This document shows positions 1 through 61,265 of a stretch of DNA of 61,265 nucleotides, piece after piece; within the stretch, counting starts at the first letter, position 1; every line of letters begins with the position of its first letter. This stretch comes from Pseudorhodobacter sp. (GTDB taxonomy: Bacteria > Pseudomonadota > Alphaproteobacteria > Rhodobacterales > Rhodobacteraceae). The DNA lies in assembly GCA_029254215.1 (NCBI GenBank), contig JAQWYA010000033.1, positions 1-61,265 of the forward strand, in the 5' to 3' direction. The position numbers were made by a program, and so were the translations under genes. The notes under the pieces are model-generated. The model was given only the letters and a program-made list of their open reading frames with translations. It was not told where the DNA came from and made no database searches.

Positions 1-200
1 CGCTTGGTGATGTTGAGGTTGGGGGCTGTTTCTGTGGTTAGGAGGATGGCGTCTATCTGTAGATTGCGCTCAGCTTTTTCGTTAATTTCCCGTTCTTTTT
101 CTGCGAGTTCTTTTGCTGTTTCAATATCATTGCAATCATCGCAAATTATATATGGGCTGCCCCAACGCAGTTTCTTCCCACACTCCTTACAAGCCGCCAT
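1..200 (-). CDS. N-terminal part of a zinc-ribbon protein, probably with a YbjQ/DUF74-type domain (runs off the window)
   Basis: This gene is absent from the ORF track because it leaves the window at base 1. It starts at ATG 200 behind a clear AGGGAGG ribosome site and reads 66 codons without a stop. Residues 4-23 form CxxC-x12-CxxC, a zinc ribbon. A charged Lys/Glu-rich helix follows (about residues 28-48), then a segment beginning ILLTTETAPNLNI, which resembles the start of the YbjQ (UPF0145/PF01906) fold. The domain call is from memory and rests on about 15 residues. The gene is much more AT-rich than the chromosomal genes to the right and lies inside the element that ends at the tRNA-Gly scar. 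The molecular function of YbjQ proteins is not established. Confidence 0.6.
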   Translation of the reverse strand, partial: MAACKECGKKLRWGSPYIICDDCNDIETAKELAEKEREINEKAERNLQIDAILLTTETAPNLNITK

Positions 201-210
201 TAAAGCCTCC

Positions 211-444
211 CTAAACCGACATTCCCCAAGTGGCCTGCCGTTTGACGTGAGGATCGCCTGATTGCGCCAGTTGATCAAGCGTTTTGCGCCCCGAGCGGCG
301 TCTGCGGTCGCGCCACAGGCCACCGTTGTCGCTTATTGCTGCACTGGGCAGCCAAAGCCTGAGATCGGCCTCACCGTGCCTTACAGAGGCTCTACGGACG
401 CGCTGGGCGGCATCAGGGTTCGCCCCTAGCTGATCAGCAACCAC
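211..444 (-). CDS. Possible small hypothetical ORF upstream of the zinc-ribbon gene
   Basis: A 77-codon reading frame on the minus strand starts at GTG 444 and ends 11 bases before the ATG of the zinc-ribbon gene, so its last codons would overlap that gene's ribosome site. The product is Arg-rich and I recognise no family. The GTG start has no convincing ribosome site, and the frame stays open only to about base 468. It could be a real small element gene, a decayed fragment or chance. Confidence 0.2.
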   Translation of the reverse strand: MVADQLGANPDAAQRVRRASVRHGEADLRLWLPSAAISDNGGLWRDRRRRSGRKTLDQLAQSGDPHVKRQATWGMSV

Positions 445-701
445 GACAAAGGGTGGCAGTAGCAGCCCTCAAGCTGATTGTTGTCGTGCATCCACAAAGC
501 ACCCAACTAGGGCGGTCAAGGGCGATTGGTCGGTGTCGCTCCCCTGCTAACAAAACAATCGGACCGACAAGAAATTCGATCACACATCTGTTCACACATT
601 GGCACTTTTGGTATAGATTTGCGCGAGTATAGACGTTGTGTAGCTGAGCCGACCTGTCGGCGGAGAGCCTTTTAAGCCATTGAAAATGGTGAATAAAGGT
701 G
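445..701. other. Non-coding end of the integrated element, next to the tRNA scar
   Basis: I see no convincing gene here. Short repeats cluster toward the tRNA remnant: ACACAT occurs twice near 582-597, GCCGAC-CT-GTCGGC is an inverted repeat at 648-661, and CCATT-GAA-AATGG is an inverted repeat at 677-689, directly before the point where tRNA homology begins. Recombinase-binding arms are often found beside attachment sites, so these may be integrase or excisionase sites, but that is inference. Composition is visibly more AT-rich than the DNA right of base 850. Confidence 0.35.
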
Positions 702-763
702 CAATGGTAGAGCAGCAGCTTCCCAAGCTGAATACGAGGGTTCGATTCCCTTCACCCGCTCCA
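702..763 (+). pseudogene. 3' remnant of tRNA-Gly(CCC), probable attR scar
   Basis: From base 702 the sequence matches a tRNA-Gly: D-loop (CAATGGTA), anticodon stem-loop with CCC (CTTCCCAAG), T-arm with GGTTCGATTCC, the 3' acceptor strand CACCCGC, discriminator T and encoded CCA (761-763). The 5' acceptor strand should be GCGGGTG but AATGGTG/TGAATAA is present, and the 5' D-stem is also wrong, so this copy cannot fold as a functional tRNA. Retention of only the 3' part is the usual signature of an element that integrated into a tRNA gene and rebuilt the intact tRNA at its other end. The native flank is to the right and the element to the left. Confidence 0.82.
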
Positions 764-851
764 ACCTCCCCTCAATTTGGATGATTTCCCCTTTCCTTGG
801 ACGCGCCGCCCGCTTAGCACTTGGCGCATCTTGCATGTAAAGGAGCATCCC

Positions 852-1202
852 ATGGCAGAGATCATCCGCAACGGCGTCGGCAAACGCATGAGCGAGGCCG
901 TCATCCACAATGGTACAATCTATGTCGCCGGTCAGGTCGGCAATCCGGACGACAACGTGACCGAGCAGACCAAAACCTGTCTGGCGCATGTGGACCGCAT
1001 TCTGGCCGAGGCCGGGTCGGACAAGACGCGGATCCTGTCGACCCAGATCTGGCTGGCCGATATGGCGGATTTCGCTGCGATGAACGCGGTTTGGGATGCT
1101 TGGGTGCCGCAGGGGCATACGCCTGCGCGGGCCACGGGCGAATCTGCGCTGGCGGCCCCCGCCTACCGGGTTGAGGTCATCGTGGTCGCGGCACAGGCCT
1201 GA
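852..1202 (+). CDS. RidA family protein (Rid/YjgF/UK114)
   Basis: Members of this family hydrolyse reactive enamine/imine intermediates released by PLP enzymes in the cytosol. The product is 116 residues, the normal single-domain length. The C-terminal region keeps the arginine in TPARATGES and the strand RVEVIVVA typical of active Rid proteins. I chose ATG 852 because AAAGGAG lies just upstream; the longer track ORF (777) extends into the spacer after the tRNA scar. It is the first native gene right of the element and is followed by its own terminator. The family is clear; the exact Rid subgroup is not. Confidence 0.9.
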   Translation: MAEIIRNGVGKRMSEAVIHNGTIYVAGQVGNPDDNVTEQTKTCLAHVDRILAEAGSDKTRILSTQIWLADMADFAAMNAVWDAWVPQGHTPARATGESALAAPAYRVEVIVVAAQA

Positions 1203-1210
1203 TCGCGAAA

Positions 1211-1237
1211 GGCATGGCCCGGATCGCGGGCCATGCC
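1211..1237 (+). terminator. Terminator after ridA
   Basis: GGCATGGCCCG and CGGGCCATGCC form a perfect 11-bp stem with a 5-nt loop, followed by GGGTTTT on the plus strand. It lies between convergent ridA and pgi. Confidence 0.75.
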
Positions 1238-1243
1238 GGGTTT

Positions 1244-2851
1244 TCAGGTGTTATCCGTCAGATAGGCAACAAGCTGACGGGTTGAGCCATCCTTTTGATC
1301 GGCTGGCTCGCGGCCCTCAAGGATCGGCTGCAGCGCCACGGCAAGCTCTTTGCCCAGCTCCACCCCCCATTGATCGAAGGAATTGATCCCAAGGATCACG
1401 CCTTCGACAAAGACGCGGTGTTCATAAAGCGCCACGATCTGCCCCAGCACAAAAGGCGTCAGCTGGTCAAATGCCAGTACGGTCGAGGGCCGGTTCCCCG
1501 GAAAGACGCGGTGGCGCGCCTGACGGTCCAATTCTGCGCCGGTCAGACCTTTGGCGGCCATAATCGCGCGGGCTTCCTCAAGGCTGCGGCCCCGCATCAG
1601 CGCCTCTGCCTGCGCCAAACAATTGGCGACCAAAAGCAGGTGCTGATGCGCCAGATCAGGCTCATGCCCCTTTCGCATCACCATGAATTCGCAAGGCACA
1701 ACGCGGGTGCCCTGGTGGATCAACTGATAAAAGGCATGCTGGCCGTTTGTCCCCGGCTCCCCCCAGACAACGGGGCCGGAATGGATTTCAAGCTCGGCCC
1801 CATCCATAGAGACGCGCTTGCCGTTGCTTTCCATCTCCAGCTGCTGGAGATAGGCCGGAAGACGGCTAAGCCGTTGTTCATACGGCAAAACAGCGCGGGT
1901 GGTATAGCCACAAACCTGATTGTGCCAGATCCCGATCAACGCCAGCAGGATCGGCAGGTTCTGCGCGGGCGCGGCGGTGCGGAAATGCGCATCCATATCC
2001 GCAGCCCCCGCCAGAAAATCCGCGAATCCGTCTGGCCCGATGGCAAGCATCAAGGACAGGCCGATCGGACCCCACATCGAATAGCGCCCGCCGACCCAGT
2101 CTTCAAAGCCGAACACCCGCTCCGGCGCGATCCCGAAGGCCGCTGTTTTCTCGGCCGAGGTGGACAGCGCCACGAATTGCGCCGCAGGCTCCGCCACAAC
2201 CCGGCCCATCCAGTCTTTCGCGGTCTGGGCATTGGTCATCGTCTCGATCGTCGTGAAGGTTTTGGAGGCAACGATTACCAAGGTCGTCTCGGGGTTCAGC
2301 CCACGCAGACAATCGGCAATATGCGCCCCATCGACATTCGAGACGAAATGACAGCGCGGCCCATCCGCAAAGGGCGACAGCGCGATATAGGCCATATAGG
2401 GCCCCAGATCAGAGCCGCCGATCCCGATGTTCACGACATCGGTGATCTTGCCGCCCTGCCCCTTGATGCACCCTGCGCGCAGATCCGTCGCGAAGGCCTG
2501 CATCCGGGCATAGGTTGCACGGACGTCCGGCAGAACATCGCGGCCCCCGACCGTCAGGCTGCCGTCCATGTTGCGCAAGGCGGTGTGCAAAACGGCGCGG
2601 CCTTCGGTCTCATTGATGGCAGCGCCGGAAAACATCGCCTCGCGCTTTTCCGAAACACCCGCCGCCTCCGCCAGATCCAGTAAAAGCGAAAGTCCTTCGG
2701 CATCCAGATTGGTTTTGGAGAAATCAAACAGGGCCGCGCCATGACGAACCGAGAAGTCTGCCGCGCGGCCCGCATCCCCGAAGAGGCCGAGAATAGAGCG
2801 TGACTTTACGGAGTCATAATGTTTTTCAAGGGACTGCCAGATGTTCTTCAT
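1244..2851 (-). CDS. pgi: Glucose-6-phosphate isomerase
   Basis: Interconverts glucose-6-phosphate and fructose-6-phosphate in the cytosol. Seen in the sequence: the sugar-phosphate (SIS) motif GIGGSDLGP and the family signature [18 protein letters not shown] near the C-terminus. About 535 residues, as expected. The track start at 2866 is a TTG; ATG 2851 (MKNIWQ) with GGGCGGA upstream is more likely, and ATG 2857, which overlaps the pgl stop, is possible. It is the last gene of zwf-pgl-pgi. In a bacterium using the Entner-Doudoroff route, this placement would let fructose-6-phosphate be recycled into the zwf-initiated pathway. Confidence 0.96.
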
Positions 2852-2853
2852 GT

Positions 2854-3525
2854 TCATTCCGCCCAATGTACGGTTGCTTCCTCAAGGACCACGCGCACCG
2901 GAGCCTTTGCGATGGGCAAGGTCTCGGCCTGTTCAATGGCCTGGCGCTTTGCCGCCCCGGTGATCAGGATATGGGTGCGCAATGCGCCCCGCAATACGGG
3001 TGCGCTCAGTGTGATGCGCGGCTCTCCGGCGGCATCGGCCCGCATCGGCAGCAGGATCGGGGCCTTGTCGGACAAAGCCTCCTCCAGCCGGTCGGCGCCG
3101 GGAAACAGAGAGGCCGTGTGCATATCTGCCCCCATGCCCAGCAGCAGAACCGAGATCGGAAGATGCGGGCGCAGGCCGTCAGCCAGCGCCTCCATCGCGT
3201 CTTCGGGCTGCGGCGTATCAGCGTAAAGCGGCACGATCTGCGCCGCTGCCGCCTTGCCCTGCAACAAGCGCTGTTTCAGCAGGCGCGTGTTGGAACGCGG
3301 GCTGCTTTCATCCACCCAACGTTCGTCATTCAGAAAGACCGAGACATTCGCCCAATCCAGATCGACCGCCGACAAAAGGTCAAACACTGGCCCCGGCGTG
3401 GAGCCACCCGGTACGCAAAGCGATGCCCGGCCTTCCTGGCGCAGGGTTTCGCCCAATTCACCTGCGATCTGATTGGCCAGCGCCAGCATCATCAGATCCT
3501 GATCGTTGTAAGACTTGAACTTCAT
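2854..3525 (-). CDS. pgl: 6-phosphogluconolactonase
   Basis: Hydrolyses 6-phosphogluconolactone to 6-phosphogluconate, the step after Zwf. The product is 223 residues and has the family features [12 protein letters not shown] near the N-terminus and LNDERWVD in the middle (glucosamine-6-phosphate isomerase-like fold). Its ATG overlaps the zwf stop (ATGA at 3522-3525) and its stop overlaps possible pgi starts, so the three genes are translationally coupled. Confidence 0.96.
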
Positions 3526-4976
3526 TCCCGGATCTCCCGCCAGCGGCGCCCGTCGCGGTGCATCAACATCAAGGCATCCTCGGGCCCCGACGATCCTGCA
3601 TCATAATTGCGCGGTTTGTCACCTCGGGCTTCCCAGCCATTGATGATCGGGTCGGTCCAGGCCCAGGCGGCCTCGACCTCATCCCCGCGCATGAACAAGG
3701 TCTGATTGCCCCGGATCACATCCATAATCAGCCGTTCATAGGCGTCCGGAATGTCGGCCCCGTCCGCGCCCAAAGCCTCGGCGAAGGACATATCCAGCGG
3801 TACCTGCGTCAGGCGCATCCCGCCCGGCCCCGGCTCTTTGATCATCATCATCAGGTTCATGCCCTCATTGGGCTGCAACCGGATCACCAGCACGTTTTCG
3901 CGCCAGCCCTCGGCATCGTCAAAGATGGAATGCGGCGGCTCGCGGAAGGTGATCGCGATTTCCGAGGTCCGCGCCCGCAGACGCTTGCCCGTGCGCAGAT
4001 AGAACGGTGTGCCCTTCCACCGCCAGTTCGAGATATTGGCCTTTAGCGCGATATAGCTTTCGGTCTTGGAGGACGCATCTTCGCAATGCTCCAAATACCC
4101 CGCCTGCCCGTTTCCGGCCATATATTGCCCGCGCACGATGTCTTCGGGACGGACCGGGTCCAGCGCCCGGATCACCTTCAGTTTTTCATCGCGTACCGCG
4201 TCCGGGTCAAAGTGATAGGGTGGCTCCATCGCGATCAGGCACAAGAGTTGCATCATGTGGTTTTGCACCATATCGCGCATCGCGCCGGATTTGTCGTAAT
4301 AGGCCCCGCGCCCCTCGACGCTGACGGTTTCGGCCACGGTGATCTGCACATGGTCGATATATTCGGATTTCCACAGCGGCTCGAACAGGATGTTGGCAAA
4401 GCGGACCGCCATCAGGTTCTGCACGGTTTCCTTGCCCAGATAATGGTCGATGCGATAAATCTGCGCTTCGTTGAAATGCTGCGCCAGACCCGCGTTCAGC
4501 GCCTTGGCAGAGGCAAGATCCCGCCCGAAGGGTTTTTCAACGACGATCCGGCTGTCCTTGGTAGCAATGCCATGCTTGTGCAGACGTTCCGCAATATCGC
4601 CGAACAGCGACGGGGCAACCGAGAAGTAGAACGCTTGCACCACATCCTTACGCACCCGCTTTTTCAGCGCGGCCCAGCCTGCGGTCCCCTTGGCATCAAT
4701 CGTTTCATAGCCGATGCAGGCGACGAAAGCGTCAATAATCGCCGGGTCTTGTTTGTCTTTGGCCACGAATTCCGCGATCGCCGAACGGGCATTTGTGCGG
4801 AACTCATCCTCGGTCATGTCAGAGCGCGCAGCCCCGATGATCGCACTTCCCTCCGGAATCTGGCCCGCCCAGAAACGCCGATAGAGGCCCGGAATGATCT
4901 TTCTGCGCGCCAGATCGCCGGTGCCGCCAAAGATAACGAGATCGAAGGGTTCTACTGGGATGACGCGCGAAACCAT
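3522..4976 (-). CDS. zwf: Glucose-6-phosphate 1-dehydrogenase
   Basis: Oxidises glucose-6-phosphate to 6-phosphogluconolactone with NAD(P)+, the entry to the Entner-Doudoroff and oxidative pentose-phosphate routes. The nucleotide-binding motif GGTGDLARRK lies near residue 15 and the active-site signature RIDHYLGKE near the middle. At 484 residues it is full length. ATG 4976 has GAGGAAAG upstream. It is first in zwf-pgl-pgi, and a LacI-type palindrome lies about 50 bp upstream. The edd and eda genes are not in this window. Confidence 0.97.
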   Translation of the reverse strand: MVSRVIPVEPFDLVIFGGTGDLARRKIIPGLYRRFWAGQIPEGSAIIGAARSDMTEDEFRTNARSAIAEFVAKDKQDPAIIDAFVACIGYETIDAKGTAGWAALKKRVRKDVVQAFYFSVAPSLFGDIAERLHKHGIATKDSRIVVEKPFGRDLASAKALNAGLAQHFNEAQIYRIDHYLGKETVQNLMAVRFANILFEPLWKSEYIDHVQITVAETVSVEGRGAYYDKSGAMRDMVQNHMMQLLCLIAMEPPYHFDPDAVRDEKLKVIRALDPVRPEDIVRGQYMAGNGQAGYLEHCEDASSKTESYIALKANISNWRWKGTPFYLRTGKRLRARTSEIAITFREPPHSIFDDAEGWRENVLVIRLQPNEGMNLMMMIKEPGPGGMRLTQVPLDMSFAEALGADGADIPDAYERLIMDVIRGNQTLFMRGDEVEAAWAWTDPIINGWEARGDKPRNYDAGSSGPEDALMLMHRDGRRWREIRE

Positions 4977-5023
4977 GGCTTTCCTCGAATTGACGGTGCG
5001 TATACTCAGGCGATAACGGAAAC

Positions 5024-5052
5024 TGTTAGCGCTAACTATCGCGTTCTAACGC
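5024..5052. promoter_or_regulatory. LacI-family operator upstream of zwf, with a second inverted repeat
   Basis: GTTAGCGCTAAC (5025-5036) is a perfect 12-bp palindrome within TGTTAGCGCTAACT, the classic form of a LacI-family operator with a central CG. A second inverted repeat, GCGTT-CT-AACGC, follows at 5041-5052. Both lie in the zwf promoter region, where a bound repressor would block transcription. From memory, the LacI-family regulator CceR controls Entner-Doudoroff genes in Rhodobacter sphaeroides, so a CceR orthologue is the obvious candidate; its exact motif needs comparison. Confidence 0.65.
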
Positions 5053-5241
5053 TCTGTGATGCAAAAGTCCAGCACCGCCGCCGCCCATGGTTCTTGCCCG
5101 GAATGGCTTAGAAGACTGGCGCTTTGATCTGCTGCTCACATCCGCGTGATGCGGCAAAGCTGCCCGCCCTTCAAGCGCGAATGCACAGTCCTTGGGCAAG
5201 CTAAAGACGGACCCGGAGGTCAGAGGCAGGCTGCGCCGTCA

Positions 5242-5826
5242 TCAGGCGTCCAGCTCGGCATCCCAATAGAGGTAATCCAGCCAGCTTTCATGCAGGAAAT
5301 TCGGCGGGAAGCGGCGGCCATGGGCCTGCATTTCCTCAGCCGTTGGGGTTTTGGGTTTGCGCGCAAGGGCAAGACCGGAGTGTTTGAGCAACCGCGACCC
5401 CTTGCGCAGATTGCACGGAGAGCAGGCGGCCACGACGTTTTCCCAACTCGTGATTCCCCCCCGCGCGCGCGGCAAGACATGGTCAAAGGTCAGCTCACCC
5501 TTTGCGCCGCAGTATTGGCAGCAAAAACCATCCCTCAGAAAAAGATTAAAGCGCGTGAAGGCCACGCGCTTTTGAGGTTTTACGAAGTCTTTAAGTACAA
5601 CAACCGAGGGGATCCGTATCTCGGCCCGCTGGCTTCGGACGATGTGATCGTATTCGGCCACAATCGTCACCCTGTCGAGGTAGGCGGCCTTCACGGCATC
5701 CTGCCAGGGCCAAAGCGACAAAGGATAGTAGGACAGAGGCCGATAATCGGCGTTCAGCACCAAGGCCGGATATTGCTTCAGCGCTGCAGGCTCTCGCACA
5801 AAAGCTGTTCGGAAATCACCATCCAT
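5242..5826 (-). CDS. HNH endonuclease family protein
   Basis: The product has a zinc-binding HNH fold: CQYC, then DHVLPRARGG with the catalytic Asp-His, then the Asn of NVVAACSPCN and the second cysteine pair. The conserved part begins MDGDFRTAF, so I chose ATG 5826 (194 residues, GAGGGG upstream) over the track start at 5955. The upstream part, opening MASRFAQIEGL, looks like non-conserved read-through. No methylase, phage or toxin gene is adjacent. It is a solitary chromosomal HNH protein whose role I cannot state. Confidence 0.82.
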   Translation of the reverse strand: MDGDFRTAFVREPAALKQYPALVLNADYRPLSYYPLSLWPWQDAVKAAYLDRVTIVAEYDHIVRSQRAEIRIPSVVVLKDFVKPQKRVAFTRFNLFLRDGFCCQYCGAKGELTFDHVLPRARGGITSWENVVAACSPCNLRKGSRLLKHSGLALARKPKTPTAEEMQAHGRRFPPNFLHESWLDYLYWDAELDA

Positions 5827-6000
5827 CGTCAAAAACGCCCCTCGTGCCTTGCTTGCCACCGGCACCAAGGCGGGGAGACCCGCCCCGATACCACCGACTA
5901 TATATCGCGTTTGCGCCGTGGCAAGCCCCTCGATTTGCGCAAAACGGGATGCCACAGGGGTAGACGAAGCAAGTAACGCGGGCGTGACAGAAGCGCTGAT

Positions 6001-6663
6001 CTAACCGATCAATCGCTGATGCAGAAAGGATAGCGCCGCTGACAAGCCATCCGGGGCAATCCCGTGCCCGGTGCCCTTCATCACATGGCCGTAGGTTTCA
6101 AACCCGGCAGCCACCAGCGCATTGCCCGCAAGACCCATATCCTCGAAGGGAACAACCGGGTCCTGATCGCCATGGATCAACAAGACCGGCGGTTTGACAA
6201 GGGCCTCGGTTACTAGTGCTGCCGGGTGCAGCAACCGCCCCGAGATCGCGACAACCCCGGCCACCGGAAGCGTCCGGCGTGGGGCGACATGCAGGCTCAT
6301 CATCGCACCTTGCGAAAACCCGACGAGAACGAGCGCGGCGGGCGTCAGACCTTCTTCGGCCAGACGCGCATCCAGAAAGGCGTTCAGATCCTGCGCGGCC
6401 TGCGTCAGACCGGCTTCGGCGGCAGCCTCGCTCGACCCGTCAATCCAGGGAATCGGGAACCATTGCAGCCCAAAGCCGCCACCCTGACAGGGTTCCGGCG
6501 CATCGGGCGACAGAAAAACCGCCTCAGGGAGATGCGGGGCCAAAGGGTCGGCAAGACCCAAAAGATCGGCCCCATCCGCGCCATAGCCATGCAGGAACAC
6601 AACCATCTGTTTGGCTTGGCCCAAGGGCGCGCCGGCCCGACCGAATTTCAGCTCTCGCGTCAT
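6001..6663 (-). CDS. Carboxylesterase/phospholipase-type alpha/beta hydrolase
   Basis: A 220-residue protein of the YpfH/dienelactone-hydrolase type. The nucleophile elbow is GFSQGAMMS, and the likely acid and histidine are in HGDQDPVVPF and TGHGIAP. The oxyanion region is FLHGYGADG. ATG 6663 overlaps the stop of the upstream glycosylase (ATGA), which fixes the start and implies coupling. No signal peptide is present, so it is cytosolic. The substrate cannot be told from sequence; short-chain esters are usual for the family. Confidence 0.88.
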   Translation of the reverse strand: MTRELKFGRAGAPLGQAKQMVVFLHGYGADGADLLGLADPLAPHLPEAVFLSPDAPEPCQGGGFGLQWFPIPWIDGSSEAAAEAGLTQAAQDLNAFLDARLAEEGLTPAALVLVGFSQGAMMSLHVAPRRTLPVAGVVAISGRLLHPAALVTEALVKPPVLLIHGDQDPVVPFEDMGLAGNALVAAGFETYGHVMKGTGHGIAPDGLSAALSFLHQRLIG

Positions 6664-7289
6664 GATATCCCTTCTCGTGCTGTCGATACCCGGTAATAAG
6701 CCCATAAGATACGCGCGGCAACCGATCGCCAAGGGGCCCAAGCCTCTGCCATCTGGCGAAACGGCTTTTCCTTGGGCCGTTCGGGAAGATCGAAAAGCCG
6801 GGCGGCTGCCTCTTGCAGGGCGAGATCACCGGGGGCAAACACATCCGCCCGCCCGAGCGAGAACATCGCATAAATCTCGGCCGTCCAACTGCCGATGCCG
6901 GGCAAGGCCACAAGCGTTGCCAGAACCTCCTCAGTGGGAAGCGAGCGCAGGCCCGCATAGTCAAGCTCCGCCCGCGCCAGCGCCAGCGTATAGCGGATCT
7001 TTTGCCGCGACAGACCGCAAGCGCGCAGCGCCTCCTCATCAGACCCTGAGACGGCCTGCGCCCCGGTTAGATCCGCAGCCTCCAGCCGCGCCATGATCGC
7101 ACGCGCAGAGGCCACGCTGACCTGCTGCCCGATGATCGCCTCCAGCAAAGCGCCAAACCCGTCGGGGCGCAGACGCAAAGGGATCGGCCCGATAACCGAC
7201 AGCGCCTGGGCAAAGCGAGGCTCCGCGGCGGCAAGCGCTGCGGCCCCCTCTGCGATGCAGCCATCGCCCTGAATGATCCGGCCAACCAT
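6660..7289 (-). CDS. DNA-3-methyladenine glycosylase II (AlkA-like, HhH-GPD superfamily)
   Basis: Excises alkylated purines in base-excision repair. The helix-hairpin-helix LPGIGSWTAEIY is followed by the catalytic-Asp region APGDLALQEA, as in AlkA. I chose ATG 7289 (209 residues) because GAAGGGGGCG precedes it and homology begins only after it. The longer track ORF (7625) extends antisense under the MFS start. It lacks the extra N-terminal domain of E. coli AlkA. It is coupled by ATGA to the downstream esterase and divergent from the MFS gene. Confidence 0.9.
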   Translation of the reverse strand: MVGRIIQGDGCIAEGAAALAAAEPRFAQALSVIGPIPLRLRPDGFGALLEAIIGQQVSVASARAIMARLEAADLTGAQAVSGSDEEALRACGLSRQKIRYTLALARAELDYAGLRSLPTEEVLATLVALPGIGSWTAEIYAMFSLGRADVFAPGDLALQEAAARLFDLPERPKEKPFRQMAEAWAPWRSVAARILWAYYRVSTAREGIS

Positions 7290-7448
7290 TTCGCCCCCTT
7301 CCAGCCTCAAAGCGACCCTAGGCGGTTTGCCTGCAGGCGAAAACCCTGATCCCGACCAGAAGTGGTGTGTGTTTTGCCCGCCCCAAAAGACGCCCCGCAT
7401 CCCTGCCCCGCCACAGATCCCGTCCGGGCTATTTGTATGGATGACAAT

Positions 7449-7492
7449 TTGGCCCCTTGCCCAAGGGCCAAAACAGCGCCTAAGCCTTAGGC
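7449..7492. promoter_or_regulatory. Two inverted repeats just before the MFS start
   Basis: TTGGCCCCTTG-CC-CAAGGGCCAA (7449-7471, one-base bulge) is followed by the perfect palindrome GCCTAAG-C-CTTAGGC (7478-7492), which ends one base before the ATG. There is no normal ribosome site. These could be operators or RNA hairpins that affect initiation. Confidence 0.45.
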
Positions 7493-7493
7493 C

Positions 7494-8723
7494 ATGGAAA
7501 ATACCGCAGACTCCCCCCTGTCCGAAGCCCGCGCCCGGCGCAATGTCTGGGTGCTCGTCGCAGCTCAAGCCCTTCTGGGCGCACAAATGCCGATGATCTT
7601 CACGATCGCCGGGCTTGCGGGCCAAAGTCTGGCCAGCAACAAATGCTGGGCGACCTTGTCGATCACCATAATGGTCATCGGCTCGATGCTGTCCGCCACG
7701 CCGCTTTCGGCCATCATGCAGCGCTATGGGCGGCGGGTTGGCTTTTGGATCGGCACGCTTGCAGGGGCACTCGGCGCGGGGATCGGCGCTTACGGCCTGA
7801 TGATCGCCTCTTTCGAGGTTTTCCTCATCGGTGCCCTGTTTTCCGGAACCTATATGTCGGCGCAGGGGTTCTATCGCTTTGCCGCCGCCGACACCAGTTC
7901 AGACGCCTTCCGCCCCAAGGCGATTTCCTGGGTCATGGCAGGCGGGCTTTTGTCGGCGGTGATCGGCCCGCAATTGGTCAAGGTCACGGTCGAGGGCATG
8001 GTCGTGCCCTTCGTCGGCACCTATCTGGCCGTGATCGTGCTCAATCTGGTCGGCTCGTTTCTGTTCCTGTTTCTCGACATCCCCAAGCCCGAAGCCCCCA
8101 AGCCCGGTGATGCCCGTGGCCGCACCCGGTGGGAGCTGATCCGAACCCCCCGCATCGCGGTAGCGGTCATCTGCGCCACGGTCTCCTATGCTCTCATGAA
8201 CCTCGTGATGACCTCGTCGCCCCTGGCGGTCGTCGGCTGCGGTTTCAGCAAATCCAACGCCGCCGATGTGGTGACGGCGCATGTGCTGGCGATGTATGTG
8301 CCCTCTTTCTTCACCGGCCATCTGATCGTCCGCTTCGGGGTTGAAAAGATCATCGCCCTCGGGCTCGTCATCCTCGCCGCCGCCGGGGCCATGGCCCTGA
8401 CCGGGGTTGAGTTGGAAAACCTCTTCATCGCCCTCATCCTGCTGGGCATCGGCTGGAACTTCGGCTTTATCGGCGGCACGACGATGCTCGCCTCCGCGCA
8501 TAGCCCCGCTGAAAGGGGCCGCATGCAGGGCCTCAACGACCTGATCGTCTTCGGAGGCGTCACGCTCGCCTCGCTCAGTTCCGGCGGGCTGATGAATTGC
8601 TCCGGCGGTTCGGTGGAGGAAGGCTGGCAAGCGGTCAATATCGCGATGCTCCCCTTCCTAATCCTCGCGGGTGCAGCCCTGATCTGGCTGGCCCTGCGCC
8701 CCAAAGAGCACCGCGAAGCCTGA
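7494..8723 (+). CDS. MFS transporter, about 12 transmembrane segments
   Basis: A 409-residue integral membrane protein with the layout of a major-facilitator exporter: TM segments throughout, the loop 2-3 motif RYGRRVGFWIG, and a central cytoplasmic loop around residues 195-215. The repeated loop in the second half (VRFGVEKIIALG) fits the two-fold MFS architecture. The start lacks a recognisable Shine-Dalgarno site and sits directly behind a palindrome. The substrate is unknown; such single-gene MFS proteins are often annotated as drug or metabolite exporters, but nothing here supports a specific one. Confidence 0.85.
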   Translation: MENTADSPLSEARARRNVWVLVAAQALLGAQMPMIFTIAGLAGQSLASNKCWATLSITIMVIGSMLSATPLSAIMQRYGRRVGFWIGTLAGALGAGIGAYGLMIASFEVFLIGALFSGTYMSAQGFYRFAAADTSSDAFRPKAISWVMAGGLLSAVIGPQLVKVTVEGMVVPFVGTYLAVIVLNLVGSFLFLFLDIPKPEAPKPGDARGRTRWELIRTPRIAVAVICATVSYALMNLVMTSSPLAVVGCGFSKSNAADVVTAHVLAMYVPSFFTGHLIVRFGVEKIIALGLVILAAAGAMALTGVELENLFIALILLGIGWNFGFIGGTTMLASAHSPAERGRMQGLNDLIVFGGVTLASLSSGGLMNCSGGSVEEGWQAVNIAMLPFLILAGAALIWLALRPKEHREA

Positions 8724-8762
8724 TCCCAAACCACGCACGCCCAAAAAAGCCCCCCGCCGCCC

Positions 8763-8860
8763 TTTCATCTGTTCAAAAATATCCTCGGGGGGGTCCGGGG
8801 GGGCAGACAGCCCCCCCGGTTTATAGGCAAAAATCCGGGGGAGGCAGACAACCCCCCCGT
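8763..8860. repeat. Intergenic hairpin-plus-tail repeat, copy A (class 1 tail, two hairpins)
   Basis: Read on the minus strand: a G/C hairpin whose arms CCGGGGGGG and CCCCCCCGG flank CTGTCTG, then a tail ending GATATTTTTGAACAGATGAAA. A second, related hairpin with loop CAGACAA lies at 8836-8860. It sits between the convergent MFS and transglycosylase genes and could act as a terminator. Related copies are at 12622, 32934, 48264 and 54976. Confidence 0.75.
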
Positions 8861-8900
8861 TCGCCCGCAAGCGCTCAGCCTCGCGCAAAGACCAAACTTC

Positions 8901-10145
8901 TCAGCGCAAGGCCGCCAGCAATTCCAGCCCCGGCTCTCCCGTAACCACCATCCCACGGCTGCGCTGGAAGTCGGAAATCGCGGCGCGGGTCCGCGGGCCA
9001 ATCACCCCGTCGGTCCCCTCCGTATCAAAGCCAGCTCGGGTCAACCCTGCCTGCAGGTGCTGACGATCCTCTTTCGTCATTCCATTGGCATCCGGCGGAA
9101 AAACCCCCAGGATCGGCGAGCGCCCCAGCAGCCTGTCCGACAAATGCCCGACCCCGATCACATAGCTTTCCGAATTATTGTAGCGCGTGATGACGGTGAA
9201 GTTGCGAAACACCATAAAGGCAGGCCCGGCCGGACCGGAGGGAAGCAGAATGCTCGCCGCGCCATGATTGGGCACCGTACCACCCCGCATATCACGGATG
9301 CCCATTGCCGCCCAATCGACGGGGCTGCGGGTGGTCTTGCGCCCGGCAAGTGTTGCGTTGAACCCGGCGGGCAGGCGCACCTCTACCCCCCATGGCTGTC
9401 CCTTGGTCCATCCCGACTTCGCCAGATAGGCCGCGGTCGAGGCCAGCGCATCGGTGGGATCCTCCGACCAGATATCGCGGCGGCCATCTCCGGTGAAATC
9501 CACCGCAAACAGCTCATAGGACGTTGGGATGAATTGCGTATGCCCCATCGCCCCGGCCCAGCTTCCGGTCATCCGCTCGGGCGTGATGTCGCCGTTTTGC
9601 AGGATTTTCAACGCAGCAACCAATTGGCTTTCAAAAAACGCTCCGCGACGCCCCTCAAAGGCCAAAGTCGCCAGCGCCGACAGCACCGGAATATCGCCGC
9701 ACCGCTCTCCATAGAAACTCTCCAGCCCCCAGACGGCGGTGACAACATGCGCCTCCACCCCATAGCGCGCCTCGATCCGCGCCAGCGAGGCCCCCTCGCG
9801 CGCCAATGCCGCCCGCCCCTTGGCGATCCGCTCCTCCGAGGCCGCAATCGACAGGTAATCCTCCAGACTGCGCTTGAATTCGGTCTGGTTGCGATCCCGC
9901 TCGATCACCTCCGGCAGAAACCCGATGGAGCGTTTGGCCGAGGCTAAAACCGCCTCTGACACGCCCTTGGCCCTTGCGCGCCCCTGAAAACCCGCAAGCC
10001 AGGCGTCAAAAGATTCGTTCGGCACAGGCCGCATGGAAGATTGTGCCGCCACCGAAGGCCGGGCGGCAAAGCGCGCGGCAGGGCTACAGCCTGCAAGGGT
10101 CATTGAGCCCAGACCAAGGGCAAAAGCCCTGCGGGAAATCCACAT
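8901..10145 (-). CDS. Lytic murein transglycosylase (MltB-like) with C-terminal peptidoglycan-binding domain
   Basis: Cleaves the glycan strand of peptidoglycan to give 1,6-anhydro ends. ATG 10145 gives a 414-residue precursor with MWISRRAFALGLG and the lipobox LAGC (Cys20), so a lipoprotein is likely; the SRRAF motif also resembles a Tat signal. The SLT domain has WGLESFYG with the probable catalytic Glu near residue 142, and MGHTQFIPTSY downstream. The last 70 residues form a PG_binding_1 domain (DGVIGPRTRAAISDFQ). The track ORF's earlier start is read-through. It follows the squalene-synthase-like gene after 70 bp. Confidence 0.92.
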   Translation of the reverse strand: MWISRRAFALGLGSMTLAGCSPAARFAARPSVAAQSSMRPVPNESFDAWLAGFQGRARAKGVSEAVLASAKRSIGFLPEVIERDRNQTEFKRSLEDYLSIAASEERIAKGRAALAREGASLARIEARYGVEAHVVTAVWGLESFYGERCGDIPVLSALATLAFEGRRGAFFESQLVAALKILQNGDITPERMTGSWAGAMGHTQFIPTSYELFAVDFTGDGRRDIWSEDPTDALASTAAYLAKSGWTKGQPWGVEVRLPAGFNATLAGRKTTRSPVDWAAMGIRDMRGGTVPNHGAASILLPSGPAGPAFMVFRNFTVITRYNNSESYVIGVGHLSDRLLGRSPILGVFPPDANGMTKEDRQHLQAGLTRAGFDTEGTDGVIGPRTRAAISDFQRSRGMVVTGEPGLELLAALR

Positions 10146-10216
10146 ATCATGCCTCAAATCGTTTCTTGTGATTTGCGGCCAGCCTAGCCGATTGCCCCGC
10201 TTTGGGAAAGCGCTGC

Positions 10217-10981
10217 TTAAAAACGGCCCGAGAGCGCCTGCCAGACCAATAGCCCCCGGCTTTTGAACTCCGACAGATGCAGGGCACCGGCGGCGACGCG
10301 CTGCGGCTCTGCCCTGGCAAGGCGCAACAGGGCCTCCGCCTGCCATCCGGCCAGCATCGCGGGGGCAGATGCGGCATGACGCGCGGCCTTTCGGGCCTCG
10401 GCGAGACGGTCAAGCCCGCGCTGCGCAAGCCGGGCGACAGCCTCTGGCCGGCCATCAATCAGCGGAACACGCCCGCGCGCCTCCAATTCCGGCACCGCCT
10501 GAAGATAGCTTGCCAGCCCCGCCGCCCAGCCCATTGCCCGACAGGCAAGCTCGGCCTGCGGCGGGGCCTTCAACGCCTTGGCGCAAAGCCACATCAGCGC
10601 AGCGGAACTGTCTTCGATATACGCGTCGAAGGCCGTCTCATCCTCAAAAGCCTGCTTATAGATATCCCAGCGCCGCGCCTCGATCAGCCGGTCCATTACC
10701 GCCACGGGTAAGTCAGCACCGGAGATCAGATCGGCCAGAGGGGACATCACCTCATGCGCGCGCACCACGCCACGAGAGGCATCCTCCACCGCATCGCGCC
10801 ACCATTGCAGCCGCATCTCGGCGATCATCGGCTCGGTTGTCAGCCATGGTGCGCGGGCGACTTCCAGATTGAAGGCGTAAAGCACCAAAAGCGGGGCGCG
10901 CGCAACCAAAGGTGCCGCCAAAGCAGCCTGAAACCGCCGCGGATCGCTGCGTTCGACAAGCCGCGCACAGGCCTCGCTCAT
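10217..10981 (-). CDS. Squalene/phytoene synthase family protein (NDUFAF6-like)
   Basis: A 254-residue all-helical protein. The N-terminal half contains FNLEVARAP and MRLQWWRDAVED, recognisable from the squalene/phytoene synthase family and especially its NDUFAF6-like branch. The aspartate-rich substrate motifs of true phytoene synthases are not evident, so carotenoid synthesis is doubtful. The start overlaps the cimA stop (ATGA, 10978-10981), so it is translated with cimA. No other carotenoid or hopanoid genes are nearby. NDUFAF6 in eukaryotes is a complex I assembly factor; any such role here is inference. Confidence 0.8.
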   Translation of the reverse strand: MSEACARLVERSDPRRFQAALAAPLVARAPLLVLYAFNLEVARAPWLTTEPMIAEMRLQWWRDAVEDASRGVVRAHEVMSPLADLISGADLPVAVMDRLIEARRWDIYKQAFEDETAFDAYIEDSSAALMWLCAKALKAPPQAELACRAMGWAAGLASYLQAVPELEARGRVPLIDGRPEAVARLAQRGLDRLAEARKAARHAASAPAMLAGWQAEALLRLARAEPQRVAAGALHLSEFKSRGLLVWQALSGRF

Positions 10982-12591
10982 GTCGCGCCGTCGCGGATCA
11001 GCTTCCAGATGATCGAATCCAGCAAAGCCTCGAAGCTCGCATCCACGATATTGGCAGACACCCCGACCGTGGACCAGCGCAGCCCCTTGCTGTCTTCGCT
11101 GTCGATGATCACGCGGGTCACGGCCTCTGTCCCGCCTTGGGTGATGCGGACCTTGAAATCCACCAGCTTGAGGTCATCAATATGCGCCTGATAGGGCCCC
11201 AGATCCTTGGCCAAGGCCTTTGCCAAGGCATTGACCGGGCCGCGATCCGTGCCGGTCTCATCCATGCTTTCACTGACCGACAACATCTTCTGATCGCCGA
11301 TCTTCACAACAACAACCGCCTCAGAAAGGCTCACCATCCGGTCGCGCTTGTTCTTGCGCCGCTCCACCGTGACGCGATAGCGCTTCACCTCAAAGAACGT
11401 CGGGCACAAACCAAGAGCCCGGCGGGCCAGCAACTCAAAGCTCGCCTGCGCCCCGTCATAGGCATAGCCCTCATCCTCGCGCATCTTGATCTCGTCCAGA
11501 ATCGTTGCAAGCCGCGGGTCCTTCGCCGCCACCTCGATCCCCGCCGAGGCAAGCCGCGCCCGCAAATTCGACTGCCCCGCCTGATTGGACATCGGGATCA
11601 CCCGCGCATTGCCGACGATCTGCGGCTCGATATGCTCGTAGGTGCTGGGGTCTTTCAGGATCGCACTGGCATGAAGCCCCGCCTTATGCGCAAAGGCAGA
11701 AGCCCCGACATAGGGCGACGCCCGGTTGGGCACACGGTTCAGAATGTCATCAAGCATCCGACTGGTGCGCAATATCCCCGCCAGCGCCTCAGCGCTGACC
11801 CCCGTCTGAAAACGGCTGGCGTAAGGCTCCTTAAGCAGCAAGGTCGGGATCAGCGTGATCAAGTTGGCATTGCCGCAGCGCTCCCCCAAACCGTTCAGCG
11901 TGCCTTGCACTTGCCGCGCACCCGCATCAATGGCCGCAAGCGAGCAGGCAACCGCATTGCCCGTATCATCATGGCAATGGATCCCAAGCCGGTCGCCCGG
12001 AATACCGGCGGCAATCACCTCCGCCGTGATGCGCCCCACATCTGCGGGCAGGCTGCCCCCATTGGTGTCGCAGAGTACGATCCAGCGCGCGCCTGCCTCC
12101 AAGGCCGCGCGCAAACACGACAGCGCATAGGCCGGGTCCGCCCGGTATCCATCAAAGAAATGCTCGGCATCAAACAAGGCCTCGCGGCCCTTCTGGACGA
12201 TATGCGCGAAAGACGCCCGGATCGCCTCAAGGTTCTCCTCCAGCGTCACATTCAGTGCCGTGGTGACATGGAACGGATGGGTCTTGCCCACAAGACAAAC
12301 CGCCGGAGTGCCCGCATCCAGCACGGCCGCAAGCACATCGTCATTCTCGGCAGAGCGCCCAACCCGCTTGGTCATGCCAAAGGCCGTCATTGTGGCACGG
12401 GTGCGCGGCGCGTCGCCGAAAAACTCACTGTCGGTCGGGTTGGCCCCCGGCCACCCCCCTTCAATATGATCCACGCCCAAAGCATCCAGCGCCAGCGCAA
12501 TCTGCCGCTTCTCCACTGCCGAGAATTGAACCCCCTGCGTTTGCTGCCCATCCCGCAAGGTCGTGTCAAAAAGATAAAGCCGCTCTTTCAT
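10978..12591 (-). CDS. cimA: Citramalate synthase
   Basis: Condenses pyruvate and acetyl-CoA to (R)-citramalate, giving 2-ketobutyrate for isoleucine without threonine. The N-terminus has the DRE-TIM metallolyase signature LFDTTLRDGQQTQG, followed by EGGWPGANPTD and the HCHDDTGNAVA metal site. The C-terminal third is a LeuA-type allosteric domain, as usual at this length (537 residues). The 2-isopropylmalate synthase subfamily is the alternative, but the length and EGGWPG motif fit CimA. The start lies about 30 bp past a repeat tail. Confidence 0.92.
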   Translation of the reverse strand: MKERLYLFDTTLRDGQQTQGVQFSAVEKRQIALALDALGVDHIEGGWPGANPTDSEFFGDAPRTRATMTAFGMTKRVGRSAENDDVLAAVLDAGTPAVCLVGKTHPFHVTTALNVTLEENLEAIRASFAHIVQKGREALFDAEHFFDGYRADPAYALSCLRAALEAGARWIVLCDTNGGSLPADVGRITAEVIAAGIPGDRLGIHCHDDTGNAVACSLAAIDAGARQVQGTLNGLGERCGNANLITLIPTLLLKEPYASRFQTGVSAEALAGILRTSRMLDDILNRVPNRASPYVGASAFAHKAGLHASAILKDPSTYEHIEPQIVGNARVIPMSNQAGQSNLRARLASAGIEVAAKDPRLATILDEIKMREDEGYAYDGAQASFELLARRALGLCPTFFEVKRYRVTVERRKNKRDRMVSLSEAVVVVKIGDQKMLSVSESMDETGTDRGPVNALAKALAKDLGPYQAHIDDLKLVDFKVRITQGGTEAVTRVIIDSEDSKGLRWSTVGVSANIVDASFEALLDSIIWKLIRDGAT

Positions 12592-12621
12592 ACCAACCCC
12601 CCAAAGCCAAACCCCGCACCC

Positions 12622-12706
12622 CTCTTCTTGGAGAAATACCTTCGGGGGCGCGGGGGCAGACAGCCCCCGCTTTTCTGAGCAATCTCGTGGCGCAGACAGC
12701 CACCGC
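12622..12706. repeat. Intergenic hairpin-plus-tail repeat, copy B (class 2 tail, two hairpins)
   Basis: On the minus strand: a hairpin GTGGC/GCCAC around GCAGACA (12687-12703), a second hairpin GCGGGGG/CCCCCGC around CAGACAG (12650-12670), then a tail GGTATTTCTCCAAGAAGAGG reaching 12622. It lies between cysS and cimA, with the tail pointing at the cimA start. Confidence 0.72.
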
Positions 12707-12739
12707 TTCCCGCCCCCAACACCACATTCCGCCCCCGCC

Positions 12740-14113
12740 TCACGTCAACCGCTCCAAAGCGGCCGCGTCAAACCCCGGCCCCGGCAGCAACTCCACCCCG
12801 GCCTTGCTCATCCGAACCTCAACCCCGGCCGCCATCAGCGCCGTTTTCATCGCATCCACCGCCGCGAAATCCTTGCTCTGCATCGCGGCTTCTCGCAGCG
12901 CCTCAAGCCGTGCGGCAAACCCGCTCAGATCCACCGCAGGCCCTTCGGCCCATGCGCCCATCCCCGGCTCCAGCAGCCCCAAAAGCCGGGCGGAGGCCAA
13001 AAGCCCCGCGCCATCCCCCTGTGCCGCCGCCAGATGCAACTCCGCCAAGGCGCCCGCCGTGTTCACATCTTCACACAGCGCACCGATGACCGAGGGCAAC
13101 GGGCTTGGGGCGGGTTCGATGCCCGCCACGAGCCCTCTCCATTTGCGCAAGGTTGCTGCCGCCTGCTCCGCCTTTTCCGCCGTCCAATCCATCGTCTTGC
13201 GATAATGGGTCTGGAGGAACACAAAGCGGATCACCTCCCCCGGCACGCCCTGATCCAGCAAATTGCGAACGGTAAAGAAATTCCCAAGCGATTTTGACAT
13301 CTTGCGCCCTTCGACCAGCAGCATTTCATTATGCAGCCAGATCTGCGCAAAGCTGGCCTCCGGATTGGCGCAGCAGCTTTGGGCAAGCTCATTCTCGTGA
13401 TGCGGAAAGGCCAGATCGGTGCCGCCGCCATGAATGTCGAAACTCGGCCCCAGCAGCGCCTCGCTCATGGCAGAGCATTCGATATGCCAGCCGGGCCGTC
13501 CCCGGCCCCAGGGGCTGTCCCATCCGGGCGTCTCGGCATCCGACGGCTTCCACAGGACAAAATCCATCGGATCGCGCTTATAGGGCGCAACCTCGACCCG
13601 CGCGCCCGCGATCATGTCATCCACCGAGCGGCCCGAAAGTCGCCCATAATTCGGGTAGGAGCGGACATCAAACAACACATGACCCTCGGCGGCATAGGCG
13701 TGGCCCTTGTCGATCAGGTCTTGGGTCATCGCGATCATTTCGCCGATGTAATCGGTCGCGCGCGGCTCATGATCCGGGCGCAGATTGCCAAGCGCGTCCA
13801 TATCCGCGTGATACCAGCCGATTGTCTCATCCGTGATCTCGCGGATCGAGCGCCCGGTTTGCGCCGCCCGCGCATTGATCTTGTCATCGACATCGGTGAA
13901 ATTGCGCACATAAACAACGTGATCCGCGCCATAGACCTGCCGCAGAAGCCGCGTCAGCACGTCAAACAGGATCACATTGCGCGCATTGCCGATATGGGCC
14001 CGGTCATAGACGGTCGGTCCGCACAGATACACCCGCACGCAAGCCGCATCGAGCGGCGTGAACAGCTGCTTTGCCCGGCTCAGGGCGTTGTGCAAACGGA
14101 TCTCGGTCATCAT
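12740..14113 (-). CDS. cysS: Cysteinyl-tRNA synthetase
   Basis: Charges tRNA-Cys. Class I signatures are present: the HIGH-type site in [13 protein letters not shown] near residue 40 and KMSKSLGN near residue 270. Zinc ligands fit Cys31 in LCGPTVYD together with the later CSAMSE and HHENELAQS segments. 457 residues, full length. Two tandem ATGs (14113, 14110) follow GAAGGG, and either could be used. It is upstream of cimA on the same strand but separated by a repeat with hairpins, so co-transcription is uncertain. Confidence 0.96.
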
Positions 14114-14392
14114 GTCCTACCCTTCAGCGGGCCGCAGATGCGGCTGTCCCGGCGCGGGCTTATCAACTTCGTTCGAGGAAGGAAACGAAAAGAAGGGCAG
14201 CCCGCGTGACGGATGTCAGCCGGTAATGCAGCAAATGCTTTTGAAGCCCTTGGTTTTCATGCATTGCTGGTACCACGCGGCAATGGGTCTGCCAAGCCTC
14301 TATCCCTGCGGGCACAGCGCTTGGGGGCTTGCCTTTGGCCAGTGGCTGGCTTCAACTTGGGGGCCTCCGCCCTGCAGGAAAGGAACCCGAGC
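14114..14392. other. Divergent intergenic region between cysS and the TPM gene
   Basis: A 279-bp spacer holding promoters for both directions. The plus-strand frame of the TPM gene stays open back to 14213, but the upstream residues look non-coding and a signal peptide begins at 14393. I see no RNA motif or clear operator here. Confidence 0.3.
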
Positions 14393-15259
14393 ATGATCCG
14401 CCTTCTGGTCTTTTTGCTGTGCTGGCCGCTGGCCCTTGCCGCCCAGACGATTCCCGCCCCCCTGTCGGACGGGATCAGCGATTATGTCGGTGCGCTGGAG
14501 CCTGAGACCGAAGCGCGGCTGAATGAAACCTTGCAGGCCGCCCGCGATGAAACCGGCATCCATATCGCGGTCGCGGTGATCGACACCGCCGCCGCCTATG
14601 ACTGGACGGGCCGCTTTGCAGATCTGGGAACGCGCTGGTTCAACACTTGGGGCCTTGGCGATGCGACCCGCAATGACGGTATCCTGATGCTGATCGCCAC
14701 GGGAGATCGCGAAATGCGCATCACCTTGGGGGCAGGCTATGACGTGATCTGGGATGGCCGGGCGCAGCGCGTGATCGACACCGCCATGCTGCCCGCGTTT
14801 CGCAATGAAGATTACCCCGCCGGGATCGAGGCCGGGGTCGCCTCAGCGATCGAGAATCTTGCCCGACCCTTCGCAGCGGGTGAGGCCGTGACCGAGGATA
14901 GCGGCTTTCCCGCCGAGGAAGGCGATTCCAAACTGGTTTTCGCACTTTTCGCGCTGGTCTTTGGCGGGTTCTTCGTCTGGGACTGGTTCGGAACGGCGCT
15001 TACGCGCGGCATCACCCGGTTTCGGCGTTGCCCGACCTGCGGCACGCGCCACTTGCACTTCGAACGGACCATCCTGAACCAACCGGAAGAGACCGTTTCG
15101 GGCAGTGGCATCCGGGGCGTGACCTGCAGCCAATGCGGCTATGAAGACCGCCAAAGCTTCACCCTGCCCTCCAAATCCGAGCAGCGCAGCAAGCGTTCCT
15201 CTTCCTCTGGGTCCGGCGGGGGGCGGTCTTCGGGTGGCGGCGCCTCGGGCAAGTGGTAG
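14393..15259 (+). CDS. TPM-domain membrane protein with C-terminal zinc ribbon
   Basis: A 288-residue protein. Residues 1-18 (MIRLLVFLLCWPLALAA) are a signal peptide. A TPM (YgcG-type) domain follows, with ISDYVGALEPETEARLNETL, HIAVAVID and the glycine-rich GDREMRITLGAGYD. A single TM segment lies near residues 180-200 (LVFALFALVFGGFFVW). Past it, CPTCG and CSQCG form a zinc ribbon, and the tail is Ser/Gly-rich. ATG 14393 has AGGAAAGGA upstream. The predicted topology is a periplasmic TPM domain and cytoplasmic zinc ribbon. TPM domains are linked to phosphatase or photosystem/respiratory repair roles; the function here is unknown. Confidence 0.85.
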   Translation: MIRLLVFLLCWPLALAAQTIPAPLSDGISDYVGALEPETEARLNETLQAARDETGIHIAVAVIDTAAAYDWTGRFADLGTRWFNTWGLGDATRNDGILMLIATGDREMRITLGAGYDVIWDGRAQRVIDTAMLPAFRNEDYPAGIEAGVASAIENLARPFAAGEAVTEDSGFPAEEGDSKLVFALFALVFGGFFVWDWFGTALTRGITRFRRCPTCGTRHLHFERTILNQPEETVSGSGIRGVTCSQCGYEDRQSFTLPSKSEQRSKRSSSSGSGGGRSSGGGASGKW

Positions 15260-15265
15260 GGTGGC

Positions 15266-17077
15266 TCAGGCTTCTGCCTTTTCGGCAAGGGCCAGCCATT
15301 CTTCCTCGGCTTCGGCCAGCGCTTTTTGCTTTTCCGCGACTTTCAGCGTCGTTGTGTGAAACTTCTCGGGGTTTGCGGTAAAGAGATTGGGCGCATCAAG
15401 GATCTTGGTCAGCGCCGCGATCTCTCCCTCCAGTGCCGTCATGACGCCGGGCAGGGATTCGAGCCGCTTACGCTCAGTAAAGCTAAGCCCGTCCGCCTTG
15501 CGCGCGGCGGGTTTTGCAGCCGGAGCCGGCGCGGACTTCGGCTTGAACGTGGCCTCGGGCGCCCATTCCGTATCGCGCTGCGAAATGTAATCGGACCAAC
15601 CGCCGGGAAAGACGCCAACCCTGCCCTGCCCTTCCAAAGCGACGGTCGAGGTCGCCACCCGGTCGATGAAATCGCGATCATGGCTGACCAAAAGCACGGT
15701 CCCGTCGTAGTCGCCCAAGATATCCTGCAACAGATCCAGCGTTTCAACATCCAGATCATTGGTAGGTTCGTCGAGGATCAGAAGGTTCGAATTGCGCGCC
15801 ATGATCCGCGCCAGCAAAAGCCGCGCCTTCTCTCCGCCCGACAAAGACCGGACGGGGGCACGGGCCTGCGCCTCGGAAAACAGGAAATCCTTGAGGTAAC
15901 CCACGACATGCTTGGGCGTGCCGCGCACCATCACCTGATCGGAATTGCCCGAAACAGCCATGGTCGGATCGCCCGTCAGGTTTTCCCACAGCGTCGCATT
16001 GGCATCCAACTGCGCACGGGTCTGATCGAAAACCGCCACATCAAGGTTCGTGCCCAGCGTGATCGAGCCACTGTCCGGCGCAATCTCTCCGGTCAGCATT
16101 TTTAGCAGGGTTGTTTTGCCGATCCCATTGGGGCCGACAAAAGCAATCCTGTCCCCGCGCAGAACGCGCAAATCCAGATCCTGAACGATCACCGTATCGC
16201 CAAAAGACTTGGAGATCCCCTTGGCCTCCACCACGCGCTTGCCCGAGGTTGGCCCCGCCTCAAACGCCATAGACGCCGTGCCCTGACGGCGGATTTGCGA
16301 GGCCCGTTCCTGCCGCAGTTCCGCCAAGGCCCGCACCCGGCCCTGATTACGCTTGCGCCGGGCGGAAATGCCTTCGACGGCCCAGCGGGCCTCGGCCTTG
16401 ATCTTGCGGTCGAGCTTGTGGCGGGCGTCATCTTCTTCGGCCCAGACGGTTTCGCGCCATTCCTCGAACCCGTCGAAACCGGACTCACGGCGGCGCACCA
16501 CGCCTCGGTCAATCCAAAGCGTTGCGCGGGTCAGGGACCGCAGAAACGCCCGGTCGTGCGAAATCAGCACAAAGGCGGTCCGGGTGGATTTCAACTCTTC
16601 CTCAAGCCATTGAATGGCTTGGATATCCAGATGGTTCGTCGGTTCGTCCAGCAGCATCAGTTCAGGCGCTTCGGCCATAAGACGGGCAAGCGCGGCGCGA
16701 CGACGCTCCCCCCCCGAAGCAGAAGAGACCGGCGTTTCGGGGTTGAACTTCAACCCTTCGGCCACCATCGCGACTTTGTATTCCTCCCCCTCCGGCAAAC
16801 GCGCGGCCGCATAGGCCCCCAGCGTTTCATAGGCGGACAGATCGGGGTCTTGTTCCATATAGCCGACGGTGACGCCCGGCGGCACCACGCGCGATCCGGA
16901 ATCGGCCTGCACCAAACCCGCCATAACCTTCATCAAAGTCGATTTTCCCGACCCGTTGCGCCCGACAAGCGCCACCCGGTCGCCGGGATGCACGACCAGA
17001 TCCAGCCCGTCAAAAACCGGATCGCCCCCAAAGGTCAGCGAAATGCCAGAGAGTTGCAACAAAGGGGCGCGGGCCAT
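15266..17077 (-). CDS. uup: ABC-F ATPase, Uup-like
   Basis: A soluble duplicated ABC ATPase (603 residues) without TM segments. First domain: Walker A GRNGSGKST, signature SSASGGERRR, Walker B LMLLDEPTNHLD. Second domain: Walker A GPNGIGKTT, signature RSLSGGEKARLLLA, Walker B LLILDEPTNDLD. A charged C-terminal coiled coil (from about residue 530) is typical of Uup. ABC-F proteins act on ribosomes; Uup is also tied to transposon-excision frequency and branched-DNA tolerance in E. coli. It ends 6 bp from the convergent TPM gene. Confidence 0.88.
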   Translation of the reverse strand: MARAPLLQLSGISLTFGGDPVFDGLDLVVHPGDRVALVGRNGSGKSTLMKVMAGLVQADSGSRVVPPGVTVGYMEQDPDLSAYETLGAYAAARLPEGEEYKVAMVAEGLKFNPETPVSSASGGERRRAALARLMAEAPELMLLDEPTNHLDIQAIQWLEEELKSTRTAFVLISHDRAFLRSLTRATLWIDRGVVRRRESGFDGFEEWRETVWAEEDDARHKLDRKIKAEARWAVEGISARRKRNQGRVRALAELRQERASQIRRQGTASMAFEAGPTSGKRVVEAKGISKSFGDTVIVQDLDLRVLRGDRIAFVGPNGIGKTTLLKMLTGEIAPDSGSITLGTNLDVAVFDQTRAQLDANATLWENLTGDPTMAVSGNSDQVMVRGTPKHVVGYLKDFLFSEAQARAPVRSLSGGEKARLLLARIMARNSNLLILDEPTNDLDVETLDLLQDILGDYDGTVLLVSHDRDFIDRVATSTVALEGQGRVGVFPGGWSDYISQRDTEWAPEATFKPKSAPAPAAKPAARKADGLSFTERKRLESLPGVMTALEGEIAALTKILDAPNLFTANPEKFHTTTLKVAEKQKALAEAEEEWLALAEKAEA

Positions 17078-17102
17078 GTCAGATCCTCAACAAACGGTGC
17101 AG

Positions 17103-17148
17103 AAAAGCCGCCCCGGTCAGGGCGGCTTCGAATTTTCGACGAAAATTC
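17103..17148 (-). terminator. Terminator after ndk, plus adjacent palindrome
   Basis: GCCGCCC-CGGTCA-GGGCGGC (17107-17126) followed on the minus strand by TTTT is a good intrinsic terminator for ndk. Next to it, GAATTTTCG-A-CGAAAATTC (17130-17148) is a 9-bp-arm palindrome with a one-base centre. Confidence 0.72.
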
Positions 17149-17178
17149 TGTTTCAAGCAGAAAAATCGCGGGCTTAGG

Positions 17179-17601
17179 TCAGCCGACCAGTTCAAGACCC
17201 GAGAAGTAGAACGCGATTTCACGTGCTGCCGATTCCGGGCTGTCAGAGCCGTGAACCGAGTTTTCGCCAACAGACAAAGCGAATTCCTTGCGGATCGTGC
17301 CGTCATCAGCATTGGCCGGGTTGGTAGCGCCCATCACGGCGCGGTTTTTCAGAATGGCGCCTTCGCCTTCCAGAACCTGCACAACGATCGGAGCCGAAGA
17401 CATGAATTCGCACAGTTCACCATAGAAGGGACGCTCTGCATGCTCGGCATAAAACGCGCCAGCCTGAGCGGGCGACAGGTGAATACGCTTCTGGGCGACG
17501 ATGCGCAGACCGGCTTCTTCAAACTTGGCGTTGATCTTGCCAGTCAGGTTGCGGTTGGTCGCGTCGGGCTTGATCATCGAAAGGGTACGTTCAACGGCCA
17601 T
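17179..17601 (-). CDS. ndk: Nucleoside diphosphate kinase
   Basis: Transfers the gamma-phosphate between nucleoside di- and triphosphates through a phosphohistidine. The active-site region is [13 protein letters not shown], with the catalytic His. The protein is 140 residues, the standard length. I chose ATG 17601 (MAVERTLS) over the track start at 17613 because homology begins there. It is a single gene with its own terminator, between two ABC-F genes. Confidence 0.97.
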
Positions 17602-17738
17602 GATAACTCTCATTTCAAAGGGAGGCCGGGCAACGCCCCGCCAGATTGTTTGCGCCGCCCTGCTAGCATGGGGGCGGCAGCTTGAAAAGCCCTTGGGAGG
17701 CGTTGACGCCGCGCATCACTTCGGGCAAGGCGTGGGGC

Positions 17739-19589
17739 ATGTTACGCATATCCGATATCAGCTACTCCGTCGAAGGCCGCCCGCTGCTTGTGGGCGCTTC
17801 CGCTACCATTCCCACGGGCCACAAGGTCGGCCTTGTCGGGCGCAACGGCGCGGGCAAGACCACGCTTTTCCGCCTGATCCGGGGCGAATTGGCGCTGGAG
17901 GGCGGCGAGATTTCGATGCCCGCGCGGTCGCGCATCGGCGGCGTGGCGCAAGAGGTTCCCTCCTCCTCAACCAGCCTGCTCCAGACCGTGCTGCAAGCCG
18001 ATACCGAGCGGGAAGCCCTGCTGGCCGAATCTGAAACCGCCACCGATCCACACCGCATTGCAGAAGTGCAGGCGCGATTGACCGATATTGACGCCTGGTC
18101 CGCCGAGGGTCGCGCCGCGGCCATCCTCAAAGGGCTTGGCTTTGACGCCGAGGCACAGTTGCGCCCCTGTTCCGATTTCTCGGGCGGTTGGCGGATGCGC
18201 GTGGCACTGGCGGGGGTGCTGTTCGCCCAGCCTGATTTCCTGCTGCTGGACGAACCGACCAACTATCTGGACCTTGAAGGCGCGCTTTGGCTGGAAAGCT
18301 ATCTGGCGAAATATCCCCATACCGTGCTGATCATCAGCCATGACCGGGGCCTGTTGAACCGCGCGGTGCAGGGTATCCTGCATCTTGACAGCAAGAAGCT
18401 CACCTATTGGACCGGGCCTTACGATCAATTCGCCCGCCAGATGGCCGAACGCCGCGCCGTGCTGCAAGCCGAGGCGAAAAAGCAAGAAGCCCGCCGCGCC
18501 CATCTGCAATCATTCGTCGATCGCTTCAAGGCCAAGGCCAGCAAGGCGGTTCAGGCCCAGTCCCGCGTCAAGATGCTGGAGAAGATGGAAACGATCACGC
18601 CCCCCGAAGAGGCGCGCAAACAGGTTTTCACCTTTCCCGAACCCGAAGAGCTGTCGCCCCCGATCATCAACATGGATGGCGTCGCGGTCGGCTATGACGG
18701 CCCGCCGGTGTTGCGTAACCTGTCCTTGCGCATCGATCAAGATGACAGGATCGCCCTTCTGGGTCGCAATGGTGAAGGAAAGTCTACGCTTTCCAAGCTG
18801 TTGGCAGGTAAACTTAAAGCGGCCAACGGCAAGATGACGCAAAGCAGCAAGCTGCGCATCGGCTATTTCGCGCAGCATCAGGTGGATGAGCTGCATATCG
18901 ACGAAACGCCGCTTCAGCACATCCAGCGGATGCGCCCGACGGAAGGCCAGCCTCGCCTGCGCGCGCGGCTTGCGGGCTTTGGCCTGCTGGCGGATCAGGC
19001 GGAAACCGTTGTCGGGCGGCTTTCGGGGGGGCAAAAGGCGCGGCTTTCGCTGCTTATGGCCACACTGGACGCGCCGCATCTACTGATCCTCGACGAGCCG
19101 ACCAACCACCTCGATATGGAAAGCCGGGAGGCGCTGGTCGAAGCGCTGACCACCTATTCCGGCGCGGTCGTGCTTGTCAGCCATGACATGCATCTTCTGG
19201 GGCTCGTGGCGGACCGGCTTTGGCTGGTCAAGGGTGGCGCAGTCATGCCCTATACCGAGGATCTGGAGGCGTATCGGAAGCAATTGCTGGCCGGTGATGA
19301 CGAGGCAAAGCCGGCAAAACCCGTCGAAAAGCCGAAGAAAGCCAGCCGCGAAGATATTCTGGCCCTGCGCGCCGAGGCCCGCAAATGCGAAGAGCGTCTC
19401 GACAAGCTGAACGACATGCGCGACCGGCTGGCCAAAAAGCTGGCAGACCCCGCCCTTTATGAGCCGGAACGGCTGGGCGAGATGGAAACCTGGCAAAAGA
19501 AATATGCCGAGGTGATGGAAGGGCTGGACCGCGCCGAGGCACTTTGGCTCAAGGCGCAAGAAAAGCTGGAAGCGGCCGGCGCAAGCTGA
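17739..19589 (+). CDS. ABC-F ATPase, YheS-like
   Basis: Second duplicated ABC-F protein (616 residues). Domain 1 has GRNGAGKTT, signature DFSGGWRMRVALA and LLLDEPTNYLD. The linker (about residues 240-310) is rich in Lys/Arg/Ala, as in the P-site tRNA-interaction motif. Domain 2 has GRNGEGKST, LSGGQKARLSLL and LILDEPTNHLD. The C-terminus is a charged coiled coil. Start ATG 17739 (MLRISDISYS) is where homology begins; the track's 17682 start is upstream read-through. It is probably a ribosome-associated translation factor and is not obviously a resistance protein. Confidence 0.88.
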   Translation: MLRISDISYSVEGRPLLVGASATIPTGHKVGLVGRNGAGKTTLFRLIRGELALEGGEISMPARSRIGGVAQEVPSSSTSLLQTVLQADTEREALLAESETATDPHRIAEVQARLTDIDAWSAEGRAAAILKGLGFDAEAQLRPCSDFSGGWRMRVALAGVLFAQPDFLLLDEPTNYLDLEGALWLESYLAKYPHTVLIISHDRGLLNRAVQGILHLDSKKLTYWTGPYDQFARQMAERRAVLQAEAKKQEARRAHLQSFVDRFKAKASKAVQAQSRVKMLEKMETITPPEEARKQVFTFPEPEELSPPIINMDGVAVGYDGPPVLRNLSLRIDQDDRIALLGRNGEGKSTLSKLLAGKLKAANGKMTQSSKLRIGYFAQHQVDELHIDETPLQHIQRMRPTEGQPRLRARLAGFGLLADQAETVVGRLSGGQKARLSLLMATLDAPHLLILDEPTNHLDMESREALVEALTTYSGAVVLVSHDMHLLGLVADRLWLVKGGAVMPYTEDLEAYRKQLLAGDDEAKPAKPVEKPKKASREDILALRAEARKCEERLDKLNDMRDRLAKKLADPALYEPERLGEMETWQKKYAEVMEGLDRAEALWLKAQEKLEAAGAS

Positions 19590-19673
19590 GGCTGCGCGAT
19601 TTAAGGCGCAATCTGCGCGCGCCCGCGCTAGGCTGAGGCTAAGCTCGGTGCATGGCGACGAACAGGATTGGCG

Positions 19674-20294
19674 ATGGAACTCGAAACGGCGTTCTTGATC
19701 ACGGCATTTGCCACGCTTTTCGTGGTGATCGACCCTCCGGGGCTGATCCCGCTGTTCATCGCGCTGACACCGGGCATGACCGCAGAACACCGCCGTGCAA
19801 TCGGGCTTCGGGCCTCGATCGTGGCCATTTTCATCCTGACGCTGTTTGGCTTGACCGGTGAAGCCGTGCTGAATTTCATCGGGATTTCGATGTCGGCCTT
19901 TCGGATTGCGGGCGGAATCCTGCTGTTTCTGACCGCGCTCGACATGCTGTTCGAAAGGCGCACCCAACGCCGCGAGGGCCAGAAAACCGTTGCAGATCAC
20001 GACCCGTCGGTTTTTCCCATCGCCATTCCGCTCATCGCCGGTCCGGGTGCCATCGCCACGATGATTCTTCTGGTCGGAGAGGCCGGAAGCTGGCAGGGCA
20101 TTGTCGCCGTGCATCTTGTGATGATCTTCGTGATCCTGCTGGCGCTGGCGCTGTTCATGGTCGCAGGCCCGTTGGAGCGTGCGCTTGGCCGCACCGGAAC
20201 CATCGTGATCACCCGGCTTCTGGGGATGCTCCTTGCCGCGCTCTCGGTCCAATTCGTCATCGACGGGATCATCCAGACCGGGCTTCTGGGCTGA
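19674..20294 (+). CDS. MarC family integral membrane protein
   Basis: A 206-residue protein with about six TM segments. Family features include FVVIDPPGLIPLF near the N-terminus, the central AFRIAGGILLFLTALDM, and VFPIAIPLIAGPGAI in the second half. I chose ATG 19674 over TTG 19668. It follows the YheS-like gene by 84 bp. MarC proteins were once linked to antibiotic resistance, but no transport activity is firmly established. Confidence 0.9.
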   Translation: MELETAFLITAFATLFVVIDPPGLIPLFIALTPGMTAEHRRAIGLRASIVAIFILTLFGLTGEAVLNFIGISMSAFRIAGGILLFLTALDMLFERRTQRREGQKTVADHDPSVFPIAIPLIAGPGAIATMILLVGEAGSWQGIVAVHLVMIFVILLALALFMVAGPLERALGRTGTIVITRLLGMLLAALSVQFVIDGIIQTGLLG

Positions 20295-20345
20295 CGCCTT
20301 GCCCCCGCACGCCGCGCACCCCATATCTGGGGAAAGGAGCCTGTG

Positions 20346-20921
20346 ATGGATGGTGAAACTCTGGCCCGGCTGGCCTATCTTGGCGTTCTGATCGTCGCGG
20401 TTGGCGGCTATCTTCTGGTGGAGTATCGCGGCAGGCTTGGGCAGGCCGCGCGCGGGTTCATGGCTTGGGGGTTGATCTTTGTCGGCGTCGCGGCGGGCTA
20501 CGGCCTCTGGACGGACCTGCGCACCCAGCTGAACCCTAGGCAGGCGGTGATGCAATCCGGCGCGATTGAGTTGCCGCGCGCTGCTGACGGGCATTACTAC
20601 CTTACCTTAGAAATCAACGGCAAGCCCTTGGAATTCCTGGTGGATACCGGGGCAACGAATATCGTTTTGTCGCATGGGGATGCCGAAGATCTGGGTCTGG
20701 ATCTCAACAATTTGGTCTATCTTGGCTCGGCGCAGACGGCGAATGGGATTGTACGCACCGCACGCGTGACGCTGGAAGATGTAGCCCTTGGCCCCATTCG
20801 CGACGCGGCGCTGACGGCCTTTGTGACCGATGGCGATATGGACGAGTCTCTTTTGGGGATGGATTACCTTGGCCGCTTCCGGATCGAGATTGACGGCGAC
20901 CGGATGATCCTGAGCCGCTGA
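20346..20921 (+). CDS. Retropepsin-like aspartic protease, membrane-anchored (TIGR02281 type)
   Basis: A 191-residue protein with two N-terminal TM segments (about 10-25 and 36-52) followed by a single retropepsin-type domain. The active-site motif is FLVDTGATNIVLS and the C-terminal psi-loop is LLGMDYLGRF. One domain has one Asp, so the enzyme should act as a dimer, probably on the periplasmic side. ATG 20346 follows GGAAAGGAG; the track start three bases earlier is a GTG. The substrate is unknown. Confidence 0.87.
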   Translation: MDGETLARLAYLGVLIVAVGGYLLVEYRGRLGQAARGFMAWGLIFVGVAAGYGLWTDLRTQLNPRQAVMQSGAIELPRAADGHYYLTLEINGKPLEFLVDTGATNIVLSHGDAEDLGLDLNNLVYLGSAQTANGIVRTARVTLEDVALGPIRDAALTAFVTDGDMDESLLGMDYLGRFRIEIDGDRMILSR

Positions 20922-20967
20922 AACGCAGCCCGCCCAACATGCAACGTCTAACTCATCTGAGAGGTGT

Positions 20968-21044
20968 TGGCGCACCCAGCACGATTCGAACGTGCGACCT
21001 CTGCCTTCGGAGGGCAGCGCTCTATCCAGCTGAGCTATGGGTGC
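20968..21044 (-). tRNA. tRNA-Arg(CCG)
   Basis: A 77-nt cloverleaf on the minus strand. The acceptor arms GCACCCA and TGGGTGC pair fully, the discriminator is G, and CCA is encoded. The D-arm is AGCTCAGCTGGATAGAGC, the anticodon stem CTGCC/GGCAG holds loop CTCCGAA (anticodon CCG), and the T-arm is GCACG-TTCGAAT-CGTGC. It lies 50 bp downstream of sufS on the same strand, with its own likely promoter between. Confidence 0.95.
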
Positions 21045-21053
21045 CTGCCAATG

Positions 21054-21082
21054 GGATTACCCAATGCGGCGGGCGGTTGCAA
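21054..21082 (-). promoter_or_regulatory. Probable promoter of tRNA-Arg(CCG)
   Basis: On the minus strand, TTGCAA (21082-21077) and TAATCC (21059-21054) are 17 bp apart, about ten bases before the tRNA 5' end. This would make the tRNA independent of the suf operon. Confidence 0.5.
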
Positions 21083-21094
21083 CGGCTTTATCGC

Positions 21095-22315
21095 TCAACC
21101 GAAAAGCTCGTGACAGAATTCGAGGGCATCGACCAGTTTGTCGACCTCCTCCAACGTATTGTACATCCCGAAAGAAGCACGGCAGGTCGCCCCAACGCCC
21201 ATATGTTCCATCAGCGGCATCGCGCAATGAGTCCCCGCCCGCACCGCAATGCCGCGCTTGTCGAGAATGGTCGAAATGTCATGCGCATGGGCCGCCCCTT
21301 GCAGCGTAAAGCTGAAGATCGCGCCCTTGGTGTCGGAATTGCCCTGCACTGTCAGCCAGTTAAGACCCGCAAGCTTGGCGCGCGCGTGATCGCGGAGGCT
21401 TTGCTCATGAGCGGCGATCTTATCCATCCCGATGCCCATCAGGTAATTAAGCGCCACGCCCATGCCGATTTGCTGAACGATGCCGGGGGTGCCGGCCTCG
21501 AACTTCATCGGCGCGTCGTTATAGCTGACAAAGTCGCGCCCGACTTCGCGGATCATATCGCCGCCGCCAAGGAAGGGGCGCATTTCGGCCATCCGCTCCT
21601 TGGCGATAAACATCGCCCCCGACCCGGACGGGCCGTAAAGCTTGTGGCCCGTGATGGCATAGAAATCGCAGCCCATGGCCGAAACATCCACCGGCATGTG
21701 AACCGCGCCCTGAGAACCGTCCACCAGCACAGGCACGCCCTTTTCGCGCGCAGCGGCACAGATCCGGGCCACATCCACCACCGTGCCGGTGACATTCGAC
21801 ATCTGGGTGATCGCCACCAGCTTTGTTCGGGGGCCAATCGCGTCGATCACCGCTTGCGGGTCCAGATCGCCCTTGGCGTCCACCTCAACCCATTTCAGCA
21901 CCACCCCTTGGCGTTCGCGCAGAAAATGCCAGGGCACGATATTGGCATGATGCTCCATCACCGAGAGAACAATCTCATCCCCCGGCTGCAAGCGGGGCGC
22001 GGCCCAGGCGTAAGAGATAAGGTTGATCCCCTCCGTCGTGCCGGAGGTAAAGACGATCTCATCCTCGGAAGGCGCGTTCAGAAAGCGCGCGACAATGCCC
22101 CGCACGGCCTCATATTTTTCCGTCGCGAGGTTGGAAAGCGTATGCAAGCCCCTGTGAACATTGGCATATTCATGGCTGTAGGCCGTGGTGATCGCATCGA
22201 TCACGACCTTTGGCTTTTGCGCCGAGGCGCCATTGTCCAGATAAACAAGCGGGCGGTTGTTCACCTGCCGCGACAGAATCGGAAAATCGGCCCGTACCGC
22301 GTTCACATCATACAT
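21095..22315 (-). CDS. sufS: Cysteine desulfurase SufS (class II)
   Basis: PLP enzyme that takes sulfur from cysteine for Fe-S assembly. The 406-residue protein has [11 protein letters not shown] near the N-terminus, the PLP lysine in [11 protein letters not shown], and the catalytic cysteine in the class II context [12 protein letters not shown]. It is the last protein gene of the isc-suf operon, 3 bp after the Yip1-like gene. SufS normally needs SufE or SufU to accept sulfur, and neither is adjacent. Confidence 0.95.
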
Positions 22316-22318
22316 GGA

Positions 22319-22912
22319 TCACATCCCCGCCGTTGGATCGCCGTAAAAAATAGAAAAGACAAAGACCATGACCATCGAGGCCAGGATCATCACAAAAACC
22401 ACCGAGGCAAAGACCGCCCCCAAGGATTTGAAGCCGTGAATCTCGGCCACGAAATTGGTCAGAAGCCAGAAGAACAACCCCAGCCCTGCAAGGCCAAGCA
22501 GCTGTGCGAAGGGGGGCAGGATGACCTGAACGACAAGCTGCAAGGCCTGCAAAGCAAGCAGCACGAATTGCAGCCAAGCGACCAGCACGACCGACTCCGC
22601 CAATGTCCCCGCGCCGCCGCGCATCCGCCCCAGTCGGTGAACGGCATGGACCGTCACAAACATCACCACCCATTGCAGGATCGCAGTATTGACCGGGCTG
22701 CCCATCGCACCGCCCCAATAGGCCACAGCCTCGGGCGACATCATCACCATCGTCAGATGCGTGAGGATGGCCGAACCAACCGCCATCAAGGCCAGCGCCA
22801 GCCAGCCGACACGCGCGGCAAGCCCCAGATCAAGGATCATCCGCGCCCCTTTGCGCGGCGAGATCAGGGTTTCGCGCAGCAAAGGCATCAGATCGCTGAC
22901 AGTAAGGCTCAT
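22319..22912 (-). CDS. Yip1-domain-like membrane protein in the suf operon
   Basis: A 197-residue protein with about five TM segments after an amphipathic N-terminus. The start MSLTVSDLMPLLRETLISPRK, where an N-terminal helix with a Pro-Arg motif precedes the membrane domain, resembles bacterial Yip1-family proteins. It lies 3 bp before sufS and 3 bp after a second small membrane gene, so all are co-transcribed. I know no role for Yip1 proteins in Fe-S assembly. Confidence 0.65.
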   Translation of the reverse strand: MSLTVSDLMPLLRETLISPRKGARMILDLGLAARVGWLALALMAVGSAILTHLTMVMMSPEAVAYWGGAMGSPVNTAILQWVVMFVTVHAVHRLGRMRGGAGTLAESVVLVAWLQFVLLALQALQLVVQVILPPFAQLLGLAGLGLFFWLLTNFVAEIHGFKSLGAVFASVVFVMILASMVMVFVFSIFYGDPTAGM

Positions 22913-22915
22913 AAC

Positions 22916-23395
22916 TTAACGCTCCGCTTCGGCAAGCATGTTGCCCCAGATATAGAGGAAGACCAGCGCCACGCCACCGCCCAGCAGCGATAATCCGGTG
23001 GAGGGGCCGATAAACCCCGCCACAAGCCCGTGCAGCAGCATCAAGGGTGTCGTTGCCAGCAAAGACCAGAACAGCGCCAGCCGTGAGGCCGCCCCGCTCC
23101 CTTTACCGCCCAGCACCCGCGCGACCAGCCGGGTCAGGCCCGCCAGCGCATAAGCGATGAGCGGTACCAGAAACAGCACCGCCATCAGCGCCCCCGCCAT
23201 GCGCGCATCCAGCGGCACCGAAGGGTCAAAATGCGCCTCGCGCGCAAGCCGCGGGGTCAGGCTGACAAAAATCAGCAGACATGCCCCCATCAGCGTGGCC
23301 AGAAGCCGCGCCTCGACCAGCCCCTCCGCGCGTTTGCGCTGGAACACCGCCCGAGGGCGGCGCCAGCTTTGGACGATATCGGTTGTGACGGCCAT
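22916..23395 (-). CDS. Small membrane protein in the suf operon
   Basis: A 159-residue protein with about four TM segments (near residues 32-48, 67-90, 105-125 and 135-155). Like its neighbour it begins with a cytoplasmic stretch containing RRPRAVFQRK, similar to a Yip1 N-terminus. It lies 7 bp after sufD and 3 bp before the Yip1-like gene. The two may work as a pair. Function unknown. Confidence 0.7.
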   Translation of the reverse strand: MAVTTDIVQSWRRPRAVFQRKRAEGLVEARLLATLMGACLLIFVSLTPRLAREAHFDPSVPLDARMAGALMAVLFLVPLIAYALAGLTRLVARVLGGKGSGAASRLALFWSLLATTPLMLLHGLVAGFIGPSTGLSLLGGGVALVFLYIWGNMLAEAER

Positions 23396-23402
23396 GGCAG
23401 CG

Positions 23403-24689
23403 TTACGCGCCCTTATGCCGGTTCAGCCAGCCTTCCATGCGCGAGCGGATATCATCGGCAAGCGCTTCATCCTCGATCTCTCTGATCGCCTCGGCGAGGA
23501 AAGCCAGAACCAGCAAGGCCTGGGCTTCCCGCATCGGAACGCCTCTGGAGCGAAGATAGAACAGGGCCGTCTCGTCGATCGCGCCCGAAGTGGAGCCGTG
23601 GCTGCACTGAACGTCATCGGCATAGATCTCCAGCTCTGGCTTGGCAAGGAACTGGCTGTCGTCATCCAGCAAAAGCGATTGGCTGATCTGATAGCCATCG
23701 GTCTTTTGCGCGCCCGGCTTCACAAGGATCTTTCCCTGAAACACCCCGACGGCCCCATTCTTGAGCACTTTCTTGAAGACCTGACGGCTTTCGCAACGCT
23801 CCCCCTGATGGGTGATGAACACCGTGTCATCATGGAGGAAATCGCCATCGCCAACAGCCGCACCCGCAACATGGGCCACGGCATCATCGCCCAACAACTC
23901 CAGCACTGCCTCATTGCGGGTCAAGCGCCCGTTTGCGGTCAGCGTAAAGCTTTTGAACAGCGACTCTGCCGCCAGCCGCGCAAAGATATGGGTCACAGCG
24001 CGGCGGTCATGGTCGCGCCCTTGGGTGCGGATATGGTGAAAGCGTCCGCCCTCGGCCACATCCACTTCCATCACCTTATTAAAGCGCGCCGCAGCAGGAC
24101 CACTTTCCAGAACGGTCAGTTCTGCGCCCGCATCCACCTTGATGCAATGATGCAGGATCGCATCAGAAGTATCTGATTTATGGACATAAACCAAAGACAC
24201 AGGCTTTGCCGCCTTCGCCGTCGCGCGGATCAAGATACCGTCCGAGGCAAAGGCCGTATTCAGCGCCGAAAGGGGACGCTGCACAGGCGATTGCCCCCGC
24301 GCTTCCAAAACCCCGTAAAGATCGCGCGCCCAATGGATGTCCGGGCCGGCCTCAGCCAGACGCGAGATTTCAACCCCCGCCAAAGCCGGATCATCCGAGG
24401 CGGCGGCATCAAACACACCATCGACGAAAACCAAGGTCAGCCGGTCGATCCCGTCAAAAGCCGGGGCCTCATCCGCTGCCTCCAAGGGTGCAGCCGCTTT
24501 CGGGCTGACGGCCGTCAAGCTGCTCGGGTCGGTGTAGCGCCAGTATTCATCGCGCTTTGCAGGCATACCCATGCCCGACAACCGTGCCAGAGCTTCCTTG
24601 CGAGCCGGCACAGACCACCCCGCCGCCGGAAGCGACAGACCTGCGATGCGCGCCTCAAGCGCGTCCGTTTTTGCTTGCGGAAGGGCCAT
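23403..24689 (-). CDS. sufD: Fe-S cluster assembly protein SufD
   Basis: Scaffold subunit of the SufBC2D complex. The 428-residue product has a variable N-terminal half and a conserved C-terminal beta-helix, with HHCIKVDAGAEL, VFQGKILVKPGAQKTDGYQ and CSHGSTSGAIDETALFYLRSRG. The histidine in CSHGSTSG corresponds to the cluster/metal-site region of SufD. The ATG overlaps the sufC stop by one base (TAATG), indicating coupling with its ATPase partner. Confidence 0.95.
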   Translation of the reverse strand: MALPQAKTDALEARIAGLSLPAAGWSVPARKEALARLSGMGMPAKRDEYWRYTDPSSLTAVSPKAAAPLEAADEAPAFDGIDRLTLVFVDGVFDAAASDDPALAGVEISRLAEAGPDIHWARDLYGVLEARGQSPVQRPLSALNTAFASDGILIRATAKAAKPVSLVYVHKSDTSDAILHHCIKVDAGAELTVLESGPAAARFNKVMEVDVAEGGRFHHIRTQGRDHDRRAVTHIFARLAAESLFKSFTLTANGRLTRNEAVLELLGDDAVAHVAGAAVGDGDFLHDDTVFITHQGERCESRQVFKKVLKNGAVGVFQGKILVKPGAQKTDGYQISQSLLLDDDSQFLAKPELEIYADDVQCSHGSTSGAIDETALFYLRSRGVPMREAQALLVLAFLAEAIREIEDEALADDIRSRMEGWLNRHKGA

Positions 24690-25444
24690 TACGCCACCTC
24701 GGCCAGAATACCGGCGTAACCGTTCTGCTCAACTTCCAGGGCCAGCTCCGGCCCGCCGGTTTTTACGATCCGACCATCCGCCATGATATGCACGACATCC
24801 GGTTTGATATGGTCCAGAAGCCGTTGATAATGCGTGATAACCAGAAATCCCCGGCCCGCGTCGCGCAGCGCGTTCACGCCTTCGGACACCAGTTTCATCG
24901 CGTCCACGTCAAGGCCGCTGTCGGTTTCATCCAGAATGCACATCCGAGGCTCCAGCATCGCCATCTGAAGGATCTCGTTGCGCTTCTTTTCACCGCCCGA
25001 AAAGCCCACATTAACCGGACGCTTCATCATGTCAGCGTCGATCTTCAGCGCCTTCGCCTTCTCCCGCACCAGCTTGAGGAAATCGCCTGCCGAAAGCTCA
25101 TCCTCACCGCGCGCCTTGCGTTGCGCATTCAGCGCCGTGCGCAGGAAGGTCATGTTGCCCACGCCCGGAATTTCCACCGGGTATTGGAACGCAAGGAAAA
25201 GCCCCGCCGCAGCACGCTCTTCGGGCTCCATCTCCAGCAGTTCCGCGCCTTCCAGCGTGGCAGAGCCATCTGTTACCTCATAGCCCGCGCGTCCCGACAG
25301 AACATAAGACAGCGTCGATTTGCCCGACCCGTTCGGCCCCATGATCGCATGGACCTTTCCGGCCTCAACCGTCAGGTTCACACCCTTGAGGATAACCTTA
25401 TCCTCTTCTTCAAGTTTGACGTGCAGGTTTTTGATTTCCAGCAT
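24689..25444 (-). CDS. sufC: Fe-S cluster assembly ATPase SufC
   Basis: ABC-type ATPase that drives conformational change in SufBC2D. The 251-residue protein has Walker A GPNGSGKST, the SufC-type signature GFSGGEKKRNEI and Walker B CILDETDSGLD. Start ATG 25444 has GAGGAAG upstream. It sits between a methyltransferase-like gene and sufD. Confidence 0.97.
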   Translation of the reverse strand: MLEIKNLHVKLEEEDKVILKGVNLTVEAGKVHAIMGPNGSGKSTLSYVLSGRAGYEVTDGSATLEGAELLEMEPEERAAAGLFLAFQYPVEIPGVGNMTFLRTALNAQRKARGEDELSAGDFLKLVREKAKALKIDADMMKRPVNVGFSGGEKKRNEILQMAMLEPRMCILDETDSGLDVDAMKLVSEGVNALRDAGRGFLVITHYQRLLDHIKPDVVHIMADGRIVKTGGPELALEVEQNGYAGILAEVA

Positions 25445-25487
25445 TTTTCTTCCTCATTCGTCTTTGGCCGAAAGGCCCTTTTTCGTG

Positions 25488-26069
25488 TTACAAAGGCCGT
25501 TGCATCAGCCCGGCCCAGCGGCCAAATTCTTGCGGCCCCGGCATACGCGGGGCCACGTTGAATCGCGCCATCCGGCCTGCAAAGCCGGTCGGCGCAAAAA
25601 ACTCTTCAACGATATGGTAGGCTTTGCGGCCCACATAATCGTCGAACAAGACAACAACCGGGCGCGTGATGCGCATCAGTGTCGCCAGAAAACAACCAAC
25701 GCGAAACCGTCCATCCACCAGCACCACATCGGGATGCTGAAAATCAGGACGATCCCAGATCGTCAGGGGGTAGTTCAGGAACTTGCGCCAATGCGCCTGA
25801 TCCACGGGGCGACCCCAATCTGTGGTTGGGCCGATATTGCCATGATGCAGCGTGACAGAAGACATCGGTGGATTTGCATCAAACCACCGCTGCATCTTCT
25901 TCAGCCAAGCGTGATCACTTTCGACCGTAAACACCTGTTTTCCCACCATTTCACCCGCCAGCACCGTAGAGCCACCCGAGCCGAATTCCAAAATCACCGA
26001 AGCCCGCGCATACTCGGCCCTCAGCAGGGTTTCTGCCTCCTTGGGCAAAGTCAGCTTGGGCCGTTCCAT
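25488..26069 (-). CDS. Rossmann-fold protein, methyltransferase-like, in the suf operon
   Basis: A 193-residue protein. VILEFGSGGSTV resembles the glycine-rich motif I of class I SAM methyltransferases, TVESDHAW fits the acidic motif after beta-2, and DVVLVDGRFRVG fits motif IV. No catalytic motif that would name a substrate is evident. It lies between the 201-residue membrane gene and sufC on the same strand with short spacers (41-43 bp). SAM binding and any link to Fe-S assembly are inference. Confidence 0.65.
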   Translation of the reverse strand: MERPKLTLPKEAETLLRAEYARASVILEFGSGGSTVLAGEMVGKQVFTVESDHAWLKKMQRWFDANPPMSSVTLHHGNIGPTTDWGRPVDQAHWRKFLNYPLTIWDRPDFQHPDVVLVDGRFRVGCFLATLMRITRPVVVLFDDYVGRKAYHIVEEFFAPTGFAGRMARFNVAPRMPGPQEFGRWAGLMQRPL

Positions 26070-26110
26070 CCACTCGTTCTTTCTGTCAAGCGCCGCAGCC
26101 CGGCGGTTCC

Positions 26111-26716
26111 CTAAGGTTTTATCGCCGCCGAGTGCAGCCCCGGAAAGGTCAGGCCGATTCGCGCCAAAGCCGCTTCAAACTGATTGGCGAAAGGCACCCA
26201 AAGTAAAAGACCAATCACCACGCCCCCCATCAACCGGCTAGCCCGGACCGAGCGCATCAGTAGTCGCAGGCAAAACGAACAGAACGCCATGGCTGAGAGC
26301 GCAAGAACCACCACAAGGAATGTGTTGAACCCTTCCATCATATCAAAGGCTTGCCCGACGAACTTCGGACCTGACGTCAAGATATCCACCACCCCCGGAA
26401 AGGAGAGAACAAGCGCCCCCAGAACCAACCCTGACACCAGCCCCATAAACGTGTCGAACCACGCCCGGCCGGATTTTCCGTCCTCCTCGTGCCAATCGGG
26501 GCTGGCGGCTTTGGCGGCGGCCGTCTCGGCGCGCCGGGCCTGCCAATGCGGCACCATCCACAACAGCACAAACAGCCCGATCAGCGGAACTTTCACCTCT
26601 GCCCGGTCAAGTAAGGCCGGATCATAGGCCAACGCGACACCCGCCCCCGTCAGAAGCGTCAGCACGGCAGCAAAACGCAACGCCTTGGCAGACCGGGGCC
26701 GCGTTGGGGCAGACAT
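26111..26716 (-). CDS. Membrane protein of unknown function, coupled to sufB
   Basis: A 201-residue protein with about five TM segments: two near the N-terminus (about 14-32 and 43-58), a charged cytoplasmic loop (about 60-85), then three more. Its ATG overlaps the sufB stop (TGATG, 26714-26718). I recognise no domain. Tight coupling to sufB suggests matched expression rather than a known shared activity. Confidence 0.75.
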   Translation of the reverse strand: MSAPTRPRSAKALRFAAVLTLLTGAGVALAYDPALLDRAEVKVPLIGLFVLLWMVPHWQARRAETAAAKAASPDWHEEDGKSGRAWFDTFMGLVSGLVLGALVLSFPGVVDILTSGPKFVGQAFDMMEGFNTFLVVVLALSAMAFCSFCLRLLMRSVRASRLMGGVVIGLLLWVPFANQFEAALARIGLTFPGLHSAAIKP

Positions 26717-28233
26717 CAGCCGACCGAGCCTTCCAGTGAAATGGCCACCAGCGCCTGTGCTTCCATGGCGAACTCCATCGGAAGGGCTTGCAGCACTTCC
26801 TTGCAGAATCCATTCACCACCAAGGCCACAGCCTCTTCTTCATCCATCCCGCGAGAGCGGCAGTAGAACAGCTGGTCATCATCCACCTTGGAGGTCGTGG
26901 CCTCATGCTCCACCCGGCTGGAGTTGTTCTTGACCTCGATATAAGGCACCGTGTGCGCGCCGCATTTATCGCCGATCAGCAAGCTGTCGCATTGAGTATA
27001 ATTCCGCGATTCCTTGGCCTTAGGGTGCATTGTTACCAAACCACGGTAAGTGTTCTGCGCCCGCCCGGCCGAGATCCCCTTAGAGACGATCCGGCTTTTT
27101 GTCCGCTTGCCAAGATGGATCATCTTGGTCCCCGTATCGGCCTGCTGCGCGTTATTGGCGATCGCGATGGAGTAGAACTCCCCCTGACTGTCATCGCCGC
27201 GCAGGATGCAAGACGGGTATTTCCAGGTGATGGCAGAGCCGGTTTCGACCTGCGTCCACATCACTTTTGACCGATCGCCCCGGCAATCGGCGCGCTTGGT
27301 CACGAAGTTGTAAATACCGCCTTTGCCATTCTCATCGCCCGGATACCAGTTCTGGACGGTGGAATATTTAACCTCGGCATCGTCAAGGATCACGATTTCA
27401 ACCACTGCCGCGTGCAACTGGTTGGTGTCGCGCTTCGGCGCGGTGCAGCCTTCAAGATAGCTGACGTAAGAGCCTTTTTCGGCCACGATCAGGGTGCGTT
27501 CAAACTGGCCTGTGTTTTCGGCATTGATGCGGAAATAGGTCGAAAGCTCCATCGGGCAGCGCACGCCTTCGGGGATATACACGAAGGAACCATCTGAAAA
27601 CACAGCGGAATTCAGCGTCGCAAAGAAGTTGTCCGACGGCGGCACAACCGAGCCGAGATAGCGCTTCACCAGCCCAGGATGCTCGCGCACCGCCTCCGAG
27701 ATGGAACAAAAGATTACGCCGGCCTTGGCAAGTTCTGCCTGAAAGGTGGTGCCCACAGAGACAGAGTCAAAGACCGCATCCACAGCGACCTTGCGCGGTT
27801 CATCCGCACCTTCGACCCCCGCCAAAAGCATCTGCTCTTTCAGCGGAATGCCCAGCTTTTCATAGGTTGCAAGCAGCTTCGGGTCCACCTCATCCAAGGA
27901 TTTCGGCTTTGTTTCCATGCTCTTGGGTTTGGCGTAGTAGTAGATGTCCTGATAGTCGATCTGCGGATAGTCGATCATCGCCCAATCGGGTTCGCGCATT
28001 TCGAGCCAGCGCCGATAGGCCGCCAGACGCCATTCCAGCATCCATTCCGGTTCGTCATTCTTGGCCGAGATCAGGCGCACGATGTCTTCGTTCAGCCCTT
28101 TGGGGGCGAAATCCATCTCGATTTCGGTTTCCCAGCCGTATTTGTACTTTCCCGCCATCGCCTGAACGGTTTCGATGGTTTCGCGATCAACGCCGTCGCG
28201 CACTTCGATTTCAAGCTGAGGCATGGCCGTCAT
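26716..28233 (-). CDS. sufB: Fe-S cluster assembly protein SufB
   Basis: Core scaffold of SufBC2D, where the nascent cluster forms. The 505-residue protein has [18 protein letters not shown] at the N-terminus and the conserved C-terminal [20 protein letters not shown], with the cysteine that fits the cluster-binding site, and [24 protein letters not shown] 28233 has GGAG seven bases upstream. It is the second structural gene of the operon after the NifS/IscS-like gene. Confidence 0.97.
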
Positions 28234-28278
28234 TTCTTCTCTCCTGCTCCGGCGAGGCCGGTTGTGTTCTCAATTTCG

Positions 28279-29322
28279 TCAGGCGGCGCGTTCTTTGTGC
28301 CGCCGGTACAACGCGCCCCATTTATCGGCAAAGCGCAGCACCTGATCTGTCGTCGTCTCTGGCCCCAACGAGATCCGGATCGCAGAGGCGGCCAGCGCCT
28401 CGTCATATCCCATGGCCCGCAAGACCTGACTGGCGCGCACTTTGCCCGAAGAACAGGCCGACCCCGCCGAGATGGCGAACCCGGCAAGGTCCATCTGCAT
28501 CACCTGCGTCTCCCCTTTCCAGCCGGGGGCGATCAGGCAAAGCGTGTTCGGAAGGCGCGCCTCGCCTTTCCCGACAAAAATAGTCTCAATTGCCGCGCTC
28601 GACAATGCCTTTTCTAGAATATTTCTAAGTTGGGCCACTTCTTCCCAGACACCATTGGCCAGATCACGGGCGGCGGCCTGTGCTGCGGCGGCAAATCCGG
28701 CGATCCCGATCAGGTTCTCGGTCCCGGCGCGGCGACCCATTTCCTGCCCGCCGCCCTTGATTTGTGCCGCGATATCCACGCCGCGCCGCAAGATCACCGC
28801 CCCCGCCCCCTTGGGCCCGCCCAGCTTATGGGCGGAAACGAGGCCCGCATCACAGCCCAGCCAGTTGAAGGCCAGTGGCACCTTGCCGAAAGCCTGCGTG
28901 AGATCGCTGACGGCCAGCCCCTGTTGCAAGTCCTGCAAGATCCCGGTTTCGGAATTGGCCAGTTGCAGCGCCGATTGCGCAGGGTTTGGGGCCGAGACTT
29001 CACCCGCCTCGGACACGGCAAGATCCACCGTACAATAAGCCTTCACCGCGTCATGTTCGACCATGGCGCAATGCAGCCCCCGGCCAGCGCAAGCAAAGGC
29101 CGCACTTTCCGTCGCAGAGCCGGTAAAGACGATGTCAGCCCCATCCGCCCCCACTGCTTCGGCCAGCTGGCCGCGCGCCCGTTCCAAAAGCGCTTTCGCC
29201 GCCCGCCCTTCGGCATGAACCGAAGACGGATTGCCCACAACATCCATCGCCGCGATCATGGCGGCGCGGGCCTCGGGGCGCAGCGGGGTCGTGGCGTTCC
29301 AATCCAGATAGGCACGGGTCAT
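28279..29322 (-). CDS. Cysteine desulfurase, NifS/IscS-like (class I)
   Basis: A 347-residue PLP aminotransferase-fold enzyme. Class I features: YLDWNATTPLRPEAR at the N-terminus, PLP lysine in SAHKLGGPKG, and the flexible cysteine loop SAGSACSSGKVRAS. I chose ATG 29322 (MTRAYLDWN) over the track start at 29373. It is shorter than E. coli IscS (404) and lies directly between iscR and sufB, as in other Rhodobacterales. With SufS the operon encodes two desulfurases of different classes. Confidence 0.92.
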   Translation of the reverse strand: MTRAYLDWNATTPLRPEARAAMIAAMDVVGNPSSVHAEGRAAKALLERARGQLAEAVGADGADIVFTGSATESAAFACAGRGLHCAMVEHDAVKAYCTVDLAVSEAGEVSAPNPAQSALQLANSETGILQDLQQGLAVSDLTQAFGKVPLAFNWLGCDAGLVSAHKLGGPKGAGAVILRRGVDIAAQIKGGGQEMGRRAGTENLIGIAGFAAAAQAAARDLANGVWEEVAQLRNILEKALSSAAIETIFVGKGEARLPNTLCLIAPGWKGETQVMQMDLAGFAISAGSACSSGKVRASQVLRAMGYDEALAASAIRISLGPETTTDQVLRFADKWGALYRRHKERAA

Positions 29323-29422
29323 GCGGCGGCCTTTTTGGCAAAGGCGGCAAAAACCGTCATCCGTCCGGCGCATGGCCGCTTGGGCATGCTGGATCCGGCG
29401 ATTGAAAGGCTCAGATCAGGGC

Positions 29423-29884
29423 TCATTCTTCATCCACCACCCGAAACAGCGCCGGGACGGCGGGGCACGGCGTCATCTCATTGCGAATCACGTCTGACAG
29501 GCGGGTCTGGTGCAGGAACACATAGACATGCGCCGAAAGCCCCTCCCACACGCGGTTCGACAGGCTTTGCGCCCGACTGCCAGACACTCCGCCCGAGGCC
29601 CCTGCCCCGGAATGCAGCGCGCTTACCGTTTCCTCCACCGCCTGCATGATCTCCGAGATCCGCACCTCTTCGGGGCGGCGCGACAACCGATAACCGCCGC
29701 CCGGCCCACGCACAGCCTCCACCAGACCGGCGCGGCGCAGTTTCACGAACAACTGCTCCAGATAAGGAAGCGAGATATCCTGCCGCTTGGAGATTTCCGC
29801 CAGCGACACAAGATTATCGGGGGCCGCAAGCGCCAGATCGGTCAAGGCAACCATCGCATAGCGCCCCTTGGTCGACAGTTTCAT
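29423..29884 (-). CDS. iscR: IscR-type Rrf2 regulator without the cysteine triad
   Basis: Winged-helix regulator of the Rrf2 family, first gene of the isc-suf operon. The start MKLSTKGRYAMVALTDLAL and recognition region ISLPYLEQLFVKLRRAGLV are typical of IscR. ATG 29884 is where homology begins; the track start at 29956 is too early. In E. coli IscR three cysteines about residues 92-104 hold the [2Fe-2S] cluster; here that region is SALHSGAGASGGVSGSR with none. The only cysteine in the 153-residue protein is Cys140 (EMTPCPAVP). R. sphaeroides IscR is known to have an unusual cluster ligation, and this looks like the same type. Confidence 0.92.
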   Translation of the reverse strand: MKLSTKGRYAMVALTDLALAAPDNLVSLAEISKRQDISLPYLEQLFVKLRRAGLVEAVRGPGGGYRLSRRPEEVRISEIMQAVEETVSALHSGAGASGGVSGSRAQSLSNRVWEGLSAHVYVFLHQTRLSDVIRNEMTPCPAVPALFRVVDEE

Positions 29885-29975
29885 GCCATTCCCCCTTGTT
29901 TCCGCTGCAAACTCATTGACCTGACGCATCGGGCCGCTTAACTCAACGCTGACCACAGGGCCTTTGGCGCCTGTT

Positions 29976-29989
29976 TTGAACGGTTCTAA
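29976..29989. promoter_or_regulatory. Short palindrome between iscR and the divergent hydrolase
   Basis: TTGAACGGTTCTAA contains GAAC-G-GTTC. It lies 92-105 bp upstream of iscR and about 60 bp upstream of the hydrolase start. It could be an operator for IscR or another iron regulator, but the match to any published motif is not shown. I found no clean TGA-N9-TCA Iron-Rhodo box here. Confidence 0.3.
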
Positions 29990-30048
29990 TTATGCGCAGG
30001 GGCTTTGTCCACCAAACCCGCAGCGCAGGAAAGCGACAGGTTACCAAG

Positions 30049-30708
30049 ATGCCCGAAGTCATCTTTGCCGGCCCAGAAGGCCGCCTCGAAGGCCGCTACC
30101 ACCCGCAAAAAGAGCGGGACGCCCCGATCGCCATCGTCTTGCACCCGCATCCGCAGTTCGGCGGCACGATGAACAACAAGGTTGTCTACAACCTGCATTA
30201 TGCTTTTTACAACCTGGGCTTCACGGTTCTGCGCTTCAACTTCCGGGGTGTAGGTCGCAGCCAAGGCGAGTATGATCAGGGAATTGGCGAATTGTCCGAT
30301 GCGGCAAGTGCGCTGGATTACCTGCAATCGATGAACCCCAATGCCAAGCATTGCTGGGTCGCGGGCTTTTCCTTCGGGGCTTGGATCGGCATGCAGCTCT
30401 TGATGCGCCGCCCAGAGATCACGGGCTTCATCTCGGTCGCGCCGCCTGCGAACATGTACGACTTCTCCTTCCTTGCGCCCTGCCCCTCGTCGGGCCTGAT
30501 CATCAACGGCTCTGCCGATAAGGTCGCGCCGCCCAAGGACACGGTGAACCTTGTCAACAAGCTGCATGAGCAGAAGGGCATCACCATCACCCATACGCTG
30601 GTCGACGGTGCGGATCACTTCTTCAAAGATGAAGAACGTCACATGAAGCCGATGATCGACACGGTCTCTGGCTATGTAAAGCGCCGCATCGGTGAGGCAT
30701 CGCGGTAA
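30049..30708 (+). CDS. Alpha/beta hydrolase (COG2945 type)
   Basis: A 219-residue soluble hydrolase. HPHPQFGGTMNNKVV near residue 40 is the family hallmark. The nucleophile elbow is AGFSFGAWIG, the probable acid lies in GSADKVAPP, and the histidine in DGADHFFKDEE. ATG 30049 (MPEVIFAG) marks the conserved start; the track start at 29992 is early. It is divergent from iscR and followed after 3 bp by a small ORF. Substrate unknown. Confidence 0.85.
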   Translation: MPEVIFAGPEGRLEGRYHPQKERDAPIAIVLHPHPQFGGTMNNKVVYNLHYAFYNLGFTVLRFNFRGVGRSQGEYDQGIGELSDAASALDYLQSMNPNAKHCWVAGFSFGAWIGMQLLMRRPEITGFISVAPPANMYDFSFLAPCPSSGLIINGSADKVAPPKDTVNLVNKLHEQKGITITHTLVDGADHFFKDEERHMKPMIDTVSGYVKRRIGEASR

Positions 30709-30711
30709 ATC

Positions 30712-30978
30712 ATGGCAGTCGTCGATCAACTTGCCGATGAGCTTGCCAAAACCGTGCTGGAGGCAATGGACCGGCTCGACGACGACCGCTTTTTCGAGAA
30801 AGTCTCGCGCGTGGTGGGATCCACCTCTCCGACCTTGGAGGAGGCGTTTCTGACCTCGATCCGCATCCGCCTTGCCGACAAGCGCGCCCGTGCCTTTGTC
30901 GCCAAGGCGCTTGAGGCCGCAAAAACCGGGGGCGAGGCCCCCAAAGCCCCCAGCGCGCCCCCGACGGACAGCCATTGA
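30712..30978 (+). CDS. Small conserved-looking protein of unknown function
   Basis: An 88-residue acidic/helical protein (MAVVDQLADELAKTVLEAM at the start) with a Pro/Ala-rich C-terminal tail. It starts 3 bp after the hydrolase stop, and its TGA overlaps the TTG start of the HD-domain gene, so it is within a three-gene operon. I recognise no domain. Codon use looks like its neighbours, and the coupling supports a real gene. Confidence 0.7.
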   Translation: MAVVDQLADELAKTVLEAMDRLDDDRFFEKVSRVVGSTSPTLEEAFLTSIRIRLADKRARAFVAKALEAAKTGGEAPKAPSAPPTDSH

Positions 30979-31559
30979 CCGCCCGTCTGGATCAGCAATT
31001 CGCCTTTCTCAACGAGGCAGACCGCCTGAAGTCGGTGCTGCGCGCCACGACGCTTTGCGACGCCTCGCGGCGTGAAAATTCGGGGGAACACAGTTGGCAT
31101 CTGGCCCTTTATGCGCTGGTGCTGGCCGATCAGGCGGAACCGGGGGTCGATATCAACCGGGTGCTGCGGATGCTGATCCTGCATGATCTGGTCGAAATCG
31201 ACGTGGGCGATGTGCCGATCCACAGCCAAAACGGGGCCGCGCATGGCGCGCCCGAGGTCCTCGAGGCCGAAGCGCGGGCGGCCGAACGGATTTTCGGTCT
31301 GCTTCCCGCTGATCTGCGCGCCCCCTTTCTGGCGCTCTGGCAAGAATTCGAGGCCGCCGAGACCCCCGACGCCCGCTTTGCAAAATCGCTCGACCGGGTG
31401 CAGCCCCTGATGCAGAACATCGCTTGCGGCGGCGGCACCTGGACGGAATATAACGTCACCCTGCCCCAGCTCGAGGCCCGCGTCGGCACCAAAGTCGCCA
31501 AGGGCGCGCCGCGCTTGTGGGATTGGATCCGCGCCAAGGCGCTGCCCTTTTTCTCCTGA
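30975..31559 (+). CDS. HD-domain phosphohydrolase (YfbR-like 5'-deoxynucleotidase type)
   Basis: A 194-residue protein with the HD metal site: ENSGEHSWHLALYAL supplies a histidine and LILHDLVEIDVGD the His-Asp pair; a later Asp in SLDRVQPLM completes the set. The N-terminus with TTG start (LDQQFAFLNEADRLKSVLR) aligns with family members I recall, so TTG 30975 is probably real; it overlaps the upstream stop (TTGA). The likely activity is nucleotide monophosphate hydrolysis, by family inference. Confidence 0.85.
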   Translation: MTARLDQQFAFLNEADRLKSVLRATTLCDASRRENSGEHSWHLALYALVLADQAEPGVDINRVLRMLILHDLVEIDVGDVPIHSQNGAAHGAPEVLEAEARAAERIFGLLPADLRAPFLALWQEFEAAETPDARFAKSLDRVQPLMQNIACGGGTWTEYNVTLPQLEARVGTKVAKGAPRLWDWIRAKALPFFS

Positions 31560-31616
31560 TCCTGCCCGATTTTGCAGCACAAAGGTGCCGAAATCGCGGC
31601 TTAATGCCTCACCGTT

Positions 31617-31640
31617 TGGTATACCATTGCATACCATCTA
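31617..31640. promoter_or_regulatory. GntR-type palindrome with repeated half-site upstream of icd
   Basis: TGGTATACCA (31617-31626) is a perfect palindrome of the form bound by several GntR-family (FCD) regulators. A related half, CATACCATC, follows at 31630-31638. They lie 70-90 bp before the icd start, where a regulator could overlap the promoter. Confidence 0.45.
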
Positions 31641-31704
31641 GCCAAAATGGGTCCTTCTGACCTAAGTAAGCGCAACCGAATCCCTCAATCCGAAAGTGAT
31701 CCTC

Positions 31705-32919
31705 ATGACCAAAATCAAAGTTGAAAACCCCGTTGTTGAACTGGATGGCGATGAGATGACGCGGATCATCTGGGATTTCATCAAGCAAAAGCTGATCCTC
31801 CCCTATCTCGATATCGATCTGAAATATTACGATCTGAGCATGGAAGAGCGGGACCGCACCGACGATCAGATCACCATCGACAGCGCCGAGGCGATCAAGA
31901 CCTATGGGGTTGGCGTCAAATGCGCGACCATCACCCCTGACGAGGGCCGGGTGGAGGAATTCGGCCTCAAGAAGATGTGGCGCAGCCCGAACGGGACGAT
32001 CCGCAACATCCTTGGCGGCGTCATCTTCCGCGAACCGATCATCTGCAAGAATGTCCCCCGCCTCGTGCCCGGCTGGACAAAACCGATCGTCGTAGGCCGC
32101 CACGCTTACGGCGATCAATACCGCGCCACGGATTTCCGCTTTCCCGGCAAGGGCAAGCTTTCGATCAAATTCGTAGGCGAGGATGGCGAGGTGATTGAAC
32201 GCGAGGTCTTCGACGCCCCCAGCGCGGGCGTGACGATGGCCATGTATAACCTCGACCAGTCGATCCTCGACTTCGCCCGCGCCTCGATGAACTACGGCCT
32301 TGTCAAAGGTTGGCCGGTCTATCTTTCCACCAAGAACACGATCCTCAAAGCCTATGACGGGCGTTTCAAGGATCTGTTCCAGCAGGTCTATGACGAAGAA
32401 TTCGCTGAAAAATTCAAGGCCGCGGGCATCACCTACGAACACCGCCTGATCGACGATATGGTCGCAGCCGCCATGAAATGGTCGGGCGGCTATGTCTGGG
32501 CCTGCAAGAATTACGATGGCGATGTGCAATCGGATACGGTGGCGCAAGGCTTTGGCTCTCTGGGCCTGATGACATCCGTCCTGATGACCCCCGATGGCAA
32601 AACCGTTGAGGCCGAAGCCGCCCATGGCACCGTCACCCGCCATTACCGTCAACATCAGGCCGGCAAGGAAACTTCGACAAATTCCATCGCCTCGATCTTC
32701 GCCTGGACGGGCGGGCTGAAGCACCGCGCCAAGCTTGATGACAACGCCCAACTGCTGCGCTTTGCCCAAACACTGGAAAAAGTCACCGTCGATTGCGTCG
32801 AAGACGGTCATATGACCAAAGACCTCGCCCTCCTTGTCGGGCCAGATCAGAAATGGCTCACCACCATGGGCTATCTGGAAAAGGTTGACGACTATCTGAA
32901 CCGAGCCCTCAAAGGCTAA
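31705..32919 (+). CDS. icd: Isocitrate dehydrogenase, NADP-dependent, eukaryotic-like dimeric type
   Basis: Oxidative decarboxylation of isocitrate to 2-oxoglutarate in the TCA cycle. The 404-residue product begins [20 protein letters not shown] and has the substrate loop [12 protein letters not shown] and cofactor region [11 protein letters not shown] of subfamily II enzymes, rather than the E. coli-type Icd. ATG 31705 is preferred to the track's GTG 31696. Single-gene unit, with a palindrome upstream and a repeat element downstream. Confidence 0.96.
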
Positions 32920-32933
32920 AGCTCTTTTTCGTC

Positions 32934-32994
32934 TTTTCATCTGTTCAAAAATATCCTCGGGTGGGGTCCGGGGAGGGCAGACAGCCCTCCCCGG
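32934..32994. repeat. Intergenic hairpin-plus-tail repeat, copy C (class 1 tail)
   Basis: Minus-strand reading: hairpin CCGGGGAGGG/CCCTCCCCGG around CTGTC (32968-32994), then the tail GGATATTTTTGAACAGATGA to 32934. It lies between icd and typA. Its tail matches copy A nearly base for base. Confidence 0.75.
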
Positions 32995-33134
32995 CGCTCT
33001 CGGCCTCGCCTCCGCAGCCCCCATTTGGGCCACAGTAAGCCTCGCATTTTGCTCACGCAGCATTGCCTCTGGCCAATCGCTGCCAAAACGGCTATGGCAG
33101 CGCCAACTTCAGACAAACCGAAAGTGACTCTCCG

Positions 33135-34952
33135 ATGGAGCTCCGCAACATCGCCATCATCGCGCATGTCGACCATGGCAAAACCACCCTCGTCGACGAA
33201 TTGCTAAAGCAATCCGGCACCTATCGCGACAATCAGGCCACCACCGAACGCGCGATGGACAGCAATGACATCGAACGCGAACGTGGGATCACCATTCTGG
33301 CGAAATGTACCTCCGTCGAACATGACGGCGTGCGCATCAATATCGTCGACACCCCCGGCCACGCCGATTTCGGCGGCGAGGTGGAGCGCATCCTGAATAT
33401 GGTGGATGGTGTGGTCCTGCTGGTGGATGCCGCCGAAGGCCCGATGCCGCAAACCAAATTCGTGACCTCCAAGGCGCTCGCGCTGGGTCTGCGCCCGATT
33501 GTCGTTCTCAACAAGGTCGACAAGCATGATGCCGAACCCGACCGCGCCCTGAATGAAGTCTTCGATCTTTTTGCCAATCTCGGCGCCGATGACGCGCAGC
33601 TTGATTTCCCGCATCTCTACGCGTCGGGCCGTGCTGGCTGGGCCGATGAGGCACTGGACGGGCCGCGTGAAAACCTCACAGCACTTTTTGATCTGATCGT
33701 CCGCCATGTTCCGGCCCCGCGTCAGGTGAGCCTGGCCGACCAACCCTTCAAGATGCTCGCCACCACGCTGTCGGCAGATCCGTTCATCGGCCGCGTCCTC
33801 ACGGGCCGGGTCGAGGCTGGCACGCTGAAAGTGGGCGCGCAGGTCAAGGCGCTGTCGCGCAAGGGCGACCGGATCGAACAATTCCGCTGCACCAAGATCC
33901 TCGCGTTCCGGGGCCTGAGCCAGCAATCCATCGAGGAAGCTGTTGCGGGCGATATCGTGACCATCGCGGGCATGACCAAAGCGACGGTGGCCGATACGCT
34001 GTGCGATCCGGCTGTCGAAGAGGCGATCGAGGCTCAGCCCATCGATCCGCCGACCATCACGGTCACCTTCGGCATCAATGACAGCCCGCTTGCCGGCAAA
34101 GACGGCTCCAAGGTTCAGTCGCGGGTGATCCGCAAGCGTCTGATGGACGAAGCTGAAACCAATGTCGCCATCAAGATCGCCGACACCCCCGGCGGTGAGG
34201 CTTTCGAAGTCTCGGGCCGTGGCGAACTTCAGATGGGCGTCTTGATTGAAAACATGCGGCGCGAAGGGTTCGAGCTGTCGATCAGCCGCCCCCGCGTCAT
34301 CTTCCGCGAGGAAGACGGCGTCCGCATGGAACCGGTCGAAGAAGTCACCATTGACGTCGATGATGAATATTCCGGCGCGGTGATCGAAAAGCTGACCGGA
34401 GAGCGCAAGGGCGATCTGGTTGAGATGAAGCCCGCAGGTGTTGGCAAGACCCGCATCGTGGCGCATGTGCCGTCGCGGGGCCTGATCGGCTATCACGGCC
34501 AGTTCCTGACCGACACGCGCGGCACCGGGGTTCTGAACCGTCTGTTCCATTCCTGGACAGCGCATAAGGGCCCGATTCAGGGCCGTCGTCAGGGCGTTCT
34601 CATCTCAATGGAAAACGGCGTCTCGGTGGCTTATGCTTTGTGGAAGCTGGAAGATCGCGGCAAGTTCTTCATCGGCGCACAGGAAGCGGTCTATCAGGGC
34701 ATGATCCTGGGCGAACACAGCCGCGACAATGATCTGGAGATCAACCCCCTCAAGGGCAAGCAGCTGACCAACGTGCGCGCGAGCGGCACGGATGAAGCCG
34801 TGCGCCTGACGACCCCGGTCCGCATGTCGCTGGAAGAATCCATCGCCTATATCGCAGATGATGAACTGGTCGAAGTGACGCCCAAGAACATCCGCCTGCG
34901 CAAGCGCTACCTTGACCCGCATGAGCGTAAGCGCCAGTCGCGCGCAAGCTAA
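33135..34952 (+). CDS. typA: Ribosome-associated translational GTPase TypA/BipA
   Basis: A 605-residue EF-G-like GTPase. G1 is [10 protein letters not shown], switch [10 protein letters not shown]3 [13 protein letters not shown]4 NKVDK. Domains II, III and V follow, and the C-terminal BipA-specific domain includes [17 protein letters not shown]. It associates with ribosomes and affects 50S assembly and stress responses. ATG 33135 (MELRNIAI) is the conserved start; the track's 33063 is early. A strong terminator follows. Confidence 0.96.
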
Positions 34953-34978
34953 GCGCGCCGGATCAAAACGAAATGCAA

Positions 34979-35008
34979 AGGGGCGTGCCAGCTTGGCGCG
35001 CCCTTTTT
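34979..35008 (+). terminator. Terminator after typA
   Basis: GGGGCGTGCCA and TGGCGCGCCCC pair over 11 positions (one G-T) around GCT (stem 34980-35003), followed by TTTTT on the plus strand. Confidence 0.85.
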
Positions 35009-35155
35009 CAATGGTAAACCCCTGCGGCAGATCAGGGCGCTTGGCCGCCCCGCCCCCAGAAATCCTTGGCTTTGAAGCGCCGCAGCCGATAGCCTTGCCC
35101 CCGCAGGCTCCCGACAAAACCGGGTTTTCCTGTGAAAACCGGGGGAAGACGTCTC

Positions 35156-36748
35156 ATGCGCTACATTCCATTCTACATCGCCATCGCAATGATCCCGCTG
35201 GGGATTGCCCTGTTCTGGGCCTTCCCGCTTTTGGGTGCGGTCATTGCGCTGATCGGGGCGGGGCTGACGGCGGTCGGGGTCCATGACATTCGCCAAACCC
35301 GCCATGCCGTGACCCGCAATTACCCCATAACCGCTTGGATCCGCTTCCTTTTAGAGATGTTTCGCCCCGAAATCCGCCAGTACTTTCTGGAAAGCGAACA
35401 AGAAGAGACACCCTTTTCCCGCGAACAGCGCGCGCTCGTCTATCGCCGCTCTAAAGGGATAGAGGGGTTGCGCCCCTTTGGCACCCTGCGCGATGTGGAG
35501 GCGGTGGGGCATGAATGGATCAATCACTCCATGACCCCTCGCCATGTGGAAGACCGGAATTTTCGGGTGCAGATCGGCGGGAAAGACTGCACGCGGCCCT
35601 ATTCGGCCTCTGTGCTGAATATTTCGGGCATGTCTTACGGCGCGCTGTCGCCCACGGCGATCGAGGCGTTGAACCGCGGCGCCAAGCTGGGCGGGTTTGC
35701 CCATACCACGGGCGAAGGCTCGATCTCGCGGTTTCATCGGCGGGGGGGCGGCGATCTGGTCTGGCAGATCGGCAGCGGCTATTTCGGCTGCCGCGATGCA
35801 GAGGGCCGCTTCAGCGAAGACCGCTTTGCCGAAGCGGCGGCAGATGATCAGGTCAAGATGATCGAGATCAAGCTGAGCCAAGGCGCAAAGCCGGGCCATG
35901 GCGGCATCCTACCGGGGGCAAAGGTGACCGAGGCGATTGCCGAAGCGCGCGGCGTGAAGGTGGGGCAGGATTGCATCAGCCCCTCGTCGCATAGTGCCTT
36001 TTCAACCCCGTTGGAGCTGTGCAGCTTCATCGCCCGGCTGCGCGAGTTGTCGGGCGGCAAGCCTGTGGGGATCAAGCTTTGCATCGGCCACCCTTGGGAA
36101 TGGTTTGCCGTGGCCAAGGCGATGCAGGAATCAGGTCATCTGCCGGATTTCATCACCATTGACGGGGCCGAGGGCGGCACAGGCGCTGCCCCTGCCGAAT
36201 TCGCAGACCATTACGGCGCGCCGTTGCGCGAGGGTTTGATGCTGGTGCAGAACACTCTGGTCGGGCTGGGCCTGCGCAAGGACATCCGGCTGATCGTGTC
36301 GGGCAAGCTGATCTCGGCTTTCGACATTTGCCGGATGTTTGCCTTGGGGGCCGATGGCTGCAACATGGCGCGGGGCTTCATGTTCTCGATCGGCTGCATT
36401 CAGGCGACCGTCTGCCATTCGGGCAAATGCCCCACGGGGGTGACCACGCAGGATCCGGGGCGCTACAAGGCATTGGTTGTGGAAGACAAGGACAAGCGGG
36501 TCGCGCAATTTCATGCCAATACGATGCAGACCCTGAAAGAGGCGGTCGAAGCTTCGGGCCTGACGCATCCGCGTGATCTGCGGCCCGATCACCTGATGAT
36601 CCGCGTGAACAGCCGCGAAGTCCGGTCGGCGGCCAGCCAATACCCATGGCTGGCAACCGGGGCCTTGATGGGGGGCGAAGTGAACCACCCGGCCTTCGCG
36701 AAATACTGGGCCGGGGCGCAGGCTAGGGATTTTGCCTTCGCCGTTTAA
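35156..36748 (+). CDS. FMN-binding glutamate synthase family protein, membrane-anchored
   Basis: A 530-residue protein with two N-terminal TM segments (about 4-22 and 24-40) and then a complete glutamate-synthase central/FMN domain. The FMN region has GAEGGTGAAPAE. The [3Fe-4S] cysteines are kept in CIQATVCHSGKCPTGVTTQ (C-x5-C-x4-C). The glutaminase (GATase) and GXGXG domains of GltB are absent, so it cannot take ammonia from glutamine by itself. It stands alone between two terminators. Its physiological electron donor and substrate are unknown. Confidence 0.88.
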   Translation: MRYIPFYIAIAMIPLGIALFWAFPLLGAVIALIGAGLTAVGVHDIRQTRHAVTRNYPITAWIRFLLEMFRPEIRQYFLESEQEETPFSREQRALVYRRSKGIEGLRPFGTLRDVEAVGHEWINHSMTPRHVEDRNFRVQIGGKDCTRPYSASVLNISGMSYGALSPTAIEALNRGAKLGGFAHTTGEGSISRFHRRGGGDLVWQIGSGYFGCRDAEGRFSEDRFAEAAADDQVKMIEIKLSQGAKPGHGGILPGAKVTEAIAEARGVKVGQDCISPSSHSAFSTPLELCSFIARLRELSGGKPVGIKLCIGHPWEWFAVAKAMQESGHLPDFITIDGAEGGTGAAPAEFADHYGAPLREGLMLVQNTLVGLGLRKDIRLIVSGKLISAFDICRMFALGADGCNMARGFMFSIGCIQATVCHSGKCPTGVTTQDPGRYKALVVEDKDKRVAQFHANTMQTLKEAVEASGLTHPRDLRPDHLMIRVNSREVRSAASQYPWLATGALMGGEVNHPAFAKYWAGAQARDFAFAV

Positions 36749-36795
36749 CCCCCATAGGCGGTGGAGGCGCGGTGGCCCTTAAGGCCTCCCAAAAG

Positions 36796-36825
36796 AAAAA
36801 GGCCCTGCAATCGCAGGGCCTTTTT
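36796..36825. terminator. Bidirectional terminator
   Basis: AAAAA-GGCCCTGC-AATC-GCAGGGCC-TTTTT between the convergent flavoprotein and TRAP genes; it works in both directions. Confidence 0.9.
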
Positions 36826-36851
36826 GGGTTTCAGAATTTGCGTTTTGACGC

Positions 36852-39209
36852 TTAGCCAGCCAGCAGACGCGGGACGATCGTAACCACGCTGGGGAAGAGG
36901 TACAGCAGCAGCAGCGCCCCAACCTGGATCAGCACGAAGGGGATCACCCCGCGGTAAATATGGGCCGTTGTCACCTCTTTGGGCGCAACACCGCGCAGAT
37001 AGAACAGCGCAAAGCCGAAGGGCGGTGTAAGGAACGAGGTTTGCAGGTTCACCGTGATCATGATGGTTACCCAGCTTGGATCGAACGTGCCCCCATAGAT
37101 CACCGGGCCCACAATCGGCACCACGATGTAGATGATCTCCAGGAAGTCCAGCACGAAGCCTAGGATGAACAGAACCGCCATCACGATCAGGAAGACCGTC
37201 AGCTCATTGTCAAAGCTGCGCAGGAAGCTTTGGATGTAATGCTCCCCCCCGAAGGAAATCAGCACAAGGTTCAGGATCTGGCTGCCGATCAGGATCGAGA
37301 AGACCATCGACGTCACCTTGGTCGTCTCGCGCACCACCGGGGTCAGAACTTTGGCCCGGAACAGCACCCAGCAGGCATAAAGCAGGCCAAGCATAGCGAA
37401 GGAGTAGGTCGCTTGCGCAACGCCCCAGGCGATCCACTGTTCCGTGGTGGTGATCCCAACGCCAACCCGAAGGTCGAAGTTAATGCCGATCAGGATCATG
37501 ATGACGATGGAGAACGCCGACATCAGAATAATCCGGCCCGAGCGTTGCTCATCCCCAAGGCGGCGGTAAGCGGCCAGCAAGATCGCCCCACCAGCCCCAA
37601 GCCCTGCGGCAGGCGTCGGGTTGGTGATCCCGCCCAGAATGGAGCCAAGCACCGCAATGATCAGCACCAGCGGCGGGAATACCACGCGGATCAGTTCATT
37701 CCGGGCCAGCATCCCTGCCCCGTAATAGCAGCCGTAAATCGCCATCGCGAAGGGAATGGCCAGATAGACAAGCGTCGTTCCCGGAGAGGCATTCGGGGCG
37801 ATCAGCGCGATATCCACCAAAAGCCCAAGACCCACACCTGCCAGCCCGATCCAGATCGGACGGAAATCAGCCGAAGGCGCCACACCGCGCGCGGTGGTCA
37901 GGGTCAGGGCCAGCAGCAGCATGATCGTGGCAACGCCGGTTCCGATCGGCGCGCGCGAAGCGAGCTTTTCGGCGCGGGCCGCAACCAGTTCCTCTTCCGT
38001 CAGCGCGACCGAAGCTTCTACCCCGCCTGCCGCCGAAATCGCTTCTTGCTGGGCAACCGCACGATCCCATTTCTCTTGGCCGTGCAGTTCGATCATCGAG
38101 GCTTTGCACTGGTCGGAAACACGGGTCCGCAATTCTGCCGTCTGGCCCGCGTCCGAGAAACTATCGACCGTCAGATCCTGATTGCCGACCAGATTGACCT
38201 GCATCGCAAGGAACAGACCGCCGATCAGAGCCACCGGAATGCCGAGGAACCACAGGGTCGCCTCACGGCTGGTGATCACCTCGCCGCGCTTGCCGCCGTC
38301 AATCACCACAGCGGGTGCTTTGGACGGGTTGAACATCGCGAAACCGAACGCATAAGAGGCGTAAAGGACTGCCAGCATGATGCCCGGCAGGATCGCCGCC
38401 TGAAACAGCGTGCCAACCGACACCACGGCGGCCGAACCCAGATAGGTCAGCGCATCCGAACAGCCCGCAGCCTGCGCCCGGACTTCCTGACCAGCGGCGT
38501 AAAGATCGCCCGCCATGGTGCCCAACAAAACGATCACGATCGACGGCGGAATGATCTGCCCCAGCGTCCCCGAGGCCGCAATGACCCCAGTGGCAAGCTG
38601 CGGCGAATAGCCAGCACGCAGCATCGTCGGCAGGGACAAAAGCCCCATGGTTACAACCGTCGCCCCGACGATCCCGGTGGAGGCTGCCAGAAACGCGCCC
38701 ACAACCACAACCGCCACAGCCAGACCGCCCGGCAGCGGGCCAAACACCCGCGCCATCGTGGTCAAAAGATCATTCGCAATCCGCGACCGCTCCAGCGTGA
38801 TGCCCATCATGACGAACATCAGAACCGCCAGAAGCGTCTCGATGCTGGCCCCGGCGATCACCCGCTCGTTCATGCGGTTGACGATGAAGGACAGGTTGCG
38901 ATCCATCGCCACTTCCCAGCCCTGCGGGAACAGTGCTTGTGACACAAGCGGCAAGTCCGGATATCGGAAATGGGTGATTTCGATCTGCGACACACCCGCC
39001 GCAACAAGGGATCGGTACGCCTCGGAAGAGGTATCGACCGCCTGATGGATCAGGATGCCGGAACTGTCGAGTGCGGCGATAATGGCAAAGGCGATGATCC
39101 CCGCCCCGCCGATTGCGAAGGCCACGGGAAAGCCCGAGATGATGCCCCCGAAGAGGCACAGAAATACGATGATGAGGCCGACCTCAATCCCGTCAAGTCC
39201 AAACAACAT
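36852..39209 (-). CDS. dctM: TRAP transporter large permease (DctM), unusually long
   Basis: A 785-residue permease; the usual DctM is about 430. The core is recognisable from GIIAFAI and the ASGTLGQIIPPSIVIVLLG hairpin to the C-terminal FLTPPFGFALFYLRGV. Two insertions explain the extra length: about residues 47-118 after the first TM segments (HFRYPDLPLVS, NRMNERV), and a charged soluble stretch at about 341-422 followed by extra TM segments. Such long DctM forms occur with TakP-like systems in related bacteria as far as I recall. Last gene of dctP-dctQ-dctM; function is Na+-coupled uptake of an organic (probably keto or hydroxy) acid. Confidence 0.9.
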   Translation of the reverse strand: MLFGLDGIEVGLIIVFLCLFGGIISGFPVAFAIGGAGIIAFAIIAALDSSGILIHQAVDTSSEAYRSLVAAGVSQIEITHFRYPDLPLVSQALFPQGWEVAMDRNLSFIVNRMNERVIAGASIETLLAVLMFVMMGITLERSRIANDLLTTMARVFGPLPGGLAVAVVVVGAFLAASTGIVGATVVTMGLLSLPTMLRAGYSPQLATGVIAASGTLGQIIPPSIVIVLLGTMAGDLYAAGQEVRAQAAGCSDALTYLGSAAVVSVGTLFQAAILPGIMLAVLYASYAFGFAMFNPSKAPAVVIDGGKRGEVITSREATLWFLGIPVALIGGLFLAMQVNLVGNQDLTVDSFSDAGQTAELRTRVSDQCKASMIELHGQEKWDRAVAQQEAISAAGGVEASVALTEEELVAARAEKLASRAPIGTGVATIMLLLALTLTTARGVAPSADFRPIWIGLAGVGLGLLVDIALIAPNASPGTTLVYLAIPFAMAIYGCYYGAGMLARNELIRVVFPPLVLIIAVLGSILGGITNPTPAAGLGAGGAILLAAYRRLGDEQRSGRIILMSAFSIVIMILIGINFDLRVGVGITTTEQWIAWGVAQATYSFAMLGLLYACWVLFRAKVLTPVVRETTKVTSMVFSILIGSQILNLVLISFGGEHYIQSFLRSFDNELTVFLIVMAVLFILGFVLDFLEIIYIVVPIVGPVIYGGTFDPSWVTIMITVNLQTSFLTPPFGFALFYLRGVAPKEVTTAHIYRGVIPFVLIQVGALLLLYLFPSVVTIVPRLLAG

Positions 39210-39224
39210 GGTGCTTTCCGTTCT

Positions 39225-40172
39225 TTAATGTGTGCCGGTGGCGGAACTGTCCGTCAGCGTATCAAGGTCAAGATGCTTGCCCTCACTCTCTGGCCCCTCG
39301 ATGAATTCGAGGTAAGAGCGGTAGAAGAAGGCAACGGCATGGATGAACACCAGCGCAGTGAAGGCCAGCATGAGGAACTTGAACAGGTAATAGGCGTCAA
39401 ACCCGTTGGGCGAAAAGCCGATCGTCTCGACGTTCCATTTCATCACGTTGGATTTGCGCAAGATCATCTCAAGGCTGTCCGAGGCCGAAACTTTCGGCGT
39501 CACAAGGCTGCGCCACATGAAGTACCAGGCGAAAAGCCAGGTCAGAACAGCACCGGGGATCATGAAGATCAGCGCGCCGATCATATCGACCATCCGCTTC
39601 GCGCGATGCCCGATATTGGCGTAGATCAGGTCTACCCGCACATGGCCGCCCTGCACGAAAGTGTAGCTGACACAGAGGCAGACGATCATCGCGTTGTAGA
39701 GTTTCAACTCTTCCGACCACCAGCTCAGGTCATGGCTGACAAAGCTGAACCCTTCGGCGAACTTGTAGCCAAAGGGCGCGAAGGGGCCGAAATCAATGCT
39801 GGAAACGCGGAAGATCCGCTGCAAGAAGATGATGGCGATCTGTTGCAGCACCATCAAAAGCCCGATCCAGGCGACCGTGCGACCCAGCGTGTTGGCGAAC
39901 CATTCAAGCCCGCGGACAACGGCCCAGAGGATGCTGTTTCGCCAGATGCCAAAGGCGGTCAGGATCAACAACATCGCGAAGATGGCAAAGAAAAACTCGG
40001 ATGAGCCGCCGTAATAGATGAAGCGCCCAAGCGCCTGTTTTGCCTCCGGAGAGGAAAGCCCGCCCAACTCTCCGAGCCAAGCCAACCAAGAGCCGGGATG
40101 AAAGAGCGCGTAGAAGAAATCTACGAAGCCAAGACCGATATTCGTGAACAATGTGGCAATGCCGCTGAGCAT
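39225..40172 (-). CDS. dctQ: TRAP transporter small permease (DctQ)
   Basis: A 315-residue protein with about six TM segments, longer than the usual 160-200 residue four-TM DctQ. The conserved DctQ core is GGHVRVDLIYANIGHRAKR in the middle with flanking TM helices. The N-terminal 100 residues add two hydrophobic segments. It lies 15 bp before dctM and pairs with it to form the membrane complex. ATG 40172 has GGGGGAC upstream. Confidence 0.9.
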   Translation of the reverse strand: MLSGIATLFTNIGLGFVDFFYALFHPGSWLAWLGELGGLSSPEAKQALGRFIYYGGSSEFFFAIFAMLLILTAFGIWRNSILWAVVRGLEWFANTLGRTVAWIGLLMVLQQIAIIFLQRIFRVSSIDFGPFAPFGYKFAEGFSFVSHDLSWWSEELKLYNAMIVCLCVSYTFVQGGHVRVDLIYANIGHRAKRMVDMIGALIFMIPGAVLTWLFAWYFMWRSLVTPKVSASDSLEMILRKSNVMKWNVETIGFSPNGFDAYYLFKFLMLAFTALVFIHAVAFFYRSYLEFIEGPESEGKHLDLDTLTDSSATGTH

Positions 40173-40265
40173 CCCGTCCCCCCAAAAGATTTACTCCGCC
40201 GCACGGATGCGCGGAGGCACCCCCCCGGCGATAAACCGGGAGGGTGCAGTGACAGATCTTGCGGA

Positions 40266-41354
40266 TTACATGCCCTGCGTACGGGTACGCTGACGGGTAT
40301 AAGCGCCGTCCGACTTGTCGATCCAGGAGGCCGAGGACTTCATCGAAGCCGTGTAGCTGTCATAGACGCGCTTATACAGCTCGTCGCCCATGTTCTCGTC
40401 ATGGACTTCCTGGCTGGCTTTCGCGAAGGCATCCCAGACGCTGTCCGGGAATTCCAGCGTTTTCACGCCAGCGGCCTGCAGGCGGGTCAAGGCTGCCGAG
40501 TTGTTCGACAGGAACTGCGACAGGTTGTACTGGTGGTTCTCGCCAGCGCAGGTCTCAACGATCTTCTGCTGTGCGGGGGTCAGCGATTCAAACACTTCGC
40601 GGTTCATCGCCAAGGACAGACCTGCACCCGGCTCATGGAAGCCAGCGGTGTAGTAGAACTTGGTGATTTCCTGGAAGCCGGCCTTTTCATCCGCCCAGGG
40701 GCCGATCCACTCAGTGCCGTCGATCGCGCCGGAAGCCAGCGCCTGATACACTTCGCCGCCCGGCAGGTTCTGCACGGAAGCGCCCAGCTTGCCGAGCGCC
40801 TTGCCGCCGAGGCCGGGCATACGGAACTTCAGACCGTTGAAGTCGTCAGCCGAGGTGATTTCCTTGCGGAACCAGCCACCAGCCTGTGCGCCGGTGTTGC
40901 CGCCGAGGAAGGACTTCAGACCAAAGATCTGACCCAGCTCGTCATGGAAAGCCGCGCCGCCGTCATGGTAGTACCAGTTCACCAGTTCCTGAGCCGTCAT
41001 GCCCATCGGAACGCAGGTAAAGAAAGCGTAGGACGGGTGCTGACCCACGAAGTAATAATCAGCGCCGTGATACATGTCAGCCTGACCCGAGGTCACGGCG
41101 TCAAAGACTTCGAACGCGCCGACGAGTTCGCCTGCAGCTTTCAGATCAACGGTCAGCTGACCATCGGTCATCGCGGTGATCATGTCTGCGTTGCGCTGAG
41201 CGGCGTCATGCACACCGGCCAGACCACGGCCCCAGGTCGTGACCAGCGTCAGGGTGCGGTTGCCCTGCGCATACATCGGTGCTGCCAGCGTTGACGCTGC
41301 GGCAGCAGTTGCACCACCAACGGCGGCTTTCGTCAAAAAGGAACGACGATCCAT
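40266..41354 (-). CDS. TRAP periplasmic solute-binding protein, TakP-like
   Basis: A 362-residue secreted binding protein. MDRRSFLTKAAVGGATAAAA is a Tat-type signal. Downstream, GGNTGAQAGGWFRKE, GGEVYQALASGAIDGTEW and the helical hinge match the TakP family (alpha-keto acids in R. sphaeroides) and related lactate/mannitol-type binders. The Gln and Trp residues in that GGNTGxQxGGWF motif contribute to the ligand site in TakP. First gene of the TRAP operon, with GGGAGGAAA before the start. A keto or hydroxy acid is the most likely ligand. Confidence 0.92.
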   Translation of the reverse strand: MDRRSFLTKAAVGGATAAAASTLAAPMYAQGNRTLTLVTTWGRGLAGVHDAAQRNADMITAMTDGQLTVDLKAAGELVGAFEVFDAVTSGQADMYHGADYYFVGQHPSYAFFTCVPMGMTAQELVNWYYHDGGAAFHDELGQIFGLKSFLGGNTGAQAGGWFRKEITSADDFNGLKFRMPGLGGKALGKLGASVQNLPGGEVYQALASGAIDGTEWIGPWADEKAGFQEITKFYYTAGFHEPGAGLSLAMNREVFESLTPAQQKIVETCAGENHQYNLSQFLSNNSAALTRLQAAGVKTLEFPDSVWDAFAKASQEVHDENMGDELYKRVYDSYTASMKSSASWIDKSDGAYTRQRTRTQGM

Positions 41355-41435
41355 TTAGTTTCCTCCCAATGAGCCAGCCTTTGTGGCTGACGTTATCGTG
41401 ATCGGACCATAACGCGAGGCGCCTGTCTGTAAATA

Positions 41436-41460
41436 CCTAGTACTGCGTAGACCTCGTAGT
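41436..41460. promoter_or_regulatory. Periodic CNTAG repeats in the TRAP/two-component divergent region
   Basis: CCTAG, CGTAG and CGTAG occur at 41436, 41446 and 41455 (9-10 bp apart) within a 234-bp spacer that otherwise holds only promoters. NarL/FixJ-type regulators bind short repeated or inverted heptamers, and the RR encoded 1.5 kb away is of that class, so this is a plausible binding site. The spacer from 41355 to 41588 shows no gene. Confidence 0.4.
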
Positions 41461-41588
41461 TTTGCAGAACCGGTTTTGGGATTTTGGGAAGGCAGGGTTG
41501 AATTTTACGGTGTTTATTGGCGCATGTCGCGGGTGATTGACGCAAAGCGCCCCGCACCGCATTCTGCGATTCGAACCGGGGGAGGCCC

Positions 41589-43004
41589 ATGACAAGCCAA
41601 CAGGTCCAGCCGCCACGCTGGAAACTCAGCTACGGGCAAAAGGTGTTTTTGCTGGCGACAGTGCCTTTGGTGCTGGCGATGCTGACGCTTGGGATCCTTG
41701 TCGGACGCGAGGCGCGCGAGATGTCGGAACGGGAGATCGCCGGGCTGGAAAGCCAGATGATCGCCGCCAAAAAAGCCGAATTGCGCAACTACCTCTCGAT
41801 TGCCCGCACCGCCTTTGGCCCGATCTATGGCAATGCCCTGCCCGATGACGAAGAGGCAAAGACCGAAGTGTTGCAGATCCTCGCGGCCATGACCTATGGC
41901 AATGAAGGGTTTTTCTTCGTCTATGACTATGAGGGCACGAACCTTGTCTCTCCGCGCCAGACATGGCTGATTGAACGCAACTGGAAAGGCTTGAAGGATG
42001 CCGAGGGCACGCCCGTCGTTGGCAAGCTGATCGAACTGGCCCGGCAAGGGGCGGGGTATCACAGCTATATCTGGCCCAAACCCAGCACGGGCGAAGAGGC
42101 CACGATGGTGTCTTATGTCGTCGGCCTGCAGGATTGGCGCTGGGCGATTGGTACCGGGATTTTCATTGACGATGTGCTGGAATCGGTCGCCGCCGCGCGG
42201 GCCGAGACAGAGGCGCGGGTTCGGCGTACCTTCCTTTATATTGGCGGCATCACCTTTGCCTCGGTTCTGGCGGTGTTTTTGTCGGGGATCGTCTTGAACC
42301 TGCGTGAGCGCAGATTGGCGGAAGACAAACTGAAACGCCTCACACAGCGGGTTTTCGACACACAGGAAGAAGAGCGCGGCCGCGTGGCGCGCGAATTGCA
42401 TGACAGTATCAGCCAGATCCTTGTGGGCGTGCGCTATACGCTGGAACTGGCGCGCAGACGGCAGGCCACGGGCGATTTGCGGGCGGGCGACAGCCTCAAT
42501 TCCGGGATCGACCATTTGAACGGGGCCATTCAAGAGGTCCGGCGGATTAGCCGTGATTTGCGCCCCGGCGTGCTGGACGATCTGGGCCTTGGCCCTGCCC
42601 TGCAATCGCTGGCCGAAGAATTCGGAAAGCGGACCGGCATCGAAGTGGAGTTTGAAACCGTGGTGTTCCGCAATCGGCTTGATCAGGACGCCAAGATCGC
42701 CCTCTACCGGATCGCTCAGGAAGCGCTGACCAATATCGAACGCCATTCAGAGGCCTCCAAGGTCACGCTTCTGGTGCGCGGAACCAAATCGGGGGCGATC
42801 CTGCGCATTCAGGACAACGGGCGCGGAATGCAGGCCGGCCCGCGTGAAACCCCCGGCCTTGGATTGCGCAACATGGCCGAGCGGATGGAGCGGCTTGACG
42901 GCACTCTGCGGATCCTGTCTTCCAAGACCGGCACTGTGATCGAGGCGCAGGTGCCCCTGTCGCATATGCTCCCCCCCGCCGGGCGCAGCAAGGAGACCGC
43001 ATGA
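41589..43004 (+). CDS. Sensor histidine kinase with periplasmic Cache domain (NarL-system type)
   Basis: A 471-residue membrane kinase. TM1 lies near residues 18-38, then a single Cache domain in the periplasm (FFVYDYEGTNLVSPR, GYHSYIWPKP, WRWAIGTGIFIDDVL), TM2 near 212-238, a HisKA_3 dimerisation helix with the phospho-His in ARELHDSISQ, and an HATPase domain with N-box QEALTNIERHS and DNGRGM. Cache domains bind small carboxylates and amino acids. ATG 41589 has GGGGGAGG. It overlaps the RR gene by ATGA and is divergent from the TRAP genes, suggesting that it senses the TRAP substrate. Confidence 0.92.
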   Translation: MTSQQVQPPRWKLSYGQKVFLLATVPLVLAMLTLGILVGREAREMSEREIAGLESQMIAAKKAELRNYLSIARTAFGPIYGNALPDDEEAKTEVLQILAAMTYGNEGFFFVYDYEGTNLVSPRQTWLIERNWKGLKDAEGTPVVGKLIELARQGAGYHSYIWPKPSTGEEATMVSYVVGLQDWRWAIGTGIFIDDVLESVAAARAETEARVRRTFLYIGGITFASVLAVFLSGIVLNLRERRLAEDKLKRLTQRVFDTQEEERGRVARELHDSISQILVGVRYTLELARRRQATGDLRAGDSLNSGIDHLNGAIQEVRRISRDLRPGVLDDLGLGPALQSLAEEFGKRTGIEVEFETVVFRNRLDQDAKIALYRIAQEALTNIERHSEASKVTLLVRGTKSGAILRIQDNGRGMQAGPRETPGLGLRNMAERMERLDGTLRILSSKTGTVIEAQVPLSHMLPPAGRSKETA

Positions 43005-43669
43005 CCCTTTCCCCTCCGACCCAACAGGCGCCAGAGGCGCGCATCCGGGTGCTGATCGTCGACGATCACCCGATGGTCGCCCAAGGGATCAGTGCCATTC
43101 TGGAAACCTATGACGATATTCAGGTTGTGGGCTGTCTTTCCAACGGGCGCGAGGCGATTGACCGCGTGGCCGAATTCGACCCGGATGTGCTGCTGCTGGA
43201 TCTGAACATGCCGCAGGTCAACGGGCTGGCCGCGACCGAGATCATTCTGGAAAAGCGCCCCGATACGCGCATTCTGATCCTGTCGATGCATGACAGTCCC
43301 GAATATATCAACACGGCCCTGAACCATGGCGCGATGGGCTATCTGCTCAAGGACGTTCCCACCGAAGAGATCAAGCTGGCCATCGACAAGGTGATGCAGG
43401 GCGCACAATATCTTTGCGCGGGCGCGGTCGGAGCGTTGCGCCCGGCGGGAGGCAATGCCCGCGAATCCCTCACCAGCCGCGAACAGACGATCCTTTTGGA
43501 ACTCGCGCAGGGCAAGTCGAACAAGGACGTGGCGCTGGCGCTGGATATCTCGGTGCGCACGGTGGAAACCCACCGCAAGAACATCAAGCGCAAGCTGGGC
43601 ATCAGCTCCACCGCCGGGCTGACGCGCTATGCGCTGGAACATGGCGTCTTGCAGGGCACCGGCAACTGA
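43001..43669 (+). CDS. NarL/LuxR-family response regulator
   Basis: A 222-residue regulator. The receiver domain has acidic pair VDDHP, phospho-Asp in LLLDLNMPQVNG and conserved Lys in LLKDVP. The C-terminal LuxR-type HTH is LTSREQTILLELAQGKSNKDV...TVETHRKNIKRKL. It is coupled to the kinase gene by an ATGA overlap and is its obvious partner. The likely target is the divergent TRAP promoter, by context. Confidence 0.94.
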   Translation: MTLSPPTQQAPEARIRVLIVDDHPMVAQGISAILETYDDIQVVGCLSNGREAIDRVAEFDPDVLLLDLNMPQVNGLAATEIILEKRPDTRILILSMHDSPEYINTALNHGAMGYLLKDVPTEEIKLAIDKVMQGAQYLCAGAVGALRPAGGNARESLTSREQTILLELAQGKSNKDVALALDISVRTVETHRKNIKRKLGISSTAGLTRYALEHGVLQGTGN

Positions 43670-43684
43670 CGAAAGGGGACCCGA

Positions 43685-44071
43685 GTGTTCAGCTATATCT
43701 GTGTCGGCAGCAATGACCTGCCCCGCTCAGTTGCCTTTTACGATGCGGTCATGGCGGTGCTTGGCCATCCGCGGATCGACTATACCGAAGGCGAAAGCGC
43801 GACCTGGGGTAAGGACGAACCCGGCCCGCATTTATGGGTCTGCCTGCCTTTTGACAACAGGCCCGCGACGGCGGGAAATGGGTCGATGTTCACGCTGTCA
43901 GCCGCAACCCGAGCCGAGGTCGCGGCGGTTCATGCCGCAGCCCTTGCACAGGGGGGAAGCTGCGAAGGCCCACCCGGCCTGCGCCCGCAATACGGCCCGC
44001 ATTTCTACACCGCTTATATGCGGGACCCGGATGGCAACAAGTTCAATGCGGTCTGTTACGCCCCCGCCTGA
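43685..44071 (+). CDS. VOC family protein (glyoxalase/bleomycin-resistance fold)
   Basis: A 128-residue protein starting at GTG 43685, 15 bp after the RR. It begins MFSYICVGSNDLPRSVAFYDAV, the typical first beta-alpha unit of VOC proteins, and ends with RDPDGNKFNAVCY, where the metal-ligand Glu of glyoxalases is replaced by a lysine/asparagine context. Probably a metal-dependent enzyme or binding protein of unknown substrate. It may be co-transcribed with the two-component genes and is followed by a terminator. Confidence 0.82.
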   Translation: MFSYICVGSNDLPRSVAFYDAVMAVLGHPRIDYTEGESATWGKDEPGPHLWVCLPFDNRPATAGNGSMFTLSAATRAEVAAVHAAALAQGGSCEGPPGLRPQYGPHFYTAYMRDPDGNKFNAVCYAPA

Positions 44072-44106
44072 GTTCTGGAACACCTGAACTACAAAGCCCA
44101 AACGCA

Positions 44107-44134
44107 AAAGGCCCCCGGATGATCGGGGGCCTTT
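44107..44134. terminator. Bidirectional terminator between the VOC gene and phoX
   Basis: AAAGGCCCCCG-GATGAT-CGGGGGCCTTT, with A and T runs on both sides, between convergent genes. Confidence 0.85.
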
Positions 44135-44152
44135 CGTCAGCCTATCGTGCCC

Positions 44153-46042
44153 TTAGCCGATGATCGCATTGTCATCGCGCTTGATCGCGACGATGGCAGA
44201 GCGGGCAAGCTTGCCTTCCCCATCCGGGAAGGGCGCCGCCGGGTGCTGGATGCCCACAAACATCGTCCGCTTGTCGGCCGACCATGTGATCCCGGTGACT
44301 TCAGAGCCGACCGGCGCGGTCAGGAACCGTTCAATCCGTCCGGTTACGGGGTCGCCTGCCAGCATCTGGTTGTTGCCCATCCCGGCAAAATCGCCCTCGT
44401 TGCTGTCTTCACCATCGGTCTGGATCCAGACGAGGCCCGTGCTGTCGAACATCATCCCGTCGGGCGAGTTGAACATGTTGCCTTCGTTGATATTGCCCGA
44501 TCCGGCATAGGCATCTTTATGGACCACCGGGTTGCCAGCCATCACATACAGATCCCAGTCGAAATCGACGGCGGCATGGTCGTCATTCTCGGGATACCAG
44601 CGCACGATCTGGCCATAGTTGTTCTCGGCGCGCGGGTTCGGGCCGCCAACCGGGGTCTCATCCCCCCCGGCATTCGGCTTGACGCCGCGACGCGAGTTGT
44701 TGGTCAGGCAGCAATAGCCCTCAACCGCAACCGGGTTCACGGCCACCCATTCCGGGCGGTCCATCGTTGTCGCCCCGACCTTGGAGGCCGCAATCCGGGT
44801 GTGAATGCAGATTTCCGCCTGTGTCATCCCCGTCAACTCTGGCGTCAGGGCCAGCCATTCGCCTTTGCCATCCTCAGTGAAGCGGGCAACGAACAGGTTG
44901 CCATCATCCAGCAGGGTCGAGGTATCGCCACCCGGCACATAAATCCCGTTGGAGACATATTTGTACAGGAACTCGCCCCGCTCATCATCGCCCATGTAAA
45001 CGACGACACGACCATCGCGGGCGATGACACAGGCGGCGTTCTCATGCTTGATGCGGCCAAGGGCGGTGCGCTTGACCGGGGTGGCGCTGGCGTCCGAGGG
45101 GTCGATCTCCACGACATAGCCCGCGCGGTTCGGCTCATTCGGGTTTTGCGAGAAATCAAAGCGCGCGTCGAACTTCTCATAGGCATAGCGGGTTTCCGCG
45201 CCGATGCCGTAGCGCTTGAATTCGGGGCTGATCTCGATCTCGGCATTGGTGGAGCCGAAATAGCCGTTAAAATTCTCTTCGCAGGTCAGGTAGGTGCCCC
45301 AGGGGGTCTTGCCCGCACCGCAGTTGTTGAAGGTGCCAAGGCTTTCGGTCCCGGCCGGGTCGGCGGCGGTTTTCAGAAGGTCATGACCCGCAGCCGGGCC
45401 CGAGATTTTCATCGGGGTCAGATGGGTGATCCGGCGGTTAAAGGGGCTGTCAACGACAGGTGCCCAGCCATCCGGGCCTTCGGCCACTTCGAATACCGCA
45501 ACGCCCTGAAGGTTTTGCAGCTTGCGCACGTCTTCAAGCGAGGCCGGAACGCCGTCAGCGGTATGGGGCAGGTTGATTTCGGGGTTCACATATTCATGGT
45601 TGACCGCGATCACCTGATGGCTGCCGATGGTAAACATCTCCATCCCGTCGGTGTTTTCACCGAATACCCGGTCAGCGCTGGCCGCATCGCCGCCCGTGGC
45701 ATGATCAAACGCGACCGCATCCGAAAACAGCTTGTCGCCCCAGCGCACCAGAATGTCCCAGGAATAGCCTTCGGGCACATGGACCGTGGCATCCGTTGCG
45801 ATTCCGATCGGCTTGAAGGCAAAGCGGGTGGCGGCAGCCTGCGCCTGTGCAGAAGTGGAGGAAAGCATCGTGCCCATCCCCATCGCGGCCGCGCCCGACC
45901 CAAAGGCCAGAAGGCCCGACAGGAAGCCCCGGCGCGAGATCGCAGCCTCGACCACCTGATCGAAGCCTTGGGTCGCAGGGCGCGGGTCGCGCAATTCATC
46001 AAATTCGTCGAACGAAAGGTGACGCGTGTCGATATCTTTCAT
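44153..46042 (-). CDS. phoX: PhoX-family alkaline phosphatase
   Basis: Releases phosphate from organic phosphoesters in the periplasm with Ca2+/Fe3+ cofactors. The 629-residue precursor has a short charged N-terminus and the Tat signal SRRGFLSGLLAFGSG, so it is exported folded. PhoX-specific blocks include THLTPMKISGPAAGHDLL, GTYLTCEENFNGYFG and ALGRIKHENAACVI. I chose ATG 46042, six bases after GGAG; ATGs 46045 and 46054 are alternatives, and the track start at 46294 is too early. No convincing Pho box was seen upstream. Single gene, divergent from ilvBN. Confidence 0.9.
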   Translation of the reverse strand: MKDIDTRHLSFDEFDELRDPRPATQGFDQVVEAAISRRGFLSGLLAFGSGAAAMGMGTMLSSTSAQAQAAATRFAFKPIGIATDATVHVPEGYSWDILVRWGDKLFSDAVAFDHATGGDAASADRVFGENTDGMEMFTIGSHQVIAVNHEYVNPEINLPHTADGVPASLEDVRKLQNLQGVAVFEVAEGPDGWAPVVDSPFNRRITHLTPMKISGPAAGHDLLKTAADPAGTESLGTFNNCGAGKTPWGTYLTCEENFNGYFGSTNAEIEISPEFKRYGIGAETRYAYEKFDARFDFSQNPNEPNRAGYVVEIDPSDASATPVKRTALGRIKHENAACVIARDGRVVVYMGDDERGEFLYKYVSNGIYVPGGDTSTLLDDGNLFVARFTEDGKGEWLALTPELTGMTQAEICIHTRIAASKVGATTMDRPEWVAVNPVAVEGYCCLTNNSRRGVKPNAGGDETPVGGPNPRAENNYGQIVRWYPENDDHAAVDFDWDLYVMAGNPVVHKDAYAGSGNINEGNMFNSPDGMMFDSTGLVWIQTDGEDSNEGDFAGMGNNQMLAGDPVTGRIERFLTAPVGSEVTGITWSADKRTMFVGIQHPAAPFPDGEGKLARSAIVAIKRDDNAIIG

Positions 46043-46270
46043 CATCTTCTCCATACCAGCGGATTGCGTGGCCCGGACAGGTTTGCCCCCGGCCTTGACG
46101 CCGTTTACCGCCGTTGGGTGACAGTTCGACAAAGGGTTTATAGGAGTTTCGTAACAACCCGCCGCCCCTGCAAGGCTCAAATTTCGCGGTTCTTTCGGAT
46201 AAATCGCACCAGTCGCAACTTTCGGAAAGGTTTTTTTCACCCTGCGACACTTTATTCCGCCTTTTGGCGG

Positions 46271-46299
46271 TTGACGCGGGTTTTCACCCGCCATAAGGT
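46271..46299 (+). promoter_or_regulatory. Probable ilvBN promoter
   Basis: TTGACG (46271-46276) and TAAGGT (46294-46299) are 17 bp apart. The spacer contains an inverted repeat GCGGGT-TTTC-ACCCGC. The predicted RNA start lies about 15 bases before the leader-peptide ATG. Confidence 0.55.
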
Positions 46300-46322
46300 C
46301 GCCCGGCTTCTAGGGGAAAATC

Positions 46323-46370
46323 ATGACCGATCTCGTCGTCATTGTGGAAAGAAGGCGCAGGGGCCGGTAA
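46323..46370 (+). CDS. ilvL: ilv leader peptide (15 residues)
   Basis: ATG 46323 has AGGGGA six bases upstream and opens a 15-codon frame, MTDLVVIVERRRRGR, ending at TAA 46368-46370. Five consecutive codons (46332-46346) encode Leu-Val-Val-Ile-Val, the amino acids made by the downstream pathway. The frame is too short for the ORF track. It lies upstream of a Rho-independent terminator and of ilvB, the standard layout of an attenuation leader. The gene symbol is by analogy with ilv leaders elsewhere. Confidence 0.82.
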   Translation: MTDLVVIVERRRRGR

Positions 46371-46423
46371 CGGAAATCCAGACGGATACCCTTGCGCCCC
46401 CGATTAACCCCCGGGGGCTTTTT
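46354..46423 (+). promoter_or_regulatory. Transcription attenuator of ilvBN
   Basis: Two RNA structures exclude each other. The terminator is GCCCCCG (46396-46402) paired with CGGGGGC (46412-46418), followed by TTTTT. The antiterminator is GGCGCAGGGG (46354-46363) paired with CCCTTGCGCC (46389-46398), which takes the left arm of the terminator. A ribosome stalled at the Leu/Val/Ile codons leaves 46354-46363 free, favouring read-through; a ribosome that reaches the TAA covers it, favouring termination. Branched-chain amino-acid shortage should therefore raise ilvBN transcription. Confidence 0.82.
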
Positions 46424-46487
46424 GTTGCGAAAACGGCCGTCTCTGCGGCACCAATGCCGAAGGTTCGGCGCTTGAGGATGAAAGACG

Positions 46488-48242
46488 ATGACCAGATCAA
46501 TGACCGGAGCCAGAATGGTGGTTGAAGCCTTGCGCGAACAGGGCGTTGACGTTGTTTTCGGATATCCGGGCGGGGCCGTCCTGCCGATTTACGATGAAAT
46601 CTTCCAACAGAACGATATCCGCCACATTCTGGTGCGGCACGAACAGGGTGCAGTGCATATGGCCGAGGGCTATGCGCGCTCGACCGGTAAGCCGGGCGTT
46701 GTGCTGGTGACTTCTGGCCCTGGCGCGACCAATGCAGTAACCGGACTGACCGATGCGCTGATGGACAGCATTCCGCTGGTGGTTCTGACCGGGCAGGTGC
46801 CGACCTTCATGATCGGGACAGACGGGTTCCAAGAAGCCGATACCGTTGGCATCACCCGCCCCTGCACCAAGCATAACTGGCTGGTCAAGGATACCGACAA
46901 ACTGTCCGAGGTGATCCATCAGGCGTTTCATGTCGCCACCAAGGGCCGCCCCGGCCCGGTGCTGATCGACATTCCGAAGGATGTGCAATTCGCAACCGGC
47001 GAATACACCCCCATGCCGAAAGCCAAGGTGACCCATTACCAGCCGCGCGTGAAGGGCGATATGGAAGCCATCACCCGCATGGTTGAGATGATGGAAACCG
47101 CCGAGCGGCCGCTGTTTTACACCGGCGGCGGGGTCATCAACTCTGGCCCGGCGGCAAGCCAGTTGTTGCGCGAATTCGTGGCGGCGACCGGGTTCCCGAT
47201 CACCTCGACCCTGATGGGTCTGGGCGCTTACCCTGCCAGCGGAGAGAACTGGCTTGGCATGCTGGGGATGCACGGGCTTTACGAGGCGAACCTTGCCATG
47301 CATGGCTGCGACCTGATGCTGAACATCGGGGCGCGGTTTGACGACCGGATCACTGGGCGGATTGCCGATTTCAGCCCGAACAGCCGCAAAGTGCATGTCG
47401 ATATCGACGCCTCCAGCCTGAACAAGGTGATCCGGGCGGATGTGCCGATCCTGGGCGACGTGGGCCATGTGCTGGAAGATGCGCTGCGCCTGTGGAAAGC
47501 GCGTGGGCGCAAGTTGAACAAGGCCGGGTTGGCGAAATGGTGGAAGCAGATCAATGAATGGCGGGCCGTGAAATGCCTGACCTACAAGAACTCTGCCACC
47601 GTCATCAAACCGCAATATGCGCTGGAGCGGCTGGAAGCCCTGACCAAGGGGATGGACCGCTATATCACCACCGAAGTCGGCCAGCATCAGATGTGGGCGG
47701 CGCAATTCCTGGGCTTCGAGGACCCGAACCGCTGGATGACAAGCGGTGGTCTGGGGACGATGGGCTATGGGCTTCCGGCCTCGATCGGGGTGCAGGTGGC
47801 GCATCCCGAGGCGCTGGTGATAAACGTGGCGGGAGAGGCCTCTTGGCTGATGAACATGCAGGAAATGGGCACGGCGATGCAGTTCCGCGCACCGGTCAAG
47901 CAGTTCATCCTCAACAATGAGCGGTTGGGCATGGTGCGCCAGTGGCAAGAATTGCTGCATGGCGAGCGCTATTCGCAAAGCTGGTCGGAAAGCCTGCCCG
48001 ATTTCGTGAAACTGGCGGAGGCTTTTGGTTGCAAGGGTATCCAGTGTAAGGACCCGAAGGATCTGGACGATGCGATCATGGAGATGATCAAATATGATGG
48101 TCCGGTGATTTTTGACTGCCTCGTGGAAAAGCACGAAAACTGCTTCCCGATGATCCCGAGCGGCAAGCCGCATAACGAGATGCTTCTGGGAGAAGCGGAT
48201 ACGAAAGGGGCGATCGGATCCAAGGGAGCCGTTCTGGTCTGA
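46488..48242 (+). CDS. ilvB: Acetolactate (acetohydroxyacid) synthase large subunit
   Basis: ThDP- and FAD-dependent enzyme that makes acetolactate or acetohydroxybutyrate, the first common step of Val, Leu and Ile synthesis. The 584-residue protein has the catalytic Glu region LVRHEQGAVHMAEGYARSTG, the FAD-linked middle domain, and a C-terminal ThDP motif region around NNERLGMVRQWQELLHGERYS. ATG 46488 follows GAGGA at ten bases. It is downstream of the attenuator and 82 bp before the small subunit. In alphaproteobacteria it may be called ilvI. Confidence 0.96.
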   Translation: MTRSMTGARMVVEALREQGVDVVFGYPGGAVLPIYDEIFQQNDIRHILVRHEQGAVHMAEGYARSTGKPGVVLVTSGPGATNAVTGLTDALMDSIPLVVLTGQVPTFMIGTDGFQEADTVGITRPCTKHNWLVKDTDKLSEVIHQAFHVATKGRPGPVLIDIPKDVQFATGEYTPMPKAKVTHYQPRVKGDMEAITRMVEMMETAERPLFYTGGGVINSGPAASQLLREFVAATGFPITSTLMGLGAYPASGENWLGMLGMHGLYEANLAMHGCDLMLNIGARFDDRITGRIADFSPNSRKVHVDIDASSLNKVIRADVPILGDVGHVLEDALRLWKARGRKLNKAGLAKWWKQINEWRAVKCLTYKNSATVIKPQYALERLEALTKGMDRYITTEVGQHQMWAAQFLGFEDPNRWMTSGGLGTMGYGLPASIGVQVAHPEALVINVAGEASWLMNMQEMGTAMQFRAPVKQFILNNERLGMVRQWQELLHGERYSQSWSESLPDFVKLAEAFGCKGIQCKDPKDLDDAIMEMIKYDGPVIFDCLVEKHENCFPMIPSGKPHNEMLLGEADTKGAIGSKGAVLV

Positions 48243-48263
48243 CCGTTTTTTTGCCGAGAGCGC

Positions 48264-48316
48264 CGGGGGTTTCACACCCCCGGACCCCCGTGGGATATTT
48301 TCAAACAGATGAAAGG
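48264..48316. repeat. Intergenic hairpin-plus-tail repeat, copy D (class 1 tail)
   Basis: Plus-strand reading: hairpin CCGGGGG-TTTCACA-CCCCCGG (48264-48284), then ACCCCCGTGGGATATTTTCA and ACAGATGAAAGG to 48316. The tail matches copies A and C. It lies between ilvB and ilvN, and GAAAGGG at its end is positioned to serve as the ilvN ribosome site. Confidence 0.75.
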
Positions 48317-48324
48317 GCGCAGTC

Positions 48325-48885
48325 ATGTCGCCGCTCAATATACAATCCGGCTCGACGAGCCATTCTGCCTATGATCTTCGCGACCCCCATGCCGAGGTGA
48401 TCGAACAGCATACGCTGGCGGTCGTGGTCGATAACGAAAGCGGCGTGCTGGCGCGGGTGATCGGGCTTTTCTCGGGTCGGGGCTATAATATCGAAAGCCT
48501 TACTGTCGCTGAGGTTGATCATGAGGGGCATCGCAGCCGCATCACGATCGTGACGCGGGGCACGCCCCAGGTGATCGTGCAGATCAAGGCGCAGTTGTTC
48601 CGGATGGTTCCGGTGCATGAGGTTCATGACCTGACCGTAGACGGGCCTTCGGTGCAGCGCGAGCTTGCCTTGTTCAAGGTGGCCGGCAAGGGTGACCATC
48701 GGATCGAGGCTTTGCGGCTGGCGGAGATCTTTCGGGCGAATGTGGTCGACAGTACGTTGGAGAGCTTTGTCTTCGAGATGACCGGAACGCCGGAAAAGAT
48801 TGATGCTTTTGCCGAACTCATGCGGCCTTTGGGGCTGCGCGAGATTGCGCGGACCGGGGTTGCGGCGCTGTCACGCGGGGCGTGA
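48325..48885 (+). CDS. ilvN: Acetolactate synthase small (regulatory) subunit
   Basis: A 186-residue regulatory subunit that gives valine feedback control and activates the large subunit. The N-terminal ACT domain is HTLAVVVDNESGVLARVIGLFSGRGYNIESL; the C-terminal domain includes RELALFKV and GTPEKIDAFAELMRPLGLREIARTG. The first 25 residues before the ACT domain are less conserved. It follows ilvB in the same transcription unit, with a repeat element in the spacer, and is followed by a terminator. ilvH is an alternative symbol. Confidence 0.95.
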   Translation: MSPLNIQSGSTSHSAYDLRDPHAEVIEQHTLAVVVDNESGVLARVIGLFSGRGYNIESLTVAEVDHEGHRSRITIVTRGTPQVIVQIKAQLFRMVPVHEVHDLTVDGPSVQRELALFKVAGKGDHRIEALRLAEIFRANVVDSTLESFVFEMTGTPEKIDAFAELMRPLGLREIARTGVAALSRGA

Positions 48886-48913
48886 CGGACGTTTAACCGC
48901 AAGTTGAGATATG

Positions 48914-48942
48914 AAAAAGCCGGGCGGAGCGCCCGGCTTTTT
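48914..48942. terminator. Bidirectional terminator after ilvN
   Basis: AAAAA-GCCGGGCG-GAG-CGCCCGGC-TTTTT between convergent ilvN and the enoyl-CoA hydratase gene. Confidence 0.9.
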
Positions 48943-48962
48943 GCCATATTGGGGGCTTTGCC

Positions 48963-49739
48963 TTAGCGGCCTTCAAACTTCGCGGGGCGTTTTTCGAGAA
49001 AGGCAATAACGCCTTCCTTGAAGTCATAGGTCTGGCCGCAGGCGCCTTGCAAGCGGGCCTCCAGCGCCAGTTGCTGTTCAAGATCGTTGGAGAAGCTGGC
49101 GCGGATCGCGGTTTTGACGCCCCGGTAGGCCGCAGTCGGGCCTTGGGCGAGATGGCTGGCACGGGCTTGCCAATGGGCCGCAAACTCTGCCTCGGGGACG
49201 GCTTCATAGATCATGCCCCAATCGACGGCCTGACGCGCGGAGATCTTGTCGGCAAAGAGCGCCGCGCCCATCGCACGGGCCGCCCCGATCTGGCGTGGCA
49301 GCCAATAGGTGCCGCCCGCATCTGGTATAAGGCCGATCCGCGTGAAGGCCTGAATGAAGCTTGCCGTTTCGCTGGCGATAACGACATCGGCAGCTAAGGC
49401 GAGGTTGGCCCCTGCCCCGGCCGCAGCCCCGTTCACCGCCGAAATAGTCGGCACAGGGCAATCATAGATCGCGCGCAGCAAGGGTTCGTATTCGTCGCGC
49501 AGCGTCCGTTCCAGATCAATGCTGGCGATGCGCGGGCGATCCCCCAGATCCTGCCCCGAACAAAACGCACGCCCTGCCCCGGTCATGACCAGAACGCGCG
49601 CCGACTTCCCGGCCTGCCGCACCGCATGCAGCAGTTCCGCCCGCATCTGGCTGGAAAGCGCGTTCATCACTTCGGGACGGCTGAGGGTAATCACCCCGAC
49701 ATTATTCGTCTCGGCATAGGTGATCGTTTCATAGATCAT
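48963..49739 (-). CDS. Enoyl-CoA hydratase/isomerase family protein, PaaG-like
   Basis: A 258-residue crotonase-fold enzyme. The oxyanion-hole segments GRAFCSGQDLGDR and NGAAAGAGANLALA and the active-site region GLIPDAGGTYWLPR resemble PaaG (epoxyphenylacetyl-CoA isomerase), including the Asp in IPDAGG where hydratases keep a Glu. No other phenylacetate genes are present. It lies 69 bp downstream of ccmH on the same strand. I recall that an ECH gene beside ccm genes is common in this family, but the physiological substrate is not established here. Confidence 0.85.
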   Translation of the reverse strand: MIYETITYAETNNVGVITLSRPEVMNALSSQMRAELLHAVRQAGKSARVLVMTGAGRAFCSGQDLGDRPRIASIDLERTLRDEYEPLLRAIYDCPVPTISAVNGAAAGAGANLALAADVVIASETASFIQAFTRIGLIPDAGGTYWLPRQIGAARAMGAALFADKISARQAVDWGMIYEAVPEAEFAAHWQARASHLAQGPTAAYRGVKTAIRASFSNDLEQQLALEARLQGACGQTYDFKEGVIAFLEKRPAKFEGR

Positions 49740-49808
49740 GGCTGGCTTCCCATCTGTTACGCGACTGGCTTAACCGCTTGGCACCGCAAGAGGAAGCGGG
49801 ACGGCGCG

Positions 49809-50267
49809 TCACTCTTTCAGGATTTCCGCTAGGCGCTGTTCCTCGGCCTCTGACAGGGCGTCTGCGGAGGCCGGCTTGGCGGTTTGCCTGCGGCGCAGGT
49901 AGAACCCCGCCACCCCGCCGCCCAACAGCAGCATCAGCGGCCCTGCGATCCATAGGACCAGATTTGCGCCATCGGTGGTCGGGTTGAGCAGAACATACTC
50001 GCCATAGCGATCAACGATAAAGGCAATCGCCTCTTCATCGCTGTCGCCCGCCACCAGCCGTTCGCGGACCAAAAGCCGCAGATCGCGGGCCAGTTCGGCA
50101 TTGCTGTCGTCGATATTCTCGTTGCGGCAGACAAGGCAGCGAAGGTCTTTGGACAGGACACGCGCGCGCGCCTCCAGCGCCGGATCAGACAGCACCTCAT
50201 CAGGTTGCACCGCATGCAGCGGGGTCGCCACCAGAAAAGCCATCAGCAAGAGTGCGGCGCGGGTCAT
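49809..50267 (-). CDS. ccmH: Cytochrome c maturation protein CcmH
   Basis: Thiol-disulfide component of System I cytochrome c maturation. The 152-residue protein has a signal peptide (residues 1-19), the redox motif RCLVCRN in the periplasmic domain, and a C-terminal TM helix (about 105-127) followed by a short cytoplasmic tail. The ATG overlaps the ccmF stop (ATGA). It lacks the TPR domain found in E. coli CcmH; a separate CcmI would be expected but is not in this window. Confidence 0.93.
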   Translation of the reverse strand: MTRAALLLMAFLVATPLHAVQPDEVLSDPALEARARVLSKDLRCLVCRNENIDDSNAELARDLRLLVRERLVAGDSDEEAIAFIVDRYGEYVLLNPTTDGANLVLWIAGPLMLLLGGGVAGFYLRRRQTAKPASADALSEAEEQRLAEILKE

Positions 50268-52237
50268 TCTGCAGGCACCGCGTTGACGGGTTTACGCTTG
50301 GCCCCGGCGGCAATCCGGTAGCGGCGGTCTGCGAGGCTGATCATGCCGCCAAGCGCCATCAGCATCGCCCCGCCCCAGATCCAGTTGGCGAAGGGTTTGA
50401 AATAACTGCGCACCGCCCAGCCGCCAGTCTCTTGCTGATCGCCGATCACAAGATAAATGTCGCGCAAGAAGCCGTAGTCGATCCCGGCTTCGGTCGTGGG
50501 CATCGCAGCCACCGGATAGACCCGCTTTTCGGGATAGACGGTGGCAACCTCTGCCCCGTTTCGGGTGATGTCCATCTTTGCCATGGTGGTGAAATAGTTC
50601 GGGCCCCGCGCATCCTCGACACTGGCAAGGGTGACGGTGTAGCCGCGCAGATCAAAGCTTTCGCCGACATTCATCACGCGGATATCTTCGACCTGCCAGG
50701 CATTCATCGCGGCACAGGCAAAGACCGTGACCCCAAGACCGGCATGAGAGGTCGCCTTCCCCCAATCAGCGCGCGGCAGCCGGGCCAGACGCCCGATCCG
50801 GCCAAAGACAGCGCCGCGCCCGGTGCGCAGCCAGAGTTCCGTCATCGCGCCGAACACGACCCATGCGCCAAGCGCCAAGCCAACCGGCCCCAGCGCCGAG
50901 CGCCCGGTCTGCACCGCAAAGGCCAGCGCCAGCAGCGACAGCGCCAAAATCCCCGCCGGGATCAGTGCGCGCAGCGTGCGCCCCGGTTGCGCCCGTTTCC
51001 ACGCCAGCATGGAGCCAAGCGGCAGCAGCAGCGACAAGACCACCATGAAGGGCGAAAAGGCGGCGTTGAAGAAGGGCTCTCCGACGCTCAACTTACGGTC
51101 CCACAGAAGTTCAGCGACCAAGGGCCAGATCGTGCCGATGAACACCACAAAACAAGACACCGCCAGCAAGAGGTTATTGGCCACAAGCGCTGCCTCACGG
51201 CTGACAGGCGCGAAGATGCCCTTCGCCTCCATCGCGCTGGCCCGGACGGCGTAAAGCGTCAGCGCCCCGCCGGTAAAGAAGGCCAGAATCGCCAGAATGA
51301 AGACCCCTCGCTCCGGGTCATTGGCAAAGGCATGGACCGAGGTGATGACGCCCGAGCGGACGATGAACGTCCCAATCAAGGAGAAGCCGAACGCGAGGAT
51401 GGCCAGAAGGATTGTCCAGGCTTTCAACGCCTCCCGCTTTTCCACCACGATGGCCGAATGCAGCAGGGCCGCCGCCAAAAGCCAAGGCATGAAGCTTGCG
51501 TTTTCAACCGGATCCCAGAACCAGAACCCGCCCCAGCCAAGCTCGTAATAGGCCCACCAAGACCCGAGCGCGATCCCGATGGTCAGAAAAACCCAAGCCG
51601 CCAAGGTCCATGGGCGAACCCAACGGCCCCATGCGGCATCAACACGCCCCTCGATCAGGGCGGCAACCGCAAAGGAAAACGCCACCGACAGGCCCACATA
51701 GCCCAGATAGAGGAAGGGCGGATGGAAGGCGAGGCCGGGGTCTTGCAACAAGGGGTTCAGATCTTCGCCGTCAAAGGGCGGGAATTCCATCCGCAGGAAG
51801 GGGTTGGAGGTCAGCAGCATGAACAGCAAAAACGCCACCCCGATGGAGCCCTGCACCGCAATCACCCGTGCCTTGAGCGTCGGCGGCAGGTTGCTGCCAA
51901 ACCACGCAACACAGGCCCCGAACAGCGCAAGGATCAGCACCCAAAGCAGCAGCGAGCCTTCATGGTTACCCCAAACGCCCGAGACCTTGTAGATCATCGG
52001 CTTGTAGGTGTGGGAGTTCAGCACGACGAGCCGCACCGAGAAATCCGACACCACGAAAGCATAGGTCAACGCCGCAAAACTGGCGCAGAGCAGCACAAAC
52101 TGCGCCACCGCCGCCGGTTCGGCAATCGCCATCCAATGCGCCCAACGGCGCTGCGCCCCGATCAACGGGATCACCGTTTGAACAAGCGCCACACATAGCG
52201 CGAGGATAAGGGCAAAATGGCCAAGCTCGACGATCAT
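50264..52237 (-). CDS. ccmF: Cytochrome c heme lyase subunit CcmF
   Basis: Large integral membrane protein (657 residues, about 14-15 TM segments) that ligates heme to apocytochrome c with CcmH. The WWD domain is visible as GSWWAYYELGWGGFWFWDPVENASFMPWL. Conserved periplasmic histidines lie in WGNHEGSLLLW and nearby loops. It is coupled to ccmH by ATGA. The usual upstream ccmE is not adjacent; the next gene is an Lrp regulator. The upstream spacer (52238-52388) shows no gene. Confidence 0.95.
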   Translation of the reverse strand: MIVELGHFALILALCVALVQTVIPLIGAQRRWAHWMAIAEPAAVAQFVLLCASFAALTYAFVVSDFSVRLVVLNSHTYKPMIYKVSGVWGNHEGSLLLWVLILALFGACVAWFGSNLPPTLKARVIAVQGSIGVAFLLFMLLTSNPFLRMEFPPFDGEDLNPLLQDPGLAFHPPFLYLGYVGLSVAFSFAVAALIEGRVDAAWGRWVRPWTLAAWVFLTIGIALGSWWAYYELGWGGFWFWDPVENASFMPWLLAAALLHSAIVVEKREALKAWTILLAILAFGFSLIGTFIVRSGVITSVHAFANDPERGVFILAILAFFTGGALTLYAVRASAMEAKGIFAPVSREAALVANNLLLAVSCFVVFIGTIWPLVAELLWDRKLSVGEPFFNAAFSPFMVVLSLLLPLGSMLAWKRAQPGRTLRALIPAGILALSLLALAFAVQTGRSALGPVGLALGAWVVFGAMTELWLRTGRGAVFGRIGRLARLPRADWGKATSHAGLGVTVFACAAMNAWQVEDIRVMNVGESFDLRGYTVTLASVEDARGPNYFTTMAKMDITRNGAEVATVYPEKRVYPVAAMPTTEAGIDYGFLRDIYLVIGDQQETGGWAVRSYFKPFANWIWGGAMLMALGGMISLADRRYRIAAGAKRKPVNAVPAE

Positions 52238-52388
52238 AGGGGGCCTCTCCGGGTTCGGACGGTCATTTTACAGAAATGTCAGTTTGCGTCTCTTGCGGCA
52301 ACTTACGAGGTATTCCCAAGGGTTCCAATGGGGATGCGCTTGCCTGTCGCACCTGTGATCCGCCAGTCAGGCCCCCGTGGGACCCCAG

Positions 52389-52829
52389 TCAGCCGCCAAT
52401 CCGGCGTCCGGCCCGCCGCGTTGACATCAAAAGATTGGTTTCCGAGGTCATCACACCCTCTAGATTGCGGATGCGAAACACCACCTCGTCAAGGTCGGGC
52501 AAGGTCTGGGTGCCGATCTCGGCGATCAGATCCCATTTGCCAACGGTCGAATGCACCGCTTGCACCGCCGGATTGCCGCTCAGCCGCGCCATGATCTTTT
52601 CCGCGCCGCGCCCCTCGATCCCGATCATGACAAGCGCGCGGATCGGCAAGGCCGTGATGTCTGAGCGCGTCAGAACGGTGAACCCCGCAATCTCTCCGCT
52701 TTGAACAAGACGGTCCATACGGCTGCGGATCGTGGCCCGGCTTAACCCGATACGCGCCGCCAGATCCGAAAGCGAGGCCCGCGCATCGCGCCGCAACTCG
52801 GCCACCAAAAGCTGATCGGTTTCGTCCAT
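52389..52829 (-). CDS. Lrp/AsnC-family transcriptional regulator
   Basis: A 146-residue regulator. The N-terminal HTH is ELRRDARASLSDLAARIGLSRATIRSRMDRLVQSGEI, and the C-terminal RAM domain follows (ALVMIGIEGRGAEKIMARLSG). ATG 52829 (MDETDQLLVA) gives the standard Lrp start; ATG 52850 is possible. It is divergent from arginase with an operator between, so it probably controls arginine catabolism and itself, with arginine or ornithine as likely effector (inference from context). Confidence 0.9.
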   Translation of the reverse strand: MDETDQLLVAELRRDARASLSDLAARIGLSRATIRSRMDRLVQSGEIAGFTVLTRSDITALPIRALVMIGIEGRGAEKIMARLSGNPAVQAVHSTVGKWDLIAEIGTQTLPDLDEVVFRIRNLEGVMTSETNLLMSTRRAGRRIGG

Positions 52830-52845
52830 TCTGCCGATATCCTTG

Positions 52846-52879
52846 TGCATAATGCGCAAATTGCCATACAATATGGCAA
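52846..52879. promoter_or_regulatory. Lrp-type operator between the regulator and arginase genes
   Basis: TTGCCATA-CAA-TATGGCAA (52861-52879) is a perfect 8-bp-arm inverted repeat. A weaker related site, TGCATAATGCGCA, lies at 52846-52858. They occupy the middle of the divergent promoter region. Confidence 0.7.
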
Positions 52880-52941
52880 ATATGCTGCTTTATTTTGACC
52901 GCAAAGAAAAGCCAAATCATCCCGTATCAAAGGAGAAGACC

Positions 52942-53868
52942 ATGCCCAAATCCTGTATCCTGATCGGCGCCCCCATTGACAGCGGCCAGCGGAGGCCGGG
53001 TTGCCTCATGGGCCCGGCGGCTTACCGTGTCGCGGGGCTTGTGCAGGCGCTGCGCGATCTGGGGCATGGGGTCGAAGACCGGGGCGATGTCACCATGACG
53101 CCCGAAACCGAGGCGGTTTGCGACAATCCGGCGGTGCATTCGCTGCCTGAAACGCTGGGCTGGACGAAAAGCCTGCGTGCGGCCACCAAACACGCGATGC
53201 AAGACGGGTTTCCGATCATTCTGGGGGGCGATCACTCGCTGGCACTGGGATCGGTTGCGGGGGCGGCGGAACATGCGGCCCAGGTCGGGCGGCCTCTGTT
53301 CCTGCTCTGGCTGGATGCGCATTCGGATTTCCATACGCCCCAGACCACCAGTTCCGGCAATCTGCATGGCACGCCCGTCGCCTATATCGCCGGGCGCGAA
53401 GGGTTTGAGATGTTCCCCACATTCCCTGCCCCTGTCCCGCCTGAGAATATCTGCCTGTTCGGCATCCGCTCTGTCGATACGGCGGAACATGCGGCGCTTT
53501 TGAACCATGACATCGAAATCAATGACATGCGGGTGCTGGATGAATATGGCATCGTCGCCCCGCTTCGGGCCTTCCTGAAAAAAGTAGAGGCGGCGAACGG
53601 GCTTTTGCATGTCAGCCTTGATGTCGATTTTCTGGATCCGTCCATCGCGCCGGCGGTTGGCACGACGGTTCCGGGCGGCACCACGATCCGCGAGGCACAT
53701 CTGGTGATGGAGGTGCTGCACGAATCCGGCCTTGCGACATCTCTCGATCTGGTGGAGCTGAACCCATTTTTGGACGAACGCGGGCGCACCGCGCGCCTGA
53801 TGGTCGATCTGGTCGCGAGCCTCATGGGTCGCAAGGTCTTTGACCGTCCCACCCGCAGCTTCGGCTGA
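52942..53868 (+). CDS. rocF: Arginase
   Basis: Hydrolyses arginine to ornithine and urea with a binuclear Mn centre. The 308-residue protein has the metal-site motifs GGDHSLALGS, WLDAHSDFHTP and SLDVDFLDPSIAP of the ureohydrolase family. I chose ATG 52942 (MPKSCILIG) after AAAGGAG; the track start at 52843 lies within the operator. It is followed 38 bp later by ornithine cyclodeaminase. Agmatinase is an alternative in the family, but the context favours arginase. Confidence 0.93.
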   Translation: MPKSCILIGAPIDSGQRRPGCLMGPAAYRVAGLVQALRDLGHGVEDRGDVTMTPETEAVCDNPAVHSLPETLGWTKSLRAATKHAMQDGFPIILGGDHSLALGSVAGAAEHAAQVGRPLFLLWLDAHSDFHTPQTTSSGNLHGTPVAYIAGREGFEMFPTFPAPVPPENICLFGIRSVDTAEHAALLNHDIEINDMRVLDEYGIVAPLRAFLKKVEAANGLLHVSLDVDFLDPSIAPAVGTTVPGGTTIREAHLVMEVLHESGLATSLDLVELNPFLDERGRTARLMVDLVASLMGRKVFDRPTRSFG

Positions 53869-53906
53869 CCCTTCCCCCCCTTCCGCCTTTATCCGGAGTT
53901 TTGTTC

Positions 53907-54950
53907 ATGACTGCCCCGTCCCGTCAGGCCCTCGTGCCCTTTGTCAGCGTCGCCAATATGATGAAGCTGGTGCATCAGATCGGCATAGAGCGCGTTCTGG
54001 TCGATCTGGCGGCCGAGATCGAAGAGGATTTTCGCCGCTGGCCCAGCTTTGACAAGACGCCAAGGGTCGCCTCGCATTCCGATGTGGGGGTGATTGAACT
54101 GATGCCGACCTCGGACGGGGAAACCTATGGGTTCAAATATGTGAACGGCCACCCATCCAACATGAAGAAAGGCCTGCAAACCGTTACAGCGTTTGGGCTT
54201 TTAGCGGATGTCAAAACAGGATATCCGATTCTATTGTCAGAGATGACGATCCTCACCGCGCTGCGCACGGCGGCGACAAGTGCGCTGGCGGCAAAATGGC
54301 TGGCTCCCAAGGGCGCGCGGAGCATGGCGCTGATCGGCAATGGCGCGCAGGCGGAGTTTCAGGCCCTCGCCTTCAAGGCGGTCTGCGGCCTCTCGGAGAT
54401 CCGGCTTTATGACATCGACCCCGCCGCGACCCGCAAATGCCTGCGCAATCTGGAGGGGCACGGCATCAGGCTGGTGCCTTGCGCCAGTGCCGAAGAGGCG
54501 ATCGAGGGGGCAGAGATCATCACGACGGTCACCGCCGACAAACAATATGCGACGATCCTCAGCGACAACATGGCGGGCGCGGGCGTGCATCTGAACGCGG
54601 TGGGCGGCGATTGCCCCGGCAAGACCGAGTTGCATCGCGATATTCTGCTGCGGTCGGATATTTTCGTGGAATACCCCCCGCAAACCCGGATCGAGGGCGA
54701 AATTCAGGTCTTGCCGGAAGATCACCCCGTCACGGAACTGTGGGAGGTGATCAGCGGAGCGGCCACAGGGCGGCGTCATCCGGATCAGGTGACCCTTTTC
54801 GACAGCGTTGGCTTTGCGGTCGAGGATTTTGCGGCCCTGCGCTATGTGCATCGGCAGTTGGAGCGGTTTGCGTTTTGTGAACCGCTGGACATGATCGCGG
54901 ACCCGGATGATCCGCGAGACCTGTTCGGGATGCTGCTGCGGGCCGCGTGA
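53907..54950 (+). CDS. Ornithine cyclodeaminase
   Basis: NAD-dependent conversion of ornithine to proline and ammonia. The 347-residue protein of the OCD/mu-crystallin family has the Rossmann motif IGNGAQAEFQ and the substrate-side GFKYVNGHPSN and HLNAVGGDCPGKTEL. It follows arginase in the same operon, completing arginine to ornithine to proline. I chose ATG 53907 after GGAG; the track start at 53901 is TTG. Confidence 0.93.
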   Translation: MTAPSRQALVPFVSVANMMKLVHQIGIERVLVDLAAEIEEDFRRWPSFDKTPRVASHSDVGVIELMPTSDGETYGFKYVNGHPSNMKKGLQTVTAFGLLADVKTGYPILLSEMTILTALRTAATSALAAKWLAPKGARSMALIGNGAQAEFQALAFKAVCGLSEIRLYDIDPAATRKCLRNLEGHGIRLVPCASAEEAIEGAEIITTVTADKQYATILSDNMAGAGVHLNAVGGDCPGKTELHRDILLRSDIFVEYPPQTRIEGEIQVLPEDHPVTELWEVISGAATGRRHPDQVTLFDSVGFAVEDFAALRYVHRQLERFAFCEPLDMIADPDDPRDLFGMLLRAA

Positions 54951-54975
54951 TCATTTGGCTTGCCGCCGCCGAAGG

Positions 54976-55026
54976 CCGGGGGCTTCGCCGCCCCCGGACC
55001 CCCGCAGGTATTTTGGCCAAGAAGAA
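54976..55026. repeat. Intergenic hairpin-plus-tail repeat, copy E (class 2 tail)
   Basis: Plus-strand reading: hairpin CCGGGGG/CCCCCGG around CTTCGCCG (54976-54997), then ACCCCCGCAGG and TATTTTGGCCAAGAAGAAG to 55026. The tail class matches copy B. It lies between convergent ocd and usg and probably also helps termination. Confidence 0.75.
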
Positions 55027-55044
55027 GTTTGCAAACGGCTATGG

Positions 55045-55314
55045 TTAATGAAGGGTGAATTCGCCCACCACATTGCGCCATTCGCCGGGACCGATGAGCT
55101 TGCGGTGATTGAAGCGGACCGAATGCAAGGGGCCATCGAGCTTTTCCTGCCAGAACTCGATGAATTTGAAGAGCCTCGGGTAATCCGGGGCCAGATCATA
55201 ATCCTGCCAGATGTAGCTGTTGAGGACGTTCTTGTAATCGGGCATCCGGTAGTAGAATTCGGCTGTGGTCAGCCCATAGCCTTTGAGCATCAGCTGCGTT
55301 TCGGAGTTTTGCAT
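55045..55314 (-). CDS. usg: Usg-family protein
   Basis: An 89-residue protein of the alphaproteobacterial Usg family, named from the Caulobacter trp region. Recognisable blocks are GYGLTTAEFYYRMPDY, WQDYDLAPDYPRL, FKFIEFWQ and KLIGPGEWRNV. ATG 55314 follows GAGGTG; the track start at 55320 is GTG. The molecular function is unknown. No trp genes are nearby. The 170-bp spacer toward gyrA is locally AT-rich. Confidence 0.88.
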   Translation of the reverse strand: MQNSETQLMLKGYGLTTAEFYYRMPDYKNVLNSYIWQDYDLAPDYPRLFKFIEFWQEKLDGPLHSVRFNHRKLIGPGEWRNVVGEFTLH

Positions 55315-55440
55315 CTTCACCTCGTGTTCTGTCGACAGCTCAAGGATGCCATGGATTTATTTATTTTCCATAAAAACATAATGTTATCACTCATATCCGC
55401 TCGCTGCTGACGGACCGCTGGAAAGAGTGTGGCCTTGGCA

Positions 55441-55470
55441 TTGCACCCAAGATCGGGGATGGGCTATAGT
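55441..55470 (+). promoter_or_regulatory. Probable gyrA promoter
   Basis: TTGCAC (55441-55446) and TATAGT (55465-55470) are 18 bp apart, about 55 bp before the GTG start of gyrA. They are in the only region that could drive this gene. Confidence 0.6.
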
Positions 55471-55526
55471 CTGCGCATCTAGATCTTGTGCCCGCTGGCG
55501 GGCCCCGGAAAGAAAGAGCGGCAAGC

Positions 55527-58250
55527 GTGACTGATCGTCCAGAAGACACTGAAAACAATGGCGAAACCCCTCAGCGTATGGCGCATGACGGGCCTGTGGT
55601 GTCGATCGTCGACGAGATGAAGACTGCCTATCTCGATTATGCGATGAGCGTGATCGTGAGCCGAGCCATTCCGGACCTGCGGGACGGGCTGAAGCCGGTG
55701 CATCGGCGGATTTTGTACGCCATGCATGAGACGAATAACGGCCACGATAAGCCTTACCGCAAATCGGCACGCCCCGTTGGCGATGTCATGGGGAAATACC
55801 ACCCGCATGGTGATTCCGCGATTTATGATGCGCTGGTGCGGATGGCGCAGCCTTTTTCGATGTCTTTGAAACTGTTGGACGGTCAGGGAAACTTTGGATC
55901 CATGGATGGGGATAACCCGGCCGCCATGCGCTATACGGAAGTGCGGATGGACAAGCCCGCTGCCTTCCTTCTTGCCGATATCGACAAGGAAACCGTTGAT
56001 TTTCAGGACAATTACGACGGCAAGGACCGGGAGCCAACGGTGCTTCCGGCGCGTTTTCCGAACATGCTCGTCAATGGCGCAGGCGGGATCGCGGTCGGGA
56101 TGGCCACCAATATTCCGCCGCATAATCTTGGCGAGGTGATCGACGGGACGTTGGCCTTGATCGCGCAGCCCGATCTGTCGATGGAAGCGCTGATGGAGAT
56201 CATTCCGGCGCCCGATTTTCCGACAGGTGCGCAGATTTTGGGCCGTTCGGGCGCACGCAAGGCCTATCTGGAAGGGCGTGGCAGCGTCATCATCCGCTCC
56301 AAAACGCGGGTGGAGGAGATCCGCAAGGACCGCTTTGCCATCGTGATCGACGAGATCCCCTATCAGGTGAATAAATCCTCGATGATCGAGAAGATCGCCG
56401 AAATGGTGCGCGAAAAGCGGATCGAAGGCATCGCACATGTGCAGGACGAATCCGACCGGATCGGTGTGCGCGTGGTGATTGAGTTGAAGCGGGACGCGAC
56501 GCCGGAAGTCGTGCTGAACCAGCTTTACCGTTTCACGCCGATGCAGACCTCGTTTGGGTGCAACATGCTGGCCCTGAACGGTGGCCGCCCCGAACAACTG
56601 ACGCTTCGGGATTTTCTGACCTATTTCATTGGCTTCCGCGAGGAAGTTGTGGCGCGCCGCACGGCTTACGAGCTGCGCAAAGCCCGCGAACGCAGCCATG
56701 TTCTGTGTGGTCTTGCCGTGGCGGTCTCCAACGTGGATGAGATCGTGGCGACGATCCGGTCTTCGGCCGATCCTTCCGAGGCGCGGGAACGGTTGATGAC
56801 GCGGCGCTGGCCCGCGCATGACATCATCCCCTATATCAAGCTGATCGATGACCCGAGCCATAAGGTCAACGAGGATGGCACCTATAACCTGTCGGAGATT
56901 CAGGCCCGTGCCATTCTGGAACTGCGGCTGCAACGTCTGACCGCGATGGGCGTGAAGGAAATCACCGACGAGTTGGAAGAGCTTGCGGGCAAGATCAAGG
57001 ATTACCTCGATATTCTGGGCAGCCGCGACCGGATCATGGCGATCATCTCGGACGAGTTGCGCGAAGTGAAGGCGCAATTCGCCGTGCCGCGCCGGACCGA
57101 GATCGTCGACTGGTCGGGCGATATGGAAGATGAGGACCTGATCGAGCGCGAAGACATGGTCGTCACGATCACCTCGGGCGGCTATATCAAGCGGACACCT
57201 TTGGCTGAATTCCGGGCGCAGCGGCGGGGGGGCAAGGGTCTTGCCTCGATGACGACGAAGGAAGACGATGTGGTGACCACGCTGTTCGTGGCCAATACTC
57301 ATACGCAGCTTTTGTTCTTCAGCACCGACGGCATGGCTTACAAGCTCAAGACATGGCGGCTGCCGCTGGCCGGGCGCAATGCCAAGGGCAAGGCCATCGT
57401 CAACATTCTGCCCATCGCGCAGGGGGTCTCGATTGCCGCGATCCTGCCTGTGGACCGGGATGAGGCCGACTGGGCCGATTTGCAGATCGTCTTTGCCACC
57501 TCGGCGGGGACGGTGCGGCGCAACCAGTTGTCAGACTTCACCAATGTCATGCGCAACGGCAAGATTGCGATGAAATTTGAAGATGACACTGCCGATTACA
57601 AGCTGATCAACGCGCGCATCTGTTCGGAAGACGATGACGTGATGCTGGTCACTAGCTCTGGCCGGGCAATCCGATTCCCCACGACGGAAGTGCGGGTGTT
57701 CAACTCTCGTGCCTCTGTCGGGGTGCGGGGGATCAAGCTTGCCGGGCAGGACAGCGTTGTGTCGATGTCGGTGATCCGGCACTTTGAGGCAACGCCAGCG
57801 GAACGGGCGGCCTACCTCAAGATGCGCCGCGCACAGGAAGGCGTGCTGGAGGAGCCGGAGGCCGATGACGATGAAACCGCCGTCGCCGCTGGCGAATTGC
57901 CGCTGGAGCGTTTTGCCGAAATGTCGGCGGCCGAAGACCTGATCCTGACGATCACGGCGGGGGGTTCGGGCAAACTGTCCTCCAGCCATGATTACCCGGT
58001 TCGGGGTCGTGGCGGCCAGGGCGTCAAGGCCATGGCGGGGCGCAATGGCGCGCTGATCGCCTGTTTCCCGGTGGAGCGGAGCGATCAGGTCATGCTCGCA
58101 ACCTCGACAGGCCAGTCGATCCGCTGCCCGGTAGAGGGGATCTCCTTCCGGTCACGGGCTGCGGGTGGGGTCAAGGTGTTTGACACCGGCGCAGGCGAAG
58201 AGGTCGTCTCGGTTGCCCGCGTTGCGGATCAGGGCGACGAAGAGGCATGA
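55527..58250 (+). CDS. gyrA: DNA gyrase subunit A
   Basis: Breakage-reunion subunit of DNA gyrase. The 907-residue protein starts at GTG 55527 (the track's 55488 start is upstream read-through). Catalytic Tyr is in [10 protein letters not shown]. The quinolone region is [10 protein letters not shown], keeping Ser83 and Asp87 in E. coli numbering, so no resistance change is visible there. The C-terminal domain has the GyrA-box QRRGGKG. It opens a gyrA-ORF-trmFO-gluQ run with overlaps or short gaps. Confidence 0.97.
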
Positions 58251-58576
58251 GCCTGCCGGGCCTCGCTGAGGCCTTGGCGGCACAGGCCCGCGCGGGGCGG
58301 ACGATAAGCTATGGGGATTTGGCCCGGCAACTGGCCATCCCCGGCCCCGGCGCGATTGCCAAGCTGACGGCGGCGCTGGAAGCCTTGATGGCCGAGGATG
58401 CGGCCGCCAACCAGCCCTTGCGCGCGGCCCTTTGCCATTCGCGTTTGGGCAATGGCCAGCCCGCCCCCGGTTTTTTCGATATGGCCCGCCATTTGGGGCG
58501 GTTTGACGGCACGGATCCCGCGGGTTTTGTCGCGGCAGAGCGGGCCTCCCTTTTCAAAGCCGCCGCAACGGCCTAG
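58247..58576 (+). CDS. Small protein of unknown function coupled to gyrA
   Basis: A 109-residue protein whose ATG overlaps the gyrA stop (ATGA, 58247-58250). The segment [25 protein letters not shown] looks like a winged-helix or alkyltransferase-like DNA-binding motif, and [19 protein letters not shown] is conserved-looking. I am not confident of a family. Length and coupling support a real gene. An alkyltransferase-like role would be inference. Confidence 0.65.
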
Positions 58577-58614
58577 ATGAGGCCCAAGGTCGCGTTGCGG
58601 CCAGTGGGTACTGG

Positions 58615-59964
58615 ATGCAGGGGCAACGGGTTTTGAACGAACAGGTCTTGAATATCATCGGCGGCGGCATGGCAGGCTCCGAGGCGGCATGGCAGGCAGC
58701 CAATATGGGCGTGCGCGTCGTGATCCATGAGATGCGGCCCAAAGTCGGTACTTTTGCGCATCGGACCGGAAATCTGGCCGAGATGGTCTGCTCCAACTCC
58801 TTCCGCTCGGATGACGATGAACGCAATGCCGTGGGCCTTTTGCATTGGGAGATGGGCGCGGCGGATGGCATTATCATGCAGACCGCGCGGGCGCATCGGC
58901 TTCCGGCGGGGGGCGCGCTGGCCGTTGACCGCGATCCCTTTGCCGAGGCGGTCACTGCCAAGCTAATGGCGCATCCTCTGATTTCCGTATCTTATGAAGA
59001 GATTACGGAGCTTCCTTCAAGTGGTAACTGGATCGTGGCGACGGGGCCGCTGACCTCTGGCCCGCTGGCGGAAAGCATTCGCGCGGCGAATGGGGCCGAG
59101 GCGCTGGCCTTTTTCGATGCGATTGCCCCGATCGTCTATGCCGAAAGCGTAGACATGTCAGTGGCCTGGATGCAAAGCCGCTATGACAAGGGCGAGACCG
59201 AGGAAGAACAGACCGCCTATATGAACTGCCCGATGACCAAAGAGCAGTACGAGGCTTTCATCGACGCGCTTCTGGCGGCGGAAAAGACAGAGTTCCACGA
59301 GGGTGAGACCGCCGGTTATTTTGACGGCTGCCTGCCGATTGAAGTCATGGCCGAACGCGGGCGCGAAACGCTGCGCTTCGGGCCGATGAAGCCGGTCGGG
59401 CTGACCAATCCGCATTGCGAGAAAAAGCCCTATGCGGTCGTGCAGTTGCGCCGCGACAACAAGCTGGGCACGCTTTACAACATCGTGGGCTTTCAGACAA
59501 AGATGAAGTATGGCGCGCAAACCTCTGTTTTCAAAATGATTCCCGGATTGCAGGAAGCAAGCTTTGCACGGCTGGGCGGCATCCATCGCAATACATTCAT
59601 CAACTCTCCGACGCTGCTGGATGACCAGATGCGGCTGCGGCTGCGGCCCAATATCCGCTTTGCCGGACAAATCACCGGGGTGGAAGGCTATGTCGAAAGC
59701 GCCGCGATGGGGCTTTTGGCCGGGCGCATGGCGGCGGCTGAAATGCTGGGCCGCACAGTCGAGGCGCCGCCCTCTGAGACCGCGATGGGCGCGCTGATCA
59801 CCCATATCACCGGCGGGGCGGAGGCGAAGACCTTCCAGCCGATGAACGTGAACTTCGGCCTCTTTCCCCCGATTGATGCCAAGGGCGGGCGGCGCGGGCG
59901 CAAGGATCGCTACAAGGCCTATACCGACCGCGCGAAAACCGCGTTTCAGGCATGGCTTTCGTAA
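58615..59964 (+). CDS. trmFO: Methylenetetrahydrofolate-tRNA-(uracil-5-)-methyltransferase TrmFO
   Basis: Folate- and FAD-dependent enzyme that makes m5U54 in the tRNA T-loop. The family start is [20 protein letters not shown], and the protein keeps [19 protein letters not shown] and the C-terminal ALITHITGG and NVNFGLFPP blocks. 449 residues from ATG 58615; TTG 58633 (just before [11 protein letters not shown]) is an alternative start because homologues begin closer to it. Its end overlaps gluQ by 13 bp in another frame. Confidence 0.95.
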
Positions 59965-60791
59965 CGCGCTTCGCCCCCTCGCCGACCGGGCCACTGCATC
60001 TGGGCCACGCCTATTCCGCGATCCTTGCGCATGACATGGCGCGCGCGGCAGGGGGCCGTTTCCTCCTTCGGATGGAGGATACGGACCTTCAGCGCTGCAA
60101 ACCCGAATGGGAACAGCAGATCGAAGCGGATCTTCGCTGGCTGGGGCTGGATTGGGACGGCCCAGTCTATCGCCAATCGCCCCAAATCGCGCAGTACAAT
60201 GCGCGGTTGGAGACACTGGTCGAAAGCGGGCTGCTCTATCCCTGTTCTTGCACCCGCTCGGACATTCGCGCGGCCCTTTCTGCCCCGCAAGAGGGCGTGG
60301 CCCATCCGGTTTATCCCGGCACCTGCCGCCACCGCCCCCTGTCAGACCGCCAACCCGGCGACGCCTTGCGCCTGAACCTCGTGCGGGCGTTCGAGGCGCT
60401 GGACCCGGCACTTCTGAACTTCGAGGAAACCGGCCCGCGCCACCATGGTCTGCACCGGCTTGGCCAAACCTTCGCCACCCAAACCATCGGCGATGTGGTT
60501 CTGTCCCGCAAGGGAGAGGACATCGTCGCCTATTTTCTGGCCTCAGCCTTTGACGATGCGGATCAAGGCATCACCCATGTCATCCGCGGCGAGGATCTGT
60601 TCGACTTCACACCTATACAGGTGATCCTGCATCGGCTTTTCGGGCATGACCTTCCGATCTATCACCATCACCGGCTGATCCGCGATGAAGAGGGCAAGCG
60701 TCTTGCCAAACGAGACGACGCCCGCGCCATCGCGACGTTTCGCGAGGATGGCGAAAGCCCCGCGGATATTCGTCGCAGGATAGGGCTGTAA
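59952..60791 (+). CDS. gluQ: Glutamyl-Q tRNA(Asp) synthetase
   Basis: Transfers glutamate to queuosine in the anticodon of tRNA-Asp. The 279-residue protein is a GluRS catalytic core without the anticodon-binding domain. The HIGH-type motif is [16 protein letters not shown] and the KMSKS-type motif is KRLAKRDDA. Cysteines CSC near residue 98 and CRH near residue 124 fit the zinc site. The ATG lies inside trmFO (13-bp overlap). Confidence 0.93.
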
Positions 60792-60812
60792 GACCCTGAT
60801 TTCAGACCGCTT

Positions 60813-61175
60813 TCAGGTAGTCATCGGCGCAGATGTTATCCGCTCCTCGCCGCCCTCGACCACGGTGTAAAAGCAGGATCTGCGATTCGTGTGGCAGGCG
60901 GGGCCGATCTGTTCCACCTTCAAAAGCAGGCAATCGCGGTCACAATCGACGCGCAATTCGCGCAGGCTTTGCACATGGCCCGAAGTCTCCCCCTTGGCCC
61001 AGAACGCCTGACGCGAGCGGGACCAATAGGTTACCTGCCCGGTTTGCAGCGTCCGCGCCAGCGAGTCGGCGTTCATCCAGGCCATCATCAGAACCTCGCC
61101 CGTCTGATGATCCTGCGCAATCGCCGGGATCAGGCCCTTGTCATCAAATTTCAGGCTTTGGGGATCGAAAGGCAT
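60813..61175 (-). CDS. hisI: Phosphoribosyl-AMP cyclohydrolase
   Basis: Third step of histidine synthesis, opening the adenine ring of PR-AMP. The 120-residue protein has the zinc/magnesium motif [21 protein letters not shown] with cysteines and histidine, plus WAKGETSGH. It is the monofunctional form (hisE not fused). It converges on gluQ with about 20 bp between. No other his genes are in this window. Confidence 0.95.
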
Positions 61176-61252
61176 GGGCGATACTCTTTTTGCGGGCTTT
61201 GCAAGCAGGGGAATGCGGCCTATCTAACCCCTAAGCAAGGCGGAGGAAAGCA

Positions 61253-61265
61253 ATGAGCGATACAG
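61253..61265 (+). CDS. First codons of a gene leaving the window
   Basis: ATG 61253 (MSDT) follows a strong GGAGGAAAG ribosome site, and the frame stays open to the window edge. Only four codons are visible, so no identity can be given. It is divergent from hisI. Confidence 0.6.

Follow-up and report, generated by a model that had tools for sequence, protein, structure and literature searches.

Bases 702-763 of the window, by which we mean the whole 61,265-nucleotide stretch of DNA analysed here, are very probably the displaced 3' end of a chromosomal tRNA-Gly(CCC) gene and form the right boundary (attR) of an element that integrated by tyrosine-recombinase site-specific recombination. The window is the entire contig C136 of a Pseudorhodobacter sp. 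draft genome (242 contigs, 3.4 Mb, 98.8% complete), and 701 bp of the element are visible in it before the contig start is reached (Table 1). The fragment, CAATGGTAGAGCAGCAGCTTCCCAAGCTGAATACGAGGGTTCGATTCCCTTCACCCGCTCCA, was compared with the intact tRNA-Gly(CCC) genes of relatives and was identical at 62 of 62 positions, an exact 62-mer running from the D-loop to the encoded CCA. A perfect tRNA match of 62 bases is far beyond chance. ARAGORN, run on the window, called no tRNA at this position, and Rfam RF00005 scored 30.2 bits, just above its gathering score of 29, with only model positions 9-63 of 71 covered. Directly 5' of base 702 the window has gtgaataaaggtg where the relatives have gcgggtgtagct; the 5' acceptor strand of the relatives, gcgggtg, is swapped for unrelated sequence, and because of this replacement the acceptor stem is unable to pair with CACCCGC. 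The first-pass annotation had described a truncated tRNA-Gly(CCC) without its 5' acceptor strand at 702-763, and both the truncation and its limits were borne out.

Table 1. Features of the element's right end and of the adjoining chromosome, in window coordinates
Feature	Position	Strand	Evidence
Zinc-ribbon and YbjQ-family gene of the element, N-terminal 66 codons, cut by the contig start	3..200	-	phrog_15412 match, 3.2e-8
Remnant of an insertion-sequence end (ISPme1-like, IS1380 family) lying within the element	207..321	+	83% identity over 107-115 bp
Short stretch common to the right end of the EhC02 (G419) element	353..408	+	86% over 56 bp; order and strand the same as for the 520-764 match
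Conserved right terminal segment of the element, adjoining the attachment site	520..701	+	88% identical to L087:14483-14727, repeat included
attR (right attachment site), consisting of the displaced tRNA-Gly(CCC) 3' fragment from D-loop to CCA	702..763	+	62/62 against intact tRNA-Gly(CCC) of relatives and the two copies at the ends of the G419 element
ridA-like gene, the chromosomal gene nearest to attR	852..1202	+	tRNA-Gly(CCC)-ridA order in congeners
pgi (glucose-6-phosphate isomerase), chromosomal flank	1244..2866	-	ORF list; pgi past ridA in G005 and G006 too

When a tyrosine recombinase integrates an element into a tRNA gene, attP restores the gene and the old 3' end is displaced. The Islander survey recorded 3760 islands with a 3' fragment versus 159 with a 5' fragment, so that 3' fragments are the usual form (PMC4383910). 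Islander looks for a tRNA fragment that includes one end of the gene, here the encoded CCA, for an intact cognate tRNA that shares its replicon and orientation and is placed on the correct side, for a tyrosine integrase gene separating the two, and for an unoccupied site with an intact tRNA in related genomes. Such a site was found in three congeners (G001, G005 and G006), in which ridA is directly preceded by an intact tRNA-Gly(CCC); the spacing between tRNA and ridA in relatives is similar to that in the window. Alignment to these loci revealed that identity with the window begins exactly at base 702, and that the upstream DNA differs. The tRNA-Gly(CCC)-ridA locus of the congeners is the unoccupied form of the site. 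An empty site joining intact tRNA-Gly to ridA had been predicted from the window, with a truncated copy in all relatives named as the contrary outcome; the prediction held, with the junction at 702, and the intact tRNA of the congeners excludes that contrary outcome.

The 62-mer was then sought, with at most two mismatches, in 397 genomes of the family Rhodobacteraceae, and 70 of them contained it. One genome, that of Rhodobacteraceae bacterium EhC02 (G419), carries two exact copies 10,683 bp apart on a single contig (C16, LXYH01000016.1), and only the first of these is an intact tRNA. The island reads, in order, intact tRNA-Gly(CCC), tyrosine integrase, cargo, YbjQ-family gene, right end and the same tRNA fragment. 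The integrase (366 aa; PF00589, 1.9e-13; phrog_1, 5.7e-37) starts 57 bp past the intact tRNA, the GC content of the element is 51% against 64-67% in the flanks, and the sequence just before the second 62-mer copy agrees with window 520-701 at 88% identity. Its YbjQ gene is complete (phrog_15412, 1.2e-40; YbjQ_1, 3.3e-26) and occupies the same place as the gene at 3-200 of the window. The window therefore shares with this 10.7-kb island an identical 62-bp attachment block, the right terminal segment (88% over 520-764 with the repeat) and a YbjQ-family gene, matching phrog_15412 in both, at the corresponding end and in equal orientation. In contrast, the IS1380-end remnant separates the YbjQ gene from the terminus in the window copy, where the N-terminus of YbjQ has also diverged (33% identity over 69 aligned positions). 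Together, these comparisons show that the window and EhC02 elements are relatives, and that the window contains the end bearing the displaced fragment. The first-pass annotation had expected a direct repeat of up to about 62 bp, an intact tRNA and a tyrosine recombinase to the left; the full set is present in EhC02, whereas in the present genome the far end is out of view, the window starting at contig base 1. We found no paper on an EhC02-type element in the literature, and the EhC02 island is described here from its sequence only.

Two further genes of the EhC02 element were recorded. One (L087:12210-13214) encodes a protein that combines an HNH nuclease domain (Pfam HNH, 5.6e-13) with a HIT domain at its C-terminus (Pfam HIT, 1.2e-19) in a single polypeptide, a fusion that looks uncommon for a small island. 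The other (L087:10150-11436) encodes a 428-aa protein that matches phrog_4756, a phrog of unknown function; its motifs DIKASQP and VHDCLIVK, judged by eye, resemble those in the palms of family-A polymerases. More speculatively, the window and EhC02 elements may belong to an unnamed Rhodobacterales family of small tRNA-Gly(CCC) islands with a constant YbjQ end and exchangeable cargo, perhaps including undescribed defence or replication genes.

The empty site in the congeners and the complete homologous element in EhC02 support the earlier proposal that the stump is the scar of an element's integration into a tRNA gene. In the proposed mechanism, the attP of the element would carry the last 62 bases of the tRNA. 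A crossover inside the identity block would fuse the 5' part on the chromosome with the 3' part brought in by the element. The gene would thereby be intact at the left end, and the original 3' part of the tRNA would be left behind at the right end, adjoining ridA. Since the identity block covers the tRNA from the anticodon arm as far as its 3' end, the crossover could belong to the anticodon class. Bases 1-701 are the right end of the element, made up of the YbjQ-family gene, the IS1380-end remnant and the conserved terminal segment. The window accordingly represents the attR side of an EhC02-family island, of which the contig start leaves 701 bp, and we infer that the left half in this genome is the same as in the EhC02 element.

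The composition and content of the right end were examined as well. GC content is 53.1% over bases 1-701 and 60.9% over the window, and each of the 599 tiles of 701 bp lying to the right of the fragment has a higher value than bases 1-701. The shift in composition that had been reported at the fragment is thus real, but it is not uniform, since bases 207-450 have a chromosome-like GC content of 61.9%. The insertion-sequence remnant resembles the part of annotated ISPme1 copies that lies past the stop codon of the transposase. The terminal 182 bp (520-701) had no match in the phage and plasmid collections, and a 22-bp core of this segment had none in viral contigs. Among 84,980 named genomes, the core was found in EhC02 and in one Vicinamibacteria metagenome-assembled genome; the latter match was taken as chance, its surroundings bearing no resemblance. 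A complete relative of the YbjQ-family gene fragment, 47% identical, was observed in a prophage-like contig (L086:9974-10471), where it sits in the contig interior near a ParB/DNA-methylase gene. The gene is thus carried by phages as well as islands.

The left flank was traced through the neighbours of the intact tRNA, with gene names assigned by reading translations. Upstream of the intact tRNA in EhC02 is a gene for an ASKHA/ferredoxin-type protein, and the order in congener G001 is ASKHA/ferredoxin-type gene, sigma factor, anti-sigma factor, fasciclin-domain gene, VWA gene, tRNA and ridA. A 19.6-kb flank query assigned the left flank to contig C171 of the present genome, where the same cluster leaves the contig at base 1, inside the fasciclin gene; the VWA-domain neighbour of the congeners was searched for in this genome and was absent. 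The end of C171 probably represents the chromosomal flank on the left side and, as the cluster ends at base 1 of that contig, the gap separating C171 from the window is most likely occupied by the element.

The assembly was searched for the element body, for an intact tRNA-Gly(CCC) and for a contig overlapping the start of the window, and none of these was found, nor was a homologue of the EhC02-type integrase; that part was probably not assembled. The genome has five tyrosine recombinases, none of which adjoins the 702-763 site. Two of them, on C171 and C220, reach no more than 23-26% similarity to the EhC02 integrase and have an Xer-like look, that on C196 belongs to another island at tRNA-Thr, and those on C4 and C116 lie in other contexts; all were rejected as the integrase of the element. 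The only other EhC02-like pieces lie on contig C196, which was likewise rejected as the rest of the element because it is bounded by its own tRNA-Thr(TGT) repeat.

These absences bear on whether the element is still whole. It could have integrated and then been mostly deleted, together with its integrase and perhaps the restored tRNA, leaving the right end and the stump; this would be a later history of the same event and is compatible with the displaced-end origin of the stump. The lack of an intact tRNA-Gly(CCC) and of a cognate integrase in a 98.8%-complete assembly, and the scarcity of other similarity to the EhC02 element, would fit such decay, as would the insertion-sequence remnant in the right end and the presence of tRNA-Gly(TCC), which could in principle read GGG codons. 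However, the indispensable Cys, Gln, Tyr and Ile tRNAs are missing from the assembly too, so that the absence of tRNA-Gly(CCC), of the integrase and of the element body is no evidence of loss. In addition, the contig stops within an open gene of the element, and neither the repeat nor the terminal segment shows damage. We therefore regard extensive deletion as unlikely. It is very improbable that an element end was joined to the chromosome at a 62-bp repeat by misassembly. The assembly is fragmented, and a repeat of this length can be wrongly crossed, but the junction has exactly the structure that an attR should have and recurs in the EhC02 genome, which was sequenced independently; a false junction would require the other end of the element, still implying an integrated or circular element. 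A pseudogene origin of the fragment, through duplication or gene conversion and with no mobile element involved, is hardly credible: tRNA pseudogenes exist and the fragment taken alone would be compatible with one, but it occupies the place of the congeners' intact tRNA-Gly(CCC) directly before ridA, and to its left lies DNA matching one end of a complete island that is integrated at a tRNA gene in another genus.

Integration into tRNA-Gly(CCC), the preferred reading, makes this a real finding of a well-known kind, an ordinary end of a tRNA-integrated island. As in the islands catalogued by Islander, the tRNA 3' fragment is displaced to one side, and the homologous EhC02 element has an intact tRNA in the same orientation with a tyrosine integrase in between; the one difference is that a single end is visible in this assembly. 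The boundary was correctly placed, and the case shows that island ends can be recognised in raw sequence by a tRNA stump. The finding opens no long-standing question. It adds the tRNA-Gly(CCC) upstream of ridA to the integration sites used in Rhodobacteraceae, and one complete relative, the EhC02 island, offers cargo for study. The same target tRNA is used by prophages: in two prophage contigs (IMG/VR contigs L077 and L085 being examples), an intact tRNA-Gly(CCC) with the same core is followed, no further than about 3 kb downstream, by a PF00589 integrase. The integrases of these prophages gave no tblastn match to the EhC02 integrase at 1e-3, so several unrelated integrases probably use the site. 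The two phage contigs suggest that the tRNA-Gly(CCC) gene is a recurrent integration target.

A second island of the same general kind, 13 kb long and fully assembled, was observed in the tRNA-Thr(TGT) gene on contig C196 of the present genome (G000; C196:11753-24803; loci L051, L097 and L098). It has an exact 48-bp tRNA 3' fragment at 11753-11800, an integrase at 11981-13261 and an intact tRNA-Thr near 24727-24803, and its GC content is 0.54 versus 0.62-0.63 in the flanks. A PtuA/PtuB-like pair (Septu-like; PADLOC PDC-M01A/B), consisting of an ATPase and an HNH protein, is encoded at C196:14116-16563, and the island has an HNH gene with 85% identity to one of the EhC02 element. The island also contains a C-terminal YbjQ remnant (C196:13856-14077) that is 92% identical to the EhC02 YbjQ over 74 residues, and pieces therefore seem to pass from one island to another even where the islands occupy different tRNA sites.
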